Assembly: GCA_013407085.1 (NCBI GenBank)
Contig: JACCGJ010000653.1
Location: 1 to 64,000 of the forward strand
Direction of reading: 5' to 3'
Length of the DNA stretch: 64,000 nt
Source of the DNA: Atriophallophorus winterbourni
Lineage: Eukaryota > Platyhelminthes > Trematoda > Plagiorchiida > Microphallidae
Part shown: piece after piece, positions 1 to 64,000 of the stretch
Position numbering within the stretch: the stretch's first letter is position 1
Layout: each line of letters starts with the position of its first letter
The notes under the pieces: generated by a model
The model's input: only the letters and a program-made list of their open reading frames with translations
Told to the model about the DNA's origin: nothing
The model's database searches: none
Made by a program: the position numbers and the translations under genes

Positions 1-817
1 CTAGCGTTTGCCAATTGATGGAAGCAAGCAATTTTGAACTCAATCGTCGTTCAAGATGGAGTTCGGATAACTTTTCGTTTCTTGCAAGCAATTTTTGTAG
101 TCTGGCACAGGGAACATGGTTAAGCGGCACGCTGTCCAACGCCCGTAGTTTGCCTAGCCTCAAACAACCTGTACGGTTGTCAAGTCACATAAGCGAGGCC
201 AAGGCTAGTAGTTGACCTATTCGCGCTGCATAGCATTCATTCAACTTATGCTGATACAAGGGAAATGGGGTCAAGGTCAGTCGGTACTGTGGCTCGTGTA
301 CTTGAAAGCGCATGACAAACGTGGGGGCCGTTGTGACCGAAAAAAAATAGATTAAAATAGCTCAAGTCGGCTGTATTGGAGTGCACCAGTCCTCACACTA
401 ACCTACAACGTTCTGGTGACTTACCGCCCTTAGATGGAGACAGTAAAGATTGGGTTTGGTGAGTTTTCAAACAGTGGAAAAGTGGCCGAAGTTGGATAGC
501 GTTAGCTGCTTGGATCTTGTTCGCAGCATTACCAACCACCATGTTGTAGAAATCGGTGTTTCTAGACGGTGCCTGGCTTGTCCTTAGAACGAAAGTGCGT
601 ACAAGCATACCGGGACACTCAAATGTTACTATAGTTTGACCTATCGAACAAGTGCGTAATGTCGAATACAGTGAAGACGCTAATAATAAGACGATAATAA
701 GGAATAAGACAAAGATAATCATCACCACAAGGGGAAGCGTATCATCGATAGCGAGCACAAATGTAGTATCAAAACAACAGAAAGTCCACATTGGACCAAA
801 TTTGTGATTTCATAGGT
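1..817. other. unassigned sequence, probably CHK2 intron
   Basis: No kinase C-lobe motif (DFG, APE) was found on the minus strand here, so this is most likely intron of the CHK2 gene or unrelated intergenic DNA. A 132-codon minus-strand open frame at 393-791 has a hydrophobic N terminus but resembles nothing I recognise. Confidence 0.4.
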
Positions 818-930
818 GTCAAAGCACAAAGCATGATCAGGCAAAGTGCCGCACCGTCAGGAGATGCACGCGGCTAAAATACTGTCCGCTTGTCAGGGCC
901 TGGACAGATAGGGGAAAGAAATAGACACAT
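818..930 (-). repeat. fluke SINE-like repeat, divergent copy
   Basis: Matches the family seen about a dozen times in this window (reference form: cctgacagtat ... tagcccacgtgcagtc ... ggatcaggcttgtgc). This copy is on the minus strand and diverged. It continues past the cctgacag boundary into the longer form. Confidence 0.6.
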
Positions 931-1057
931 GAGTAAAACTGCGACCGGGGACCAAAGGGTTGTTAAACACACAACGTAAGGACACGAGGATTGAGCAAGC
1001 AATCAAGCTAGCCGCAAATGTTAAGCCAAGTTTCGAAAACCAAACAACAAAATTTAC

Positions 1058-4000
1058 CTTGAGATCTCGATGAGTAATACCATTTTCGTGTAGATACTGA
1101 AAAAGAAGCAATCACGTTATATAGAATGAAACAAACCACGGAAAAGTTTCAACTAATTGCGCATACAGTGGAAATAGTTTCGGGAGACATACCACAAAAG
1201 CAAAGCTTTATCGCTTGGTTGGGTCTGAGTTGAGGTGCGTGATATTAAATCTCCCATAAAGTATGTTCAAATCCACAAATCTTCGCGTAATTCTGTTTCA
1301 AAAACCCTAGGCAAAATCTACCGAAAGACATAGATATCATGACGGGCGTGTCAAATTTCCGGGGTTAAAGGTCACTGCCAATTTCTTTCGAACTCTTAAT
1401 GCTGCCATTATTCAGGTTATGTTATTCGCTCTCTACCCTGCTTGGTTGCATTTCCCTCCAATTCTTATGAGACAACATGATTTAACTTATAAACAAGCAG
1501 TACAAACAAATATCATAAAAAGCCATAACAGATCACCGCGCAACATCTATCTTAAATAGCGCCATCAAATTGTTTCACTGATAACACAGATAATTAGTGA
1601 GACGGTGATTAATCACCGACGGTCACGATAGACTCACAAACCAACCCCAGCAAGTTTCTCTGCGGATCGAATGGTTGCTGAAGATTGCTAGAGAATTTAC
1701 GACTGAATATGCCCGAGCATTTACTCGCTAACCAAGTATCCATGGTGCAACACTTTGGATCTGCACTGGTACCATTGTGCCAGTAAGGAGTTCCAGCGAA
1801 GAGCTCGTCACCGTTTCACTATCTAGATTGCTTTCTAAAATTACCGTTTACATCCACTCAACCGGATGATCAAGCAGACCACATGAAACACAAGTAATTG
1901 CGCGGCACTTTGCCTGAATCCAGGCGCATGAGTTCATATATACTCACTCACAAAAACTCCAAAACCAGTTAGCGTTTAGTAAAGTTATGGTCATCATCAT
2001 GGACAGCATTACATATAGCAGCAGTCCATATATTTGGAAGACAGAAAAAGGGATAATGAATCGATGTTTATTTGTCGCCCACAGCTAAAAAACCCGGGGT
2101 TTATTTGAATGCCTTCATAATATGGAGCTAAAGATGGACGCCTTAATGAAGAATCGTCATTCTACGAAATCCAGGGTAAAGCTCAAGGTGATAAAAACAA
2201 GAGATCCCATTCGTGTTATCAGAAATGGAAAAGTTGAAACAAAAGCTATGGCACATTCACAACTGTAGCTTTTCATTGAGAAATAAAAATGCAGGTAGGG
2301 ACGGCAAATCGAATACTTGCTATTAAAGAGAGGAAGCTGCTATAATTGCCCGAAAACGTGAGGCCCGTGGTTCTGGGCTTCAGCATTTACCAACTGAAAG
2401 TAGTTAATAAAGTCGACTCCCGAGCAGGTTACGTTAACGAGAGCGCACGACTTAGGTAAATTTGGGTTGCGATATTTGGGCAGTGATACGTTTGAATGAG
2501 TTTTCTCTACAAGTATAAAATACTATATAGCGAACATCGGCGAATGCAGAATGCCATGCGGCAAGGAAAACGGAAGATACGCATGGTTACTTCATATGTG
2601 CGTAAAAAAAACAGTTAAAAATTGAAAGAGTTACTTGCATGCAAACAGCTCTTGAAGGGCACTCAAATCACTTACCTTTACTGCTATGACAACTTGAAAG
2701 AAAAGAAACTTAGCATCAAGTTCCGGTAGACGGCCTAGACTGACAATACGATCGAACAGCTCTCCACCTTCGACTCTAAACGAGAATGACCAAGGTAAAC
2801 GAAAAAATCAACTTACAGTTCTAATATCATGAAAATAGCATCATTGGTATCAAGCACATCGAAGATTCTGATAGTGAAAGGCTGGAAGGAATAAAGGGCA
2901 TTAATTAACATAAACCGCAACAACAACATATCTCAAACAAGACACGACTTTAACTACAGCGTCTATGACAGAGCAGACAATCACGATATGCCAACTGATT
3001 CAATCAATTGGTAAAATCAACGGAGTGAATGCGACTAATATGACTATATTGGACGGAAATGTCTGTGAAGATGGCATTTGTCTAGGAGCCACACGACCGG
3101 TACTACTTTACTTTTGTGCGACTATCTCCTCCAGGAGGATGAGTCGGCTTCAAAGAAGATTCTTGGGAATTGGGTACAAAGCGGCGTCCCCAGCACCACT
3201 CGGCGTTTGTTCGAGTCAGCTTCTCTAGCCTTTGCACAACCAAGTGCGACCTGCAAGGCAGTAGGAAGTTTGCAGAAAGAGGTGGTGTTCACCAACTAAC
3301 TGTTTACCAGACTCGGTTCCAGGGTTTTCTCCCGAGCCTTTCCGGCGATCGGGTATCCCACAAGGCAGCGGAGGTTTAAATTTATGGTTTTCCTTCCCTT
3401 AAATGAAATGCTCTACAGGCTAACGAGCCCCATCTGCCGAAGCAAAAAACTGGTTTTCAGGCGCCAGTAACTGGCTTTCGCCCCCCTTCTCCTGTTGGTA
3501 GTAGAGCAGTTCCGCCGGGCTCGCGGGAGCCACTAGGGCAGGCCAGAAGCTGGACTTGGTTGTCAAAGGCTATTTGAGACGCGTGCCATATGGGAGCATT
3601 TTATAAACAGTGGGAGCTTATCCCCACTGCCACCCCCGGCTATGGCAACCGGTACTAAAGTCGCAAAGTCATTCAATAGGCATGGTGACCGAGTCTCCAG
3701 TCTAGGATAGGGTTTACTAGCTCAGGTGATTCCCTAAGCTGTTTCATCCATTCTAGAGACGACTACATGCAGAACAAGGTTGTATGTGGGGCTACCCGCG
3801 GCGCCGCTCTACTGTAATGTATCTCGGGGTCACAGATGTTTTTCGAAAATCAGTAAACTCTGTGATTCTCCAAAAACAACACAGAATAACTCAGTGAGTG
3901 AGCATCAGTATCTACAAAAAAACACTGCATAAATTCAAATCCAAATAAAGTTACCCGAGCAACTAGATTGCAAGAAATCGCAGATGATACGTAAACGATA

Positions 4001-5617
4001 AAACACGGGGTTATCTTTTTAGGTCTGAAGCAGTCTAGACCTAAAAAGTGGCACATACTATGAGTGATATGGATGCATCGCTTAACTATGGGATTACATT
4101 TCGAATCCATTACCTAACATGAGTATCGCTTGATGAACCACTATAGCAGGTGTTTTAATATTTTCATTCGTGACTTCGCTAAAGAATAACGTCCCACCAT
4201 GTACAGACTAAACTGTAAAACGCAAAGGTCGTAAGTTTGCTCAAACAAGGGAAGCATACTCGATGCGAGTTAAAACACAGTACAGTTGAGTTTTGAAACC
4301 ACACGAATTTTAAGGGGTCACAAAACCGCCAATCTATCACAAAGACACATGCAATACAGACCGAGACGCTTTCAGATGTCCATAGTCCAGTACAAGTAGA
4401 ATTAAGTTTAACTTGACAGCCAATTATTCAGTTTGACAAACCTAAACTTTGGTTGCCAGATCCACACAGTACATGTATGAAATCACAAGCCTGATTTATG
4501 CAAAGTGCTGCACATGGGCTAAGATACCGCTAGGTTGCCCAGGCCTAAATAGATATAAGAAAAAATGGCAGTGAGATTCCAGCGCGTTTCCGCGTGCAGC
4601 TGACTACCGATGGCGAATCAATCTAGCACGATGTTAGCTGCACAGTACACAAGCACTGCACAATGGAACACAGTATAAGTAAAGTGATCAAATATATAGA
4701 AACTACCAGTTTCGGAGCGCAGATGATGTGAGTCTTAGAGTGCAATGAGTTTTTTCGAGCGAGCACAGTCAGAATGAGGTGAGACGACAAATACTCATGT
4801 AAATAAACAGAAAACGACCACTTACATGTTTCAGCCTCATAAGTATATCAACTTCTGATTTGATACGAAGAGTTACATCCTGTAAAATTGCACATAAATG
4901 TGTGATGTGACGAACCTTGTCGAATTTTTGGTTGACTGAGAACGTCTTCTTAGAAACGATCTTCATTGCTCGTCGTTTACATGTTTCCTTTTCGAAGACA
5001 AGCCTAACTTCGCCACAAGCACCACTGGAAAATAGCGAGGGAAGAAACATACCGTCCAATGAGTTTTGAGATAGCGAATCTTTTCGTAACATCTGGCGGA
5101 TACCCATCGTGCACACAGTTTGAATCGGAGAAAATGAAACCTAGCGAATAAATTTAGAAAGCGAAAGACCAACATTTCAAATTTGTTAGGGAAAGCGAAA
5201 TCTCATCGTTATTATTCAGCGGTTGACTTTTACCCCGTCCAAGCTTAGCGCCATTGACGAAGGTTCCGTTACTACTCAGATCTTCAATGAAGACTAAATT
5301 TCCTTGGTTGCCATTTTCCTTAAAGTTCGAGAAAAAATTCAATTACCACATAGATTCGAAAATGCTTCTTGCTTAGCGTGGAAAACTGCGTGAGGTTATC
5401 GAACATTGTCAACACGAAGATGAAGTCACAATCGTCCGCACGTCCAAAGACATAGGATGTGGATGTGAGATCTGGTACAAGTAAAAAGAACAAGTGCTCC
5501 AATACCGAAAGCGGGGAATTGTTTCCTTAATGGCAAAAGCCTTCCCCATGGGCGAACTTCTTCAATCATTTCTACTTGTTGACTTTCATCGATGTCTTGA
5601 GTGGGAAACAAATCCAT
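1058..5617 (-). CDS. CHEK2: CHK2-type checkpoint kinase, 5' part (runs off window)
   Basis: Serine/threonine kinase that in animals relays ATM-dependent DNA-damage signals in the nucleus. Eight or nine exons join in phase: 5617-5506, 5471-5347, 5318-5174, 5140-5053, 5024-4916, 4879-4826, 2881-2817, 2775-2676 and 1096-1058, giving 279 codons. The FHA domain lies at about residues 20-125 (YVFGRADDCDF, SKKHFRI, SSNGTFVNGAKLGRG, LNNNDEISLSL). The kinase N-lobe follows: GRGACGEVRL glycine loop, AMKIVSKK with the ATP-binding lysine, then EGGELFD and the catalytic loop YLHENGITHRDLK. The DFG, activation loop and C-lobe are not in the window. The start is the ATG at 5617, followed by TQ and SQ dipeptides, a very short SQ/TQ region for this family. 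Introns inside 4826-5617 are 28-36 bp; later ones are 0.1-1.9 kb and carry repeats. The 36-bp intron (4880-4915) is a multiple of 3 and could be retained. Orthology rests on FHA-kinase order and close motif match. Confidence 0.93.
1097..2675 (-). other. CHK2 intron, no other gene seen
   Basis: AT-rich sequence between the exon ending EGGELFD...AVK and the YLHENG exon. GT and AG are present at both ends in minus orientation. I see no coding or repeat structure inside. Confidence 0.6.
3175..3650 (+). repeat. interspersed repeat family A, copy 1
   Basis: About 470 bp shared with 33865-34222 and in part with 54290-54440. Shared blocks include tctctagcctttgcac, gacctgcaaggcag, cggttttcc-type purine stretches, ctggttttcaggcgccagt, cgccatatgggagcatt and tccccactgccacccccggct. 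It lies in the large CHK2 intron. It carries no recognisable protein, so it may be a SINE or the untranslated end of a LINE. Confidence 0.7.
4473..4672 (-). repeat. fluke SINE-like repeat, about 200-bp form
   Basis: Full-type copy on the minus strand. It runs from the gtatgaaatcacaagcctg end through ggctaagatac and gcccaggcct to tagcacgatgttagc and the gcacaat end. Diverged, within the CHK2 intron. Confidence 0.75.
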
Positions 5618-5890
5618 GCTCTAGTGACGCTCTGCAAGATAACAAAACGGTTAAGTATAAACTTAGAACATGAACATTGTCTGTGTAACCAAGGAAAGAG
5701 TTGCGCCAATTAATTAATGATGTTCTAAGAAGATAAAATAAGGTGAAACATAATACTTTAATAAGTGAAATAGAGGCTTGATAAGTGATACCGAGCCAAA
5801 AAGTTATATGCAGCATTTACTAGCCTACAAGTTTTTCTAAATATATAGTAGACAGCACGCTTGAATAATAAATCCAAAATGCAAATCAAG

Positions 5891-5966
5891 GTATGAAAGC
5901 ACGAGCCGGATCTAGGCAAAGTGCCGCAAAGTCAGAGACTGCACATGGGCGATATTACTGTCAGGT
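5891..5966 (-). repeat. short SINE-like insertion flanked by 11-bp target duplication
   Basis: A 76-bp copy of the short form of the SINE-like family. It is bounded by tgcaaatcaag at 5880-5890 and again at 5967-5977, so it is a discrete insertion. It ends at the same internal boundary (ctgtcagg in this orientation) as the copy at 43804-43888. Confidence 0.8.
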
Positions 5967-6004
5967 TGCAAATCAAGACTACTACACAAAATGAATTTAA
6001 GCTA

Positions 6005-7543
6005 TATCGTTTACAGAAATCAAAGCTCTGGCCAGTTGATTTAACGCTTCCGAGCGAAGCAGAAATCAAGTTCGGAATTGGGTCAATGTAAAGATTCAAA
6101 GCAGCTGGTTCCGTTCAAGGAGGTTTGCGATATTCTATTAAGCACTCTAGTTGACATTTTGGGTCAGCACGGGACACGGAAACTATTCCCCAAATTTTGG
6201 AAGAATCTATAATCATACCTAGTTTCAAAACAGGTGTGCGAACTTCATCCTGTAACCACGACCGTCATTACCCGGCTTCCTGTTTCTATGTCTCCGGCGC
6301 CTTACATTACACAGGTTATCATATTTTCGTGAACAGCAATCAGGATTTCGTCCAGGTAGAGGATGTGTCGATCACATATTCACTTTTCGGCAAGTCCTAG
6401 AACATCACCACGCTTATAGGCAGCTCACTGTGGCGAAGTTTCTTGATTTCAAGAGTGCCTTTGTTTCGGTCGATGGGAACGCATTATTTATTATTTATCA
6501 AAAGAGTCCCGCAAAAGTAAGTTAAGTTATGTTAACATATTTCGGGTGCTTTATTCCAACAGTTCTGAACGCCTAAGAGTGTACAATATCCTGTCAACCA
6601 ACTTTCCTACGGTTAGTGGTGTCCGACAACGAAGTCTAATTTCTTCATTTTTGTTCAATTTCGTAATTGATGCATTGAGATATGCCACGGAGAAACTTTT
6701 TAATTCAAATTATACCGACGACGTAGTTCTACTCTTCTATTCCTATACGGACGCTCAGTTTACTTTAGACCGACTATGCAGTATTATACCATCCTTCGGT
6801 ATTCGGTTTACACTTTCCAAGTGCAAAGTTCTTTTACAGGATATTGATCCAAACAAAACAGCGCTAAGTCTTAATAATGAGGAACTTGCGATTGTAGAAT
6901 GGTTTACCTATTTGGGTAGTTGCATTACTAGCAACGCTTGTTTAAATGAGATTTCATCTCGCATTTCCAGAGCTACGGTAGCTTTTCGTAACTTGGTTCA
7001 TCTGTGGCGGCAAACAGGTTTGTCTCTAAAACTCAAGGGTAGAGTTTATAAGACGACAGTAGGCGAGATTTTACTGTACGGATTAGAAACCTGGACAATA
7101 AGAAAGGAAGAAATACGACGACTGCATCTCTTCGACAATCGCTGTCTCCGCAACATTGCCGAAGATACTTGGCACCATGGGATACGTAACGCAACAATCC
7201 GCACAAGAATCTTTGGTAGCGAGGTAGATATAAAAAACAAGTTAACGTACATAAACTTCATTGGTTAGACTCAGCGCTCACGAAACTGGTTCTCGACCCT
7301 AAACCCTCTAGTACTTGACGTCGGCGACAAGGCTGTCAAGTGAAGACCTGGCTGGCAACTGTGAAGGATGTAGATGCCTTGAGATTGAATACCATTTACG
7401 GCTTACGAAGGTGGGAACGCAAATGGATCGCGATCTGCAACGATCTCACCTCATATCCTCGCGCATGGGCTGGCGTAATTGGAAACATCAATGAAGCCGG
7501 ATAATCCACTCACGCACAAAAATATAAGTAAGTAAACGAACGA
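6005..7543 (+). pseudogene. RTE-like LINE, 5'-truncated and decayed
   Basis: Non-LTR reverse transcriptase of the RTE type. At about 6334-6480 the block QSGFRPGRGCVDHIF leads to FLDFKSAFVSVD (the first catalytic aspartate region). After a frame break, 6546-7268 reads open for 240 codons with NYTDDVVLL (the YxDD box, here YTDD), then the thumb/C-terminal blocks TYLGSCIT, LLYGLETWTIR and DNRCLRNIAEDTW that typify RTE and SR2-like flatworm elements. A GC-richer 3' tail (7270-7510) is also found in the nested copy at 60852-61161. The element ends in an AAGTAAGTAAACGAACGAA-like tail. The endonuclease is missing and the frame is broken, so it is dead. Confidence 0.85.
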
Positions 7544-7671
7544 ATCGAGCGTCCAGAATTTAATAGTCAATCGTATATTATGATACAAAAAGCTATGAGC
7601 TTAAAAGATAACCATAGGATAGTCAATACTAGGGGTCGGGTCATTTGCCAAAGTTCGTAACGGGTGAAGGT

Positions 7672-7699
7672 TATATATCTATATATATATATATAGAGA

Positions 7700-7735
<36 letters not shown>
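7672..7735. repeat. (TA)n microsatellite
   Basis: Near-pure TA dinucleotide run of about 60 bp with one GAGA interruption. Confidence 0.95.
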
Positions 7736-7737
<2 letters not shown>

Positions 7738-7754
7738 TAAAACGGATTGTATGG

Positions 7755-7978
7755 TATGGGTAAGAAGCACAAGCTTGAAACAAAATGCAAGTGCCGCACA
7801 GTCAATCTGCACGTGGGCTAAGATACTGTCAGGTTGCCCAGGCATAGACAGAGGGGGGAAATAGAAATGGAAGTGAGATTACGGCGTGTTTCAGCATGCA
7901 GTTCACTACTGTTGGCTAATCAATTTAGCACGATGTTAGCCGCACAGCACAGAAATGCTGCACGATTGCACATCCGTG
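7755..7978 (-). repeat. fluke SINE-like repeat, full-length form
   Basis: One of the best full copies, about 220 bp. It runs on the minus strand from the agcacaagcttg end via ggctaagatactgtcagg and gcccaggcatagacag to tagcacgatgttagccgc and gctgcacgattgcaca. Confidence 0.8.
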
Positions 7979-8779
7979 CAAATCCGCGTGTGGGGTAGTG
8001 ATAAGACGAAGCGAATGGATACAAAAATGATACTATCCATGGAACGTTAAGTATTCGGTGGATGATATATTACCGCGACGAGGTCACAATGCCTAATTTT
8101 ATGTTGCAAGCGACACCAAAGTGTGTATACCACGCTAAGTTGGTCATGCGGGAGAACCTCAAAAGATGTAAATTATAGTATAGAAGAACACCACCCCCTT
8201 TAGTTGGACGGTCGTTCCTGAGAATGAGCATATTTGTGAGAGAAACATCGGCATCAGTGATAGAAGAGCTTAGTTACATTTCTGATACAGCTATTATGTT
8301 GAAATGACGAGCAGCATGCCTCAAGCAAAGTTTCGCTCTCACGCGATAAGTTAGGAGCAGCTTCAGTTATATGAATATCTAGATCACCGATCCCATTTGG
8401 ATCGGCTATTGTGAGTTTATGGTTAGTCATGGCCGTTTGCACCAAATTATCAAAGTAAACTCACGGGTCAATTCCTGGAAAACAACAAGCTTTTGTACAA
8501 ATTTAATAACAATAAACGCAAGGTTCAGACTGGTATCCATTCACTTACCACCAGTACAGGTTCCACGACGACATCAAAGGATGCTGTAAATGTTTTAAGA
8601 TCCGAATTTTCCCAAACCACTCTTTAATTTTCCCTATGTTTTTGACCCCATCACCTCAAACTTCTTGTATTATGTTTTTTGCGAACAAAGTTTGAGAAAA
8701 AATCATGCAACGTCGACTCAACTCATCACTGTGTATCGACCGTATCACACTAAAACCGTTGTGCGCAGTTACCGACCAA

Positions 8780-10620
8780 CGTTACTAACCGCTCGTGGCA
8801 TACTTCCAAAAATCGACGGATAACTTCTAAGTCCCTACTGTTTGGAAGGAAGGTATCATCACTCCCATTTTCAAGGGTGGAAGCCGTAGTGATCCTGCAA
8901 ATTACCGTCCAGATATCCTTCTCCTAGTGCTATCCAAGGTGATGGAAGCGATTGTTGCCGATGAAATTATCGCTTTTGTGAATGGTTCCTATATTATCGC
9001 TGCAGAACAACATGGATTTCGTAAAAGGTATTCCTATACCTCTAATTTTCTTTTAGCCAGAGACTGCTGGACTAAAGCTGCTGCTGAAGGTCAGGGTGCG
9101 GACGTCATTAACTTGGATTTCTCTAAGGCATTTGACCAAGTTGACCATGCGATGTTGCTTAACAAGCTGCAACCACTAGGTATTTTACACGTATTGCCGT
9201 CCCGGATAGCTGCATTCTTACGTTCGCGAAACCTTCGGGAGCTTGTTAGACAGACCCTTTCAGAACCATTCCCTATCCAGCGTGGAGTACCTCAAGGGTC
9301 CGTACTTGGCCATCGTCTATTTTTTATGTTTATCAACGACATTGGAGGGTACGTCGAATCACCATTTCTACTGTTCGTGGATGATATCAAGGTTTGGCGA
9401 GTCATCAACTAACCCAGCGATAAAAGGATACTTCAATGCGAACTGGATTCATTACGCACATGTTCTACGATCGACCGCTTACCATTTAACACTGATAAAT
9501 GCCATGCATTACGCAATCGTCTTCCTGGCAACCCTAGCTATATTCTGGGTGGCAAGATGCTTGCTGTCACAACGCAAGAAAAAGATCTCGAGGTGATTGT
9601 ACAAAATGACTTAAGCTGTTCTGCTCAGTATAGTAGAGCTTCAACCGTGGCAAATAGAATCGTTGGGTTTTTAAAGCGTTCGTAACAATCGATCCACGTC
9701 TTTTTCCGTTTCTTCTTCATGCGTACATCAGGCCACGCTTAGAGTATGCTGTCTCCGTTTGGAACCCATGAGTGAAACGTGACCAGCACGGCCTAGAACA
9801 GCCACAGAGACGTTCCACAAAGCTTGTCAAGGGGCTTAGCTTTGTCCGCTACGAGGAACGTCTTACAACTCTACAAATGTTCTCTACAAACTACCTTCGT
9901 ATCCGAGGCGATCTGATCCTTGCGTATCGGATATTGACGGAAGAAACTCACCCATGTAGTGGTATGCTGAAAATGGACCCAAACTCAGGAAATCGTGGTC
10001 ATCACCTGAAGTTGGCACATCTGCACAGTAGATTGGACTGCCGCAGACACTCCTTTGCTGTCCGGATTCCCTGTGTTTCGAACGCACTACCCCTTTCGGT
10101 TATCTCTGCCCTATCCCTAAATATTTTTAAAGAACGCCGTGACCTCCATTTTTATCATACGATACACAATTCTTGATTATGCATTTTTTCACGATTATAT
10201 TCTTTGTGAAACTGCACCATATCTTTCTCTTTGTCCACAGCGTTTTCCGTCCCAACAAATATGGATCACGTTTCTCTTCGACCACTGTTGAACAGCTGAA
10301 ACTTATTCAGACCCAATTTGCTAACTATTTTGTGGTTATTCCATTAAGCTTGTAGCTTTTTTCACAATACACTATTGACTATTTCTTTCTTTCCACAGCG
10401 TTTTCCGTCTCAACTAATATGGAGCACATTTCTCTTCGACCACTTTGCTGAACTGCTGAAACTTATTCAGACCCAATTTACTAACTATCCTGTGGTTATT
10501 CCATTAGGATTGCAGCTTTTTTCCCACAATACACTATTGACTATTGACATTGTGCGACCCTCTGTACACACCACCCAGTGGTTTCTTACAAGCTATCAGC
10601 TTTTAATACCACAATAAAAC
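8780..10620 (+). pseudogene. CR1-like LINE (Jockey group), 5'-truncated
   Basis: Reverse transcriptase of the CR1/Jockey kind. ITPIFKGGSRSDPANYRP is near 8855, EQHGFRKRYS near 9008, VINLDFSKAFDQVDH at about 9105-9150, RGVPQGSVLG at 9282-9310 and the YxDD box as FVDDIKVW at about 9375. The main frame stops at 9412. The C-terminal portion resumes in another frame at 9772-10176 (RGDLILAYRIL, a CR1 hallmark near the 3' end). The 3' untranslated region contains a 158-bp tandem duplication, and the element ends in short actattg repeats at 10610-10632. Frameshifts and stops make it non-functional. Confidence 0.88.
10235..10555 (+). repeat. 158-bp tandem duplication in LINE 3' UTR
   Basis: The block starting ccacagcgttttccgt at 10235 recurs at 10393, with ctgaaacttattcagaccc and tgtggttattccatta at matching offsets. 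The copies are similar but not identical. Confidence 0.85.
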
Positions 10621-10632
10621 TATTGACTATTG

Positions 10633-12880
10633 GTTTCGGTTAATGGAGGCTGTGGCGTCAGTCGCGCTTTACGGTTTGTCCGATTCTTGGAGTATAAAGC
10701 TGCAGAGAAGCATCCACCACTAGCAGTTTTTTTCTTTTTTTCCGTTTGGAATTTTCGATGATCGCCAAGAGATTAACCAGGATTGTATTTATAACCGATG
10801 CTGTAAAACGAACAAACGGTTTCTCTTCACCAGCGCGGTGAAGTCATTATATCCTATGGTTTTCGCAAGCATTTGGCTTCTTTCACTGTAATAAATAGTA
10901 TAAGGCACCCGTTGGTTATGTTATACAGAATGCGAAATTTGGCATCAAAAACAAAATTGTATCCTCTGGAAATAAAGAAGAAAACCGGATTCCGCGCATT
11001 TAACGGCCAGTGACCTTGAGGTTTACTCAAGTACAAGTTGCACAGGGCTTAAATTGGTTAAAAGCCAATCATGCGTCCAAATTTTTTTCGACGGTATTCA
11101 TAAAAGTGTGTATTTACATTATGATGCCGTGTGCTATTTTGTTTGAAAGAAGTCTAAAACACACTTGCGCGAACTTTGCGTGTGCCTCTGAACTACATCT
11201 TACAAGGCTTCTGATTACTGATCTCAACACTTTCCCCTTTTCCAGTAAATCAAGATGCCATGATTTTGTATCGAACGAACGATTCAATGAACAAATAAAA
11301 AATAAACAATCGAAATTGTTGGTCATATTGCAAAGGATTTGAAAAAATTTTTCGGTGTCAAGATATGCTCCAGTTTAAAACCTCATTTCAAACTAACACA
11401 TTCTTAACAAAAAAACAAGTGTCCCCAATGTAATCAAATGGGAATTTTGGAAATTTGCGCTTAAGATATTCCCTGAGATCATGAATACCTATCTCACCGT
11501 GGTTCAAGAACGATAGAGAAATTATTCAGCGAATCTAACACCGCCCAACCAAACTAGTTTTCAGCATCCAAAGCAAACCTTATTGAGGAAACATATGTTA
11601 CCTGAGTTTGTTTCGGTTTCTATATCGACGAATCACGGGAGACCTCATCCTACTTTACAAAATATTCGATAACTCAAACCATCCATCTCAGTGACTATTC
11701 ACGCGAAGTTATACGAGGACTAATGAATATACGTCTGTGGTACTTCTTTCGCGTCTAAAGTGTAGAAGGTAGTTTTATTCTGTCCTTGTCTGGTTTACTT
11801 GGGACTGTTTACCTTCTGCCGTTACAAAAATCATTAACCTGCATTAATTAAAAATGAAATTATACGATTTTTATTAAATTTTCCGTTTTTCGACTACATT
11901 CGATTTGTTTAATCTAATTGATTTTTTGTACACTTGAATTTTAATTTTTATATCCAATGATTATTGTTAAGTTCGATGCTTTTTAGACCATCAAAAACGT
12001 TGTATTACCGTGAATTCAAAAGTAACACGCAAGTCTTTACATGACACACAAACCAAGACTGATTTCGTTCTGTTCGGGCACATCGGGTGGTGACAGCACG
12101 ATCGAAATTAGCATGCTTCTAGGCAATTGATGAATAGTAAATTAGATTTTTTTGTAGGCCACTGTTGCATAAGGTTGATAATGCCAGCCTAATCAAACAC
12201 ATATGCTCATAAACTTCTTTGTACAACATTAAGTTTTAACACCATCTAGATTTATTTCAACACGTGATTAAACGGGCTTATCGTTTCGAGCTCAACCAAC
12301 AGTGGCTTACAAGCGCAAATCTCCTGTGCCGTTCCACAACTATTTCAAGGCAAGTGGATCCTGATCATACTGTCCATCTCTGATTAATGTAAACGGCAGG
12401 AAACCTCGTGATGGGCATGAGACCAATAATTAAGTCATGGTCTGATTTATAGTGCATTGGGAACAATGAAAATAAACGTTTTTTTAACAATTTTAGGATT
12501 TCTACAAACTGATTGATATGGTTGCTTTCTGCAGTACGTATATATTTATAACCTATTCGTGTTTCATCATCCACAGTATTCTCAGCAAAAACCGTGCTTG
12601 ACAACCATCATCAGTACCAAAAAATCAGATTCATATATATGTTTTGAATCTTCTGAACAAAGATTCTATTGCGAGACCGCTTTTTTGGTTATAATATAAT
12701 TCAGAAATGATATTTACCAGCAAGACTCTCGTGGAATATTGAAACTCAGTCTATTGTTCTTGTAATTTGATATTCAAATTTTTGAAAATTGTTTTCGCTA
12801 AGTTGTTTTGTGCTTTTATACGTTTTGATTGGCAGTTTCTAATGTTGGTTCTTTAATCTCGATTTTTTATGTTTACGGTA
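10633..12880. other. AT-rich sequence without recognised gene
   Basis: Only short open frames occur on both strands. I recognise no protein domain, RNA gene or copy of the repeat families found elsewhere in the window. Confidence 0.4.
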
Positions 12881-12888
12881 TTTCGTAA

Positions 12889-13359
12889 ATGGAAGTCCAA
12901 ACGACTCGATCTCAAAAATCAATGTATACCAAATTAGAAAATTCTAAATGCCGACTGATCTTAAAATATCGAAATATTTGCACGCAGAATTGCAGATATC
13001 AATGTCTAGATTGTGAGCATCATATTTATATCGATATTCCTGAAATTTTCAACGATAATATAACGACAATTTATCGATAATAATTCTGAACATTGTTCAT
13101 TGTTCAAACTAAGTAGTGAGTTGAAATATATATTTACAAGTTTAGCTTAGCTTCAAATTTCCAGCCAATCGATGATTTGGACAGTTTTATCGCTTTGGAG
13201 CGGAACCTCCTAACGATTTTAAATATTATCAAAAGGAAGATTGTATACACATTCTATCCAAAAAATGAATGGAAAATACTCTCGTTCGGTAATTCCATGG
13301 AAAATGAAAGTGCCACAGTTCGTTCAGCTATCAAATCAATGTCCCTACTAAAGACAAGG
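12889..13359 (+). other. possible host exon(s), uncertain
   Basis: Two neighbouring open stretches (12889-13080 and 13163-13359) in AT-rich DNA. The second is bounded by tttccag at 13162 and aagacaag/gtaaaag at its end, as an exon would be, and could encode about 65 residues. No family is recognised and the composition is low-complexity, so this may be chance. Confidence 0.2.
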
Positions 13360-14190
13360 TAAAAGATCATCTGAAAATACATTTCACATGTTTGCTACTG
13401 TAATGTTAATGAATATGGTTTAGACATCAGCTAGTTTTAATTCACAAGAAAACAAATATTAGTGTATGGGGCAATTGCTACCATGACGCGTACAACGTCA
13501 GCATCTCGAGAATTTCTATTTCCAGATAATTCAACGATAGCGCCAATTAATGTTGGATTCTGAAAAACAATGCTATACATTACCGAACAATGTAATCGTA
13601 CAGTGATTAAAAACGGAAACGTCTAATGACCGCCAAAGTGAGACCATTCAGTTTCTCGCTAGTCTAATTAATTGAAAAGACGACAAGCAGTAGTCAACTG
13701 TAAAACAAAAATTACCATACAAGAACAGAAAAATATATTTATATATATATGCATTTCTGAAATAATATTTTACACTTTTTCATAAAAAACGAAACCAAAA
13801 TACTTTCTCTTGGTAATTTTCAAAAATAATAACACCTAACAATTTTGTTAAGTAAATATCTAAACGCCCCTGACGATGACGATTGTTTCATGCGGTGAAC
13901 ACTCGAATGCTGAAAAACGGCGCTTGGATTTCTACCAAGTAGGCCGAATAATCAAATTTAAGAATGAGGTTCTCTGCTAGCCACATAGAAATCGAAAGTA
14001 ATCCTTGTATTTGGGAGACTTCAATCCCGTGGCAAATTTGAAGTTTTCGATATACTCACCTCGAACTCACTTTTTCTTGATTCAGTATGGCCCGAGTGAT
14101 TACAGACGGTTTTTACAGTCAACATTGACAGGCGAATCAATCAAGCAAGGTCTCATCTCCGGTGGATTTCTCAACAGTACCATTTCCGAG

Positions 14191-15903
14191 ATTCAAGATT
14201 CAAAATTTTGGTTGAAAAAGCAATTAACTTAACAATAACCATAGAGTGGAACTGTATGTACAAATGTATTTATATATGTACAAATTAAATTAAAATCAAT
14301 GCTATGATGATAGTTTATTATTAGTTAGTGGCAAAATTTGGATTAGCTCTTATATAATAGTCAAGTTTCTATTTGAATATAGATAAACTGTTTGAGCTTA
14401 CCAAATCGGCAAGTAGGGAATTCCAAACAAAGCACACACGCACCGAATAAAAATACCTGCCGCAGTTCCGTTTGGAATGTGGTAATTCCAACTTGCAACC
14501 ATGGCCACGGCTGTTTCTGGAAGTTCGAAGGTGGAATAATAAATCCAATGGGTAAGAAACAGTAGTAAGTATTTTGTATGCTAGGATGAGATCACCTTGC
14601 ATTCTCCTATGTGCAAGTGTCCTCAGCTCCAGTCGTCTGAGTTGCCCGGCGAATGGCATATTTTCGAGTCCAATGACAAGCTTAAGAGCTCTCTAATATA
14701 TGCGATCCAGAAGTAAGATGACTTATTGCAGCCATGGTGTCCAGGCTAGTGCGGCATAGTCTAAAACCGGGTGTATATATGTGTTCATCATGAGATGAAA
14801 ATACCCCGGGGAAAAACGTTCAAATTTCCACCGTAACATGCCAAGCAGCCGAGACGCGCTTTTGTAAACGGCTTCCCATTGTAGACCATTTTTCAAACTA
14901 CTGCAAATCAAGACACCCAGGTCCTTTTCTTCTTCGGTGTACTCCAGGTTTCTGTATCCGAGCTCGTATTATAAGGAAAAGCCAAGGTCACGAACGATGT
15001 GAATGATTTTCGACTTTTCCATATTGAGTGACAGTTTATTTTTCGGATTACTAGTTGTACAAAGCATTCAAATCGTTTTGCAGCAAAATACAATCCATAA
15101 TTTTATATTGTCAGCAAACAATACCATCGCACTGTCATATGGTATTGTTGTATCGTTCATATAGACTAGGAACAGTATTGGTCCAAGCACTGAGCCTTGT
15201 GGAACTCCACTAGTGACATGGATGTTCCTCGATAATAGGCTGTCCACACATACTCGGATGTGTCTGTTGCTGAGGTAATCTCTTATCAATTCGTATAGTC
15301 TTCCAACAACACCGTGTTTCTTTAGCTTGTTCAAGAGTAAATTATGATCAATTCTGCCGGAAGCTTTCGAAATGTCCAGGTATCACGCATGAATGCAGAC
15401 CCCGCATCTACAACCTTTGTCCAATCGTCTAAGCTTGTCACCTAATTTGGTAGACAAGAGCGATTTCTGCTAAATCCATGTTGGGCAACTGCCAAAAGTT
15501 GGTTCGTTTCCAGATGTCCCACTATTTATGCCGTTATTATTCGCACAAAAACACTTTTGATACCGAAGACAGCAATGTCACCGGTCTGTAATTTTTAACT
15601 TTAGAACGGTAACCACCTTTGTAAATGTGTATTATTTGTCCCACTTTTGAGTCTTTTGGTACCACGCCGGTTTGGAACAAATTAATAAACATAGAAGGAT
15701 AGAGGTTCACATAGCTGCAAATGACGGTTTTGAGCAGCTTTGGAGTTATCTCGTCTGGTCCTGAAGAAAACGGCTCATGGTCGGGAAAGAACAATCTATT
15801 TACAACAATCACAATGAAAAAGTTTGGAACATCAACAATAGAGATTCTTCGCGCATCTTTGATGGACCTTATCCATTGATCATCAGTGTTGCCGAAAACA
15901 TTC
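14191..15903 (-). pseudogene. CR1-like LINE with AATCTTG tail, decayed
   Basis: Minus-strand CR1-type element read in four shifted frames. PDEITPKLLK and YKGGYRSKVKNYRPVTLL lie at 15537-15812; SGVPQGSVLGPILFLVYMND and LFADNIKLW (YxDD degraded to FADN) at 15068-15334; YIHPVLDYAALAWTPW at 14723-14911; RMQGDLILAYKIL and RYFYSVRVCFVWNSL at 14369-14659. The 3' end carries a gattcaagattcaaa run (plus-strand reading), i.e. the ttgaatcttgaatc tail of this family, shared with the copies at 16947-17822 and 59735-60047. Confidence 0.87.
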
Positions 15904-16133
15904 TAGACTTTTCCTTGCAATAACTGTGTTTTCGTAATATGTTAGATCACGTACCGATTACCTGGAAACAACTTTAAATACCGTTACCTTTATATTTATT
16001 GAACGTTAAATTCCGCTGAAACAAATGACCTTGAACCAATTGTTTTTGCAAATGTACATCCAATAACCTGATTGTACAAAGCTTTTGGTAATTATTGATC
16101 ATGTATAACATGCCTTGGATTTCCAAGAATAAA

Positions 16134-16162
16134 ATTTATTTATTTATTTATTTATTTATTTC
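16134..16162. repeat. (TTTA)n microsatellite
   Basis: About seven tttatta-phase tetranucleotide repeats. Confidence 0.9.
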
Positions 16163-16729
16163 TTTAAGTTTAATTTTCGTAAGTGTTTCGCATCAACCAT
16201 CGGATTAATCAATACTTAAATCAAGGTCGGTCGGAAAAGTCGAATGATTGGTTCCTGATCAGGCTCCGTGGATTTCGGCGCGAAAACTCCAGCATAAAAT
16301 TCTGCTAACAGGTCAGCGGTTTGAATAATGCAATCTGCGAACCTGGACGAAGTTTTTAGGGCAAAGAACCCTGGTTTAATTTTCCGATTATGACTTTAGT
16401 CTCCCATCCTGAACACGCTTCACTACACGCGAATTATACTTTGCCTTGCAGAAAACAGCAGTAAGTCACTGTTCTGTAAGAATGACATGAATGCAACAAA
16501 AATATTCTTTGCCAGCTAATCGAGACCAAGCCGATATTGAGTAACCCATTTAAGGCATGTAAGTCTTTATTAGATTGACTACCCGAAACGTTTTTGGGAT
16601 TAAAATGGTAGCATGTGTCTGAGGCTCTTTCATGGCCAGTTTTCAAGTATCCGCTCAACACATAACATCTTCAAAGTTTTTTTCGAGCCTACCGATAAAT
16701 TCAATGTAAACAACATTTTGGTAACATGG

Positions 16730-16946
16730 AGACTATAGTACAGTTGTATATTGTGTATCATCTTAATTTGTTAACTTAGATATTATCGTTTCGTTTCGAT
16801 TACCAATAACGCAATATTGTTTTTCGATCTCTTTTGATCGTTATCACTCACATTGATTCGATTTTCTTTTCGTTAACTTAGTTAACGATATTCATCTGTT
16901 AAATACCATTTGTACATAATCAACAGATTTATTAATAACAATATAC
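16730..16946 (-). repeat. gypsy LTR relic, inner half (interrupted)
   Basis: Reverse complement of the LTR seen complete at 57780-58118. Shared blocks include tgtatcatcttaatttgttaac, tatcgtttcgtttcgatta and aacgatattcatctgttaaa. The other part of this LTR lies at 17823-17872, beyond two inserted CR1 ends. Confidence 0.75.
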
Positions 16947-17612
16947 TCAAGATTCAAGATTCAAGAATTTCTGGTCACAAAAAGCACATGGCTTCACAAT
17001 TACCATATCATAGTAAATATTCGTTCAGGAAGTAGGTATAAAATAAACATTTAATGTCAAGTATAGTCAAGCTGTATAGTTACCATGAGTCAATACGCAG
17101 GTGTCGTCAAATCGCTATGCAACAAATAAGTATCCAAATTTCGAATAAACGCTTCGATGCTGGGAGAGATGACAAGAGTTTCGGGGAGGAAATTCCAAAG
17201 GAAACAGACACGTACACAATAAAAATATCGGCGACAGCTGATACGGGAGTGGGGAATTTGCAGTGTCGCTTGAGTGGCTGCGTGTATGACGTGACTCACG
17301 GTATTGAATAAATGTTTTAAGGGATGATGTGGGGTATTTAATATTTTGTATGTTAGTATCACATCGCTTCGAATGCTTTTTTGAAGGGGAGTGGGAGCCT
17401 CAGATTTTGCAATCGTTCCTCGTACGTTAGTTTTCGGAAACCTGTTACGTGTTTGGTTGCGCGATGGCATATTTTGTCAAGCAATAGTATATCCTTTTTA
17501 ACCACGGAGTCCAAGCTTGTGATGCATACTCTATGGTTGGAATTATATAGGCTTTCATGATGGTGGGCAACGTTGTTCACGAGTGGTCTTTGTTCTTCAG
17601 TGGTTGTCTCAG
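16947..17612 (-). pseudogene. CR1-like LINE 3' fragment, minus orientation
   Basis: 5'-truncated CR1-type end. Minus-strand reading gives TYEERLQNLRLPLPFKKA, then SDVILTYKILN and RYFYCVRVCFLWNFLPETL, ending TTPAY-stop near 17090, followed by the 3' UTR and the cttgaatcttgaatcttgag tail at 16947-16966. It sits head-to-head with the plus-strand copy that follows. Confidence 0.8.
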
Positions 17613-17822
17613 CATCGGAACGTTTATTCGAAATTTGGATACTTATTTGTTGCATAACGATTTGACGACACCTGCGTATTGACTCATGGTAACTATACAA
17701 CTTGACTATACTTGACATTACATGTTTATTTTATAACTATTTCCTGAATGTATATTTACTATGATATGGTAATTGTGAAGCTATGTGCTTTTTGTGACCA
17801 TAAATTCTTGAATCTTGAATCT
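17613..17822 (+). pseudogene. CR1-like LINE 3' end, plus orientation
   Basis: The last coding residues (SIGTFIRNLDTYLLHNDLTT) are on the plus strand, followed by the same 3' UTR and the cttgaatcttgaatcttgg tail as the neighbouring minus copy. The two form an inverted repeat with arms of about 210 bp (16952-17160 versus 17613-17820). Confidence 0.8.
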
Positions 17823-17872
17823 TGGATATAACTGGAGCCAACACAGTCTTAGGATCCATTCCTCAATAGCGA
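17823..17872 (-). repeat. gypsy LTR relic, outer part
   Basis: Reads as the reverse complement of the LTR start: gatataactgg and cctcaatagcgactaca correspond to ccagttatatc and the tgtagt-type start followed by agtgagg in the copies at 21543 and 57780. About 65 bp of LTR is missing at the interruption. Confidence 0.65.
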
Positions 17873-17920
17873 CTACAAGAGCACCGCAGATTTCCTAAAT
17901 CATTTATTTCATCCTGCGGC

Positions 17921-19093
17921 CTACTGTTCTATTCTCAAGCGTGATAATACATTATCATCATACATTGCCATCATAGGGATGGCATCAATATTTTTTATTT
18001 ATTATTTTCATTGAAGAAAACTGGGATGATTCTTAATGCGTCCAACTTCCTTTTCTTCTCGAACGCACCAGTCTGATCTGTTTGTTCAAGTGTATATCTG
18101 ATTTATCTGATATTGTTATCAGTTATTTGAGCACCTTTTCTTTATAATGTTGACCACTTTTGCCTTTTTGTTATATCTATAATGAAAACTCGCTGTATTA
18201 GTCCGGTCATACGAAACCGAAAACATATGTTATTAGTGCATCGGTCGTCGCACACGATAAATATGTTCGCCTTATCTGCTTCATACAACAGGTCGAGTAA
18301 GCGAAAACAAGCTACTGTTCTATTCTCAAGCGTGATAATACATTATCATCATACAGTGCCATCATAGGGATGGCATCAATATTTTTTATTTAATATTTTC
18401 ATTGAAGAAAACTGGGATGATTCTTAATGCGTCCAACTTCCTTTTCTTCTCGAACGCACCAGTCTGATCTGTTTGTTCAAGTGTATATCTGATTTATCTG
18501 ATATTGTTATCAGTTATTTGAGCACCTTTTCTTTATAATGTTGACCACTTTTGCCTTTTTGTTATATCTATAATGAAAACTCGCTGTATTAGTCCGGTCA
18601 TACGAAACCGAAAACATATGTTATTAGTGCATCGGTCGTCGCACACGATAAATATGTTCGCCTTATCTGCTTCATACAACAGGTCGAGTAAGTGAAAACA
18701 AGCTACTGTTCTATTCTCAAGCGTGATAATACATTATCATCATACATTACCATCATAGGGATGGCATCAATATTTTTTATTTAATATTTTCATTGAAGAA
18801 AACTGGGATGATTCTTAATGCGTCCAACTTCCTTTTCTTCTCGAACGCACCAGTCTGATCTGTTTGTTCAAGTGTATATCTGATTTATCTGATATTGTTA
18901 TCAGTTATTTGAGCACCTTTTCTTTATAATGTTGACCACTTTTGCCTTTTTGTTATATCTATAATGAAAACTCGCTGTATTAGTCCGGTCATACGAAACC
19001 GAAAACATATGTTATTAGTGCATCGGTCGTCGCACACGATAAATATGTTCGCCTTATCTGCTTCATACAACAGGTCGAGTAAGCGAAAACAAG
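17921..19093. repeat. three tandem 391-bp repeats
   Basis: Units start at 17921, 18312 and 18703 (ctactgttct), an exact 391-bp period, with only a few base differences by eye. Each unit contains atctgatttatctgatattg and an open stretch starting MKTRCISPVIRNRK. The array ends about 130 bp before an RTE-type endonuclease start, so it may be the monomeric 5' end of that element. Confidence 0.93.
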
Positions 19094-19221
19094 CTTCTGC
19101 TAGCCCTAATCTTCAAACAGTTTTTAACGATTCCCGTTTCCAAACTTAATAACTTTCCTTCTGTCAATTCCACCTTTGGAATACACCGAGCTGAACATTT
19201 TGTAAAATCCTTTATTCACTT

Positions 19222-20060
19222 ATGGATCAACGGACCACTGTTCACATCGCAGCTATAAATGTCAGAACTTCCAGACATATAGGCTAGCAAAGTGCACTGT
19301 CTCTTACCTCTAGTAGTCTAACTATAGATGTTTTCTGTTTACAGAACACGCGCCCATATGTTCCGTCTATAATTACAGAACGTACTACCCCGAACCTTTC
19401 GACTCGCTAATTTATGAGATTCTTGATGATTCTGTAGCTACAATTTCACGACAGGCGGCTTTTGTTATAGTGTTAAATTCACGTGCTCAACCCTGTCAAG
19501 TAAATTGGTTAAACAGCAATAGCAAAATGTGTGCAGTTAGACTAGCTATTAATATTTGACCTGACTCAAATTCTTGTATTGAGATATTCTAATTTATTGT
19601 AGCGACCTACGCCCCGAATAACATTTATTCGGATGCAAAATAACGCCTTTTTCAGATATCTGTGCGCTCTTTTGCGACGTGCCGAAAGCTCAGATAATGT
19701 TCATATAGCGAAAGATATGAACGTAAGACTGGGTCGCTTTAATACATCTGAATCTCTGTTGGGTTTCATGTTTGGTCTCGAAGGTCAACGCACAGATAAT
19801 GGTGAACGGTTCAAACAATTCTGTGAACAATCTTGATTATCCATTCGCAGTAGTTCTTTTTTCAATATAAGATGTCAATGTGCAACATTGAGCTCGCCGG
19901 ATGGAACCCAACCTTTGGTTAAAATCGATCGTAACGCCGTAAATGCTTGCTGAAAAGGTTGCATGAGGACTGCCAGTAGTTATGGAATACCTACATAGAT
20001 TCAGATCAAAAACTTGTGCAATGTAGGTTCTTGGTATAGATTTCCAGTACAAAACCTCCG
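19222..20060 (+). pseudogene. RTE-like LINE 5' part: endonuclease relic
   Basis: From the ATG at 19222 the reading IAAINVRTSRHIG matches the start of the RTE apurinic endonuclease, then a stop. A later frame (19633-19836) has KDMNVRLGRF, the GDxN catalytic block with G-D changed to K-D, followed by DNGERFKQFC. At 19880-19930 the block ATLSSPDGTQPLVKID corresponds to the SPD...QIDH end of the domain. Several stops and shifts are present; no RT follows. Confidence 0.75.
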
Positions 20061-20397
20061 AATAGGAAACTCATTGCATTCGAAAAATTCTCTCAGCATG
20101 TAGTCCAAGAAATTTATATAATCACTTCAAATTACTAAATCCCAATTGCTCTGTGTGCAACTGCCGATGAAAGATGGGGCAAGATAGCAGGTTATGATGC
20201 TGGTCGCCGCAATATTAGCCTGTGGAACTACACAAACAACCCCTAAGTCCCACTGAATTTCACCGTGCTCTATACAAAATCTTCACCAGCGACGTCAATT
20301 ACGTTATGGTCCTGAACACAATACAGATCGTAGACGGGTAAGGAATAAATTTAAACGAGGCTTACACTAGATAGAGAAAAGTGGTGGAAAAATAAGG

Positions 20398-21101
20398 TCA
20401 AACAAATGGAAATTGCATATGATGTTGGTAGTTTGCAAAACTCTTCCAACTTGTTTGATCGACGGGTCCAACAAACATAGGAGTGAGTGTGACTATACCC
20501 GAATTAAACGATACACCTATCATTATTAATGATAACCACGTGTGGGTGCGGTCCCGTCGAAACATAACACAGTTGGCTAATTTGAGTAAACTGTTGGAAA
20601 CGTCATGAGAAGTCGACGTTTCTGTTATAAGAGCTATTTTGTGTGGGTTTGAGAACAAGAAATAAGTGACCGAGCAGTCAATAAGACGAAACAAAGTTTA
20701 AAACATTCCGCATTTTTAACTAAAAACGATTTACACTAGTTATCTGACCTCGATGGTGCTAATATAGGTAATGGTTTTTGTAATGTAGGGGAATATTTTT
20801 CATTGGGCCATACCTGGTTTGAAAGGGTTTCGGGTATGCACAAAACTGGTTCCCATTCATGAGGAGACGCTGATCAAGGAGACCAGTAGCTATTAAATTG
20901 GATAGATGTAGGGTCTTGAAGGAGGATAGTAATATGGCTGTTTAGGAGAAAAGGGATTTTGGTGAATAATTGGAACAAATTAGCCAGATCTACCCGGGAA
21001 TCATTTATGTACGGGATGATAAGTATGAATAACACAGAGTGATTTATCTCCATTAAATTTTCGCCCAGCCATAGGCATCTTGCTGATGTACGGTTCACCA
21101 C
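20398..21101 (-). pseudogene. possible CR1-type endonuclease relic
   Basis: Minus-strand reading IALITET followed by FRRDRTH (20398-20694) is reminiscent of the TET and RxDR blocks of Jockey/CR1 endonucleases. The 20874-21101 frame (NFQLFTKIPFLLNSH-like) is unassigned. The match is short and the frame is broken, so this is a weak call. Confidence 0.35.
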
Positions 21102-21542
21102 GTTGTATAGGTTAATTTGCTTTAAAAGCAGAGAGCACGACGTTTTAAGTAGTTCTAACTATATTTCGAGCTGATGGCTGTAAACCATCTGTGACGGTTT
21201 TTATCAATTGGGACTTTGCTATCAGGACCAGAAATTGACATTGTGGCATCAAAGTTTAACTTCGGTCTGGCTGTTGATGGAATGTTACCTGCCAAAGTAT
21301 TATTATAAGAAGCTAGTGTTTGGGGTTCAGGAGCATATGCGGAATTATTTACAACAACATCCAGGTATATGAGGTTGAGTGTGTCACAGCGTTAGACCGC
21401 TTGTAAATGCACATTCGTTGTAAAGTTGTGTTGTCAGGCTTGATCAAAACATTATAAAATTGTGGCAAATGTTTTAAGTCTCGTTGATTATTAATGAAAT
21501 GCAACGCATAATTTACGTCGGCGAATTTTTATTGAAATAGGG

Positions 21543-21975
21543 GTGTAGTGGATAGTGAGGAATGGATCGTTAGATTGTGTGGGTTCCAGTTATATCCACG
21601 TAAAACAATAATTTTAATTCAAAAATCCAAAGATATGTATTAATCAAAGTTTTCCTGGGGCGTGCTTAAATAGGGAGCAGTTAGCCGCCAGCATTCGATA
21701 GAAATCGCAAGCCAACAAGCCCTATGCATCCTCGGTAGAACAAGAAATGCGCGTGGAGAAAGTGTATATTGTTATAATTATGCGTCAACTATGTACAGAT
21801 GGTATTTAACAGCTGAATAACGTTAACTGAGTTAGCGAGCAAAAAACAATGCAATGTGATTGATAAAAGATAAAAGAGATAAATCGATCAATATGGCGCT
21901 ATAGTTAATCGAAATGAAACGATAATTTCTAAGTTAACAAATTTATTTAGTTTATTAACAATACATGAAACTGTG
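21543..21975 (+). repeat. gypsy LTR, longer diverged copy
   Basis: Shares gtagtggatagtgaggaat, ttccagttatatccac, tatattgttat, gtatttaacag and aaacgataatttctaagttaac with the LTR at 57780-58118, but carries extra internal sequence. It lies just beyond the 3' end of the minus-strand gypsy relic 22020-23590 and so is probably its 3' LTR (orientation given as read on plus). Confidence 0.75.
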
Positions 21976-22019
21976 AAAACCAAAACGCGTTAGTACTAAC
22001 ATTAGAAGCTTTTCTGATT

Positions 22020-23590
22020 TCAGATAAAGGTACTGAGTTTAGAATGAAGCGGTATCCCGACAATAGTATGTTTTTTCAGCTTGACTGAAAGATATCTGTC
22101 TGCAACATTGAGAAAAATATCATTTATAGCACGGCTTCGAAGCTGCTCAATTTCTGAGGTCAGCGGCTGTCTGAATCGACCTGTGTGTTGAAGTAAATCA
22201 GAGTCCAACACATAACTAGGATCAAGTTGAACGGCAAGAGGTTCTAAAAGATTACAAATTTTCGAGCCGGTAGACAGCTTAGCCGTGAATGAATCGATCT
22301 TGTTTTCCAGGTTATGTACCGTAGAAAGAACCGTAGACTTATTTTCGTCTAGAAAAACCGGACATTTTTTCAATTGAGATGTAGTACGATTTGGAATGTT
22401 TGTAATGCGACATAATGATAATAAATAACGCATAGTATGCCGAAGAAAATAGTGACTTGCCAAATTTCGAATACCCGCGTTTTTTTAGCTTTAATTCTAT
22501 AACTATGTTGATTGAAAGATCCAAATAAAAAACGAAATCTGCACCCAGAATAGATACTTTGACATCAGCGAGCGTGAAAATCAATCGAAATTTACGTCTG
22601 AGACACAATCCGACAGAAAGTGATCTTTGACCAAAAGTATACATTTTTGTGCCGTTTGCCGCCTTTAGCGTCATCGACGACAGGTTCTTGGGTTCGATAT
22701 TGGATGACGCTAACTTTGGCACTAGTGTTGATGAGGAATCGCATTCTCGTGGCCTTGTCGGTAGCGTAAAAAGGACGACTTTGAGTGCTGCTGACAGAGC
22801 TGTCGGTTCTGCGTGGTCTCGTGTTTTACGTGTCTTGTTTGCATGATATTTTAATCTTGTGTGCTCAATGATTACCAGAATCTGTACGAGATCGTGCGAA
22901 CTTCTCTACTTGCAAGAATAATTAATGAAACGTCGTCTTCAACTCTTCGAAATCTCGTTGCATCGGTGAGCTAGAATCATTGACAGTTGTGAGATTTACG
23001 TGAGGTAGTTCGTCTTCAATGCAATCTAGGTTTTGGAGACTGGCGTTCTTGTTCATTTTGGATGAAAATTTGCACATTTCTGTAGTCAGACTCTGCTTCC
23101 ATAATTCACAGACGATTTTGTTATCCAACGACTTGTCTCCTCGTGCCTGAATCATGTTCCGTACGTGTTGTGATGAATATTGATCACCAATTTTTACACC
23201 GAACAAGAACTTTCGCAAGCATTGGATGTCAGTAAACAAAGTACCCGAAATAATGACAGGTTCAAGTTTATCGCACTCATTATCAGCAAGAATTTTGTGT
23301 AATAAATCAGCAACATCCTTTGCGACGGACAGTGGCATAAACATTATTACACGTTTGTACTGGGTTCGTTGAGTTTTCCCGCGGTGAAACCCGAATAAAG
23401 CTTCGATTTTTACGAACCAGAGGCGAAGGTTGTTCACGCGAAAAGAGGGAAGGCTGAAGTGTGAAATAGTCTGTAGAAATATTTTCAGATGATGTATAAT
23501 TAAATGACGATTAAAGATCCATTCCGTAAATGAAAATATATATCTTAGCAAAAAATAAGTATGCGTATATGATGTGAACAAAAATTTCAA
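22020..23590 (-). pseudogene. Ty3/gypsy relic: gag and protease, pol core deleted
   Basis: Minus strand. Gag at 22922-23590 contains FRVNNLRLWFVKIEALF and LRKFLFGVKIGDQ, the pattern of trematode gypsy Gag. Protease-like sequence at 22510-22722 includes LKAANGT and the C-terminal VSILGADF block; the catalytic D-S/T-G is not evident. A further 147-codon frame at 22020-22463 is coiled-coil-like (NKIDSFTAKLSTG) and of unknown role. Reverse transcriptase, RNase H and integrase are absent before the LTR at 21543-21975, so the element is internally deleted. Confidence 0.75.
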
Positions 23591-23741
23591 ACAAAAAAAT
23601 GTTCGTGGCTCGCTAATTTTGTGGCTGTTTATCCAGCAGAGATCACACCATTAACAGCTTACGCCTATGATTATTGTACTCAATAAACCAGGACACACTT
23701 CTCATCTCTAATACTGGTTTCAGGCTGTATGCTGACAGAGT

Positions 23742-24700
23742 GTGGAGACAGCAAGATCAGGATAATTAAGCCCTGAGAGAATGGAGAAGTTGTAAACAAA
23801 GTTATACGTGAATTCCACTGTTACACAGGGTTCGTACAACTAATCACGGTGTTCAAGCACAGAATCACATAGTGATTCCTTGTCAAGCACTCAAGACGCT
23901 CATGGGTGACCAAAGTATTGTGTGGCTCACATACACCGCATTTACACTCCACTACTGAAATGTGGCTTTTTGTCGTCATCAGGTGGAGACAGTAAGATTA
24001 GGTTCCGTAAGCCTTAAAATAAGGGATAATTTGGTAAACAAATTTATACATGAAAGCAACTGTTACCTAGTGTTCGTACAACAAACCACCGTGGGTGACC
24101 AAAGGAATGTTGTACCCTTATCACCCACATTTACACTCCACTAACGGTTTCCAGGGTTGGCCTTCATTATTTTGAAAAAATATTTTCAGTTTCGGTGAGC
24201 CTTGAAACAGTTGATAAGGGTAAAAAATGTTTTACTTATATACCACTGTTACACAGGGTTCGTATAACGCACCATGCTGTTATAACTCAGAATCATCTAG
24301 TGATTCGCATTAAAGCACCTAAATAAATATGATTCGTAGAATGAAGAACAGCCAGAAACTGGTAGTGGAGTGCAATAGCATGGGATTAAATTAGCACATG
24401 ACTTTGTTCATCCACGAACGCCTTTAGTGATTAACCAGGAATCACTATGTTATTCTGTTTGAACATCGTGGTTCGTTGTACGAACCTCATGTAACAATGG
24501 CATTTACGTATAACTCTGTGTAAAACTTATCCATTGTTCCAAAGCTCACGGAACGTAATCTTATTCTCTTCAGCCAGTAAGCAGCCAGAAAACAGTATTA
24601 GGAGTGCAACTGTGTGGGATGTGTGCAACACATTACTTTGGTCATTCATTATCGCCTTGAGTGCTTGACCAGGAATCACTAAGCGATTCTGTGTTTGAAA
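23742..24700. repeat. fold-back array of about 200-bp units
   Basis: Three direct units (about 23742-23970, 23988-24160, 24165-24320) share gacagtaagatta, cactgttacacagggttcg, agtgattcc and catttacactccacta. Two more units (about 24345-24545 and 24570-24700) carry the same blocks in reverse complement, e.g. tagtggagtgcaa, aggaatcacta and acggaacgtaatcttatt. The array directly precedes the Penelope-like coding region and may be its terminal-repeat (pLTR) structure. Confidence 0.75.
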
Positions 24701-26950
24701 ACCGAGAATGGCTGGGAATGCTCATTTTAGATGCATACAATCGCTTGAAGAATTACGCAGAAATAATCAACATTTAAAGGCAAAAGTGTGAAGACCGATT
24801 TGGACCCGAACTGACGCAACGTTTAGAAAACGCCATCACAATAACGACTCGAAAAGTCAAAGCCAACAAGCGATGTGACCTGGAAAACAACATTTACAAT
24901 ATCACCCCTTATCAGGACAAAACCAGTGGGGAACTTTGGGTCAAAAACCTATCCAAAAGACCCCTTACTGAGAACGAACAACGCATTCTCGGACGCGGCC
25001 TCAACTTCAACTTGAAAGACGCTGATCACATTCAGTTTGTGGCTTATTTGGAGTCGATATTGAAGTCTCATACCTCGTCAGAAGATACGCGCGAAGAAAT
25101 CCGTCAAAGAATTGTACCCGCACTTACCAGGAACATAGAACATACCTCACTCAATAAATAAGAAATCAAAGCATTGCACAAACTGAAACGAGACCAGAAC
25201 ATCGTTAAACTTTCCGCTGACAAAGGAAGAATGACTGCCATAATGAACAAGGCAGAATATATCGAGAAAGCTGAACAACTACACAGTGACACAACAACAT
25301 ACAGACGGATAAACGAACACCTGACAAAACGACTTGAAAAGAAAATCAACGCAAGCTTGAAGAAATTGAAGTTCATGGGACAACTGAATGGAGTAGAAGA
25401 AACGAGAATGAAGCTGCAAGACTCCACTATACCCAGATTCTACGGATTACCAAAAATACAAAAAGAAAATATTCCATTGCGCCCGATAGTTTCTTTGCCA
25501 TGAGGACCAACATACAAGTTATCTAAAGAGCTGTGGAGAAAACTGTTATAGCTAGCAGCAGATTCGGAACATTTGGTCAACTCTGCCGAACAATTTTTGA
25601 GGAAATTGAACAACGTGAAGATCGAAGAGGACGAACTAATGGTTTCTTTCGACATAACGGCACTATTCACGTCACTCGTCAGAACACTCGTCAAGCAAAC
25701 TATATCATTTTTACTCAATGAAAAAGGAACGGAACATAATGGAAATCGATTGACACACGAAAGTTTAATGGAACTGATCGAGCTGTGTCTTTAAACGCAC
25801 TTCAAGTTTAATGGAAAGATGTATGAACAAATCCGAGGAACACCATTGGGATCACCGATTTCCAGCTTAGTTGCTGAGGCAATTATGCAACGTTTGGAAC
25901 GAATTGCCCTGCCAATAATCCGACCAAAATTATGGATCCGCTACGTGGACGACACCTTCGTGATTATGGAAAGAACAGAACTAGATGAATCACATCGACT
26001 GCTTAATTGTGTATTTACTGGAATCCAATTTACAAAGGAAACTGAAGATGACGTCTGTTTACCATTTCTGGATGTTCAAGTGAAGCGAACAAGCGATGGA
26101 ACGTTAGAGACCTGCGTCTACCGGAAAACCACACACACGGATCAAATACTGAACTTTCACAGCAAGCACCCAAACATTCACTAACGCAGTTGCGTCAGAA
26201 CTCTATTCAAAAAAGCGGCAACCCACTGCAGTACAGATGAACTGAGAAGGAAATAAGAAAAATATCTGTTCAAAATGTTCCAGAAAAATGGATATCCAAG
26301 AAGCTTCATACTACGCAACAGGTTCAACCGCTCACAACAAAGAACCCCAGAATAAAGCAGAAGCAGACGCACTCTGCCCTATATCCAACATATCTCTGAA
26401 ATCGCATAAACCCTTCACCAACACTTCGCAACCACTTCAACAACACGAAAGATAAAGTGGCAAAAGAATAACAGTCGAATATCGTCTACAAGATTTCATG
26501 CAGAGACTGCGAAAAGAACTACGTCGGACAAACTGGTCGCAAACTCAGCACAAGACTACATGAAAACCAGTTGGCCGTACGCATATATGACCGGAATTCA
26601 CTTATTTCAATACATGTTGATCAGTTTGGGCATCAGTTCGACTGGGACCGCACAAGAATATTAGACAGAGGAAACGACCGTCGGGCGCGAGAATTCCAGG
26701 AAGCGGGGCACTCAACAACAAATTCAATTAACCAGCGTCTCCAACTGGCTGCAACATATGGACTAATGAGAAACCGCTCACGGAGATGGCATAACATGAA
26801 CTCGACCAATCCGCGGGAGTGACCGTGCACGTACAGGCAAACGGTATAATAACCAGCGAATTCCAACTACAAGACGCTTCGAAAGAAATTTTGCAGATGA
26901 TGTCATCTAGCCTGATGACGAAACGTCCAAGAACAACTACGCAAGCTCGG
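24700..26950 (+). pseudogene. Penelope-like element: RT plus GIY-YIG endonuclease, decayed
   Basis: The N-terminal block ELWVKNLSKRPLT and GRGLNFNLKDADHI (24930-25025) is typical of this class. The RT follows: KLSADKGRMTAIMNKAEY (25200-25260), PRFYGLPKIQKENIPLRPIV (25435-25495), VSFDITALFTSL (25645), RGTPLGSPISSLVAE (25835-25880) and WIRYVDDTFVIM with the YVDD catalytic box (about 25945). The endonuclease starts NIVYKISC..C..NYVGQTGRKLSTRLHE (26477-26565), matching the VYxIxC...YxGxTxR pattern of Penelope GIY-YIG domains, and runs to a stop at 26819. In-frame stops at 25159 and 25501 and frameshifts near 25545, 25792 and 26182 inactivate it. No intact product is possible. Confidence 0.9.
26911..26927 (+). 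other. hammerhead-ribozyme-like core boxes near Penelope 3' end
   Basis: The sequence cctgatgacgaaacgtcc places the CTGATGA and GAAAC boxes next to each other, about 90 bp after the endonuclease stop. Hammerhead ribozymes are known in Penelope-like elements, but here stem II is absent, so activity is doubtful. Confidence 0.4.
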
Positions 26951-27039
26951 CGAACACAAGGTGAACACCATCACATCCTGAGCTACGAATATTTTCCTCT
27001 ATTGCTTCCAAACCCTTTTAGAACACGCCCACGATATTG

Positions 27040-30000
27040 AAGTTGTCGCTTGTCAAGCAACTCATTCCAGATGCTTTCCACTCTTTCATTGATGAAGTAT
27101 TACCCAAGATTCAGACGATTATGAGTTTTTTGCGAGCTTTATTGTTTGTCCTCTTGTTGAATTTGATCGCGAGAGAGAACATGTTTTGACAACCCTCGTC
27201 GTCCTGGCATTTCATTATTCTGACGGTTTCTATTAGGTCACCGATTGGACGCCGACGCCGGAGTGAGAATATGACTTAAAGAAATCGGACGTTCCAAATA
27301 TGGTTTCTTAGATATTATTTTAACCATTTTGGTAGCCAGGCGTTGGATCTCCTATAGTAGTAATATGTCTTTTGGAATAGAGGGCTCCAAGCTTGCACGC
27401 AGTTTTCGAAATGAGGCCTGAAAATCGCCATATATTATGGAATGTTCCGGCGTTCTACGTAACAGAACAGATTTAATTCTAAAGAGTTCTATTCCAGCTC
27501 GTAGTGCAGCTGAGGCACATTGCACAGCCAATTTGAAATCCGCTGTTAAGACTATACCTAAAAGATTAACCCTCTAAATAGATTTAAAGTGTATCCTACC
27601 GCTATTTGCCGCTACTGTAATTTTGCGAATGCTGGATAGAACAGATGACATTCACTAAAGTTCAGAGGAAGTTCTCAATCCTAAGACCATTTAATGACCT
27701 TTTCTATGTCTCTCAACAGATCACCGTGATCACTGGATGCGGTGATTTTGACATCATCAGCAAACATGTAGCACGGGCACGACAACTGATATACCAAATC
27801 ATCGATGAATATCAGGAAGAATATTGAGTCTAGTACTGAACCCTGTGGGACCCAACTGATGGCTTTTGTGAATTCCGAGGTAGTATCGCTGGAAGGATCT
27901 ATCAAAAAGAAAACTGTTCATCTAGTCGTGAAGCTTACCAGATACTAATTTGGCTGCGAGCTTCATCACCAGGAACCTGTGACTTACACCGAGTCGGAGG
28001 CCTTACTTAAATCTAAGTAAAAGACATCTACTCGTCCATCCACATGCAGTATCTTGGAAAATCTTTCTATAAAGCATAGAAAATCTAGTGACACGACCTT
28101 CTTTTAGGAAAGCCATGTTAAACCGTGCTTAATGATGAATTGTGCACGAGGTGTCTGCACAACGGAGCCATGATAAGTCTCGAAAAGGCTATACTTAAAC
28201 ACAAGTCAAGCTTACTGGTCGAAATATTTTAACTTTGTTCGCGCAAAATTCTTTGGAACGGGTGCGACAATGGCTGTTTTCAGTGATGTGGTAGGATGAC
28301 ATTTCAGAGCGATTCGTTGTATAACTTACATAGAGTCTTTGCCAGTACCTTAGCTATTTCCTTTACTAATTTTCGGATACACCTCGTCAGGTCTGGCGGA
28401 TATATTTCCGTATAGATTCTGTATGACCCGCGAAACATCTTCCGTGCAAAAATCTACTTCACTTAGAGTGGCACCCATTTACGTACTAAAAGTTGGAACT
28501 AAGTGAATCGCATCACCGCCATCCTTTTTATGTACGCTTTGAAAATAATTCAACTATGCTGCTGCCTCACCTGTGTCAAAATTTGCTTTGTGATCATTGT
28601 CTAATATTAGAGTACCTGTGTGCTCCTTTCTTTTACCCTTAGAATAAACATAACTAAAATACTTCTGATGGTCCATTTTAGCAAAGTTATCCATGTTTTT
28701 TTCGTAGATTCACTTACACCTTCGCTTTAGGTTTACTGTGTTTTTACTCGAAGCCCTATATTTTCTATATGTTGGAATGGCTGTGTATCGACTTCAGTTC
28801 CTGTCGCGCCTAATAATGTTGCGTAGCATCACAGAAGTCTACCAAGGTGGCTTGTTCTTTAATCGTACAGGTCAAAATGAACAGTAAACGTCTTAAGGAG
28901 TCAATAACTTACCATTTATTTTTGATGTCATCGGTTTTAGAGAACCAGTCACAGTGAATCGGAAAGCCGTACGACATTCCAGTCAACTCTATTTATATTA
29001 GGCCGGTATTTGACTGATGGCTTATGAACGCAGAGAATCGCCTGATATTTTTTATGGTGTCATGGTAACTTTTCTGCAAAGATGAGTCGTAAGACAGGTT
29101 TGGGACAACTTTAGGTTACTTGGACAAAACTAGGTCTAGTGTAGATGCTGAATGACCATCTATATACCTAGTTTTCTTGCTTACGTGCTGATGAAGCGCA
29201 CTGTAGTGCAGGCAATCAAGATATACCTGGGAGATTCTATTCGCAGTCAACACATGGTATATTAAAGACACCTAAATAGACCTGTTGGGCTGTTCTGAGA
29301 AACCTGGTAAGAAGTTCAAAAAGTTACTGGTCAACCTCCATGCCATGTATATAAACCGAACGGAAAAGAGAGCTTACCATCAGTGAAGATTGTCGAGACC
29401 AGATGCATGACAAAGGTGGCCATTTAATACCATGCTCTAGAAGTATTAGAGCTCTACCTCCGCGTCTACCGTCTGGCTTATCCCAGCTGAGGGCTGTATA
29501 GGTCGAAATTGGATTAACGGGTGTAGTGTCTGTATTTCGAAGCCAGATCTCTGATACACCTAGGATCATAGATTTACTTTTGGAGGCTTCCTGCATTAAT
29601 CTCAGCCATTTACTACGCACGCTGCACGCTTTTGTGTATAGTCTACTGACAGTATTTCGATGTACCGCGCCTAATTTTCGTGAACACTCGTGAGCAGAAT
29701 CCGAAGTTTTACCGAAATTTTTCGTGTCTAAATGTGGCAGCATATTAGTACCGTATGTGGAATCTCCGTGGCTGGAAGTTTGTGACGTAGAGGTTCCTAT
29801 TGCAGCGGCGTTGAGCGCAGATAAAGCGAGGCTTTCGTTTGCTGTATCACAACCTGCCCAAGAATCCTCACATATTTTTTCTACCAGCACTTGAGCATTC
29901 TTGATAGAAATATCTGCTGTTGAGCAGTTATTCCATCTGCGTTTGTCTGTGTTGCCCTTCGGTTTTGCTACGTAGCCACCCGAAAGCTAAAATGCGAAAT

Positions 30001-30770
30001 ATTTTATCAAAGCTGGGCGACTACCTGGCACCAATCTATACAAGACATTGGTATTGGTATGTATTTGGCCGCTTTTTTGAAAGAAAAGAGCCTCTGTTAC
30101 TCTGATTTTTGAATTCGACGAAGATTGGCCTTAATTGAATTCATTTCTTCTACAGAGCGATTCTATGGACCCGAACTAACTTAATATTGGGCTTGAGGTT
30201 TCATAAACGCAATAGATTCTGCACACATTGGCGATCTAAGCTTCTTCGTGATTTAGCATTCTCTATAAAATGCTCTTGTTCGTTTATAATCACAATATTT
30301 CTGGTCCTAGTTTTCATAGTTTTCTCAGGAACAGCGCCTTTTCTCGACTGTCGCAATTAACAGCGGATTAAAGCTAATTGCGATTTAATTGTCGCTCATT
30401 CCCTTGCTTGTACGTGTACGTGCTACTGTTTGAGCTCGCTCTTCTTCTTACGCTGGCTAACAACAGTGCTGTTAGTTTTTAACCGAGTCGTTTCTGATGC
30501 CTTATGTACATCCGCCGGCTTAGAAAGTATTGGTTTGGACGATGACATAACGTGCGCATACGATTTCTGGGTCGGTTCCTGCAGAGTCTCCGGTATCGCA
30601 ACTTCTTTGGATTCTATTCTAATCATGTATGGGCTGCATACACCGTATAACGGCCCTTTAATATACATGAGCACTTTTGGTGCGCATAGCCTTTGCGGGT
30701 ACAGCATTCGATTCCATTTGTTACGTGCTAACCACAGCCTGCCTTCCGGCATGGGGAAGTAATATGAGTC
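27040..30770 (-). pseudogene. CR1-like LINE, near full length but heavily decayed
   Basis: Minus-strand element in many broken frames. An ORF1-like or N-terminal region is at 30423-30770 (RLCAPKVLMYIKGPLYGV, then Lys/Ser-rich). The endonuclease region at 29324-29890 reads LYTKACSVRSKWLRLM, ILGVSEIWLRNTD and SWDKPDGRRGG, as in CR1 elements. RT remains at 27681-27905 (SWVPQGSVLDSIFFLIFIDD and MFADDVKIT, the FADD box), and the C-terminal region at 27050-27480 has RPIGDLIETVRIMK and VESIWNELLDKRQ. The LTR element 30771-32375 inserted at its upstream end. Confidence 0.82.
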
Positions 30771-30934
30771 TGTGATGATTGTTTGAATAATAATCAATAC
30801 TAATCAATAATTCCGTAATTCAAATTCTCGTTGTTAAAGCTATATTAATTATTACATACGGTAGTTCGTGTGAGCGTGGTTTGTTCTTACTTCAATTCTT
30901 GGGTTGGTAATTCAATACAATTCAATTCATCACA
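30771..30934 (+). repeat. left LTR of the Gag-BRC element
   Basis: 164 bp, TGTGATGA...TCATCACA. Contains aatcaatactaatcaat repeats and a run of ttcaat/acaattcaattc near its end. The base run after it (cggcgtcgcgaac at about 30937) is a possible but non-canonical primer-binding site, since no TGG follows the LTR. Confidence 0.93.
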
Positions 30935-30960
30935 TTCGGCGTCGCGAACAGCAATTCTTC

Positions 30961-32190
30961 ATGGCGAATTCAATTTTGGAACCTCTTGATATAAATGCAA
31001 ATGCTCGAGATATTGAAGACTATTTTGAAAGATTCGAAATTCGGTGTATGACACGGCCGAAAGCAGAAAATGATAAAAAAAAGTCTGTTCATTTTCTAAA
31101 TTAAATCGGAAAATCTGCTTATACGTTAATAAAAAAATTGGATTATCCGGAAGCGCCCATTTCCATTCCATACGAAACGCTGAAGGCGCTTTTAATGCAA
31201 CACGTGAAACCTGTACATTTCGAACCAACCGAACGTGCAAAATTTCATTCCATGGCGCGTCAGTCCAATGAAGAAATTCGCGATTTTATTCTGCAGGTGT
31301 TAATTCAGGCAACGAAATGCAACTTCGTTGACTGGTTAGAAATGCAATTAAAAGATAGTCTAATCGCTGGTATAAATGACAGTTTTTTGCAGAAAGAGCT
31401 ATTAAAACTGCCAAAACCCTCTTTTAAAGATGTTCGAGTTCATTGTGAACAGTATCAAGATGCGCGTGTGGCAACGACAGATTTGTCGCCAACAGAAAGT
31501 TATGCCATGTATAAGACAAATAATCGTAAAATAACGAAGAATGCTACAGCAGGTCAACAGCTGAAGTATCAACAGAATGATGATGATACCTTAACTATGC
31601 CGCTTGGCGAAAAACGAGACGTTGACTTTCATACATCCTATCATAGCATGGAGAACGCTCCCGTTACGCTGGATATTCAAACTGCAGCTGGAAAGACAGT
31701 TCGACCGATTTCTAACAGTGCCATTGCTCATGCTAAATCTCTTTTTTATCATGAAAATTTGACTTCACTATCAACCGACTCAAGCGATACTCCTGTTAAC
31801 ACGTCCACATCCGACCGAATCATTGATTCAAACGGAAAATCTAGTTTTCATTACCAAGAAAGTGGCTTCAAAGTTAGCAAACTTCTGAGTTCATCAGATA
31901 CCATTTCAAATAAATCACCGAACTCATCTTATCAAGCGAATTCAGCACCGCCGTCTAGCTCATCTAAACGATCGTCAGATAATGTACATTTTAAAACCGC
32001 TAGAGGAAAAGCCTTACTGGCACATTCGACTACTGCCATTGAAAAAGCAAGACAATTGTTGGCAACTGTGGATGACGTTTCGGGTTTGCTGGAAACTCCG
32101 TGTGTTCAATCAATTCAACCTGCAGACACTGGGCAAGCTTATCATGAACATGCAACAAACCTATTCAAGATTATACAAATCCGAAGATGA
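30961..32190 (+). CDS. Gag-BRC fusion protein (one internal stop)
   Basis: 409 codons plus stop, broken only by a TAA at 31102-31104 (codon 48). Residues 1-180 are a Ty3/gypsy-type Gag: DYFERFEIR, stop, IGKSAYTLIKKLDYPEA, HFEPTERAKFHSM, ATKCNFVDWLEMQLKDSLIAG, KPSFKDVRVHCEQYQDA. Residues about 181-235 are a polar linker. Residues 239-262 (31675-31746) are BRC-like: IQTAAGKTV...ISNSAIAHAKSLF. A Ser-rich linker (NSAPPSSSSKRSSDN) leads to residues 344-367 (31990-32061): FKTARGKALL...STTAIEKARQLL. Both follow FxTAxGK-x-hydrophobic...S..A...A[KR]xL[FL], the RAD51-binding pattern of BRCA2 BRC repeats. The Gag would assemble particles; the tail would bind RAD51. The fusion is read directly; function is inference. 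The BRC units replace the position usually held by a zinc knuckle. Confidence 0.88.
31675..31746 (+). other. BRC-like repeat A (RAD51-binding motif)
   Basis: Residues 239-262 of the fusion. T-A-A-G-K is canonical, and the downstream helix AIAHAKSLF followed by an acidic residue (YHE) fits the LFDE half-site of BRC4. The first aromatic is changed (F to I in IQTA), which in human BRC4 would weaken the FxxA contact. Confidence 0.8.
31990..32061 (+). other. BRC-like repeat B (RAD51-binding motif)
   Basis: Residues 344-367. FKTARGK keeps both the F and the A of the FxxA RAD51 oligomerisation mimic. The second half-site reads KARQLL rather than LF, followed by ATVDD. Spacing from GK to the L[LF] pair is identical in repeats A and B (one residue longer than human BRC4). 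Confidence 0.85.
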
Positions 32191-32206
32191 TTGGAACTGC
32201 GGTGGT

Positions 32207-32375
32207 TGTGATGATTGTTTGAATACTAATCAATACTAATCAATAATTCCGTAATTCAAATTCTCGTTGTTAAAACTACATTAATTATTATATACTGCAG
32301 TTCGTGTGAGCGTGATTTGTTCTTACTTCAATTCTTGGGTTGGTAATTCAATTCAATACAATTCAATTCATCACA
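32207..32375 (+). repeat. right LTR of the Gag-BRC element
   Basis: 169 bp, same ends as the left LTR, with a 5-bp expansion in the aattcaattcaatacaattc tract. The preceding ggaactgcggtgg is a weak polypurine tract. Confidence 0.93.
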
Positions 32376-32940
32376 GAGTCATGTTGTAGATATATAGAAT
32401 ACAGATAGTTATATTCAAGTAATGCACTGAATATATGTTGCAATTTCACAGAAAAGCAAAAATTCGTAATATTAAATCAGAGCATGGGAAACAAAACAAA
32501 GTTGAACGTACCGCGCAGTTTTTTGCATTCCTCAATTCGTAATCATTATTTTGGCAGTAACTGCTATGTATGCATCTAATCAATCACACTTTGATTAAAA
32601 TGCTCGATAGGTTTACTTTATTGTTATAACTATTTGATAAATCTCCATTCGCTTCTAATAATTTTGGCGGCTTTTTCTGAATCCTCTGTGCAGATATGCA
32701 AACCGCTGAATTTGTCGTAGTCCGATGATCACCTTCGTTAGTTTATAGATGAAGTCTAGAAAAAAGGATCTGAGGTATTTGTAAATTGTTTATTTATGTC
32801 GTAGGATATCTCGTAAGTCAAAAGTTACATCTATTGGGAGGTCGCGTTATCCGAATGGAACAACTACAAAGTACGGAAATTGCACTGTTTTGTTTTTGTC
32901 ATTCCATAACGTAGCATTATATAAAACCACAATTTTTTAG

Positions 32941-35900
32941 AGCATCTAACGATTCGCGAAATCGTATTAAAGGCTCGAAATCATCCACAGCTGCACGAAC
33001 TGATCGGAATTTCCCGGTGAATACTGAGCCTGTTTCTCCCGATGACGTCGAGAACGGGAATACCAATCAGATCCATCGAAGAAGGCGCGCGGACACAAGC
33101 GAATATATTAAGAAGCGATTTCTTTATGACGTCGCAGAACCACCCAAACGTTCACAGCGCCGACTGAAACTAACACATCAATCTACGGCTGCTCTCATGG
33201 CAGCATCATCAGCCAACCTATCACGACGAAAAATTTCGAAGAAAAAGGCCACAAAGTCACAATATAATTTGCGAGCTCCCGAGAACGACATGTTTACTGT
33301 GGATGAATCGCAATTATCTTCGATGCCAAACATTCCGCGGGACAAAAAACGTAAGGCACGCGGGCCCCAATATTTCGAAACTAAACACGAGCCGCAGCCG
33401 TGTACAACGTGGGATTTTCCTGAATTATTTCATAGTGATAGTCCCAGGCATTTATACAGTGAATCGGATGAAGCTATAGACGTGATGGAATTTTCAAACC
33501 ACTCCGTGAGTTTCTTCATTTTGTTCTGATTTACTTTTAAACTCGGTGGCGATATCGGGTTGCTATTATTATTATTACACAAGTCTTTATTGACGATGTG
33601 CCAACAAGTATTCCATGAAGAGGGTACATGATGAAAGAAAAAGGGGTTTTTTGTCTGTTTTCACGCCGTTTTTGATCCTTTTTTTGGAATAAAGAAAAGA
33701 GGGAGGGTCAGGGGCGTGGGATATAAGGATCGGCATGTGGCGAAGATAGTTTGGGCAGCAAGTAGTGGTTGAAGTAGGTTCCATGGTTCTTGTTGCCGGC
33801 GACATACTATCCGGTTGCCAAGGCCGAGGTAGGGAGTTAGTTAGGGGACCCCACCCGGAGCCTTTGACTCAAAAGTCTTCCCGCAAGGCAGCGGCCTCTC
33901 TAGCCTTTGCACGACCAGGTGCAACCTGCAAGGCAGCAGGGATTTTTCCTCAGGGTTCACTCCCGCAATCGGGTATGCCGCAAGGCAGCGGAGGTTTGGA
34001 ATCAGAGTTTTCCTTCCCTTAGATGGACTGCCCTCCCAGGCTGACGAGCTCCATCTGCCTGAAGCAAACTGGTTTTGAGGCGCCAGTCATCCGCCTTCGC
34101 CCTTCCGCCACGTGCAGGCCAGGAGCTGGGCGTTGGTTGTCAGAGGCTGTTTGAGACGCACGCCATATGTGAGCATTTTATAGACAGTGGGAGCTCATCC
34201 CCACTGCCACCCCCGGCTGTGACAACCTTGGTAATATAGGTGTATGCAAATGGCTTTTAGGACTAAAAGGCCATGGGCTGAGAGAAATGCGATGCTAGTT
34301 CGTTTGCAATGGCTGAGAAGCTTTAAGACCGCTTTTCACCACTTACCTTACGCCTTATTCGCATACCATGGAAGAGGTTGGAAAAACAATCAGGTGCTCA
34401 ATCCATGACGTGGTGCGTTGGTATGGTGAAGCTCACATTAGCGCTAGAGACAGTAATATACCGTTGTTTGCCTTGGTTCAGCCCCAAAGCCTCAATTAAT
34501 ATTTAGCTTGAAACCTTTCACGATATGGCTGCAAACCGGAGTCACCATTGTAGTTTAATGTATATCATATTGTTATCATATATCATTGTGCCATCTTTTG
34601 TATACACAGTCAAAACATGATGCAATCTCATTGCAATTTTTGCTGCATTTTGAAATGTGACACTAACGGTCCACATTCTGTACATCAAATTGTGTCGTAA
34701 CTTGATTGCTGATTTTGTTTTCATACAATGCTGGCTTGAACTGTTCACATTTATAGCATAGGATATGTGCAACTAAATTCTCCAGCGTTTGATCTCGTTT
34801 TAGACGTCCTGTGTTGTATTGTTACACTTTACCCAACTGGATTCACAAAACGCGTTTTGCGCAAGCTAAACCATGTGCGGTGTAAATGTCGATGTTTGTT
34901 GAGTTCAATCAAAGTGACTTGCGGCAAAATTGTGTCAGTGGCACTCTTCCTAAATCTCGGTTTTACTTTATTTTACTTTTACTCGACTGACTTAATGAGT
35001 ATATTGGCCGGTTTTATTAATGCCCTCACCAAATACGGCTGTAACATCACTGAATTTATCTCGGCTCTTCTGCTTTCTTTAACTTTGGGTTAAGTTTAAC
35101 CGTGTCTTGTTTTGTTTAAGTCGTATACTGTGTTTAAGTTTCACTTTCATTTGGTCATTTTTCTCGAAATATGTAGGTGCATGGGGTAACCAACAATCGT
35201 CTTTTGACTGACCGCACCCGGCATGCTAGTGATCAGCGCTCACGAAAAGAAAAAGCTGGTCGACTTATTAGCCGATCTGATTCTATTAAACGTGAGTTGC
35301 TTTTGATGCACAGTTGTGTGCATTCAAACTAGTGTTATTTTAAAAATAATCTGTTGTAAACAGACGCTTCTTCGTGCCAAAGTAAAGCTGTCCATTCACC
35401 ATCAATAATTTGTAATGGGTTATTGCCCGGTCACATAGGCCTCTAAGGATTATCTAACACCCCACTCGGAAGCGTGTTCTAAGGGTATAATTTTCAAATT
35501 TGCTTGAGTCATTCAGAAATGATTCGATTTAAAGCTTTCTGATTTAAAGTGTACATGATATAGCGCCTATTTGACTCGTGGATACACAAACATTATGTAG
35601 CATCATTTCCATAATAATATTCAGGTTAAAAATGCCCCAGAAACTTGTGGTAGAATCTTCGTTGTTTGACTGCCGTACAATCAGGACGGAAATAACTGTT
35701 GAAATGAGTAAATGGCCCAACAAGCTACGTGCAATTATGTGTTAAGCGCATCCAAGCTTGAGCGATGCCTCTGCGCTTATAATACATGTTAGCAGCAATC
35801 GAGTGACGTAACGGGTGAAAAGCGGTAATAAAGCATATAGCAGCAAACTTGAATCATAGCATTCTCCCCCACCAAATTTGAATGAGAGTTTGATATTAAA

Positions 35901-38900
35901 CAAAAAAATGTGCAATATCATGCTTGTATGTTGCATAAATTGTAATAATGTACTCTTTGTTGTTTTTGTGTATGCTTCTCGAGTTTTGATTCAGTTGCGT
36001 CAGGTTGATTACAATGGGGAGCGAGAGACTGCGCAATCAGGAGTACCGAATTCAGGTATTTCCTAATGCTCGTCAAAATTAACAGGCGTGTTTTCTTCAA
36101 GATTGATAGGGCTAGTGGCCTGCAGGCAATCGTTACCTTTTGAAGCTGGATGACGGATTGAAACTGCATCTTCTCAATCATCAGGTAAACCTACGTGGGC
36201 ATTTTGCAGGTTGCATTCTAACAATTCAACTTCGTATCATATTTGGAATCCATGGAATGCTTCTTGAGCAACACAACACCGAGTGTGGTTAGCCACGTAG
36301 GAAGGGTAGTACCTGTCGATGACTGACGATTTTATGCAAACAGGCGTTCCTGTGGTGTGGTGTTTGTAGCGGTGCATAGTAGCGACCGAATTGAGTGCAA
36401 CGCATCCTGAAGACCGTCTCCCATTGGCTAGTAAAGAGACCACGGGATTTCAGAGTAAGTAGAATCGACTTCCATAAAGTGCAATTGAGCCGTTCAACTT
36501 GACCGTTGCACTGTGGATTATATGGCGTTGTACGGCTAGTGGCGATGCCATTGTCGTGGAGGAATTGCCTTAGTTCAGTAGACACGACAGAGGGACCGCG
36601 AAGTGTATAAAAACTGGCTTACCAAATGTCGTGAAAACTACCCGAAAGCAGTTGATGATGGTTTGTGATGTCATGTCAGGGTAAGGAAAAGCGAACGGGA
36701 AGCGGGAATATTAGCAAGTAACGGTTTCGGCTTGTTGATGGTAGTGGCCCTACAGACTGAGTATTTCGAAAGGTTGGGCGGCCTTTATCATGTGGGCGCC
36801 TGTAGGTTTGAATTATTGAGGCTTTATTTCACAACAGACAGAACAATCAGCAGTCATTTTTGACCTCGTTCAAGGAGTAAGGCAATTTTCGCGCACGAAT
36901 GAAGCGGGTGGCATAAATTCTCATGTAGCTGACGCAATTTTATTAATAGTTCCACAAAACCACATACGGCACGCGAAAGTGCATTCGCTGCTTGATTCTG
37001 TCGGCCTGATCGGTAAATCACATCGTATTGGTATTGTGACACCTCTAAACACCAACGTTGAATCTTGTCGTTTTTTATTTTACCACGCTGTTCATTGTCA
37101 TGAATAAAGGAGACGGAACGCTCGTCTGTCACTAGCCTGAATGGGTGGTTTATAAGATAATGCCTCCATTTCCGGACAGCGTCAACGATTGCACACGCCT
37201 CTTTTTCGATTGCCGAGTGGTGTTGCTCACTGTTATTCAGCGTTCGTGAGAAGAAAGCTACTGGCTTACCACTCTGATTAAGCGTTGCGGCAATCACGAC
37301 GTCAGATGCATCAGTTTCTACTGTCAATGAAACCCGTGATCGATTATGATTAGCAAGGCATATTCGAGACGGCATTTTAACTGTTTGAATGCAGTAAGCG
37401 CAGATTCAGGAGGAGGGAAAACTTAGTTATGGATCAATGTGAGTATTAGGCAAACATGCCAACTGCTCATTGTTCAGATTTACTATCTATTTGTGACCAG
37501 GCGGTCTTGGTCCGGTTTGATCATACCTTCGGACACTTCGTAACCATGTATTTTGATTGAACTGACGGCAATTAAACTCTTCGTATCATTGGACGTTAGT
37601 CCATACGTTCCTGCCATTTTCAAAAAGTTAAATAGGTTTCTGTTGTGGTCGGCTTTATCTCGAGCACAGATGACGACATTGTCAATGTACGCGAACGTGC
37701 CAGATAGTTTTTCTTTGAATATTAGTTCATCGATGATCCGCTTAAAACGCGACTCCGTTGGCCACACCAAATGTAATTCGACAGAATTGATAGAGTCTCC
37801 CGGCAGCTTCGAATACGGTGAATGCTTTATCCCCGTCACGTAGGGGTATTTGGTGATATGCGCTCGGCAGATCTAGAGTACTGAAAACATTGTAAACAGC
37901 GACATTTTCAACTAGTTGATTGATCTTTGGTAAAGGGTAACCATTATAGTATGTGAACCTGTTAATAGTCTGGCTGTAATAAATAGCTAACCGCTATTGT
38001 GACGTTCGCTGGTAGTAACTAAAACCTGAGCCCGCCAAGGAGAAGAAGATTGCTCAATTATACCTTCTTTCAACAGTTGTTCAATCTCCGATCTGATGAA
38101 ACGCTCATCGACAAAAGAGTGGCGTTTGGATTTAGTGACTATAGGCTTTCAGTCAACAGATTAGTTTTTGAAGAGAGATGTGGGTGTGACTTCGGCTGCC
38201 ATAAGTTCACATATATAGAGTGAAGTTTTAGGGCCTCCGAACGGGATCTCCTCTTTTTCGTACATTTGTCAAAAAGTCATGTCCAAACAGTACGTCTGAA
38301 CACAGATTAGGCATGACTGAAAATTTGAATTGTGGATAACCCGACTTGTAGCGAATGGGTAAATAATACATTCCTTCGGTTTGACCCGTGTGTTCGGTAT
38401 TTGCAAGAGTTATTTTGTTTATACACGGAACTAGTTCCCACGAGTTCGCACAAACAACCGAGGAATTTATGTAGCTCTCTGATCTCTCGTTATCTATGAG
38501 AGCCTGCATTCGGATACCATTGGCGTAAGCAATAATGATTGCATTAGATAGCGATATTGGAGCCGCGGAACAGAACAAAGCGGAAACAACTGAACTTGTC
38601 GATGAACAGTTATTTCGCGCGTCGGATGATGACAAACAAAATGACCTTTTTCCCACGTTCTTCGCAAACAGCTTCTCTGGAAGGACACTTTGTTCTTGGA
38701 TGCCTAGATGATTCACAAAAATAACATTTTGCCCTTTGCATGGTGGCAGTCACCTCTATGGGTATCCGGATGTATTTGTATCTGATTAAGAAGAATATCA
38801 TTGCTTGTGCATGACAACCTGTTAGGGTATGATTCAGATTGTTTGAGAGCTAGTTCGAGTGACCTTGCAGTATCGAATGATCTCTGGAAGTTGAGTGTTG

Positions 38901-41900
38901 AATGCTCTAGAAATATTTTTTGGGTTGCAGTTGACTGAATGCCGCTGATGAAGGCATCACGGAGTGCATCGTCTTTATACTGCTCCATACTGACAGCACT
39001 GAAATTAAAATCCCTGGCAAGGTTTCGTAATTTATGAGTGAATAGGTCGAGTGATTGACCGTCTTCTTGCTTGCAGGTCGCCAATAAATGTCGAGCTAAA
39101 ATTTCATTTTTGAGCTTAACATATAAAGCTTTCAAGGGGAAATGGCTTTTGCGTATGAAGTACAGTCGGTAATATGGAATTACATTCACTTCACTATCGA
39201 CGTTTATGCTTTTTTTTCCGGATAATTTATTCATTAAGCAATTATCTAAACATGGAGCCGCCGTGAATTACGGATATTGCACTATTCAATCTTGTATAAA
39301 CATTTGTGTTTTCCTATAAACGTGCAGCTGTTTCACTTTGTTGACCATCCCTACTCTGCTTGTTTCAGAACCCGAGTCATTCATCGAACGTCCTTTCTAT
39401 TCGGGAAGTTCTCTCGACGAGCCATATTCGGACTTACTTGACATCAATCCTGATAGGTTTAATCGTCGACCTGCAAAATCAAGACTTTCAGATGTTGACT
39501 TCACTGATCATCTTTCCACTTCCCCACATTCTCCCATCATTCCCGAACAATCCAATCTGCCACCGAACGAAGATGTAGAGGAGGAAGAATTATTGGCACC
39601 CGAGCTTTCACTTTTGGCTGAAACCGCTGGTCTTGCATCCACCGATGGTTCTCTGATTGCAAATATTCCCCGTGAAAATTGTTTGCTGTCGAATGTTGTC
39701 GGGACTAGTGGCAGTCGGCGCAAATCCCCAGTGAGACCAATGCATGTGCTGCGTACGAAGACTGCTCCGTTAGTGAATACTTATTCATTTGGAGCTAACG
39801 TGGACCACAAGTATGTTTGGATTTTGCATGTGGTCATCCATAAAAAACAAATGTTGAACCTCATATGGCTCATTTTAAAAATCTTTTTCCCCATCTTAGT
39901 CACCCTCTCAAACACGGAAATCGGTTATTTGGGACAGATACCAATCGGATCGATGATATTGTTCCGGTTACTTATCAGCCAAACGGTGGTGATCGCGTGA
40001 GCATAGATACCGGCCTTAGTGGCTCAAAGGTTCACTATTCATCCTCTTCGGCCCTACGCATTCACTCTTCGAACCCCGCCACGAAAACCACCCTGGCCAC
40101 TTCCCGTTCCTTGCGTGATCATCCACTGGACGACCGGTCATCTGGCTCGCAATCAGAAGACGCTTTTAAATCTTCGAGTGAGTAACTAGCTTGCTTCGTC
40201 ATTTGTCATTAATCTTTTTTAGATCCCAAGTTGTTTTACTATTCATATTTGATTGTGAATTGAGCCTGTCACTGTCTAGACCTTGGCAACCTGACAGTTT
40301 CATATCCTGCGTGCAGTCTGAGACCATGCTGCACTTTGATTAGACTAGGCTTGTGTGCTCACACTTACATACATTCACAAATACATACTTTAAATCACTA
40401 GAAACATCTACTAGACGATGTAAAGATCCTCGTGTCCGTCCTATTGTTTTAAATGAAGCTTTTTGATACAACTTAGACCTGACGAAATGCACACAGATCT
40501 ATCGTGTTCAATATTGCAACTCCCAGCAGATGCATTTGCTGATGGTAGGTTTGCGTTTGAATTCTCTATCGTAATGATCCAAAAACTTAGGTTTTAATTC
40601 ATTATATCTTTTAAATCAGTTCGCCGAACCCCTATTAGTCACTATTGATCAACTAGACCCAACACTGTGCGTAGCAATAACAAAGGCAGACCTTTCAGGC
40701 AAAGAGCTATACCGTCTGACCAAAAGGCAGATTAGGCTATAGCTCGTCTTTCTGGCCAAAAACAATATGGCCCACAAACAGACCCTTCAGAATCGAGAAT
40801 CATAAATTCAAAGCTTATAATGAGTTTTTAGGAAAATAATGATATTTCCCAAGCGATATCTAGCAATATGATATCAAAATTCGAATGCTAGTATTATCTT
40901 AGATTCCTTGGAATCGTCTTGATCTGTTAAGATGATTATATTATGTCTTACTCTGATCATCGAATTTCCGATGGTTTTTCAATAAGGCATGCAACAGAAG
41001 AGGTCTTGCACTGTCTGGTGCTTTCAAGAATGGTATACGAGTTTCATGTGATCATTGTGAAACTTTAAGAAATTTTTCCCCAACTCTGTGCGCCTTCAGT
41101 ATAAAACTCACCGGCAACGTCTTGGCATTTTCTCTGCACTGCATTAAGGTTAAAATGCGGCCTATGCGAAAGCAAATTTGGTGCTTGCCAAAATCTTTCT
41201 CACCTTTGTACTTGGCGCCTGTTTATTGCAAAAAAGTTTGTTTGATCTGGAACTGTATTACTGAAGTGAAAAATGTTTTCGCTAGTCTGAAATGTTCGTG
41301 TGCCTGGTTAGGGTTCTATGGACCTTCCAGAAATGCCCACTTAGTCCTCGGCCAAAATATCTTGTCTCGCATTTCGGTTTCTAGGGTTTGAGCTCTACCG
41401 ATCTGTGCATATCGTTGTTTGTGTTAGCGGGTTTGATGATGTACACACGGATATGCTATGTTCATATTTCTTTTTTCGACTGTGCTTAGATGTGCAATCA
41501 TACAGCACTTCTGTGCTGTGCAGCTAACACCGTGCTAAATTGATTGATCACTGGTACTGATCTGCATGTTGAAACACGCTGGAGTCTGACTACCATTTCT
41601 ATTTTTCCTGCTTGTCTAGGCATGGGCAACCTAACAGTATTTTAGCCCGCGTGCAGTCTGGCTGTGCTGCACTTTGACTGGACTAGGCTTGTGCGTTCAT
41701 ACATTATACATATGAACGCACAAGCCTAATCCTGGCAAAGTCCCGCAGGGATGTGCAATCGTGCAGCATTTCTGTGTGATGCTGCTAATATCGTGCTAAA
41801 TTGATTTGCCAACGGTTGTGAGCTGCATGCTGAAACACGCTGGTGTCCCACTACCATTTCTATTCCTCCTCATGTCTGTCTAGGGCTGCGCAACCTGACA

Positions 41901-44900
41901 GTATCTTAGCCCACATGCAGTCTCCAACTGTGCGGCGCTTTGCGCGGATCAGGCTTGTGCTTTCATACCATACCACACATCATACATACACTTTTTCGAC
42001 TGTTACCACTTTTATCTCGCTGTACAATCGTAAATTTCGCATCTTCAGCATCAAATCCACAATCATCCTCGGTGAAGTCGGCTCGCTCTGGCAAGGCAGC
42101 ATTGGTTAAATCCCTTCTTTTGGCACACAATGTCCCATCCGGTCGTCGGCGACCAACGATTTTGCGACGAAGTTCCGGTGGTACCGTAGCAAGTAAATTT
42201 GATCGGTTTCACATTTTACACTTATTCCCATTGCTACCTAAATCTATTTGCTAATGAACTGATTTGGCACGCACGATGTCTGTATTAAGAAATAGAAGAG
42301 TTTGACAACACTTGCTAATTTTAAATTCAGTGTTTTGAACTGCTACTGGTGACGAGATATATGCGAGGACATGTGGCAATCGTTGTGCCATTAATGTATA
42401 TGCCTACGTACTTGCAACCTGACAGCATCTTACTCTATGTGCATTATTTAATTGTGATCTTGTGCATGCGTACATTGTAAGATGTACATGCGCCTTGCAA
42501 CATCGCTATTATTGGCGTGCAAACGTTTAGTACTTCTGTGCTGTACAGTCAACGCCGTGCTAAATTTGCCACCGGGGTTGAGCTTCATACGGAAACGTGC
42601 TGTAGTCTTACTATTATTTCTATTTTTAATTTCTCCTATCTGTCTAAGCCTGGACAACTTGACAGTATCTTAACCCCCTTGCAGTCTGAATGTGCCTGGA
42701 TCAGGCACGTATATTAGACTCAGCATCGGCAGTATGTTGTTGTTGGCCTCCTTCGGTCGATGTCCACAATGGATGTACATCACAATCGCATGCATTTTCA
42801 TGTTCTACAGCTTTTCGAATGACTAAACAGTCCGATCTGGAAGAAACAACCTCTCCCGCAGCGCTTGCAACGATAGACAAAACTCGGTTGTAGGCCATCG
42901 GTTGCATGCCGGCGGTGTGATCTGCGTTCAGCAGTTAACATCTGTATCTGCTCCTCCCCGGCTTGCAGACGACGCTTTACACAATTCCAATGTCCGCGGT
43001 CATTATTATTATTATATTTGCACGATCTGATACAGATATGGTGCCGTTCATCATAAACAATGAGATGTACAAAGCGAGAAGGGGGGTACAAAGCGTTGAC
43101 ATCATCGTCATCGTTGAACGTAGGCATGATACTACCCGGTTGCCTACACCGAAGTAGGGAAAGGTGGTTTTGTTTTGTTTGTGTTTGTACCGCCGAAGCG
43201 AGTACCAATTCTTTACACAATGCCTCCAATGTCCGCGGTCAAGAGCAATTTCTTCCCAACTCGTGGGGTCAATGCCAAGAGCTTTCATATCTGTTTTGCA
43301 AATGTCTTTGTACCGCGATATGATCAAGGTACGACGGATGCTTCGTAGATGGAAAGCATTCAGCTTCCGTTCGTGTCTTGTGTGGGTGGTCCAGGTTTCA
43401 CTGCCGTACCGTGAACGCACGCGCTGTATCCATCATCTTTGTCTTTAACAGTCAACTTCCGGTTGCCCCAATCCCGAGCGTTCAATCGGACAAAATGACA
43501 GCTGGTCTGTATATCCGGTTATCAATCTTCTTGTCTATCGTGAGGTTATCCTCAATGGTTGGACCAACATGATGTACTGGTTCAAGCTGACAATTTCCAA
43601 TAGTGATCATTGTAAAGGACGTTGGTCTTGCTCATGCTGATTGTCAGCCCAAAGTCTTTTCATGTCGACGAAAAACAGTCCATTAGCAACTGGAGGTGTT
43701 CTTGGGAATGAGCAATAATGGCTCCATCGTCTTGAAGTTGTCTCAGATAGATCATGTCAACGATTGATCTTCGCCTACGGAAGCCACATTGAGATTCGGA
43801 GTATGTATGATATGTATGAAAGCACAAGCCTGATCCAGGTAAAGTGCCGTACAGTCAGAGACTGCACGTGGGCTAAGATACTGTCAGGTTGAGATTCGGA
43901 GTAAATTCTATCAGCTAAAACTTGTAGTCGGATCTGTAATACTTTCGCAAACAACTTGCCTATAACATTCAGAAGGGAGATTCCTCTGTAATTGTTGCAG
44001 TCGCCTCTATCACCCTTATTCTTAAATATCGTGATTAACTTCGTGTCTCGCATCTCTTGTGGGACACACTCCTCCTGCCAGCACTGAAGAAGCGAACGCT
44101 GAAGAGGCTGTAACAATGCTGTTCTACAGCATTTAATGAGCTCAGGCGGAATTCCGTCGTCACCAGTGGCCTTCCCATTCGCTAAGCAGTCGATTGCCCT
44201 ATTGAGCCCATCAAGAGTAGGGGGAGTATCTAGATGTTCAATGGTTGTCAACCGCTCAACATTTTCGGCAGAACGCTTAATTGCCATACAACCATGGCAG
44301 AATAAAAGCCTAAAAGATGAGTAAGAACCGAACTTGAACAGCTGCGGAATATATAGAAGATTAAGCAAAGAGACATTAGGGCGAGGTGCCTACACCTCGA
44401 ATGGAACATGAATTTAACCGACTTTTGCGCCACAGGTTCCTGGTGGCGTTCATAGCCGTTCATCATTCTCGTCACTCTAATTGACAGCATACATGTTCCG
44501 CTAACAATTTATGATGATGCATACAGTAAGACCGCCACTGAACACGGTTTGAAGACATTCATGATCCCTACTATCTAATGGGCTATAACCTCATCACAGC
44601 TTTTGTAATAATATCTCAGTTGGTTTTAGACTTTAGTCGTGTTCATTTCGATAAACAGTCTTTATTCAGCTCTCGAGTTCTCACTTGTACTCGGATTGGT
44701 TGGCGACATGCATATTGAAGTGTTGCGCAACGGCATTGTTCGCGCAGTATTCCAAGGCGTCGTGACATGACTGTGGTCACAATTCTGGATGCAGTCTTTT
44801 TAAATTTTATTCTTGTGGTTTGCAGTCGAATCCTGGTTCAGCTCTATCCATAATCTTCAAAACACAATACCAATTGTCACAACAGTATCCATAAATTAGG

Positions 44901-47900
44901 ATCACTTTCTCTGCCAGTAAATTCACCCGATTAAAATGGATTCTGCTTTAGTTCATATTATGTGCCTTGTTTCCATTTTCACGCAGGTACCGAAGCAGAA
45001 GAGGAACCCAAAAAGACACCCAAGTCTATCGGTGTTTTCACCCCGAGTGCGAGTTCTCGAAGGCCAGCAAAGAAGAACCCCGCACTTGACTCATCCGGGC
45101 CCACCAAATTGCTCCAGTTGATCACTGCGGCATCACTCTCGTCGTCAACGTTGACTGCAAGTGACAAATTGTTCGGCCGGCGCTCTGGTTTACAGAAACC
45201 CTCGCTCGTCACAAACGTGACCATGCCTGTGGTGCAATCGCGTCACATAGATACGGTTAAAAGTAAGAATCTGATTCTTCATCTATGCATAAAGCGGATT
45301 ATTTTTAGAGATTTGCTTTGATTTTCTTTGTATGTTTCGGAAGGCGAGGATATCGTCTCGCTCGCTTGCTCTCACCCTCTGTAGTTTTTTCTCGGTTCAT
45401 GAGGTGCGTGCGTGTGATGGGACTGCATGCAAGTACGGATTATTGTTCAGGCCCACGGGTTTAATCCATTCACATGTGTGCATGGTTGCATGTCATGGTT
45501 GTACCCGTCTTATTCAATCGTACCGTACTTCTGTGTTATGCGGCTAACGCTGTGCTAAATTGCTTGGCCAAGGGTAGTGAGCTGCATGCTGAAACACGCT
45601 GGAGTCTCACTAAAATCTTTATTCTCTATTTCTCATATCTGTCTAGGCCTGGGCAATCTGACAGTATGTTAGCCCAAGTGCAGTCTCTGACTGTGCCTGG
45701 ATCAGGCTTGTGCTTTCATACCATCATACCATATCTGATGAGTGGAAACAGCATGAATCTGATCAAGTGTGTATGATGGAACTGCATACTAATTCGGACT
45801 TTTCTAATCTAGTTGCTAAAAATAACACGTGTTTACTAATGTTTGATTTCTCGCGAACGTCATCGTACTATTTGTACTGCGGCGTCATTTGCACGAAACT
45901 GATCGTGTTACGTAATGGAAATCCATGCAAGTACAAAGAGAACGAGTCTGACATCAAATTGATTTTTGTTGTGTCAAGTTATCACAGATATTATCCAGCT
46001 GCCTAATGGCTAGATAGATGCAAGAAAAAGGAAATGGCAGTGCCACTGCAGCATGCTTTCGCTTGCATCAGAGGCAACTCGATTTTGGACGGCGTTACCT
46101 GTTGCACATTGGTGCTGATGATCTGTCATGGATTTCAATGATAAACCGATTGAGTGCATGCGTAATCTTAATGTGAATGCATTATCTGCGTGTTTCTGTG
46201 TATATTTTCTATGGACGCAGTTTTCCGCTTATAATTTTCTTATTTTTATCACCATCGATAACAACGATAGCTTAACTGCCGTTAAACCAAAACAATAAAA
46301 TATTGAAATGATGGGGTAGGTCAGGGCTTTAGAAGTTACGAAATCTATGGAAGAATTAAAGCAAACAAACTGGGATGAGAAGTCTAGATTACGAATGGAA
46401 CTGATATTCAACCAAGTTTCGTAAACGAGTAGAGTGCCATCAAAACGATAGCTTTCTTGCGGTTTTCACTACCGTGCATCTTAACAAGGTTTTTCGTCAC
46501 TTCACGTGACAGCCTACAGTGCTAAGCAAACACTTCGAGAATATGCTTACAGCAAGTCCGCCGCTGAACCCGGAAGGTGTGCTGCGCCGACTTTGAAAAG
46601 GGTCTTTTTAGCTGCATATGCCGTGTGGTGGTTTGGCCACCGCGGGATCTACACCAATCGGGATAAGGCGTCGCAAAAGAATCCGTTTCTGACATCGATG
46701 ATCCGGCATATGCTAAACGTAACCCAACCAGCTTAGCGGGTGCCGGTTTATCTGCTTTTCTAAGTCAATATCACTGCCGAATACCTTATTACGTATAGCA
46801 TCGTTGCGTATACGATGGTAACAGCTAAATCCCAAAATGCCTCAGACTGGTTGTCAAATACTTTGAGACGTCGGATATGCTCTTCGCGTGTTGTTCAAAT
46901 TTCGCATCCCAGTTAAACGAGTCATACACTCACTTAACCCCCTTCTACCCTCCTTTTGATTGGCCAGAGGTAGTGAGGCTGCATGCTTGAACAGGCTGAA
47001 TCTCACTACCAGTTCCTGTTTGCCGTTGTTTATTACTCGTCATATCTGTCTAGGCATTAGCAACCTGGCAGTATCTTAGCCCACGTGCAGTCCCTGACTG
47101 TAACGGCAACTTAGCATGGATGAGCCTTGTGCATTTCTTCCTGTAACTCTTGTTTAAGAATTTTATCATTAACTTCTCTATTGTAAGTTAATCATTGGCT
47201 AATTGGCTACGCGTTGTAGGGCTGTCATGATTGGTGAGTTTGACTATCAGAGTGCGATATCTACGAACTATGACTTTGTTGCAAAGGACCCCCATCTACG
47301 ATAGTAATGGTGTTATCTATCCATTCGTCAACCGCGCACGCAAAAGCGTATAAAGTGATTGCTCTCTCATCGCTTAAATCCAAAGCGAAGTATCGTTTTA
47401 TTGTGCTGGGTCTGTAGTCGTAGCAGACAAAACAAATGTCATTTTTTGGAGCGAACGAATTTTTCGAAGGTGCCCATAACTGCCCTTCGCAACTTCGCTT
47501 CGCTTGTTAAATCCCAAAGCGAAGTATTCGTATTGTCTGTCCAAAAGCTCCACCTAATAGTTGGCTGGAAACCTTACTCGATATGGCTACAAACCGAAGT
47601 CAGTGGCGCCAGTGTATTTTATTATGTGTGTCATAATTTTTTTATTCGGTATTATTTTACATAAAAAAAAACAAAAAAAAACAAAAAACCCAAAAAATCG
47701 CATGCAGTAAAACTACAAAAAACAAGCTGCTTTGTGTATTCCGCTTGCCTGCTTGCCCTTTTCACGCGCTTGCTTAGTTGCTTTTCCTCTTCATATTGCG
47801 TTGGCACTTTGTCGTGGCTCCAGACTTGGCTTCAATGATGATTGTCCCCAACTTAAAATGGAGTCCCCCGTAGATGAGCGACCACTCTGTCTACTGAAAG

Positions 47901-50650
47901 TTTGAAGTTGCGGATAACAAACAAATATTATCTCTTAACTTATGAAGTCAATAATTACTATCATGTTTTACTATTGTACGACGCTTCGTCAATTGTTTGC
48001 TGCTTCTTAGAGCAACATCATAATTTGTGTGGCAGCTAGGCAACCGCCAGTTTTTGATATTGATGCCATATAGTGCGAAACCTAGTTTTGCGTGGCCTGA
48101 GCCCTTAACTAAGGTGCAGCGTAATAACCGGTCTGCGTTCAATCAATTGACGGTAAGTATCTCACCAGTGCTATTTTCACGGTAGCTATGGTTGTACTGT
48201 TCCTTTGTCTGCCGACGAGATAATCGATGACATTTTCAGTATTCTCGTTATCTTTAATCATAGCTTCGGTTTCAAATACGCCAAATTCGTGTCGCTATGC
48301 GGTCTTGCGCGGTTCTTCCAACGGAAAACGATATATTGTTCTGGGAAACAATGCCATATTTGACCGATCTGTAAGTTGTCTGTGAGCAAACGTCTTGGTC
48401 GTGGTTTTGCCTCAGGTCCAAGTCTTTTTATTCTATCTCTCTGTCGCTTGCTTCGACACCGGTTTTGTTAAATTGTTACGAGTTACACACGCACAAACAT
48501 GCTGATTGTGTGTCATTGAAATCAGTGCGAAAGTGGATACTTTGACCACCTTCATCATCCCAATGATGTAGCCTTCGAACGATTCACTGTTGTAAGAGCA
48601 CACCAAAGCGGAACTAGACGTTTAACTCTGCTAATCCTGTTCAACAGCCAAAATCCAACTCGTCATTTTCAATCTTGTCCTATACTTGTAACATTGCACC
48701 ACCAGACGAGTTTTACAGTTTCTCAATCATTTTCTATTTCTCGAACGTTTCTCTGTGATCATAATATCTTAATACTTACTCGCTTTTATGCAGATGGCTC
48801 CACTTTTGGATTAGCTTGTTTCATTTGTATCTCGCCTGCCCATTCTCGTAAATCGGAAGCGAGATCGTTTTGAATTGTTAGCCTTCGATCGTCGTAGATG
48901 GCACTCGATTTAGGGCATCTACATCCTACTCCCGNNNNNNNNNNNNNNNNNNNNNNNNNNNNNNNNNNNNNNNNNNNNNNNNNNNNNNNNNNNNNNNNNN
49001 NNNNNNNNNNNNNNNNNNNNNNNNNNNNNNNNNNNNNNNNNNNNNNNNNNNNNNNNNNNNNNNNNNNNNNNNNNNNNNNNNNNNNNNNNNNNNNNNNNNN
49101 NNNNNNNNNNNNNNNNNNNNNNNNNNNNNNNNNNNNNNNNNNNNNNNNNNNNNNNNNNNNNNNNNNNNNNNNNNNNNNNNNNNNNNNNNNNNNNNNNNNN
49201 NNNNNNNNNNNNNNNNNNNNNNNNNNNNNNNNNNNNNNNNNNNNNNNNNNNNNNNNNNNNNNNNNNNNNNNNNNNNNNNNNNNNNNNNNNNNNNNNNNNN
49301 NNNNNNNNNNNNNNNNNNNNNNNNNNNNNNNNNNNNNNNNNNNNNNNNNNNNNNNNNNNNNNNNNNNNNNNNNNNNNNNNNNNNNNNNNNNNNNNNNNNN
49401 NNNNNNNNNNNNNNNNNNNNNNNNNNNNNNNNNNNNNNNNNNNNNNNNNNNNNNNNNNNNNNNNNNNNNNNNNNNNNNNNNNNNNNNNNNNNNNNNNNNN
49501 NNNNNNNNNNNNNNNNNNNNNNNNNNNNNNNNNNNNNNNNNNNNNNNNNNNNNNNNNNNNNNNNNNNNNNNNNNNNNNNNNNNNNNNNNNNNNNNNNNNN
49601 NNNNNNNNNNNNNNNNNNNNNNNNNNNNNNNNNNNNNNNNNNNNNNNNNNNNNNNNNNNNNNNNNNNNNNNNNNNNNNNNNNNNNNNNNNNNNNNNNNNN
49701 NNNNNNNNNNNNNNNNNNNNNNNNNNNNNNNNNNNNNNNNNNNNNNNNNNNNNNNNNNNNNNNNNNNNNNNNNNNNNNNNNNNNNNNNNNNNNNNNNNNN
49801 NNNNNNNNNNNNNNNNNNNNNNNNNNNNNNNNNNNNNNNNNNNNNNNNNNNNNNNNNNNNNNNNNNNNNNNNNNNNNNNNNNNNNNNNNNNNNNNNNNNN
49901 NNNNNNNNNNNNNNNNNNNNNNNNNNNNNNNNNNAGCGACATCAGCATGACGACGCCCTTGCGGCTTTCACTGCCACACATCATAACAAGCTTTCCTCGC
50001 CATTTCACTTGACATCAGACAAGAATAAGCATTATAATCATACTGCGTTCGTTTTTCAATTTCCTCGGTCTTAACTATACTGCATGCTCTTCACATCCCA
50101 CTACACCTCTTCGGTTTTGTTTCTTTCACGTTGGTTTCATGATTGATTTCGTAAATCACTCGGCTCTGTTCACCCAGACTGACTGTCATGAGTACATTTC
50201 GTGTTTGCAGCAATGCACAAAGAAAGTGAGTAATAGTACCCTTGTTCGCGGTTGGTTGGTTGATTGATTCCGCTTTCGTTGCGATCCGTTTCGCTTTATT
50301 TTCGCCCTCGGAATCATCTCACGGTGGTTTCGGTGCCTTGCATTCCCAGTTTGCATTTGAAACGGCTATGCCCAAGTCATTCATGCTTCTCATTCTCCTC
50401 TTTTTTCCCCGAATAGAACATTGCCCCCGTGGTCTCTACTCCGGTTTCCGTCTCATCCACCAGAACACCGGCTTTGCCATCTGTTCCCCGGACTAAACTC
50501 AATGGTCCCGCTGATGTTCGAATCAGCGGGACGGGAACGCCCGGGACCTCTCGTGATGATCGAAATTCAGTGTCAGATTCTCTCCCCCTTAGTGTGTCAA
50601 ACAATGACCAAGTGTCCAACCTAGTCATCACAGCTTTGGCTGCCACTTGA
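32941..50650 (+). CDS. orphan multi-exon gene for a Ser-rich protein (5' end not found)
   Basis: Exons with good GT-AG sites and matching phases: 32941-33505, 35177-35291, 39369-39810, 39900-40177, 42049-42192 and 44987-45262, then a terminal exon 50417-50650 ending in TGA (50648-50650). Together they give about 680 codons. The product is basic and Ser/Pro/Thr-rich with no domain I recognise: RRRADTSEYIKKRFLYDV and KKRKARGPQYFE near the start, an acidic stretch NEDVEEEELLAPELSLLAE in the third exon, and SRRPAKKNPALDSSG and SVSSTRTPALPSVP late. The first exon starts in phase 2, so upstream exon(s) are missing. The phase from 45262 (1) to 50417 (0) does not close, so at least one exon probably lies in the 1000-N gap. 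Introns hold gypsy, LINE and SINE copies. Likely a disordered scaffold or nuclear/cytoskeletal protein, but function is unknown. Confidence 0.72.
33556..33845 (-). repeat. interspersed repeat with (AAT)n tail, intronic
   Basis: Begins with attattattatt on plus (an AAT tail if read on minus), then acacaagtctttattgacg. Its far end, catactatccggttgcc...gaggtaggga, resembles catgatactacccggttgcc in the insert at 43003-43224. Confidence 0.5.
33865..34222 (+). repeat. interspersed repeat family A, copy 2
   Basis: Same blocks as 3175-3650 (tctctagcctttgcac, cgcaaggcagcggaggttt, ttttccttcccttag, actggttttgaggcgccagtc, tccccactgccacccccggct). Some shared blocks are nearly identical, suggesting a fairly young family. 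Confidence 0.75.
34230..35176. other. intron of orphan gene, includes a small shared repeat
   Basis: No gene recognised. The block at about 34505-34560 (gatatggctgcaaaccg...gtcac) recurs at 47569-47620 (gatatggctacaaaccg...gtcag), so part of it is repetitive. A 108-codon open frame at 34767-35093 is hydrophobic and unassigned. Confidence 0.5.
36237..39234 (-). pseudogene. Ty3/gypsy element, gag-pol, decayed, in intron
   Basis: Minus strand, 5' to 3': Gag at 38713-39234 (ARHLLATCKQEDGQSLDLF, LRDAFISGI); a CCHC knuckle at about 38700-38740 (CYFCESSRHPRTKC); protease at 38228-38560, where the catalytic D-T-G is lost (LIDNERSESYI) but LFGHDFL remains; RT from about 38150 (DERFIRSEIEQLLKEGIIEQ) to 37483, with the active box read as YIDN instead of YIDD; RNase H at 36854-37375 (TVETDASDVVIAATL, FFSRTLNNSEQHHSAIEKEA, ALSRA); integrase end at 36237-36585 (TTPYNPQCNGQVERLN). 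Domain order PR-RT-RH-IN marks Ty3/gypsy. Frames are broken at several points and no LTRs were found by eye, so it is an inactive relic within the intron between exons 35291 and 39369. Confidence 0.88.
40277..40374 (+). repeat. fluke SINE-like repeat, short form
   Basis: ctagaccttggcaacctgacag through gcgtgcagtctgag to aggcttgtgtgctcaca. In an intron of the orphan gene. Confidence 0.7.
41497..41701 (+). repeat. fluke SINE-like repeat, full form
   Basis: Runs from tgcaatcatacagcac through gctaacaccgtgctaaattg, gaaacacgctggagtctgac and gtctaggcatgggcaacct to aggcttgtgcgttcatac. First of a cluster of copies. Confidence 0.82.
41686..41728. repeat. near-perfect palindrome at a SINE junction
   Basis: aggcttgtgcgttcatac meets gtatgaacgcacaagcct about a short attataca centre. 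It is formed by the end of the plus copy (41497-41701) abutting a minus fragment (41706-41750). Confidence 0.85.
41751..41971 (+). repeat. fluke SINE-like repeat, full form
   Basis: gatgtgcaatcgtgcagca ... gtgctaaattgatttgcc ... gaaacacgctggtgtccc ... gcaacctgacagtatctt ... ggatcaggcttgtgc. Ends about 80 bp before the orphan-gene exon at 42049. Confidence 0.85.
42416..42712 (+). repeat. fluke SINE-like repeats, one partial and one full copy
   Basis: A diverged short copy (42416-42473: gcaacctgacagcatctta...gatcttgtgcatg) is followed by a full copy (about 42523-42712) with cttctgtgctgtacagtc, gtgctaaatttgcc, gtctaagcctgg and ggatcaggcac. Confidence 0.65.
43003..43224 (-). repeat. insertion flanked by 17-bp direct repeats
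   Basis: About 222 bp lying between tccaatgtccgcggtca at 42986-43002 and at 43225-43241; the similarity extends a few bases further left (ctttacacaat). It starts with an attattatta run (AAT tail on minus) and contains gatactacccggttgcc, as does 33556-33845. It interrupts the zinc-finger LINE. Confidence 0.65.
43804..43888 (-). repeat. short SINE-like insertion with 15-bp target duplication
   Basis: An 85-bp insertion between two exact copies of ttgagattcggagta (43789-43803 and 43889-43903), inside the zinc-finger LINE. It defines the borders of the short form of the family, with the same inner boundary as the copy at 5891-5966. Confidence 0.93.
45520..45722 (+). repeat. fluke SINE-like repeat, full form
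   Basis: tacttctgtgttatgcggc, gctgtgctaaattgcttggcc, gctgaaacacgctggagtc, tgtctaggcctgggcaatctg and ggatcaggcttgtgctttca. Intron of the orphan gene, after the exon ending 45262. Confidence 0.83.
46958..47135 (+). repeat. fluke SINE-like repeat, 5'-truncated
   Basis: Starts at ttgattggccagaggtagtg and runs through gtctaggcattagcaacctgg and tagcccacgtgcagtc to gagccttgtgcat. Diverged at its end. Confidence 0.75.
47378..47640. repeat. small tandem and dispersed repeat segment
   Basis: The 18-bp block aaatccaaagcgaagtat occurs at 47378 and again, with one inserted base, near 47509, about 131 bp apart. The following gatatggctacaaaccg block recurs at about 34530. An A/C-rich poly(A)-like tract (47662-47698) follows. 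Confidence 0.5.
47700..48934. other. intron or intergenic sequence before gap
   Basis: No domain, RNA gene or known repeat recognised. It probably belongs to the large intron between exons 45262 and 50417 of the orphan gene. Confidence 0.4.
48935..49934. other. assembly gap, 1000 N
   Basis: Exactly 1000 N, so the true length is unknown. Open frames of N across it are artefacts. A missing exon of the orphan gene may lie here. Confidence 0.99.
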
Positions 50651-52417
50651 TTATGATGTGTGGTTCTTACGTGAGCCCATCACTAATCTAATCTAATCCT
50701 AATGTCCGACTCGATTTTCATCCCATCATCCTTGTTTCGCAACGTAACTCTATTCTCATGTGGCAATTACTACTACTGCTACTTCTATTGTTATTATTAT
50801 TATCCTCATCATCTCGGTACTCGTCGTCGATGGCCCAACCTAACTACTAAGTCGCTATTCGTTCTCATCGAACTTTGCTTATTTCTCTCACAATCATTGT
50901 AATATATTCTCTCTGTGCCATTTTGTGTACACACACACTGCGTTACACTCATTCGAGTCATAATCTCTTTTCTGATCTGTCATTTATTCACACCCATGCG
51001 TTTGTGTGTATTTGCCTCATCGTTTGAGCTTTTCTCCATACGCGTTTTCACACACTCACCCTGTACATTGGTCTCCGTGTTTACTCGTTCATAACATCAT
51101 CGTTTTTCATCTATATCGAACGGCAGCGTGTGTCCTACTTTTGCTATTCTCCCGATTGGTCAGCAGGCACGACCGATTGTTTTATGCATCGTATCATGTG
51201 TCACATCTTCTCTAAGTTCATTCTCTATAATTCCTTTTTTCGCGCGGGGTGGTTGGTGTTTTACTGTGCAATACAGCTAGTTATTTTATCCGATAAGCTA
51301 CTTGACGACGACACTGTGTGTGTCTGGTAAATCCACTGCTATTAGACTCAAAACGGTAGGTCGCTTCACATATTGTGGTGATTGCGGCATTGTTAGAGGA
51401 CGAGTATTCGGCAACCTCAACAGTCTGCGAGCTATTATTCATCTGGCCTTAGGATAAACTGGCTCGAAAATTGAATGGTACATTGTGCAACGCAGCCGCT
51501 GAGATTGTTTGGCGGTTGGGGTGCGATATTTGGTCTATACACGACGGTGCTAACCGCACTAATGTCCACGGTGGGAAAAATGAAAAATAGAAGAAAATCA
51601 TTCTGAGAGATACGCGTTGTGGGCGACCAACCATTGATTTCCGAAGCCGGTTCTTGTACTACGTTTATCCAAATTAACGTAGAACTTGGTTTAGTCAAAT
51701 TCCTATTTGACTTGGACATCGAAATGTTTAATAGGCTTAGTTTTCAGCGGAGTGACCGTAAGCTAGCTGTCTTGCTGATATCGGTCTATGCTTTGCAGCG
51801 GCTTGGTTGCTTTCTATGTGCCAAGATCGTAGGTGCCGTAATCTAGTTTGTATGTTTTACCTCAAATGTTACACAGCTTGTTAGTTATCTCTTCGGCTGC
51901 TTGATGGCTTCATGTTTGTAGCGCAGCCAACCCACTTTATCGATGTAATGCCTGATGATTTTGTGTCTTACTGCATATTACAGGTTCATGTGTGAATGGG
52001 ATGTGGATCGGGTAGTGCAATTTTAATGAAAGTGAAATAAATTTGCTCTAGGATTTTTTCGCATTCTGTGATGTTTATTGAGAATGAAGCCGCAACCATC
52101 GAAGGTACAGTCCAGCACTGATGTTATTAGTCGTTGCGTAAGACTTCGCTTATTTCGTTGAAGTAAATTAAGGGGATACGAGGCCTCCTCTTTGTGATCG
52201 GGGTTGTTTGATTAAACCCACAAATGGCAATAAAACTGCGCATCGTTATTTAATTTTGGCACGTACCACGCTGATGTAGACTTATTTGGGTACAAAATCT
52301 ATCCATCCACGACAGTCCGTGTTTTGGTTCGGTAACCCGTTCGCTTATGAGTTAGATACAGTATCTTCGGTTTCATGAATTATTGAGATGGAATTGTTTA
52401 TTACCATTCCCCCCTCA
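50651..52417. other. 3' flank / possible 3' UTR of orphan gene
   Basis: Pyrimidine-rich sequence follows the TGA at 50648. The first aataaa-type signal I see is at about 52035 (gtgaaataaattt). No other gene is recognised. Open frames on both strands at 51435-51846 resemble no family I know. Confidence 0.35.
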
Positions 52418-52516
52418 TATCTGTCTAGGCCTGGGCAACCTGACAGTATCCTAGCCCACGTGCAGTCTGACTGTGCGGCACTTTGCCTGGATCAGGCTTG
52501 TGCTTTCATACATACA
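52418..52516 (+). repeat. fluke SINE-like repeat, short form, close to consensus
   Basis: tgtctaggcctgggcaacct, gacagtatcctagcccacgt, cagtctgactgtgcggcac, tttgcctggatcaggcttg, then tgctttcatacatacatac. The tagcccacgtg segment fits a pol III A-box pattern (TRGYNNANNNG). A B-box is only loosely matched (gatcaggct). Confidence 0.85.
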
Positions 52517-55500
52517 TACTTTGCTCTTGGCATTTCATGCTAACGGGCTGCCAGTTCTGTGAATCCCGATCTAACTTAGTGTTGTGTCATCTCGAAACTT
52601 TAGTGTTCTCAAAACTGCCATGAAGTTGCTGGTGGTTTTCTCACTTGCGAATGTTTTTTTTTGAATGACGGTTCTCGAAGGAATTAATCTTTATATGCCT
52701 ATGGTTCCGCGCACTGACCTGTGTTTAACTAATTTGAGTTGAGACCCTCTAGAGGTTGCTTTAAATTTTGAGTACATTCTGCGTAACAAAGTTGTCGCAT
52801 TGCGAAAGTTTTATTAGTTTCTGCTAGCAAATGACAATCTGAGGCCAATGCAAATTACGAGTGCTATTCATCCAGAAGTTATTCGACGCTTGACTGCTAT
52901 ATTCAGACTTCGAATTTGGATGCATGACTGTCTACTCCAGTGCAGCGGTCAATATTGTTATAATTGCTCGAATCTTCACTTCGTTTTTTGTGCTCCTGGT
53001 TTCGCGGGTTCAATAACTGATTTGATCGATATCCAGAACCCTGCCAGCTCACGTCCATCGATCGGATGCCAGATCGCTGCACAGCAATATCCACTTACGT
53101 TCCTGTTCAATTTCGTAAACGGTTAACAATCCCACGTCCATTTTTCACGGTTAAGAACCGGGTCTTCACTTGATGTAGGTTTAACGTGGATGGCTATGTT
53201 ACCGTGCACCCAGTCTATCTGACAGGGACACGCCCAAACTTTTGTTGTCACAGTTGGATGTAAACAATGAGAGGAGACAGCGTCATATACTCTATCAGAT
53301 TCACGAGGTTACCGCATGCTGCCAATTATCGTATATCTTGTGACCCCGGCCACAGCGTTTCACAAACGTAAATTAATATAAGGTGGATCGATGCTAGTTT
53401 TCTTACTAATCCAAGGCCTGCTCCTGAAAGTACAAACGGATTACGCGCGATAAACTCTAAACTGCACTTCATTGTTTGCTTGACCCGACCATATTCAAAC
53501 TGAGAAGCCTGAACATTTAACTGTTGGTGTAAAACCGTACGAAAATGCCTTTGTTTTTACTGCTTTCACCTTGAGACCGAGTTTTGTAGGAAAACTAGTG
53601 GTGATGTCTGAAAGCGCCTTCAGCATTTCGACATAACGAATAAGTGTTGTCTATCAGATACCAAAACTTTCATTGAAACTTGCACCCGTTGGAAGTCCGC
53701 TTATGATTGCTCTGTCATCCTGCTGACGAGTTATTTGAGCAGACTGGTGATTGTGGGCAGTTTTGTATGACCTCTGTGTACAAATTAATTTCGCGTGGTT
53801 CTTCACCATAGATACGAATCCGACGTCTGGTAGTCGTATTCGGTGAGCGCATCTAATGGTACGATGCAATAAGCAGCCATGGTCTGTGAAGTCGAAAACA
53901 GCAGAAATCGATAAAATCACGCTACCATTTGCTGCTGTTATTGCACACTGTGCTCCAGAATTCTTCGCGTGATGAATATTTAGCCTGCGTCTCGTTCTGA
54001 GGCGTGACCCATCTTCGTTGTTCAGCGCTCTGCTGACATCCCATTTAGCAGCGATGTCACAGGCACCTTACATGCTTTATCGCTAATGCTTTATCCGCAG
54101 TAATTAGAACAGAATAATCTCCACGTTTGGGTAATGGACAAACCCCAACCGCACGGAGAACTTTATTGTCTCAGATACCGAAAACTATGGTGCCTTGGAT
54201 ATTATAGCGTATCCACACAGGCTGTAATAAGTTCATCGAATAATTTGTTATCATTAGCCACTTTTCCGATGAAGTTTCTCCCGACGCCTTTCTCAAATTA
54301 TGGTAACTTGTAAGGCAACGGTTTGGAATCAGGGTTTCTTATCTCTTGGTTGACTGCCACCGCTACCATACATGTTCTATCTGCTAGGAGCAAACTAGTT
54401 TTAAGCGGTCAGTCACCTGCCTTTACACTTCTCATGTCAGCATGAGCAGTTCCACTTAACATTGACATTTTATCGATAGTTGTATGCTCAACGCGACTAC
54501 AACTCAGGCAATTGCAACCTTTTTCTTAATCGATCAGAGGAAGCTATTCCCGCTTAGCTTCATCGCGGACTTCTCCAGAACGATAGATCCTCTAGAAGAT
54601 GGAGCCTCATAGGAGACAACCAGATCGTCTTACCAATGTACACCCAACTGACAGGAATCTTAATATACATTGAGCTTCACCTTGGTTGCATTGTTGAAAT
54701 AGAAAATTATCGAATCGCTGGATTTTAAATTGGAGATATCAAACGTGATTAGAAATTTGAGCTCTGCGTTAAGGTTCAGCGAATATGTACATATTTTATG
54801 AGAAATAACAATATACCGGCAAAATAAATTCGTTCTCATCGGGTTAAACGAACTTCGACATTGTTTTGTTGTTCTGAATGTTTCGGTCAAGGAATAAATG
54901 GAGTTTAAAGTTTTATCTAGCTCGTCGTGGAGTATGTCGTCTAGCGACTTTTATAGTTTTACTACTAATGAATAATTGCATCAAAATTATCAATTTTTTG
55001 CCTCGTCCGTCAACCAACGTTGCTCTCATGTTAGTGCGCACGTGTGACCTTGTTGCAACATCTGTCTGGCTGCGATAGTCTATCGATCGTTGGTCAGCTG
55101 ACCGTTCGTTATTCATACGGCTGGTTAAAATTCGCGTGATTGTATCGCCCGTTTCGCTGTCGTAAATAAATGAAAAGGAAATGCTCACAATGATCTTTGT
55201 TTGTGCGCCATGGTTTTGTTATCCCTTTTCACAGCTTTCAATAAGATCGTACGGTAAACAAAATTCACCTGGATGTTTAACCGAATTATATCAGTGGTTT
55301 GGTGAAATCGTTTCCGGCCACGACGATAAAAATTCGTTCGTTATCTACATGTGAAAAGTTTCATTAATCCAGAGATTAAATAAGTATGAAATTGTTGTGT
55401 TTTGTTAACTAATTGGGGATCTTTAGTGAAGTAAATTTGTTGACGAAGATGTGTATAATTCAGTTGGTCCCCTTTTAAATGATCAATGGGTAAAACAAAT

Positions 55501-57779
55501 TATTGATGCGTTTTCACTGTGCAAAATGAATGGTGTAGAAGTGTTGAAACGCTTCCAGACCATCTGGAATCCCAGAGTGCGCTAATTTGAACCGAGCTAG
55601 TCAATCAGCATGAGGCTACGTTCAGTCCAATTAGATTTACGGGCACAATGTAACAGTCCATTTCTGCCCTTTTCAGTCACTGTTTGTTTGTGTTTTAGCT
55701 CTCAAATGGATTTGCGTTATACCGGTTTTGTGTGAACGTGGCTTACAAGCTCAACTTGTTTACCATTCCTCCCTTGTTTCAAGCTATGTGTAGCATGATC
55801 CTACTGTCCCTATCTGATGAGTGTAAAAGCACTCAAACCGGCCTTGGAAATGCATGCAAATCAGGATCTTTGTTTATTGTTAAACAATATTTCTTCAAAC
55901 GGAACTTACAATCAACTTATTCGAATAAAAAATCTGATCCCATCAACTGGTTTCCTTGAAAAACTATTGAGCCTTTAGTATGCTCAGATCTCCGCGGTCA
56001 CAGCAATTGTGGACTGTAAACGGAGTGGATGCAAGCATTCCAAGGTCTGGTCATTTCTATAGTTTTGTTTAATTGGATCGGATTTACGGGATTCGGTCAT
56101 AAAGGTTTGATGTGTAACATAGATGTATGATGATGACCGCGTTTCGAAGGCCTCATACCATTCGTCACTTTCCTGCGTCAATTGCCTGTTTGTATTAACT
56201 AATTACTCAAGGTAAGTCTAGACAACAACGTTTCATGGTGATTACTTCAATTTCATTCACTTTTTAATGGTCTAAAAAGCATATAGCTGTTACAAAACCC
56301 CAGAAAATATGGAAATTTACAAAGAACATATATCGTAAAAACGGAACGGATTTGTTTTGCTTCCTGAAGCGTCGGGGATCAGGTAAAAAATCCAAATATA
56401 GAAACTGTTCCACTCAGTGGACTGGCACATGTGTGTGTCCCATGGGGTCGAGAGGATTGATGTGTGGTGTTCAAAGTTATTAGGGTGTGGAATACATAGT
56501 CTCAACTGTTCGGATGGCGACAGAATTTGTCCTAAGTCTGGATTTGATATGTCCAGTTGGGGTGCATGTGCAACATTCCCCCCCTTTTTTTCGAGGGATA
56601 GTGAGTTCCAAGTGAAACATACACTAACAGAATCAAAATATCTTTCGACAGTTCAGCAGTCGCGAGATATTTGTATTCTGTACGTGTATGTTTTCACTTG
56701 GAACTTCCCTACCCTCGAAGTTGCCAATGCCCCCACTTGGACATATTCAATCCAGCTAGACAATTCCCTGTCCGACCCATCGAACATTGAGACTAGGTAT
56801 TAATGTTATGGTTTGAAAATTGGACCTTACTTAAACAGTATATTAACGGTTTCCGAGTATTTACAAGCCGTTGTTAACCGAGAATTTTCGGAGTTAGCTG
56901 TTTCCGATTTTACCCTCCGCATACTTAAACAATGTCTCCTCCGTCCTACGCTCTTTGTCAGTATGTCCGATATCGAATAAGCAGATCAACCGGGCCATGT
57001 ACTCTGTGTTCCACCCTTTACGTATGCAGGGTCACCGATTTTCGAAACGGATTCTGAGTGTGACACCATATCCCGATTGACGTAGATCTCGTGCTTGCCA
57101 AACCCTCACTTGGCATAGACTCTAGATGTGCCCCTCACTATAACCTTTTCCAGTCTGGCGGTGTGCCCGCGATCAAATGTCGCAGTGGGTAGTTATCGTT
57201 CAAGGTACTGTCTCGAAACCGTGGCATCTAGGATACGCTATCTCTATTTTTTGCTGCAACTCTTTCTTGTTATCTATTGGAATGATGACGAAAGCTTGTT
57301 TATGATGCATGGCGATGAAACTCGAGGAACTGCCATGGTAGGTCTCTCTCTACTCGTTCCTGAAAGTTAATGAATTCCTGTATCACTTCGATGTTTAGTC
57401 AGCACCATTCCCCTTTGTTGTGCCTCCTTCTATATAATCCGTTGTTTTCAAGTTTCCACCTTTCACAATTCAACCATCTTTTTGCTTTTTTCAATGCTTT
57501 TTTGCGAATGACTTTATTCGTGTACACGAATTTTTAGCAATACATTAATTTCTCCACAAAATATATAATGATCCCTGCAAGTGAAGATGTATAATAGCTA
57601 CTAATTGTAACTTGGAATATCGATGCTTCGAAGGTCATTGAGCCTAAATCTTGCTTCTTATGCTTGATAAGTGCAAATTATGTTACACCGGTAAATGAGC
57701 GTGTTTGTAGGACTGTGAGCAACCGAAATATCGCTTTTGTTGTTCGACGAATCTGATAAATAGATCATTCAAGGCTAGT
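52517..57779. other. mostly unassigned sequence
   Basis: No recognisable coding domain. A fragment of repeat family A lies at 54290-54440. A 47-codon open stretch at about 55443-55585 (DEDVYNSVGPLL...QTIWNPRVR, stop) could be an exon but has no clear acceptor. A short segment at 55811-55860 resembles 45731-45800. Confidence 0.4.
54290..54440 (+). repeat. interspersed repeat family A, degraded fragment
   Basis: Aligns loosely to 33960-34110: aaggcaacggtttggaatcag, ggttgactgccaccgct, tctgctaggagcaaactagttttaagcgg and cagtcacctgcctt. Confidence 0.55.
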
Positions 57780-58118
57780 TGTAATATAGTGGATAGTGAG
57801 GAATAAAACGTATGGTTGCGTGTGTTCCCGTTATATCCACATACAAAATTGAATCCGAGGCAGCCAGAGAAGAACGAAGACCGCGAGTGGACAGAGAGTA
57901 TATTGTTATTAATGTGTGTGTTGACTATGCACATTTAGTATTTAACAGATGATTAATGTTGACTGAGTTAACTAACAAAAAATCCATGAAATGTGAGTGA
58001 TAACAATAAAAAGAAATCGATAGATCAATATGGTGATATCGGTAATCCAAATGTAACGATAATGTCTTAGTTAACAAATTAAGATGATACAAAACATTAG
58101 TCCGTACAAATCATTACA
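57780..58118 (-). repeat. gypsy 3' LTR (element on minus strand)
   Basis: 339 bp bounded by TGTAATATAG and AAATCATTACA, i.e. TG...CA with TGTAAT/ATTACA ends. Shares its inner 110 bp with the truncated LTR at 61941-62050 and with the LTR relics near 16.8 and 21.6 kb. Confidence 0.85.
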
Positions 58119-59734
58119 GAAATACCCCTAGAGCGTCGAAAGTTTAAAAAGGCGCTCCATGCAGCTTAACTAGTGAATGAGTTTTTCCAGGTCAGTGAAC
58201 ATTTCGGTTGGAACGTGTGTATGGATAGAGTTCGGGACGTTTCGAGCGTGAGAATAGAATAGTTAAGCTGTTTCAATAGTCCGTCAGCTTTTTCGGCTAT
58301 TGAATCTACGGTGTGATCGAGTTTGTCGCAATAAAGTGGGATTGACAGGAATGATGTGATTGCTCTGGTGGTTATTCGGTGAGGTCGCCTGTAGAAAATT
58401 TCAGTGGGAATAGTTGAAACACGGTGTTTTCGTCATTAGAATTTGAAAGAAATACATGTGTTTGGTCGAAAGGGCATATTAGACAAAGGCAGATTTTAAA
58501 CGGTCAATGCTAACTGTATGTTGCACACCATTTTTGTCGATGACAAAATATTTCGGTTGTCTAGAAATCACCTTGAATGATCCAGTGTATGGGAGTTGGA
58601 GGTGCTTGCGAACTTGGACGCTTCTGACAAAAACGAAAGTACGTTTGCAAATTACTCGGGAAATAGACAGGATGAGAGTTTGGCCGAGTTGGAAGAGCAC
58701 GTAATTCACACATAAATGTACGTAAGCGGTCAACTTAATTTGGGATGTTGACGTCAACAGATACATCGGAGGAAGCTATAATTTCGCCAGGAAGGCGAAG
58801 AGTGGTGTCATATACCAACTCTGCTGTTGAACACACGAAATCTCCTTTTATAGAGGTAGAAGTACCAAGAAGAATCAATATTTAGTGTTCCGACCAATAC
58901 TTTGTCTGTCCGTGTGACATTGGGCAGCTTTCAGTTGACGATGAAATCTCTCCACTAGACCGTTAGAGCGAGGGTGATACGCCGTAACCTGAATGTGGTT
59001 TGCTCCCAGCACTTATTCAACTCCGAAACAAAGTGGATTGAAATTGTCAGCCGCGATCAGTAGTTATGGTAGATGGGACACCGTAATTGCTAATCCAGTT
59101 TTGCAGGAAAGATTTAGCGACAGTTTCCGCTGTGATGCCGGAAATGGGAACAGCAGTGGACCAGCGGGTGCAACGGTCAATGCAAATGAGAATATATATT
59201 AAACCGCGGCATACAGAAAGAGGGAAGACTAAGTCGATGTGCAAATGTTGGTAACGTGCGCTTGAGGGAAAGTTCTAGGGGCGCTGATTGTATGGACGTT
59301 ACCGCGTTGACACTGGATGCAAGATTTGGTCCACAGTTGAATATCTTTCTGCATGTTTGGCCAAACAAAACGGTCACTGATCAATTTGTGGGTGGGATAA
59401 ACGATGGAGTTGGTCAAATACCTGCTGTCTGAGTGATTGGGGAATAATGGGAGGTGGTTGAGTGGTTGAGAAGTCACAAAGTATGTACAAATTCTAATCA
59501 AAAAGAGGAACACGTTTAATACGGTTTGAACTAGAAGGTCGATACTGTTGAAGTTCATGACCCTTCAGTTGGGCAAGTGCTATCTGCTTGAGATCGCATG
59601 TAGTTTGGTTGACTTCATATCTGCATGCGGGAAAATGCCTCAGTGACTATGTTGGCAGATCCAGATAGATAGCGAATATCGATTGGTTGGTTCAGCAAGA
59701 GCAAACGTTAGGGGCTTGTGATCGGTTCATACAG

Positions 59735-60047
59735 CCGTGGCCATGGTTACAAGTTGGAAATATCACATTCCAAACGGAACTGCCGCAGGTATTTTTATTC
59801 GGTGCGTGTGTGTTTTGTTTGGAATTCCCTATCTGCCGATTTGGTAAGCTCAAGCAGTTTATCTATATTCAAATCGGAACTTGATTATATGAGAGCTAAT
59901 CCGAATTTCGCCCCCAACTATTAATAAACTAACATCGTCCCAGTGATTTTGATTTTATTTATACATATATATACATTTGTACTTATAGTTCCACTCTATG
60001 GTTATTGTAAAGTTAATTGCTTTTCAACCATAAATCTTGAATCTTGA
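59735..60047 (+). mobile_element. CR1-like LINE 3' end inserted in gypsy RNase H
   Basis: 5'-truncated copy on plus. RGHGYKLEISHSKRNCRRYF and VRVCFVWNSLSADLV are nearly identical to the CR1 at 14369-14659; a stop at about 59922 is followed by the 3' UTR and the tail aatcttgaatcttgaa. Good frame conservation suggests a fairly recent insertion. Confidence 0.85.
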
Positions 60048-60851
60048 AAGCAAATATCTGAAATGTCGCATAGCATAATAGATGGCTAGTAACTCACGAC
60101 CAACCGCACTGTATTGAGTTTGAGCTGGTTGAAGACGACGAGAAAAGAAAGCGGGTGGCTTGGTGATATTTTCTAGTTCGTTTTGAAGGACTGCGTCGAC
60201 TGCTTCTTGTGAGGCGTCTGTAGCGAGCGACAACCGAGTCTTGGTATTCGTTAAGCCAGTGAAGTAACTTTGTTTAGAACAGATTTGAGTTGCTCGAATG
60301 ATTTGATAGCTTCGTCAGTCATTTTATATTCACGTTCTTTCCCACGAAACAGGTCAGTCAATGGTTGTGAAGTCATAGCACATTGTGAAATAAAACGTCT
60401 ATAATAGTTGAGCAAACAAAAAACATCTGACTTGGCGGATAGAGCTAGGACATGGACAACCTTGGATAGCTGATAATTTTTTAGTTAACGGTTTTATAAC
60501 GGAACTATCAATGTGGTGTCCAAGACTTTCGAGAGAACCCACTCCAAACAGACATTTATCAGGAATAACCACTATGCCGTAATGGGATAAACGTTGAAAT
60601 ACTTGACGAAGGTGTTCAAGATGTTCAGTGGCATTTGCACTAGCGATTAGGAGATCATCAATATACATGTAGACCAAATATACACCGAGGAAAACTTAAT
60701 CCATGAATCTCTGGAAAGTTTGTGCAGCATTGCGTGGACCAAATGGCATCTTGAGAAATTCGAGCAGATGAAATGGAGTGGTGATGGCAGTTTTGGGAAT
60801 ATCTTCGTCAGCTACGGGAATTTGATTATATGCGCGCACTAAATCCAACTT

Positions 60852-61161
60852 TCGGAGGACGTCCTCCAAAAGACAGACACAGCACTTCCAAAACTTGTCC
60901 TCGACCCCAAACCCGTTCGCACCTTGCGTCGGCGGCAAGGTGGTCAAGTGAAAACCTGACTGTCAACTGTGAAAGAGGATGAGACCCCCTGTTTCCTGCG
61001 TACCGTCTACGGAGTTTCGCAGGTTGGGAAGAGACTGGATCACGGATCTGCAACGATCCGCCTCCGCTCGACCTGCGTGGGTGGTGCAAGCCGAGACATC
61101 AATGCAGCCGCTAATCCACCCGTGGAGCCAGCCGCTTAAAAGTTAATAATTAGAGTTAAGT
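60852..61161 (+). mobile_element. RTE-like LINE 3' end inserted in gypsy RT, with 14-bp TSD
   Basis: 310 bp, homologous to 7231-7540 (cctcgaccccaaaccc, ggcaaggtggtcaagtg, ggatctgcaacgatc). Flanked by actaaatccaactt at 60838-60851 and 61162-61175. The duplicated bases encode KLDLV of the gypsy RT, so removal of the insert restores alignment to the family. Confidence 0.93.
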
Positions 61162-61940
61162 ACTAAATCCAACTTCGAAAGACATAGTTTCATGAAGCGC
61201 TATATGTTCGAAAATGGGATATTGATCTGTGATCGTTACACGATTCAAAACACGATAATCACCACATGGACGCCAGGCGTCCGGTTTGTTCTTCTCGACC
61301 ATATGAAGAGGTGTGGCCCAAGGTGAATTTGATGGACGGATTATTCCGAGTTCAATCATATGCTCGAATTCTCGTTCGGCAGCTTCAAATATGTTAGGCG
61401 CAAACCTGCGTGTTCGACTGAAAACTTGGGTCCACAGGTTAGAATATGGTGTTTGATGTCATGCTTCAGAGGAGTGTGGTGTGCACAGGGTTTGAAGATA
61501 TCCGAAAATTCACTCATGAGAGAAATGTAATTCGGTACAGTGTCGGGAATAAGGAATCGAATAGATTGTATTGGTAGATTGCACAAATGGCCGATGGCGT
61601 TAATCTTTGTGTCATTGTCAATGAGTTTTAGTGTACTCATGTTGATTGAAACATTAAATTGTGAGAGAAATCGGCTCCCGGTTAGGGGGTTGACGTCGGC
61701 AAACAGTGAGATCCATCGAGTTACGTCGCATACCGAGGTTGAATGGAAGTGATCGTTGCCGTATGTGTTATTCGAGTTGTCCGTTCGCCTCTTGTAGGGT
61801 CAATGAACATTGTTTTCCTGCGTTCTGAGATGTAAGTGAATAACACTCAGTTCGGCTCCTGTGTCGATAGAAAACGCGTCTTTGTTGAAAACATCATGAC
61901 GTATAAATAAGCGAGCTGTTGTTTATGTCCAGACAGAGCT

Positions 61941-62050
61941 GATAGATCAATATGGCGCTATCGGTAATCGAAATGAAACGATAATGTCTAAGTTAACAAA
62001 AATAACAAATTGAAGATGATACAAACCATAAGACTTTACAAATCACTACA
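61941..62050 (-). repeat. gypsy 5' LTR, truncated
   Basis: tagatcaatatgg..atcggtaat, aatgaaacgataatgtcta and the atcactaca end match 58010-58118. The rest of the LTR and gag are missing, since the protease begins almost directly next to it. Confidence 0.8.
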
Positions 62051-62159
62051 TTACCCATTTGGGCCACAGTAGCTCCAAATTTAGCTTTATTTAACATTAA
62101 ATAAAAGGGTTTCATTAGTAAGCACATATAAAAACACTTCTTCGTCTATGTGGTCCACA

Positions 62160-62179
62160 NNNNNNNNNNNNNNNNNNNN
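62160..62179. other. assembly gap, 20 N
   Basis: Run of 20 N. Confidence 0.99.
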
Positions 62180-63620
62180 TTGATCTTCGAACCTATTTGC
62201 TAGGTTGCATGGGTGAAAATTAAACATTTTCGTAATTCAAATAATCACGTCAAAACTCTGTTGAAGCTAATTCCTGTAAATTGGACAAAAAATGAAAATC
62301 GATCGAATTAATACAATCGTCCTAAAAGTTTGGCGAGTTCAGTCATCCTGTCTAAAGCGGAAACAACGGTGCCAGGTAACTGAAGCTACAAAATTGACAG
62401 CGATGGAGTCCGTTGTAGATAACCAAGATAAAATACTAGTTGCTATTTTATTAAAAATCTACTCCACTGTGTTCACACTCTACTATGGGTTTCGCCTTGT
62501 GTTCACGAATTTTGTGGCGAGTTAATTTCCATGATGACCCGAAAAATCAGCTAATTTATTTTAAAAATAAGCCCGACTACTAATGAGTAGTAACATTTTA
62601 AATTTAATTTGTTTTACGATAATGACCTAAAATTAATGGCGTAAAGTCAAATTAGATCATTAGAACAAGTCATTGAAAGCCAGTCATTTAATCGATCAGT
62701 TGATGCAAATGTAATAAAAAGTAAAGTTCCTATATCTGAAATGATTTTAGAAATCGATTGATCACTATGAAATTTGGTGGTGTAAACCCAATTACTCGAA
62801 AAAATCAATATTCTGCCACAGAAATTACGGTTACATACATTGAATATGCATCTACATTGGATGCATTGTACGCCGAAAAATCGTCAACTTTAGTGTGTTT
62901 ATACATTTTCGTTTGCGCTCAATTTCAAATTTATAGATATTGATTAATACATTTTATGCTCCCACGCAAACAGTATTGATGTCAACGTATTGTGGTGCTC
63001 ACATCACCTCACATAATGAGTTCCATTTTGGATGATTATTTCACATATGTTGTGTTCGCATTTCCGCGTTATGCATACAATATTTCTCGGTTTGATACAA
63101 TATTATTATTCCTTGTCTTGAGATTCGAGATAATTCAATTTATTCATAACAAGCAGTAATCTTTCTCTCGTTCTCATGAGTGAACGCGCTCATGCTTGAA
63201 TCAAGTGTTCACTGTCGCGAGCTCCCCCATTATTCCGATTCGAATGACAGCTTGAAATACTGAAACTGAGTAGACTCTTCGTCGCAAACCAGCTGACCCG
63301 GCTATGCTAACTGGTCAGTAGTCCTGCTGATCAATAATTTGAAACCCTCAATTGTTCATTCAACCGTTGAATTTGAGGAATCTCACAGTCTCTGCCTCTG
63401 TCTCTCTCTCTCTCAATTGGTAGCACAGTTTTACCGAAATGGGCAGATTTGACCGATTAAAACCACATGTCTAAGCGATTTCGTTCCCATGATTATCCCG
63501 TTGTTTATCATTTTGTCTTATCGGAGCAAGGCATGTAGTCACGTGTTGTTTAGTACAACAAGCTCGGTGATTTTGTTTAGCGTACGATTGAGATTTGGAA
63601 CGCTGGAGTGTGTTGGTCTG
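62180..63620. other. unassigned AT-rich sequence
   Basis: Short open frames only. A (TC)n tract is at about 63395-63415. No known repeat or domain recognised. Confidence 0.4.
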
Positions 63621-63644
63621 GATCGCACAACAGGTTGCCGATGC

Positions 63645-63810
63645 TGCACGCCGTATTCACTCGTTCGAAAATCTTATCGGAGCATTTACCACCTGCTGGT
63701 CCGATGTTAGTCTAGCTCTTTATGAACTGTCAGCTCGTAATAGGATTAACAAAACGGCGAAATGTTCGGATTCAACAATCGATGACGGGTCGATTTGGTT
63801 AAACAAATAA
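63645..63810 (+). other. possible terminal exon, unassigned
   Basis: After cgcacaacag at about 63635 the frame reads VADAARRIHSFENLIGAF, continues LALYELSARNR and stops at 63808, overlapping an aataaa (63806). The composition is protein-like, with a helical amphipathic pattern, but no family is recognised and no partner exon is visible, so the call is weak. Confidence 0.25.
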
Positions 63811-64000
63811 AGGACCAAAGAATAATTCCGTTTGGTTGATCCAAAAGTGATTATTGATGCGTTCCTACTGGCTATTTCTACCCATGGTTACCTAGCCATC
63901 TTCAAGCAAAACTAAAGCAAGTTTTGTAAAGTCGTATTTTATGTGTGTCTATGGGCATTTCCCGGGGTATTGATGTAGAATGCTGCCATGCATTTCATGC

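What the first reader, a model, noticed from the sequence alone, without database searches (positions are those of the whole stretch)
30771..32375. LTR retrotransposon whose only protein is Gag fused to two BRCA2-type BRC repeats
Seen directly: two LTRs with TG...CA ends, an exact GAGTC target duplication, and a single frame filling the interior that starts as gypsy Gag and ends with two FxTAxGK-type motifs plus their downstream A...A[KR]xL[FL] helices. Known: BRC repeats of BRCA2 bind RAD51 and regulate its filament. Inference: the element captured host BRC-coding sequence, and its particles or cDNA complexes recruit or disarm RAD51, for example to steer cDNA into recombination, to protect it, or to block host recombination against it. 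A captured RAD51-binding module on a Gag is, to my knowledge, undescribed.
Basis: partly seen in the sequence, partly recalled or inferred. Interest (0 to 1): 0.95.

Follow-up and report, generated by a model that had tools for sequence, protein, structure and literature searches.

The report
Jumping gene carrying stolen BRCA2 repeats
A retrotransposon in what is probably a fluke genome picked up the part of the host's BRCA2 gene that binds the DNA-repair protein RAD51, fused it to its own coat protein in place of its copying enzymes, and spread it to about 150 or more places, although whether the stolen part still works is unproven.

Summary
Observation largely confirmed and extended. The window copy (30771-32375) has LTRs, a GAGTC target duplication, a gypsy Gag and two BRC-type repeats. 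Its frame is not open: TAA at 31102; its LTRs are 93% identical, so it is an old, dead copy. The BRC tail is found at 150 places of the assembly, the number at which scoring stopped. Two copies have LTR pairs 100% and 99.6% identical. Stop-to-stop Gag-BRC or Gag-zinc knuckle-protease-BRC frames reach 428-816 aa. The donor is a host BRCA2 exon whose upstream part is single copy. About 656 bp of it replaced RT-RNase H-integrase of a gypsy element, apparently once, at a 7-bp microhomology. The module also sits on a second Gag lineage. Selection: Gag is constrained in source lineages, the tail as a whole is not; but shared stops are depleted (p=0.0015), and FxTAxGK codons show weak constraint (p=0.023). 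Repeat 1 lost its RAD51-binding Phe in 99 of 105 copies; repeat 2 keeps it in 100 of 105, but is a weak BRC match even in the host. The capture is solid; RAD51 manipulation is possible but unproven.

The parts
30766..30770 (.). target-site duplication GAGTC, left copy
   Evidence: direct reading; matches 32376-32380
30771..30934 (+). 5' LTR (TGTGATGA...TCATCACA)
30961..31575 (+). Gag-derived part of the frame, interrupted by in-frame TAA at 31102-31104
   Evidence: 56% identity over 154 aa to Echinostoma caproni Gag P0001
31576..32160 (+). host-derived BRCA2 segment (donor L053:3246-3845 = C1431:74245-74844), 85.8% identical
   Evidence: L001:2306-2890
31672..31758 (+). BRC repeat 1, DIQTAAGK...AKSLFYHEN; RAD51-pocket Phe replaced by Ile
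   Evidence: host reads GFQTASGK; no Pfam match when scanned alone
31987..32076 (+). BRC-type repeat 2, HFKTARGK...ARQLLATVDD; FxxA present, LFDE-like end weak
   Evidence: PF00634 16.9 bits, under the cut-off
32161..32193 (+). C-terminal remainder of the frame and stop (TGA 32191-32193)
32207..32375 (+). 3' LTR
32376..32380 (.). target-site duplication GAGTC, right copy
   Evidence: direct reading

Best explanation
A Ty3/gypsy-type LTR retrotransposon of this genome switched template, during reverse transcription, from its own RNA to a host BRCA2 transcript and back. About 656 bp of BRCA2 (the end of one BRC repeat plus two further repeats) thereby replaced RT, RNase H and integrase, in frame at both ends. 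This made Gag-CCHC-protease-BRC elements; further deletions made the short Gag-BRC type seen in the window. They lack the enzymes to copy themselves, and are moved by those of autonomous relatives that share LTR sequence. They spread to about 150 or more places, and the BRC module also passed into a second Gag lineage. Shown: donor exon, junctions, copy number, target duplications, young copies, open frames, a pol-bearing relative, constraint on Gag. Inferred: template switching, trans-mobilisation, module transfer, translation of the tail. The BRC tail was most likely a passenger at first and is probably still translated; it may retain weak RAD51 contact through repeat 2 only. Whether that contact helps the element is open: a little under one chance in three.
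For: Donor exon with Pfam BRCA2 48.5 bits whose non-captured upstream 194 aa match one place only, against 150 scored places for the captured part. 7 of 9 copies compared start at host 3220/3221; the other 2 start at 3246. The left junction lies at AAAAAGC, shared by the pol of C681 and BRCA2. The C681 relative has RVT_1, RNase H and rve domains, its frame ends in a closely similar C-terminal peptide to that of the BRC copies, and its LTR is 91% identical to that of a young BRC copy. Exact TSDs with LTR pairs 100% (L041) and 99.6% (L044) identical. Gag A shared N/S 56/52 against singleton 252/68, p=2.4e-7. In a tail tree rooted on the host gene the 8 Gag-B tails form one clade inside 55 Gag-A tails, while Gag A and B are 42% identical.
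Against: No transcript, protein or mobilisation data. The host exon lies 4-5 kb from a contig end (C1431 ends at 78948), and no BRCA2 OB1 domain was found (its control rang nowhere, so uninformative). Whether the downstream part of the exon is single copy did not complete. Breakpoints were compared in 9 copies only. The captured block lies inside one open frame, so an RNA route cannot be proved by missing introns. Whether a B-type autonomous partner exists did not complete.
Confidence: 0.85

Rival explanations
1. Functional hijack: the Gag-BRC protein binds host RAD51 in particles or on cDNA, and this binding is selected because it protects or steers cDNA, or blunts host recombination.
For: In 81 copies not picked by frame length (73 after removing near-duplicates) nonsense changes are depleted among variants shared by at least 3 copies (2 of 236 against 24 of 431 singletons, p=0.0015; p=0.014 and 0.009 at thresholds 4 and 5), and the 14 FxTAxGK codons have fewer shared amino-acid changes (N/S 7/7 against singleton 30/5, p=0.023; 0.020 and 0.018 at thresholds 4 and 5; 2.1-4.1% of window pairs as extreme). 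Repeat 2 keeps Phe in 100 and Ala in 103 of 105 copies. FxxA Phe and Ala are essential for binding, and an LFDE-like part is dispensable in a Leishmania repeat (PMC4855620, PMC9162458, passages seen).
Against: The tail as a whole is as free to change as neutral singletons (165/69 against 291/116, p=0.79), and so are the wider 30- or 32-codon repeat cores. Repeat 1 Phe is lost in 99 of 105; the 6 that keep it were all fetched through the BRC profile itself. Repeat 2, the one that keeps FxxA, is under the Pfam cut-off even in the host (18.5 bits) and has no PDB match alone. Host LF at its end is LL in 38 of 39 readable copies, and a stop at the repeat-1 Gln sits in 6 of 40. The tests do not model relatedness or recombination.
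Confidence: 0.28
2. Pure passenger: the BRCA2 piece is filler that replaced pol; any in-frame sequence would do. The frame is kept only because young copies inherit it or because a translated C-terminus is tolerated.
For: Neutral N/S across the tail and linkers; loss of Phe in repeat 1; only 45 of 81 tails not picked by frame length are open; the tail of the young copy L041 scores only 13.4 bits for PF00634.
Against: Depletion of shared nonsense changes; shared indels (4 bins, two of them probably the same 12-nt deletion) are all in frame, against 23 of 32 frameshifting single ones; weak FxTAxGK constraint.
Confidence: 0.5
3. Chance resemblance: the FxTAxGK-like motifs are coincidental low-information matches in a Gag tail.
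For: The window copy alone is under the Pfam cut-off and gives no PDB match.
Against: 84-88% DNA identity over 508-658 aligned columns, in 9 of 9 copies compared, to a host exon with two above-cut-off BRC repeats; 12 of 20 tails exceed the cut-off; the host exon's only PDB match is BRC4 of 1n0w, weak at E=1.3.
Confidence: 0.01

Closest known systems
Maize Bs1 LTR retroelement (captured segments of three host genes, a plasma-membrane H+-ATPase among them); passages of the review PMC13317346 seen
   Same: LTR element that took up segments of host genes and forms a hybrid frame with them
   Different: Here the cargo is a RAD51-binding module of a DNA-repair gene, in an animal, at about 150 or more places, and present on two Gag lineages; that Bs1 is low-copy is recalled, from no call
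Acute transforming retroviruses with Gag-oncogene fusions (recalled)
   Same: Defective element, host coding sequence fused to Gag in place of pol, depends on a helper
   Different: No env seen here, germline spread, cargo is a peptide-binding module, not a kinase or growth signal
Non-autonomous LTR elements of the TRIM/LARD kind (recalled; TRIM survey PMC4717578 seen in listing only)
   Same: LTRs, no pol, moved in trans (inferred here)
   Different: These keep a Gag that was under selection and carry a host-derived coding module
BRCA2 BRC repeats bound to RAD51 (PDB 1n0w)
   Same: FxTAxGK plus helix; the donor exon aligns to 1n0w chain B at E=1.3
   Different: On a Gag; repeat 1 lacks Phe in most copies, repeat 2 lacks LF and scores under the BRC cut-off

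Membership tests
Ty3/gypsy LTR retrotransposon | LTR pair and short target-site duplication | tested here: met
   GAGTC in the window copy; by the crude automatic boundary 5 of 32 copies show an exact 5-bp TSD (L001 = window copy, L003, L030, L041, L044); the other 27 do not at that boundary
Ty3/gypsy LTR retrotransposon | Gag homologous to gypsy Gag | tested here: met
   Retrotrans_gag E=0.0043, below cut-off, on L044
Ty3/gypsy LTR retrotransposon | pol with RT-RNase H-integrase in the element itself | tested here: not met
   absent from the window copy; present in relative C681. Hence filed as a non-autonomous derivative
BRC repeat (PF00634) | profile score above curated cut-off | tested here: inconclusive
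   window copy 19.0 vs 20.3 bits; 12 of 20 other tails above it; host: first two repeats above it (21.6, 26.4), the third, our repeat 2, below (18.5)
BRC repeat (PF00634) | FxxA with Phe and Ala | tested here: inconclusive
   repeat 2 met (Phe 100/105, Ala 103/105); repeat 1 not met (Phe 6/105)
BRC repeat (PF00634) | binds RAD51 | not testable with these tools
   none
Host-gene-capturing LTR retrotransposon (Bs1 kind) | host donor gene separate from the element | tested here: met
Host-gene-capturing LTR retrotransposon (Bs1 kind) | RNA route shown by absence of introns | not testable with these tools
   the captured block lies inside one open exon frame

The most novel reading that the evidence does not exclude
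The fused BRC module is a working RAD51-binding device selected in the element: Gag-BRC particles carry or sequester host RAD51, so a mobile element has turned the host's recombination-control peptide into part of its own life cycle, and it handed this module to a second element lineage.
Probability: 0.28. Interest if true: 0.93.

Novelty: new variant of a known kind. Interest (0 to 1): 0.78.

Why it matters
Retroelements are known to meet the host's recombination machinery (recalled), but none of the papers listed by my searches (judged by title and start of abstract, open-access library only) describes an element that carries BRCA2's RAD51-binding peptide on its Gag. With donor, pol-bearing relative, two Gag backgrounds and both Phe-bearing and Phe-less repeat lineages in one genome, the question of whether mobile elements exploit RAD51 becomes directly testable. 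It is also a clear animal case of host-gene capture followed by high-copy spread and presence of the module on two element lineages.

Tried and rejected
Chance match of the motif: rejected once the donor exon was found. Independent captures: judged unlikely because breakpoints are shared in the 9 copies compared. Host exon being one of the repeats: rejected because its upstream part is single copy. BRCA2 OB1 domain (PF09103): no match, control silent, so uninformative. Relatives of the tail in other genomes: none among about 5.8 billion proteins with the host exon (the 7996 candidates sharing most words were scored; by the tool's length rule only proteins of about 296-941 aa) or with the L044 tail (3060 candidates); longer BRCA2 proteins and unannotated copies elsewhere were not reached. 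PDB match for the window tail: none; for host repeat 2 alone: none. Literature: one search listed 2 papers, 68 none, 70 12 of 13, 71 one, 90 ten of 869 (papers with 3 of 4 terms), 91 four; none of those listed looked by title like a report of BRC repeats in a retroelement. Young-subfamily test for tail selection: not significant (29/15 against 60/15, p=0.125, 20 copies), and that set was picked by frame length, so its lack of stops proves nothing. B-type Gag-protease selection test: 7 copies, p=0.62. Rows dropped before counts: near-duplicates (98% identical or more, 98.5%), copies covering under half the piece, loci that repeat others or are the donor or the pol relative (L024, L026, L028, L031, L034, L049, L051, L053, L074, L075), and also the 24 copies fetched because of their frame length. 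Known biases: copies were ranked by likeness to the window copy's tail or fetched through the BRC profile (L045-L048, L050, L052); the 105 copies still hold near-duplicates. RAD51 in the host, a B-type autonomous partner and the downstream part of the host exon: requests did not complete.

Full report
What is in the window. The copy at 30771-32375 has LTRs of 164 and 169 bp and an exact GAGTC duplication. Its interior frame starts at 30961 and ends at 32193, but TAA at 31102-31104 cuts it. The Gag part matches a CCHC-bearing Gag of the fluke Echinostoma caproni at 56% over 154 aa. The tail scores 19.0 bits against PF00634 BRCA2 repeat (E=0.00097; cut-off 20.3). The host is probably a trematode; the only basis for that is this Gag relative.

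A large family. A whole-genome DNA search with the copy gave 55 matching stretches from the 40 of 1721 candidates that were scored. In all 30 loci cut out, both Gag and tail are present; three of these loci repeat others in the tail. A protein search with the tail gave 150 matches, which is all 150 candidates scored of 756, at 78-100% identity, the window itself included; a few may be duplicate contigs. Many lie in long stop-to-stop frames: 428 and 446 aa recur, others reach 700-816 aa. The long ones read Gag - zinc knuckle - protease - short start of RT - BRC tail. L044 gives BRCA2 22.7 bits (above cut-off), with zf-CCHC, Retrotrans_gag and Asp_protease_2 below their cut-offs. The short ones, like the window copy, lack zinc knuckle and protease.

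The donor. A PF00634 search of the genome found 19 matches, 125 of 125 candidates scored. Of the 8 loci cut out, 7 are element copies and one, C1431:74164-74427, lies in a 538-aa frame (48.5 bits, E=5.6e-13). That locus is not part of a repeat: its upstream 194 aa match only this place; the downstream part could not be tested. Scanned singly, its repeats give 21.6, 26.4 and 18.5 bits; the third, which is the element's repeat 2, is under the cut-off. Elements align to L053:3221-3876 of this locus at 84-88% identity; 7 of 9 compared start at 3220/3221 and 2 at 3246. The left junction sits at AAAAAGC, present in both the C681 pol sequence and BRCA2; the right junction also falls in short similarity. 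The donor exon's only PDB match is BRC4 in 1n0w, weak (E=1.3); repeat 2 alone has none. The OB1 domain of BRCA2 was not found, but that search rang in no control either.

What was replaced, and who moves it. A related element at C681 has, after the same RT start, RT, RNase H and integrase domains in one open frame, no match to the donor segment in the two pieces held, and an end closely similar to the SERLLNKP...NPGSFAN peptide that ends the young BRC frames. Its LTRs are 98.5% identical to each other over the 203 bp held and 91% identical to those of the young short copy L041. A protease search lists six frames of 1134-1298 aa, C681's included, among 150 scored of 1100 candidates; only C681 was examined. 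So BRCA2 sequence replaced the enzymes, and enzymes must come in trans (inference). Recent movement is shown by L041 (LTRs 219/219 identical, TSD ACTTG) and L044 (99.6%, TSD GTAGA); the median of 32 LTR pairs is 95%.

Two Gag lineages. Lineages A and B are 42% identical in Gag protein, yet the tails of L032 (A) and L044 (B) are 88% identical. In a tail tree rooted on the host gene, the 8 B copies form one clade (support 0.96) among 55 A copies, with four A copies branching first; 42 tails of unknown Gag type were left out, and support of the deeper nodes was not examined. The simplest reading is capture in lineage A and transfer to B.

Selection. Variants found in one copy serve as the neutral yardstick, those in three or more as the record of source lineages. 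Gag A: 56 N/52 S shared against 252/68 single, p=2.4e-7 (31 copies); 74/68 against 256/69 with 40 copies. Tail: no difference (165/69 against 291/116, p=0.79), in 73 de-duplicated of 81 copies, leaving out the 24 that I had picked for long frames. In the same set nonsense changes are depleted among shared variants (2 of 236 against 24 of 431, p=0.0015; p=0.014 and 0.009 with stricter sharing), and the 14 FxTAxGK codons show 7/7 against 30/5 (p=0.023; 0.020 and 0.018 with stricter sharing). Against all pairs of seven-codon windows the motif ranks in the lowest 2.1%, 4.1% and 3.8%. The wider repeat cores show no significant constraint. Shared indels are all in frame, but they are only four bins. 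These tests do not model relatedness or recombination, so I read them as hints.

The motif itself. Among 105 copies repeat 1's Phe is Ile in 73, Asn in 24, Asp in 2 and Phe in only 6, and those 6 were fetched through the BRC profile. Repeat 2's Phe is kept in 100 and its Ala in 103. The host's LF at the end of repeat 2 is LL in 38 of 39 readable copies. Phe and Ala of FxxA are reported essential for binding (PMC4855620, passages), while the LFDE part is not critical in a Leishmania repeat (PMC9162458, passages). Repeat 2 could thus still bind, probably weakly; repeat 1 probably not. Of 20 open tails that I chose for a Pfam scan, 12 exceed the cut-off and 8 do not, the 100%-LTR copy L041 among the latter (13.4 bits); its whole frame gave no match at E<=1.

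Novelty. Host-gene capture by LTR elements is known (maize Bs1; review PMC13317346, passages). A BRC module on Gag at about 150 or more places and on two Gag lineages was not seen among the papers listed (open-access library, titles and abstract starts) nor among proteins of other genomes within the length limits searched. I file it as a new variant of a known kind.

Noticed in passing
window 17921-19002: Three head-to-tail copies of a 391-bp unit, 99% alike over 300 nt, beside a long 94% inverted repeat (16942-17165 / 17607-17830).
   Followed up: no
window 36854-39267, - strand: Remains of another gypsy-like element: RNase H piece (RT_RNaseH E=1.3e-27) and neighbouring frames that by recall look protease- and Gag-like.
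   Followed up: partly
window 8831-9412 + and 25795-26184 +: Reverse-transcriptase fragments (RVT_1 E=5.4e-19, and 6.4e-5 below its cut-off), by recall probably of non-LTR elements.
   Followed up: partly
window 4769-5140, - strand: Frame that by recall looks like an exon of a Chk2-type kinase (GACGEVRLVFEKETCK...); Pfam gave nothing at E<=0.01.
   Followed up: partly
L065-L071 upstream of Gag: A short IHTIQD-coding repeat just before Gag varies in copy number between young copies (428 and 446 aa frames).
   Followed up: no
L002, L004, L005, L007 (repeat 1): A lineage that shares a stop at the repeat-1 Gln, yet exists in several copies; either it moved without the tail or spread as part of larger duplications.
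   Followed up: no
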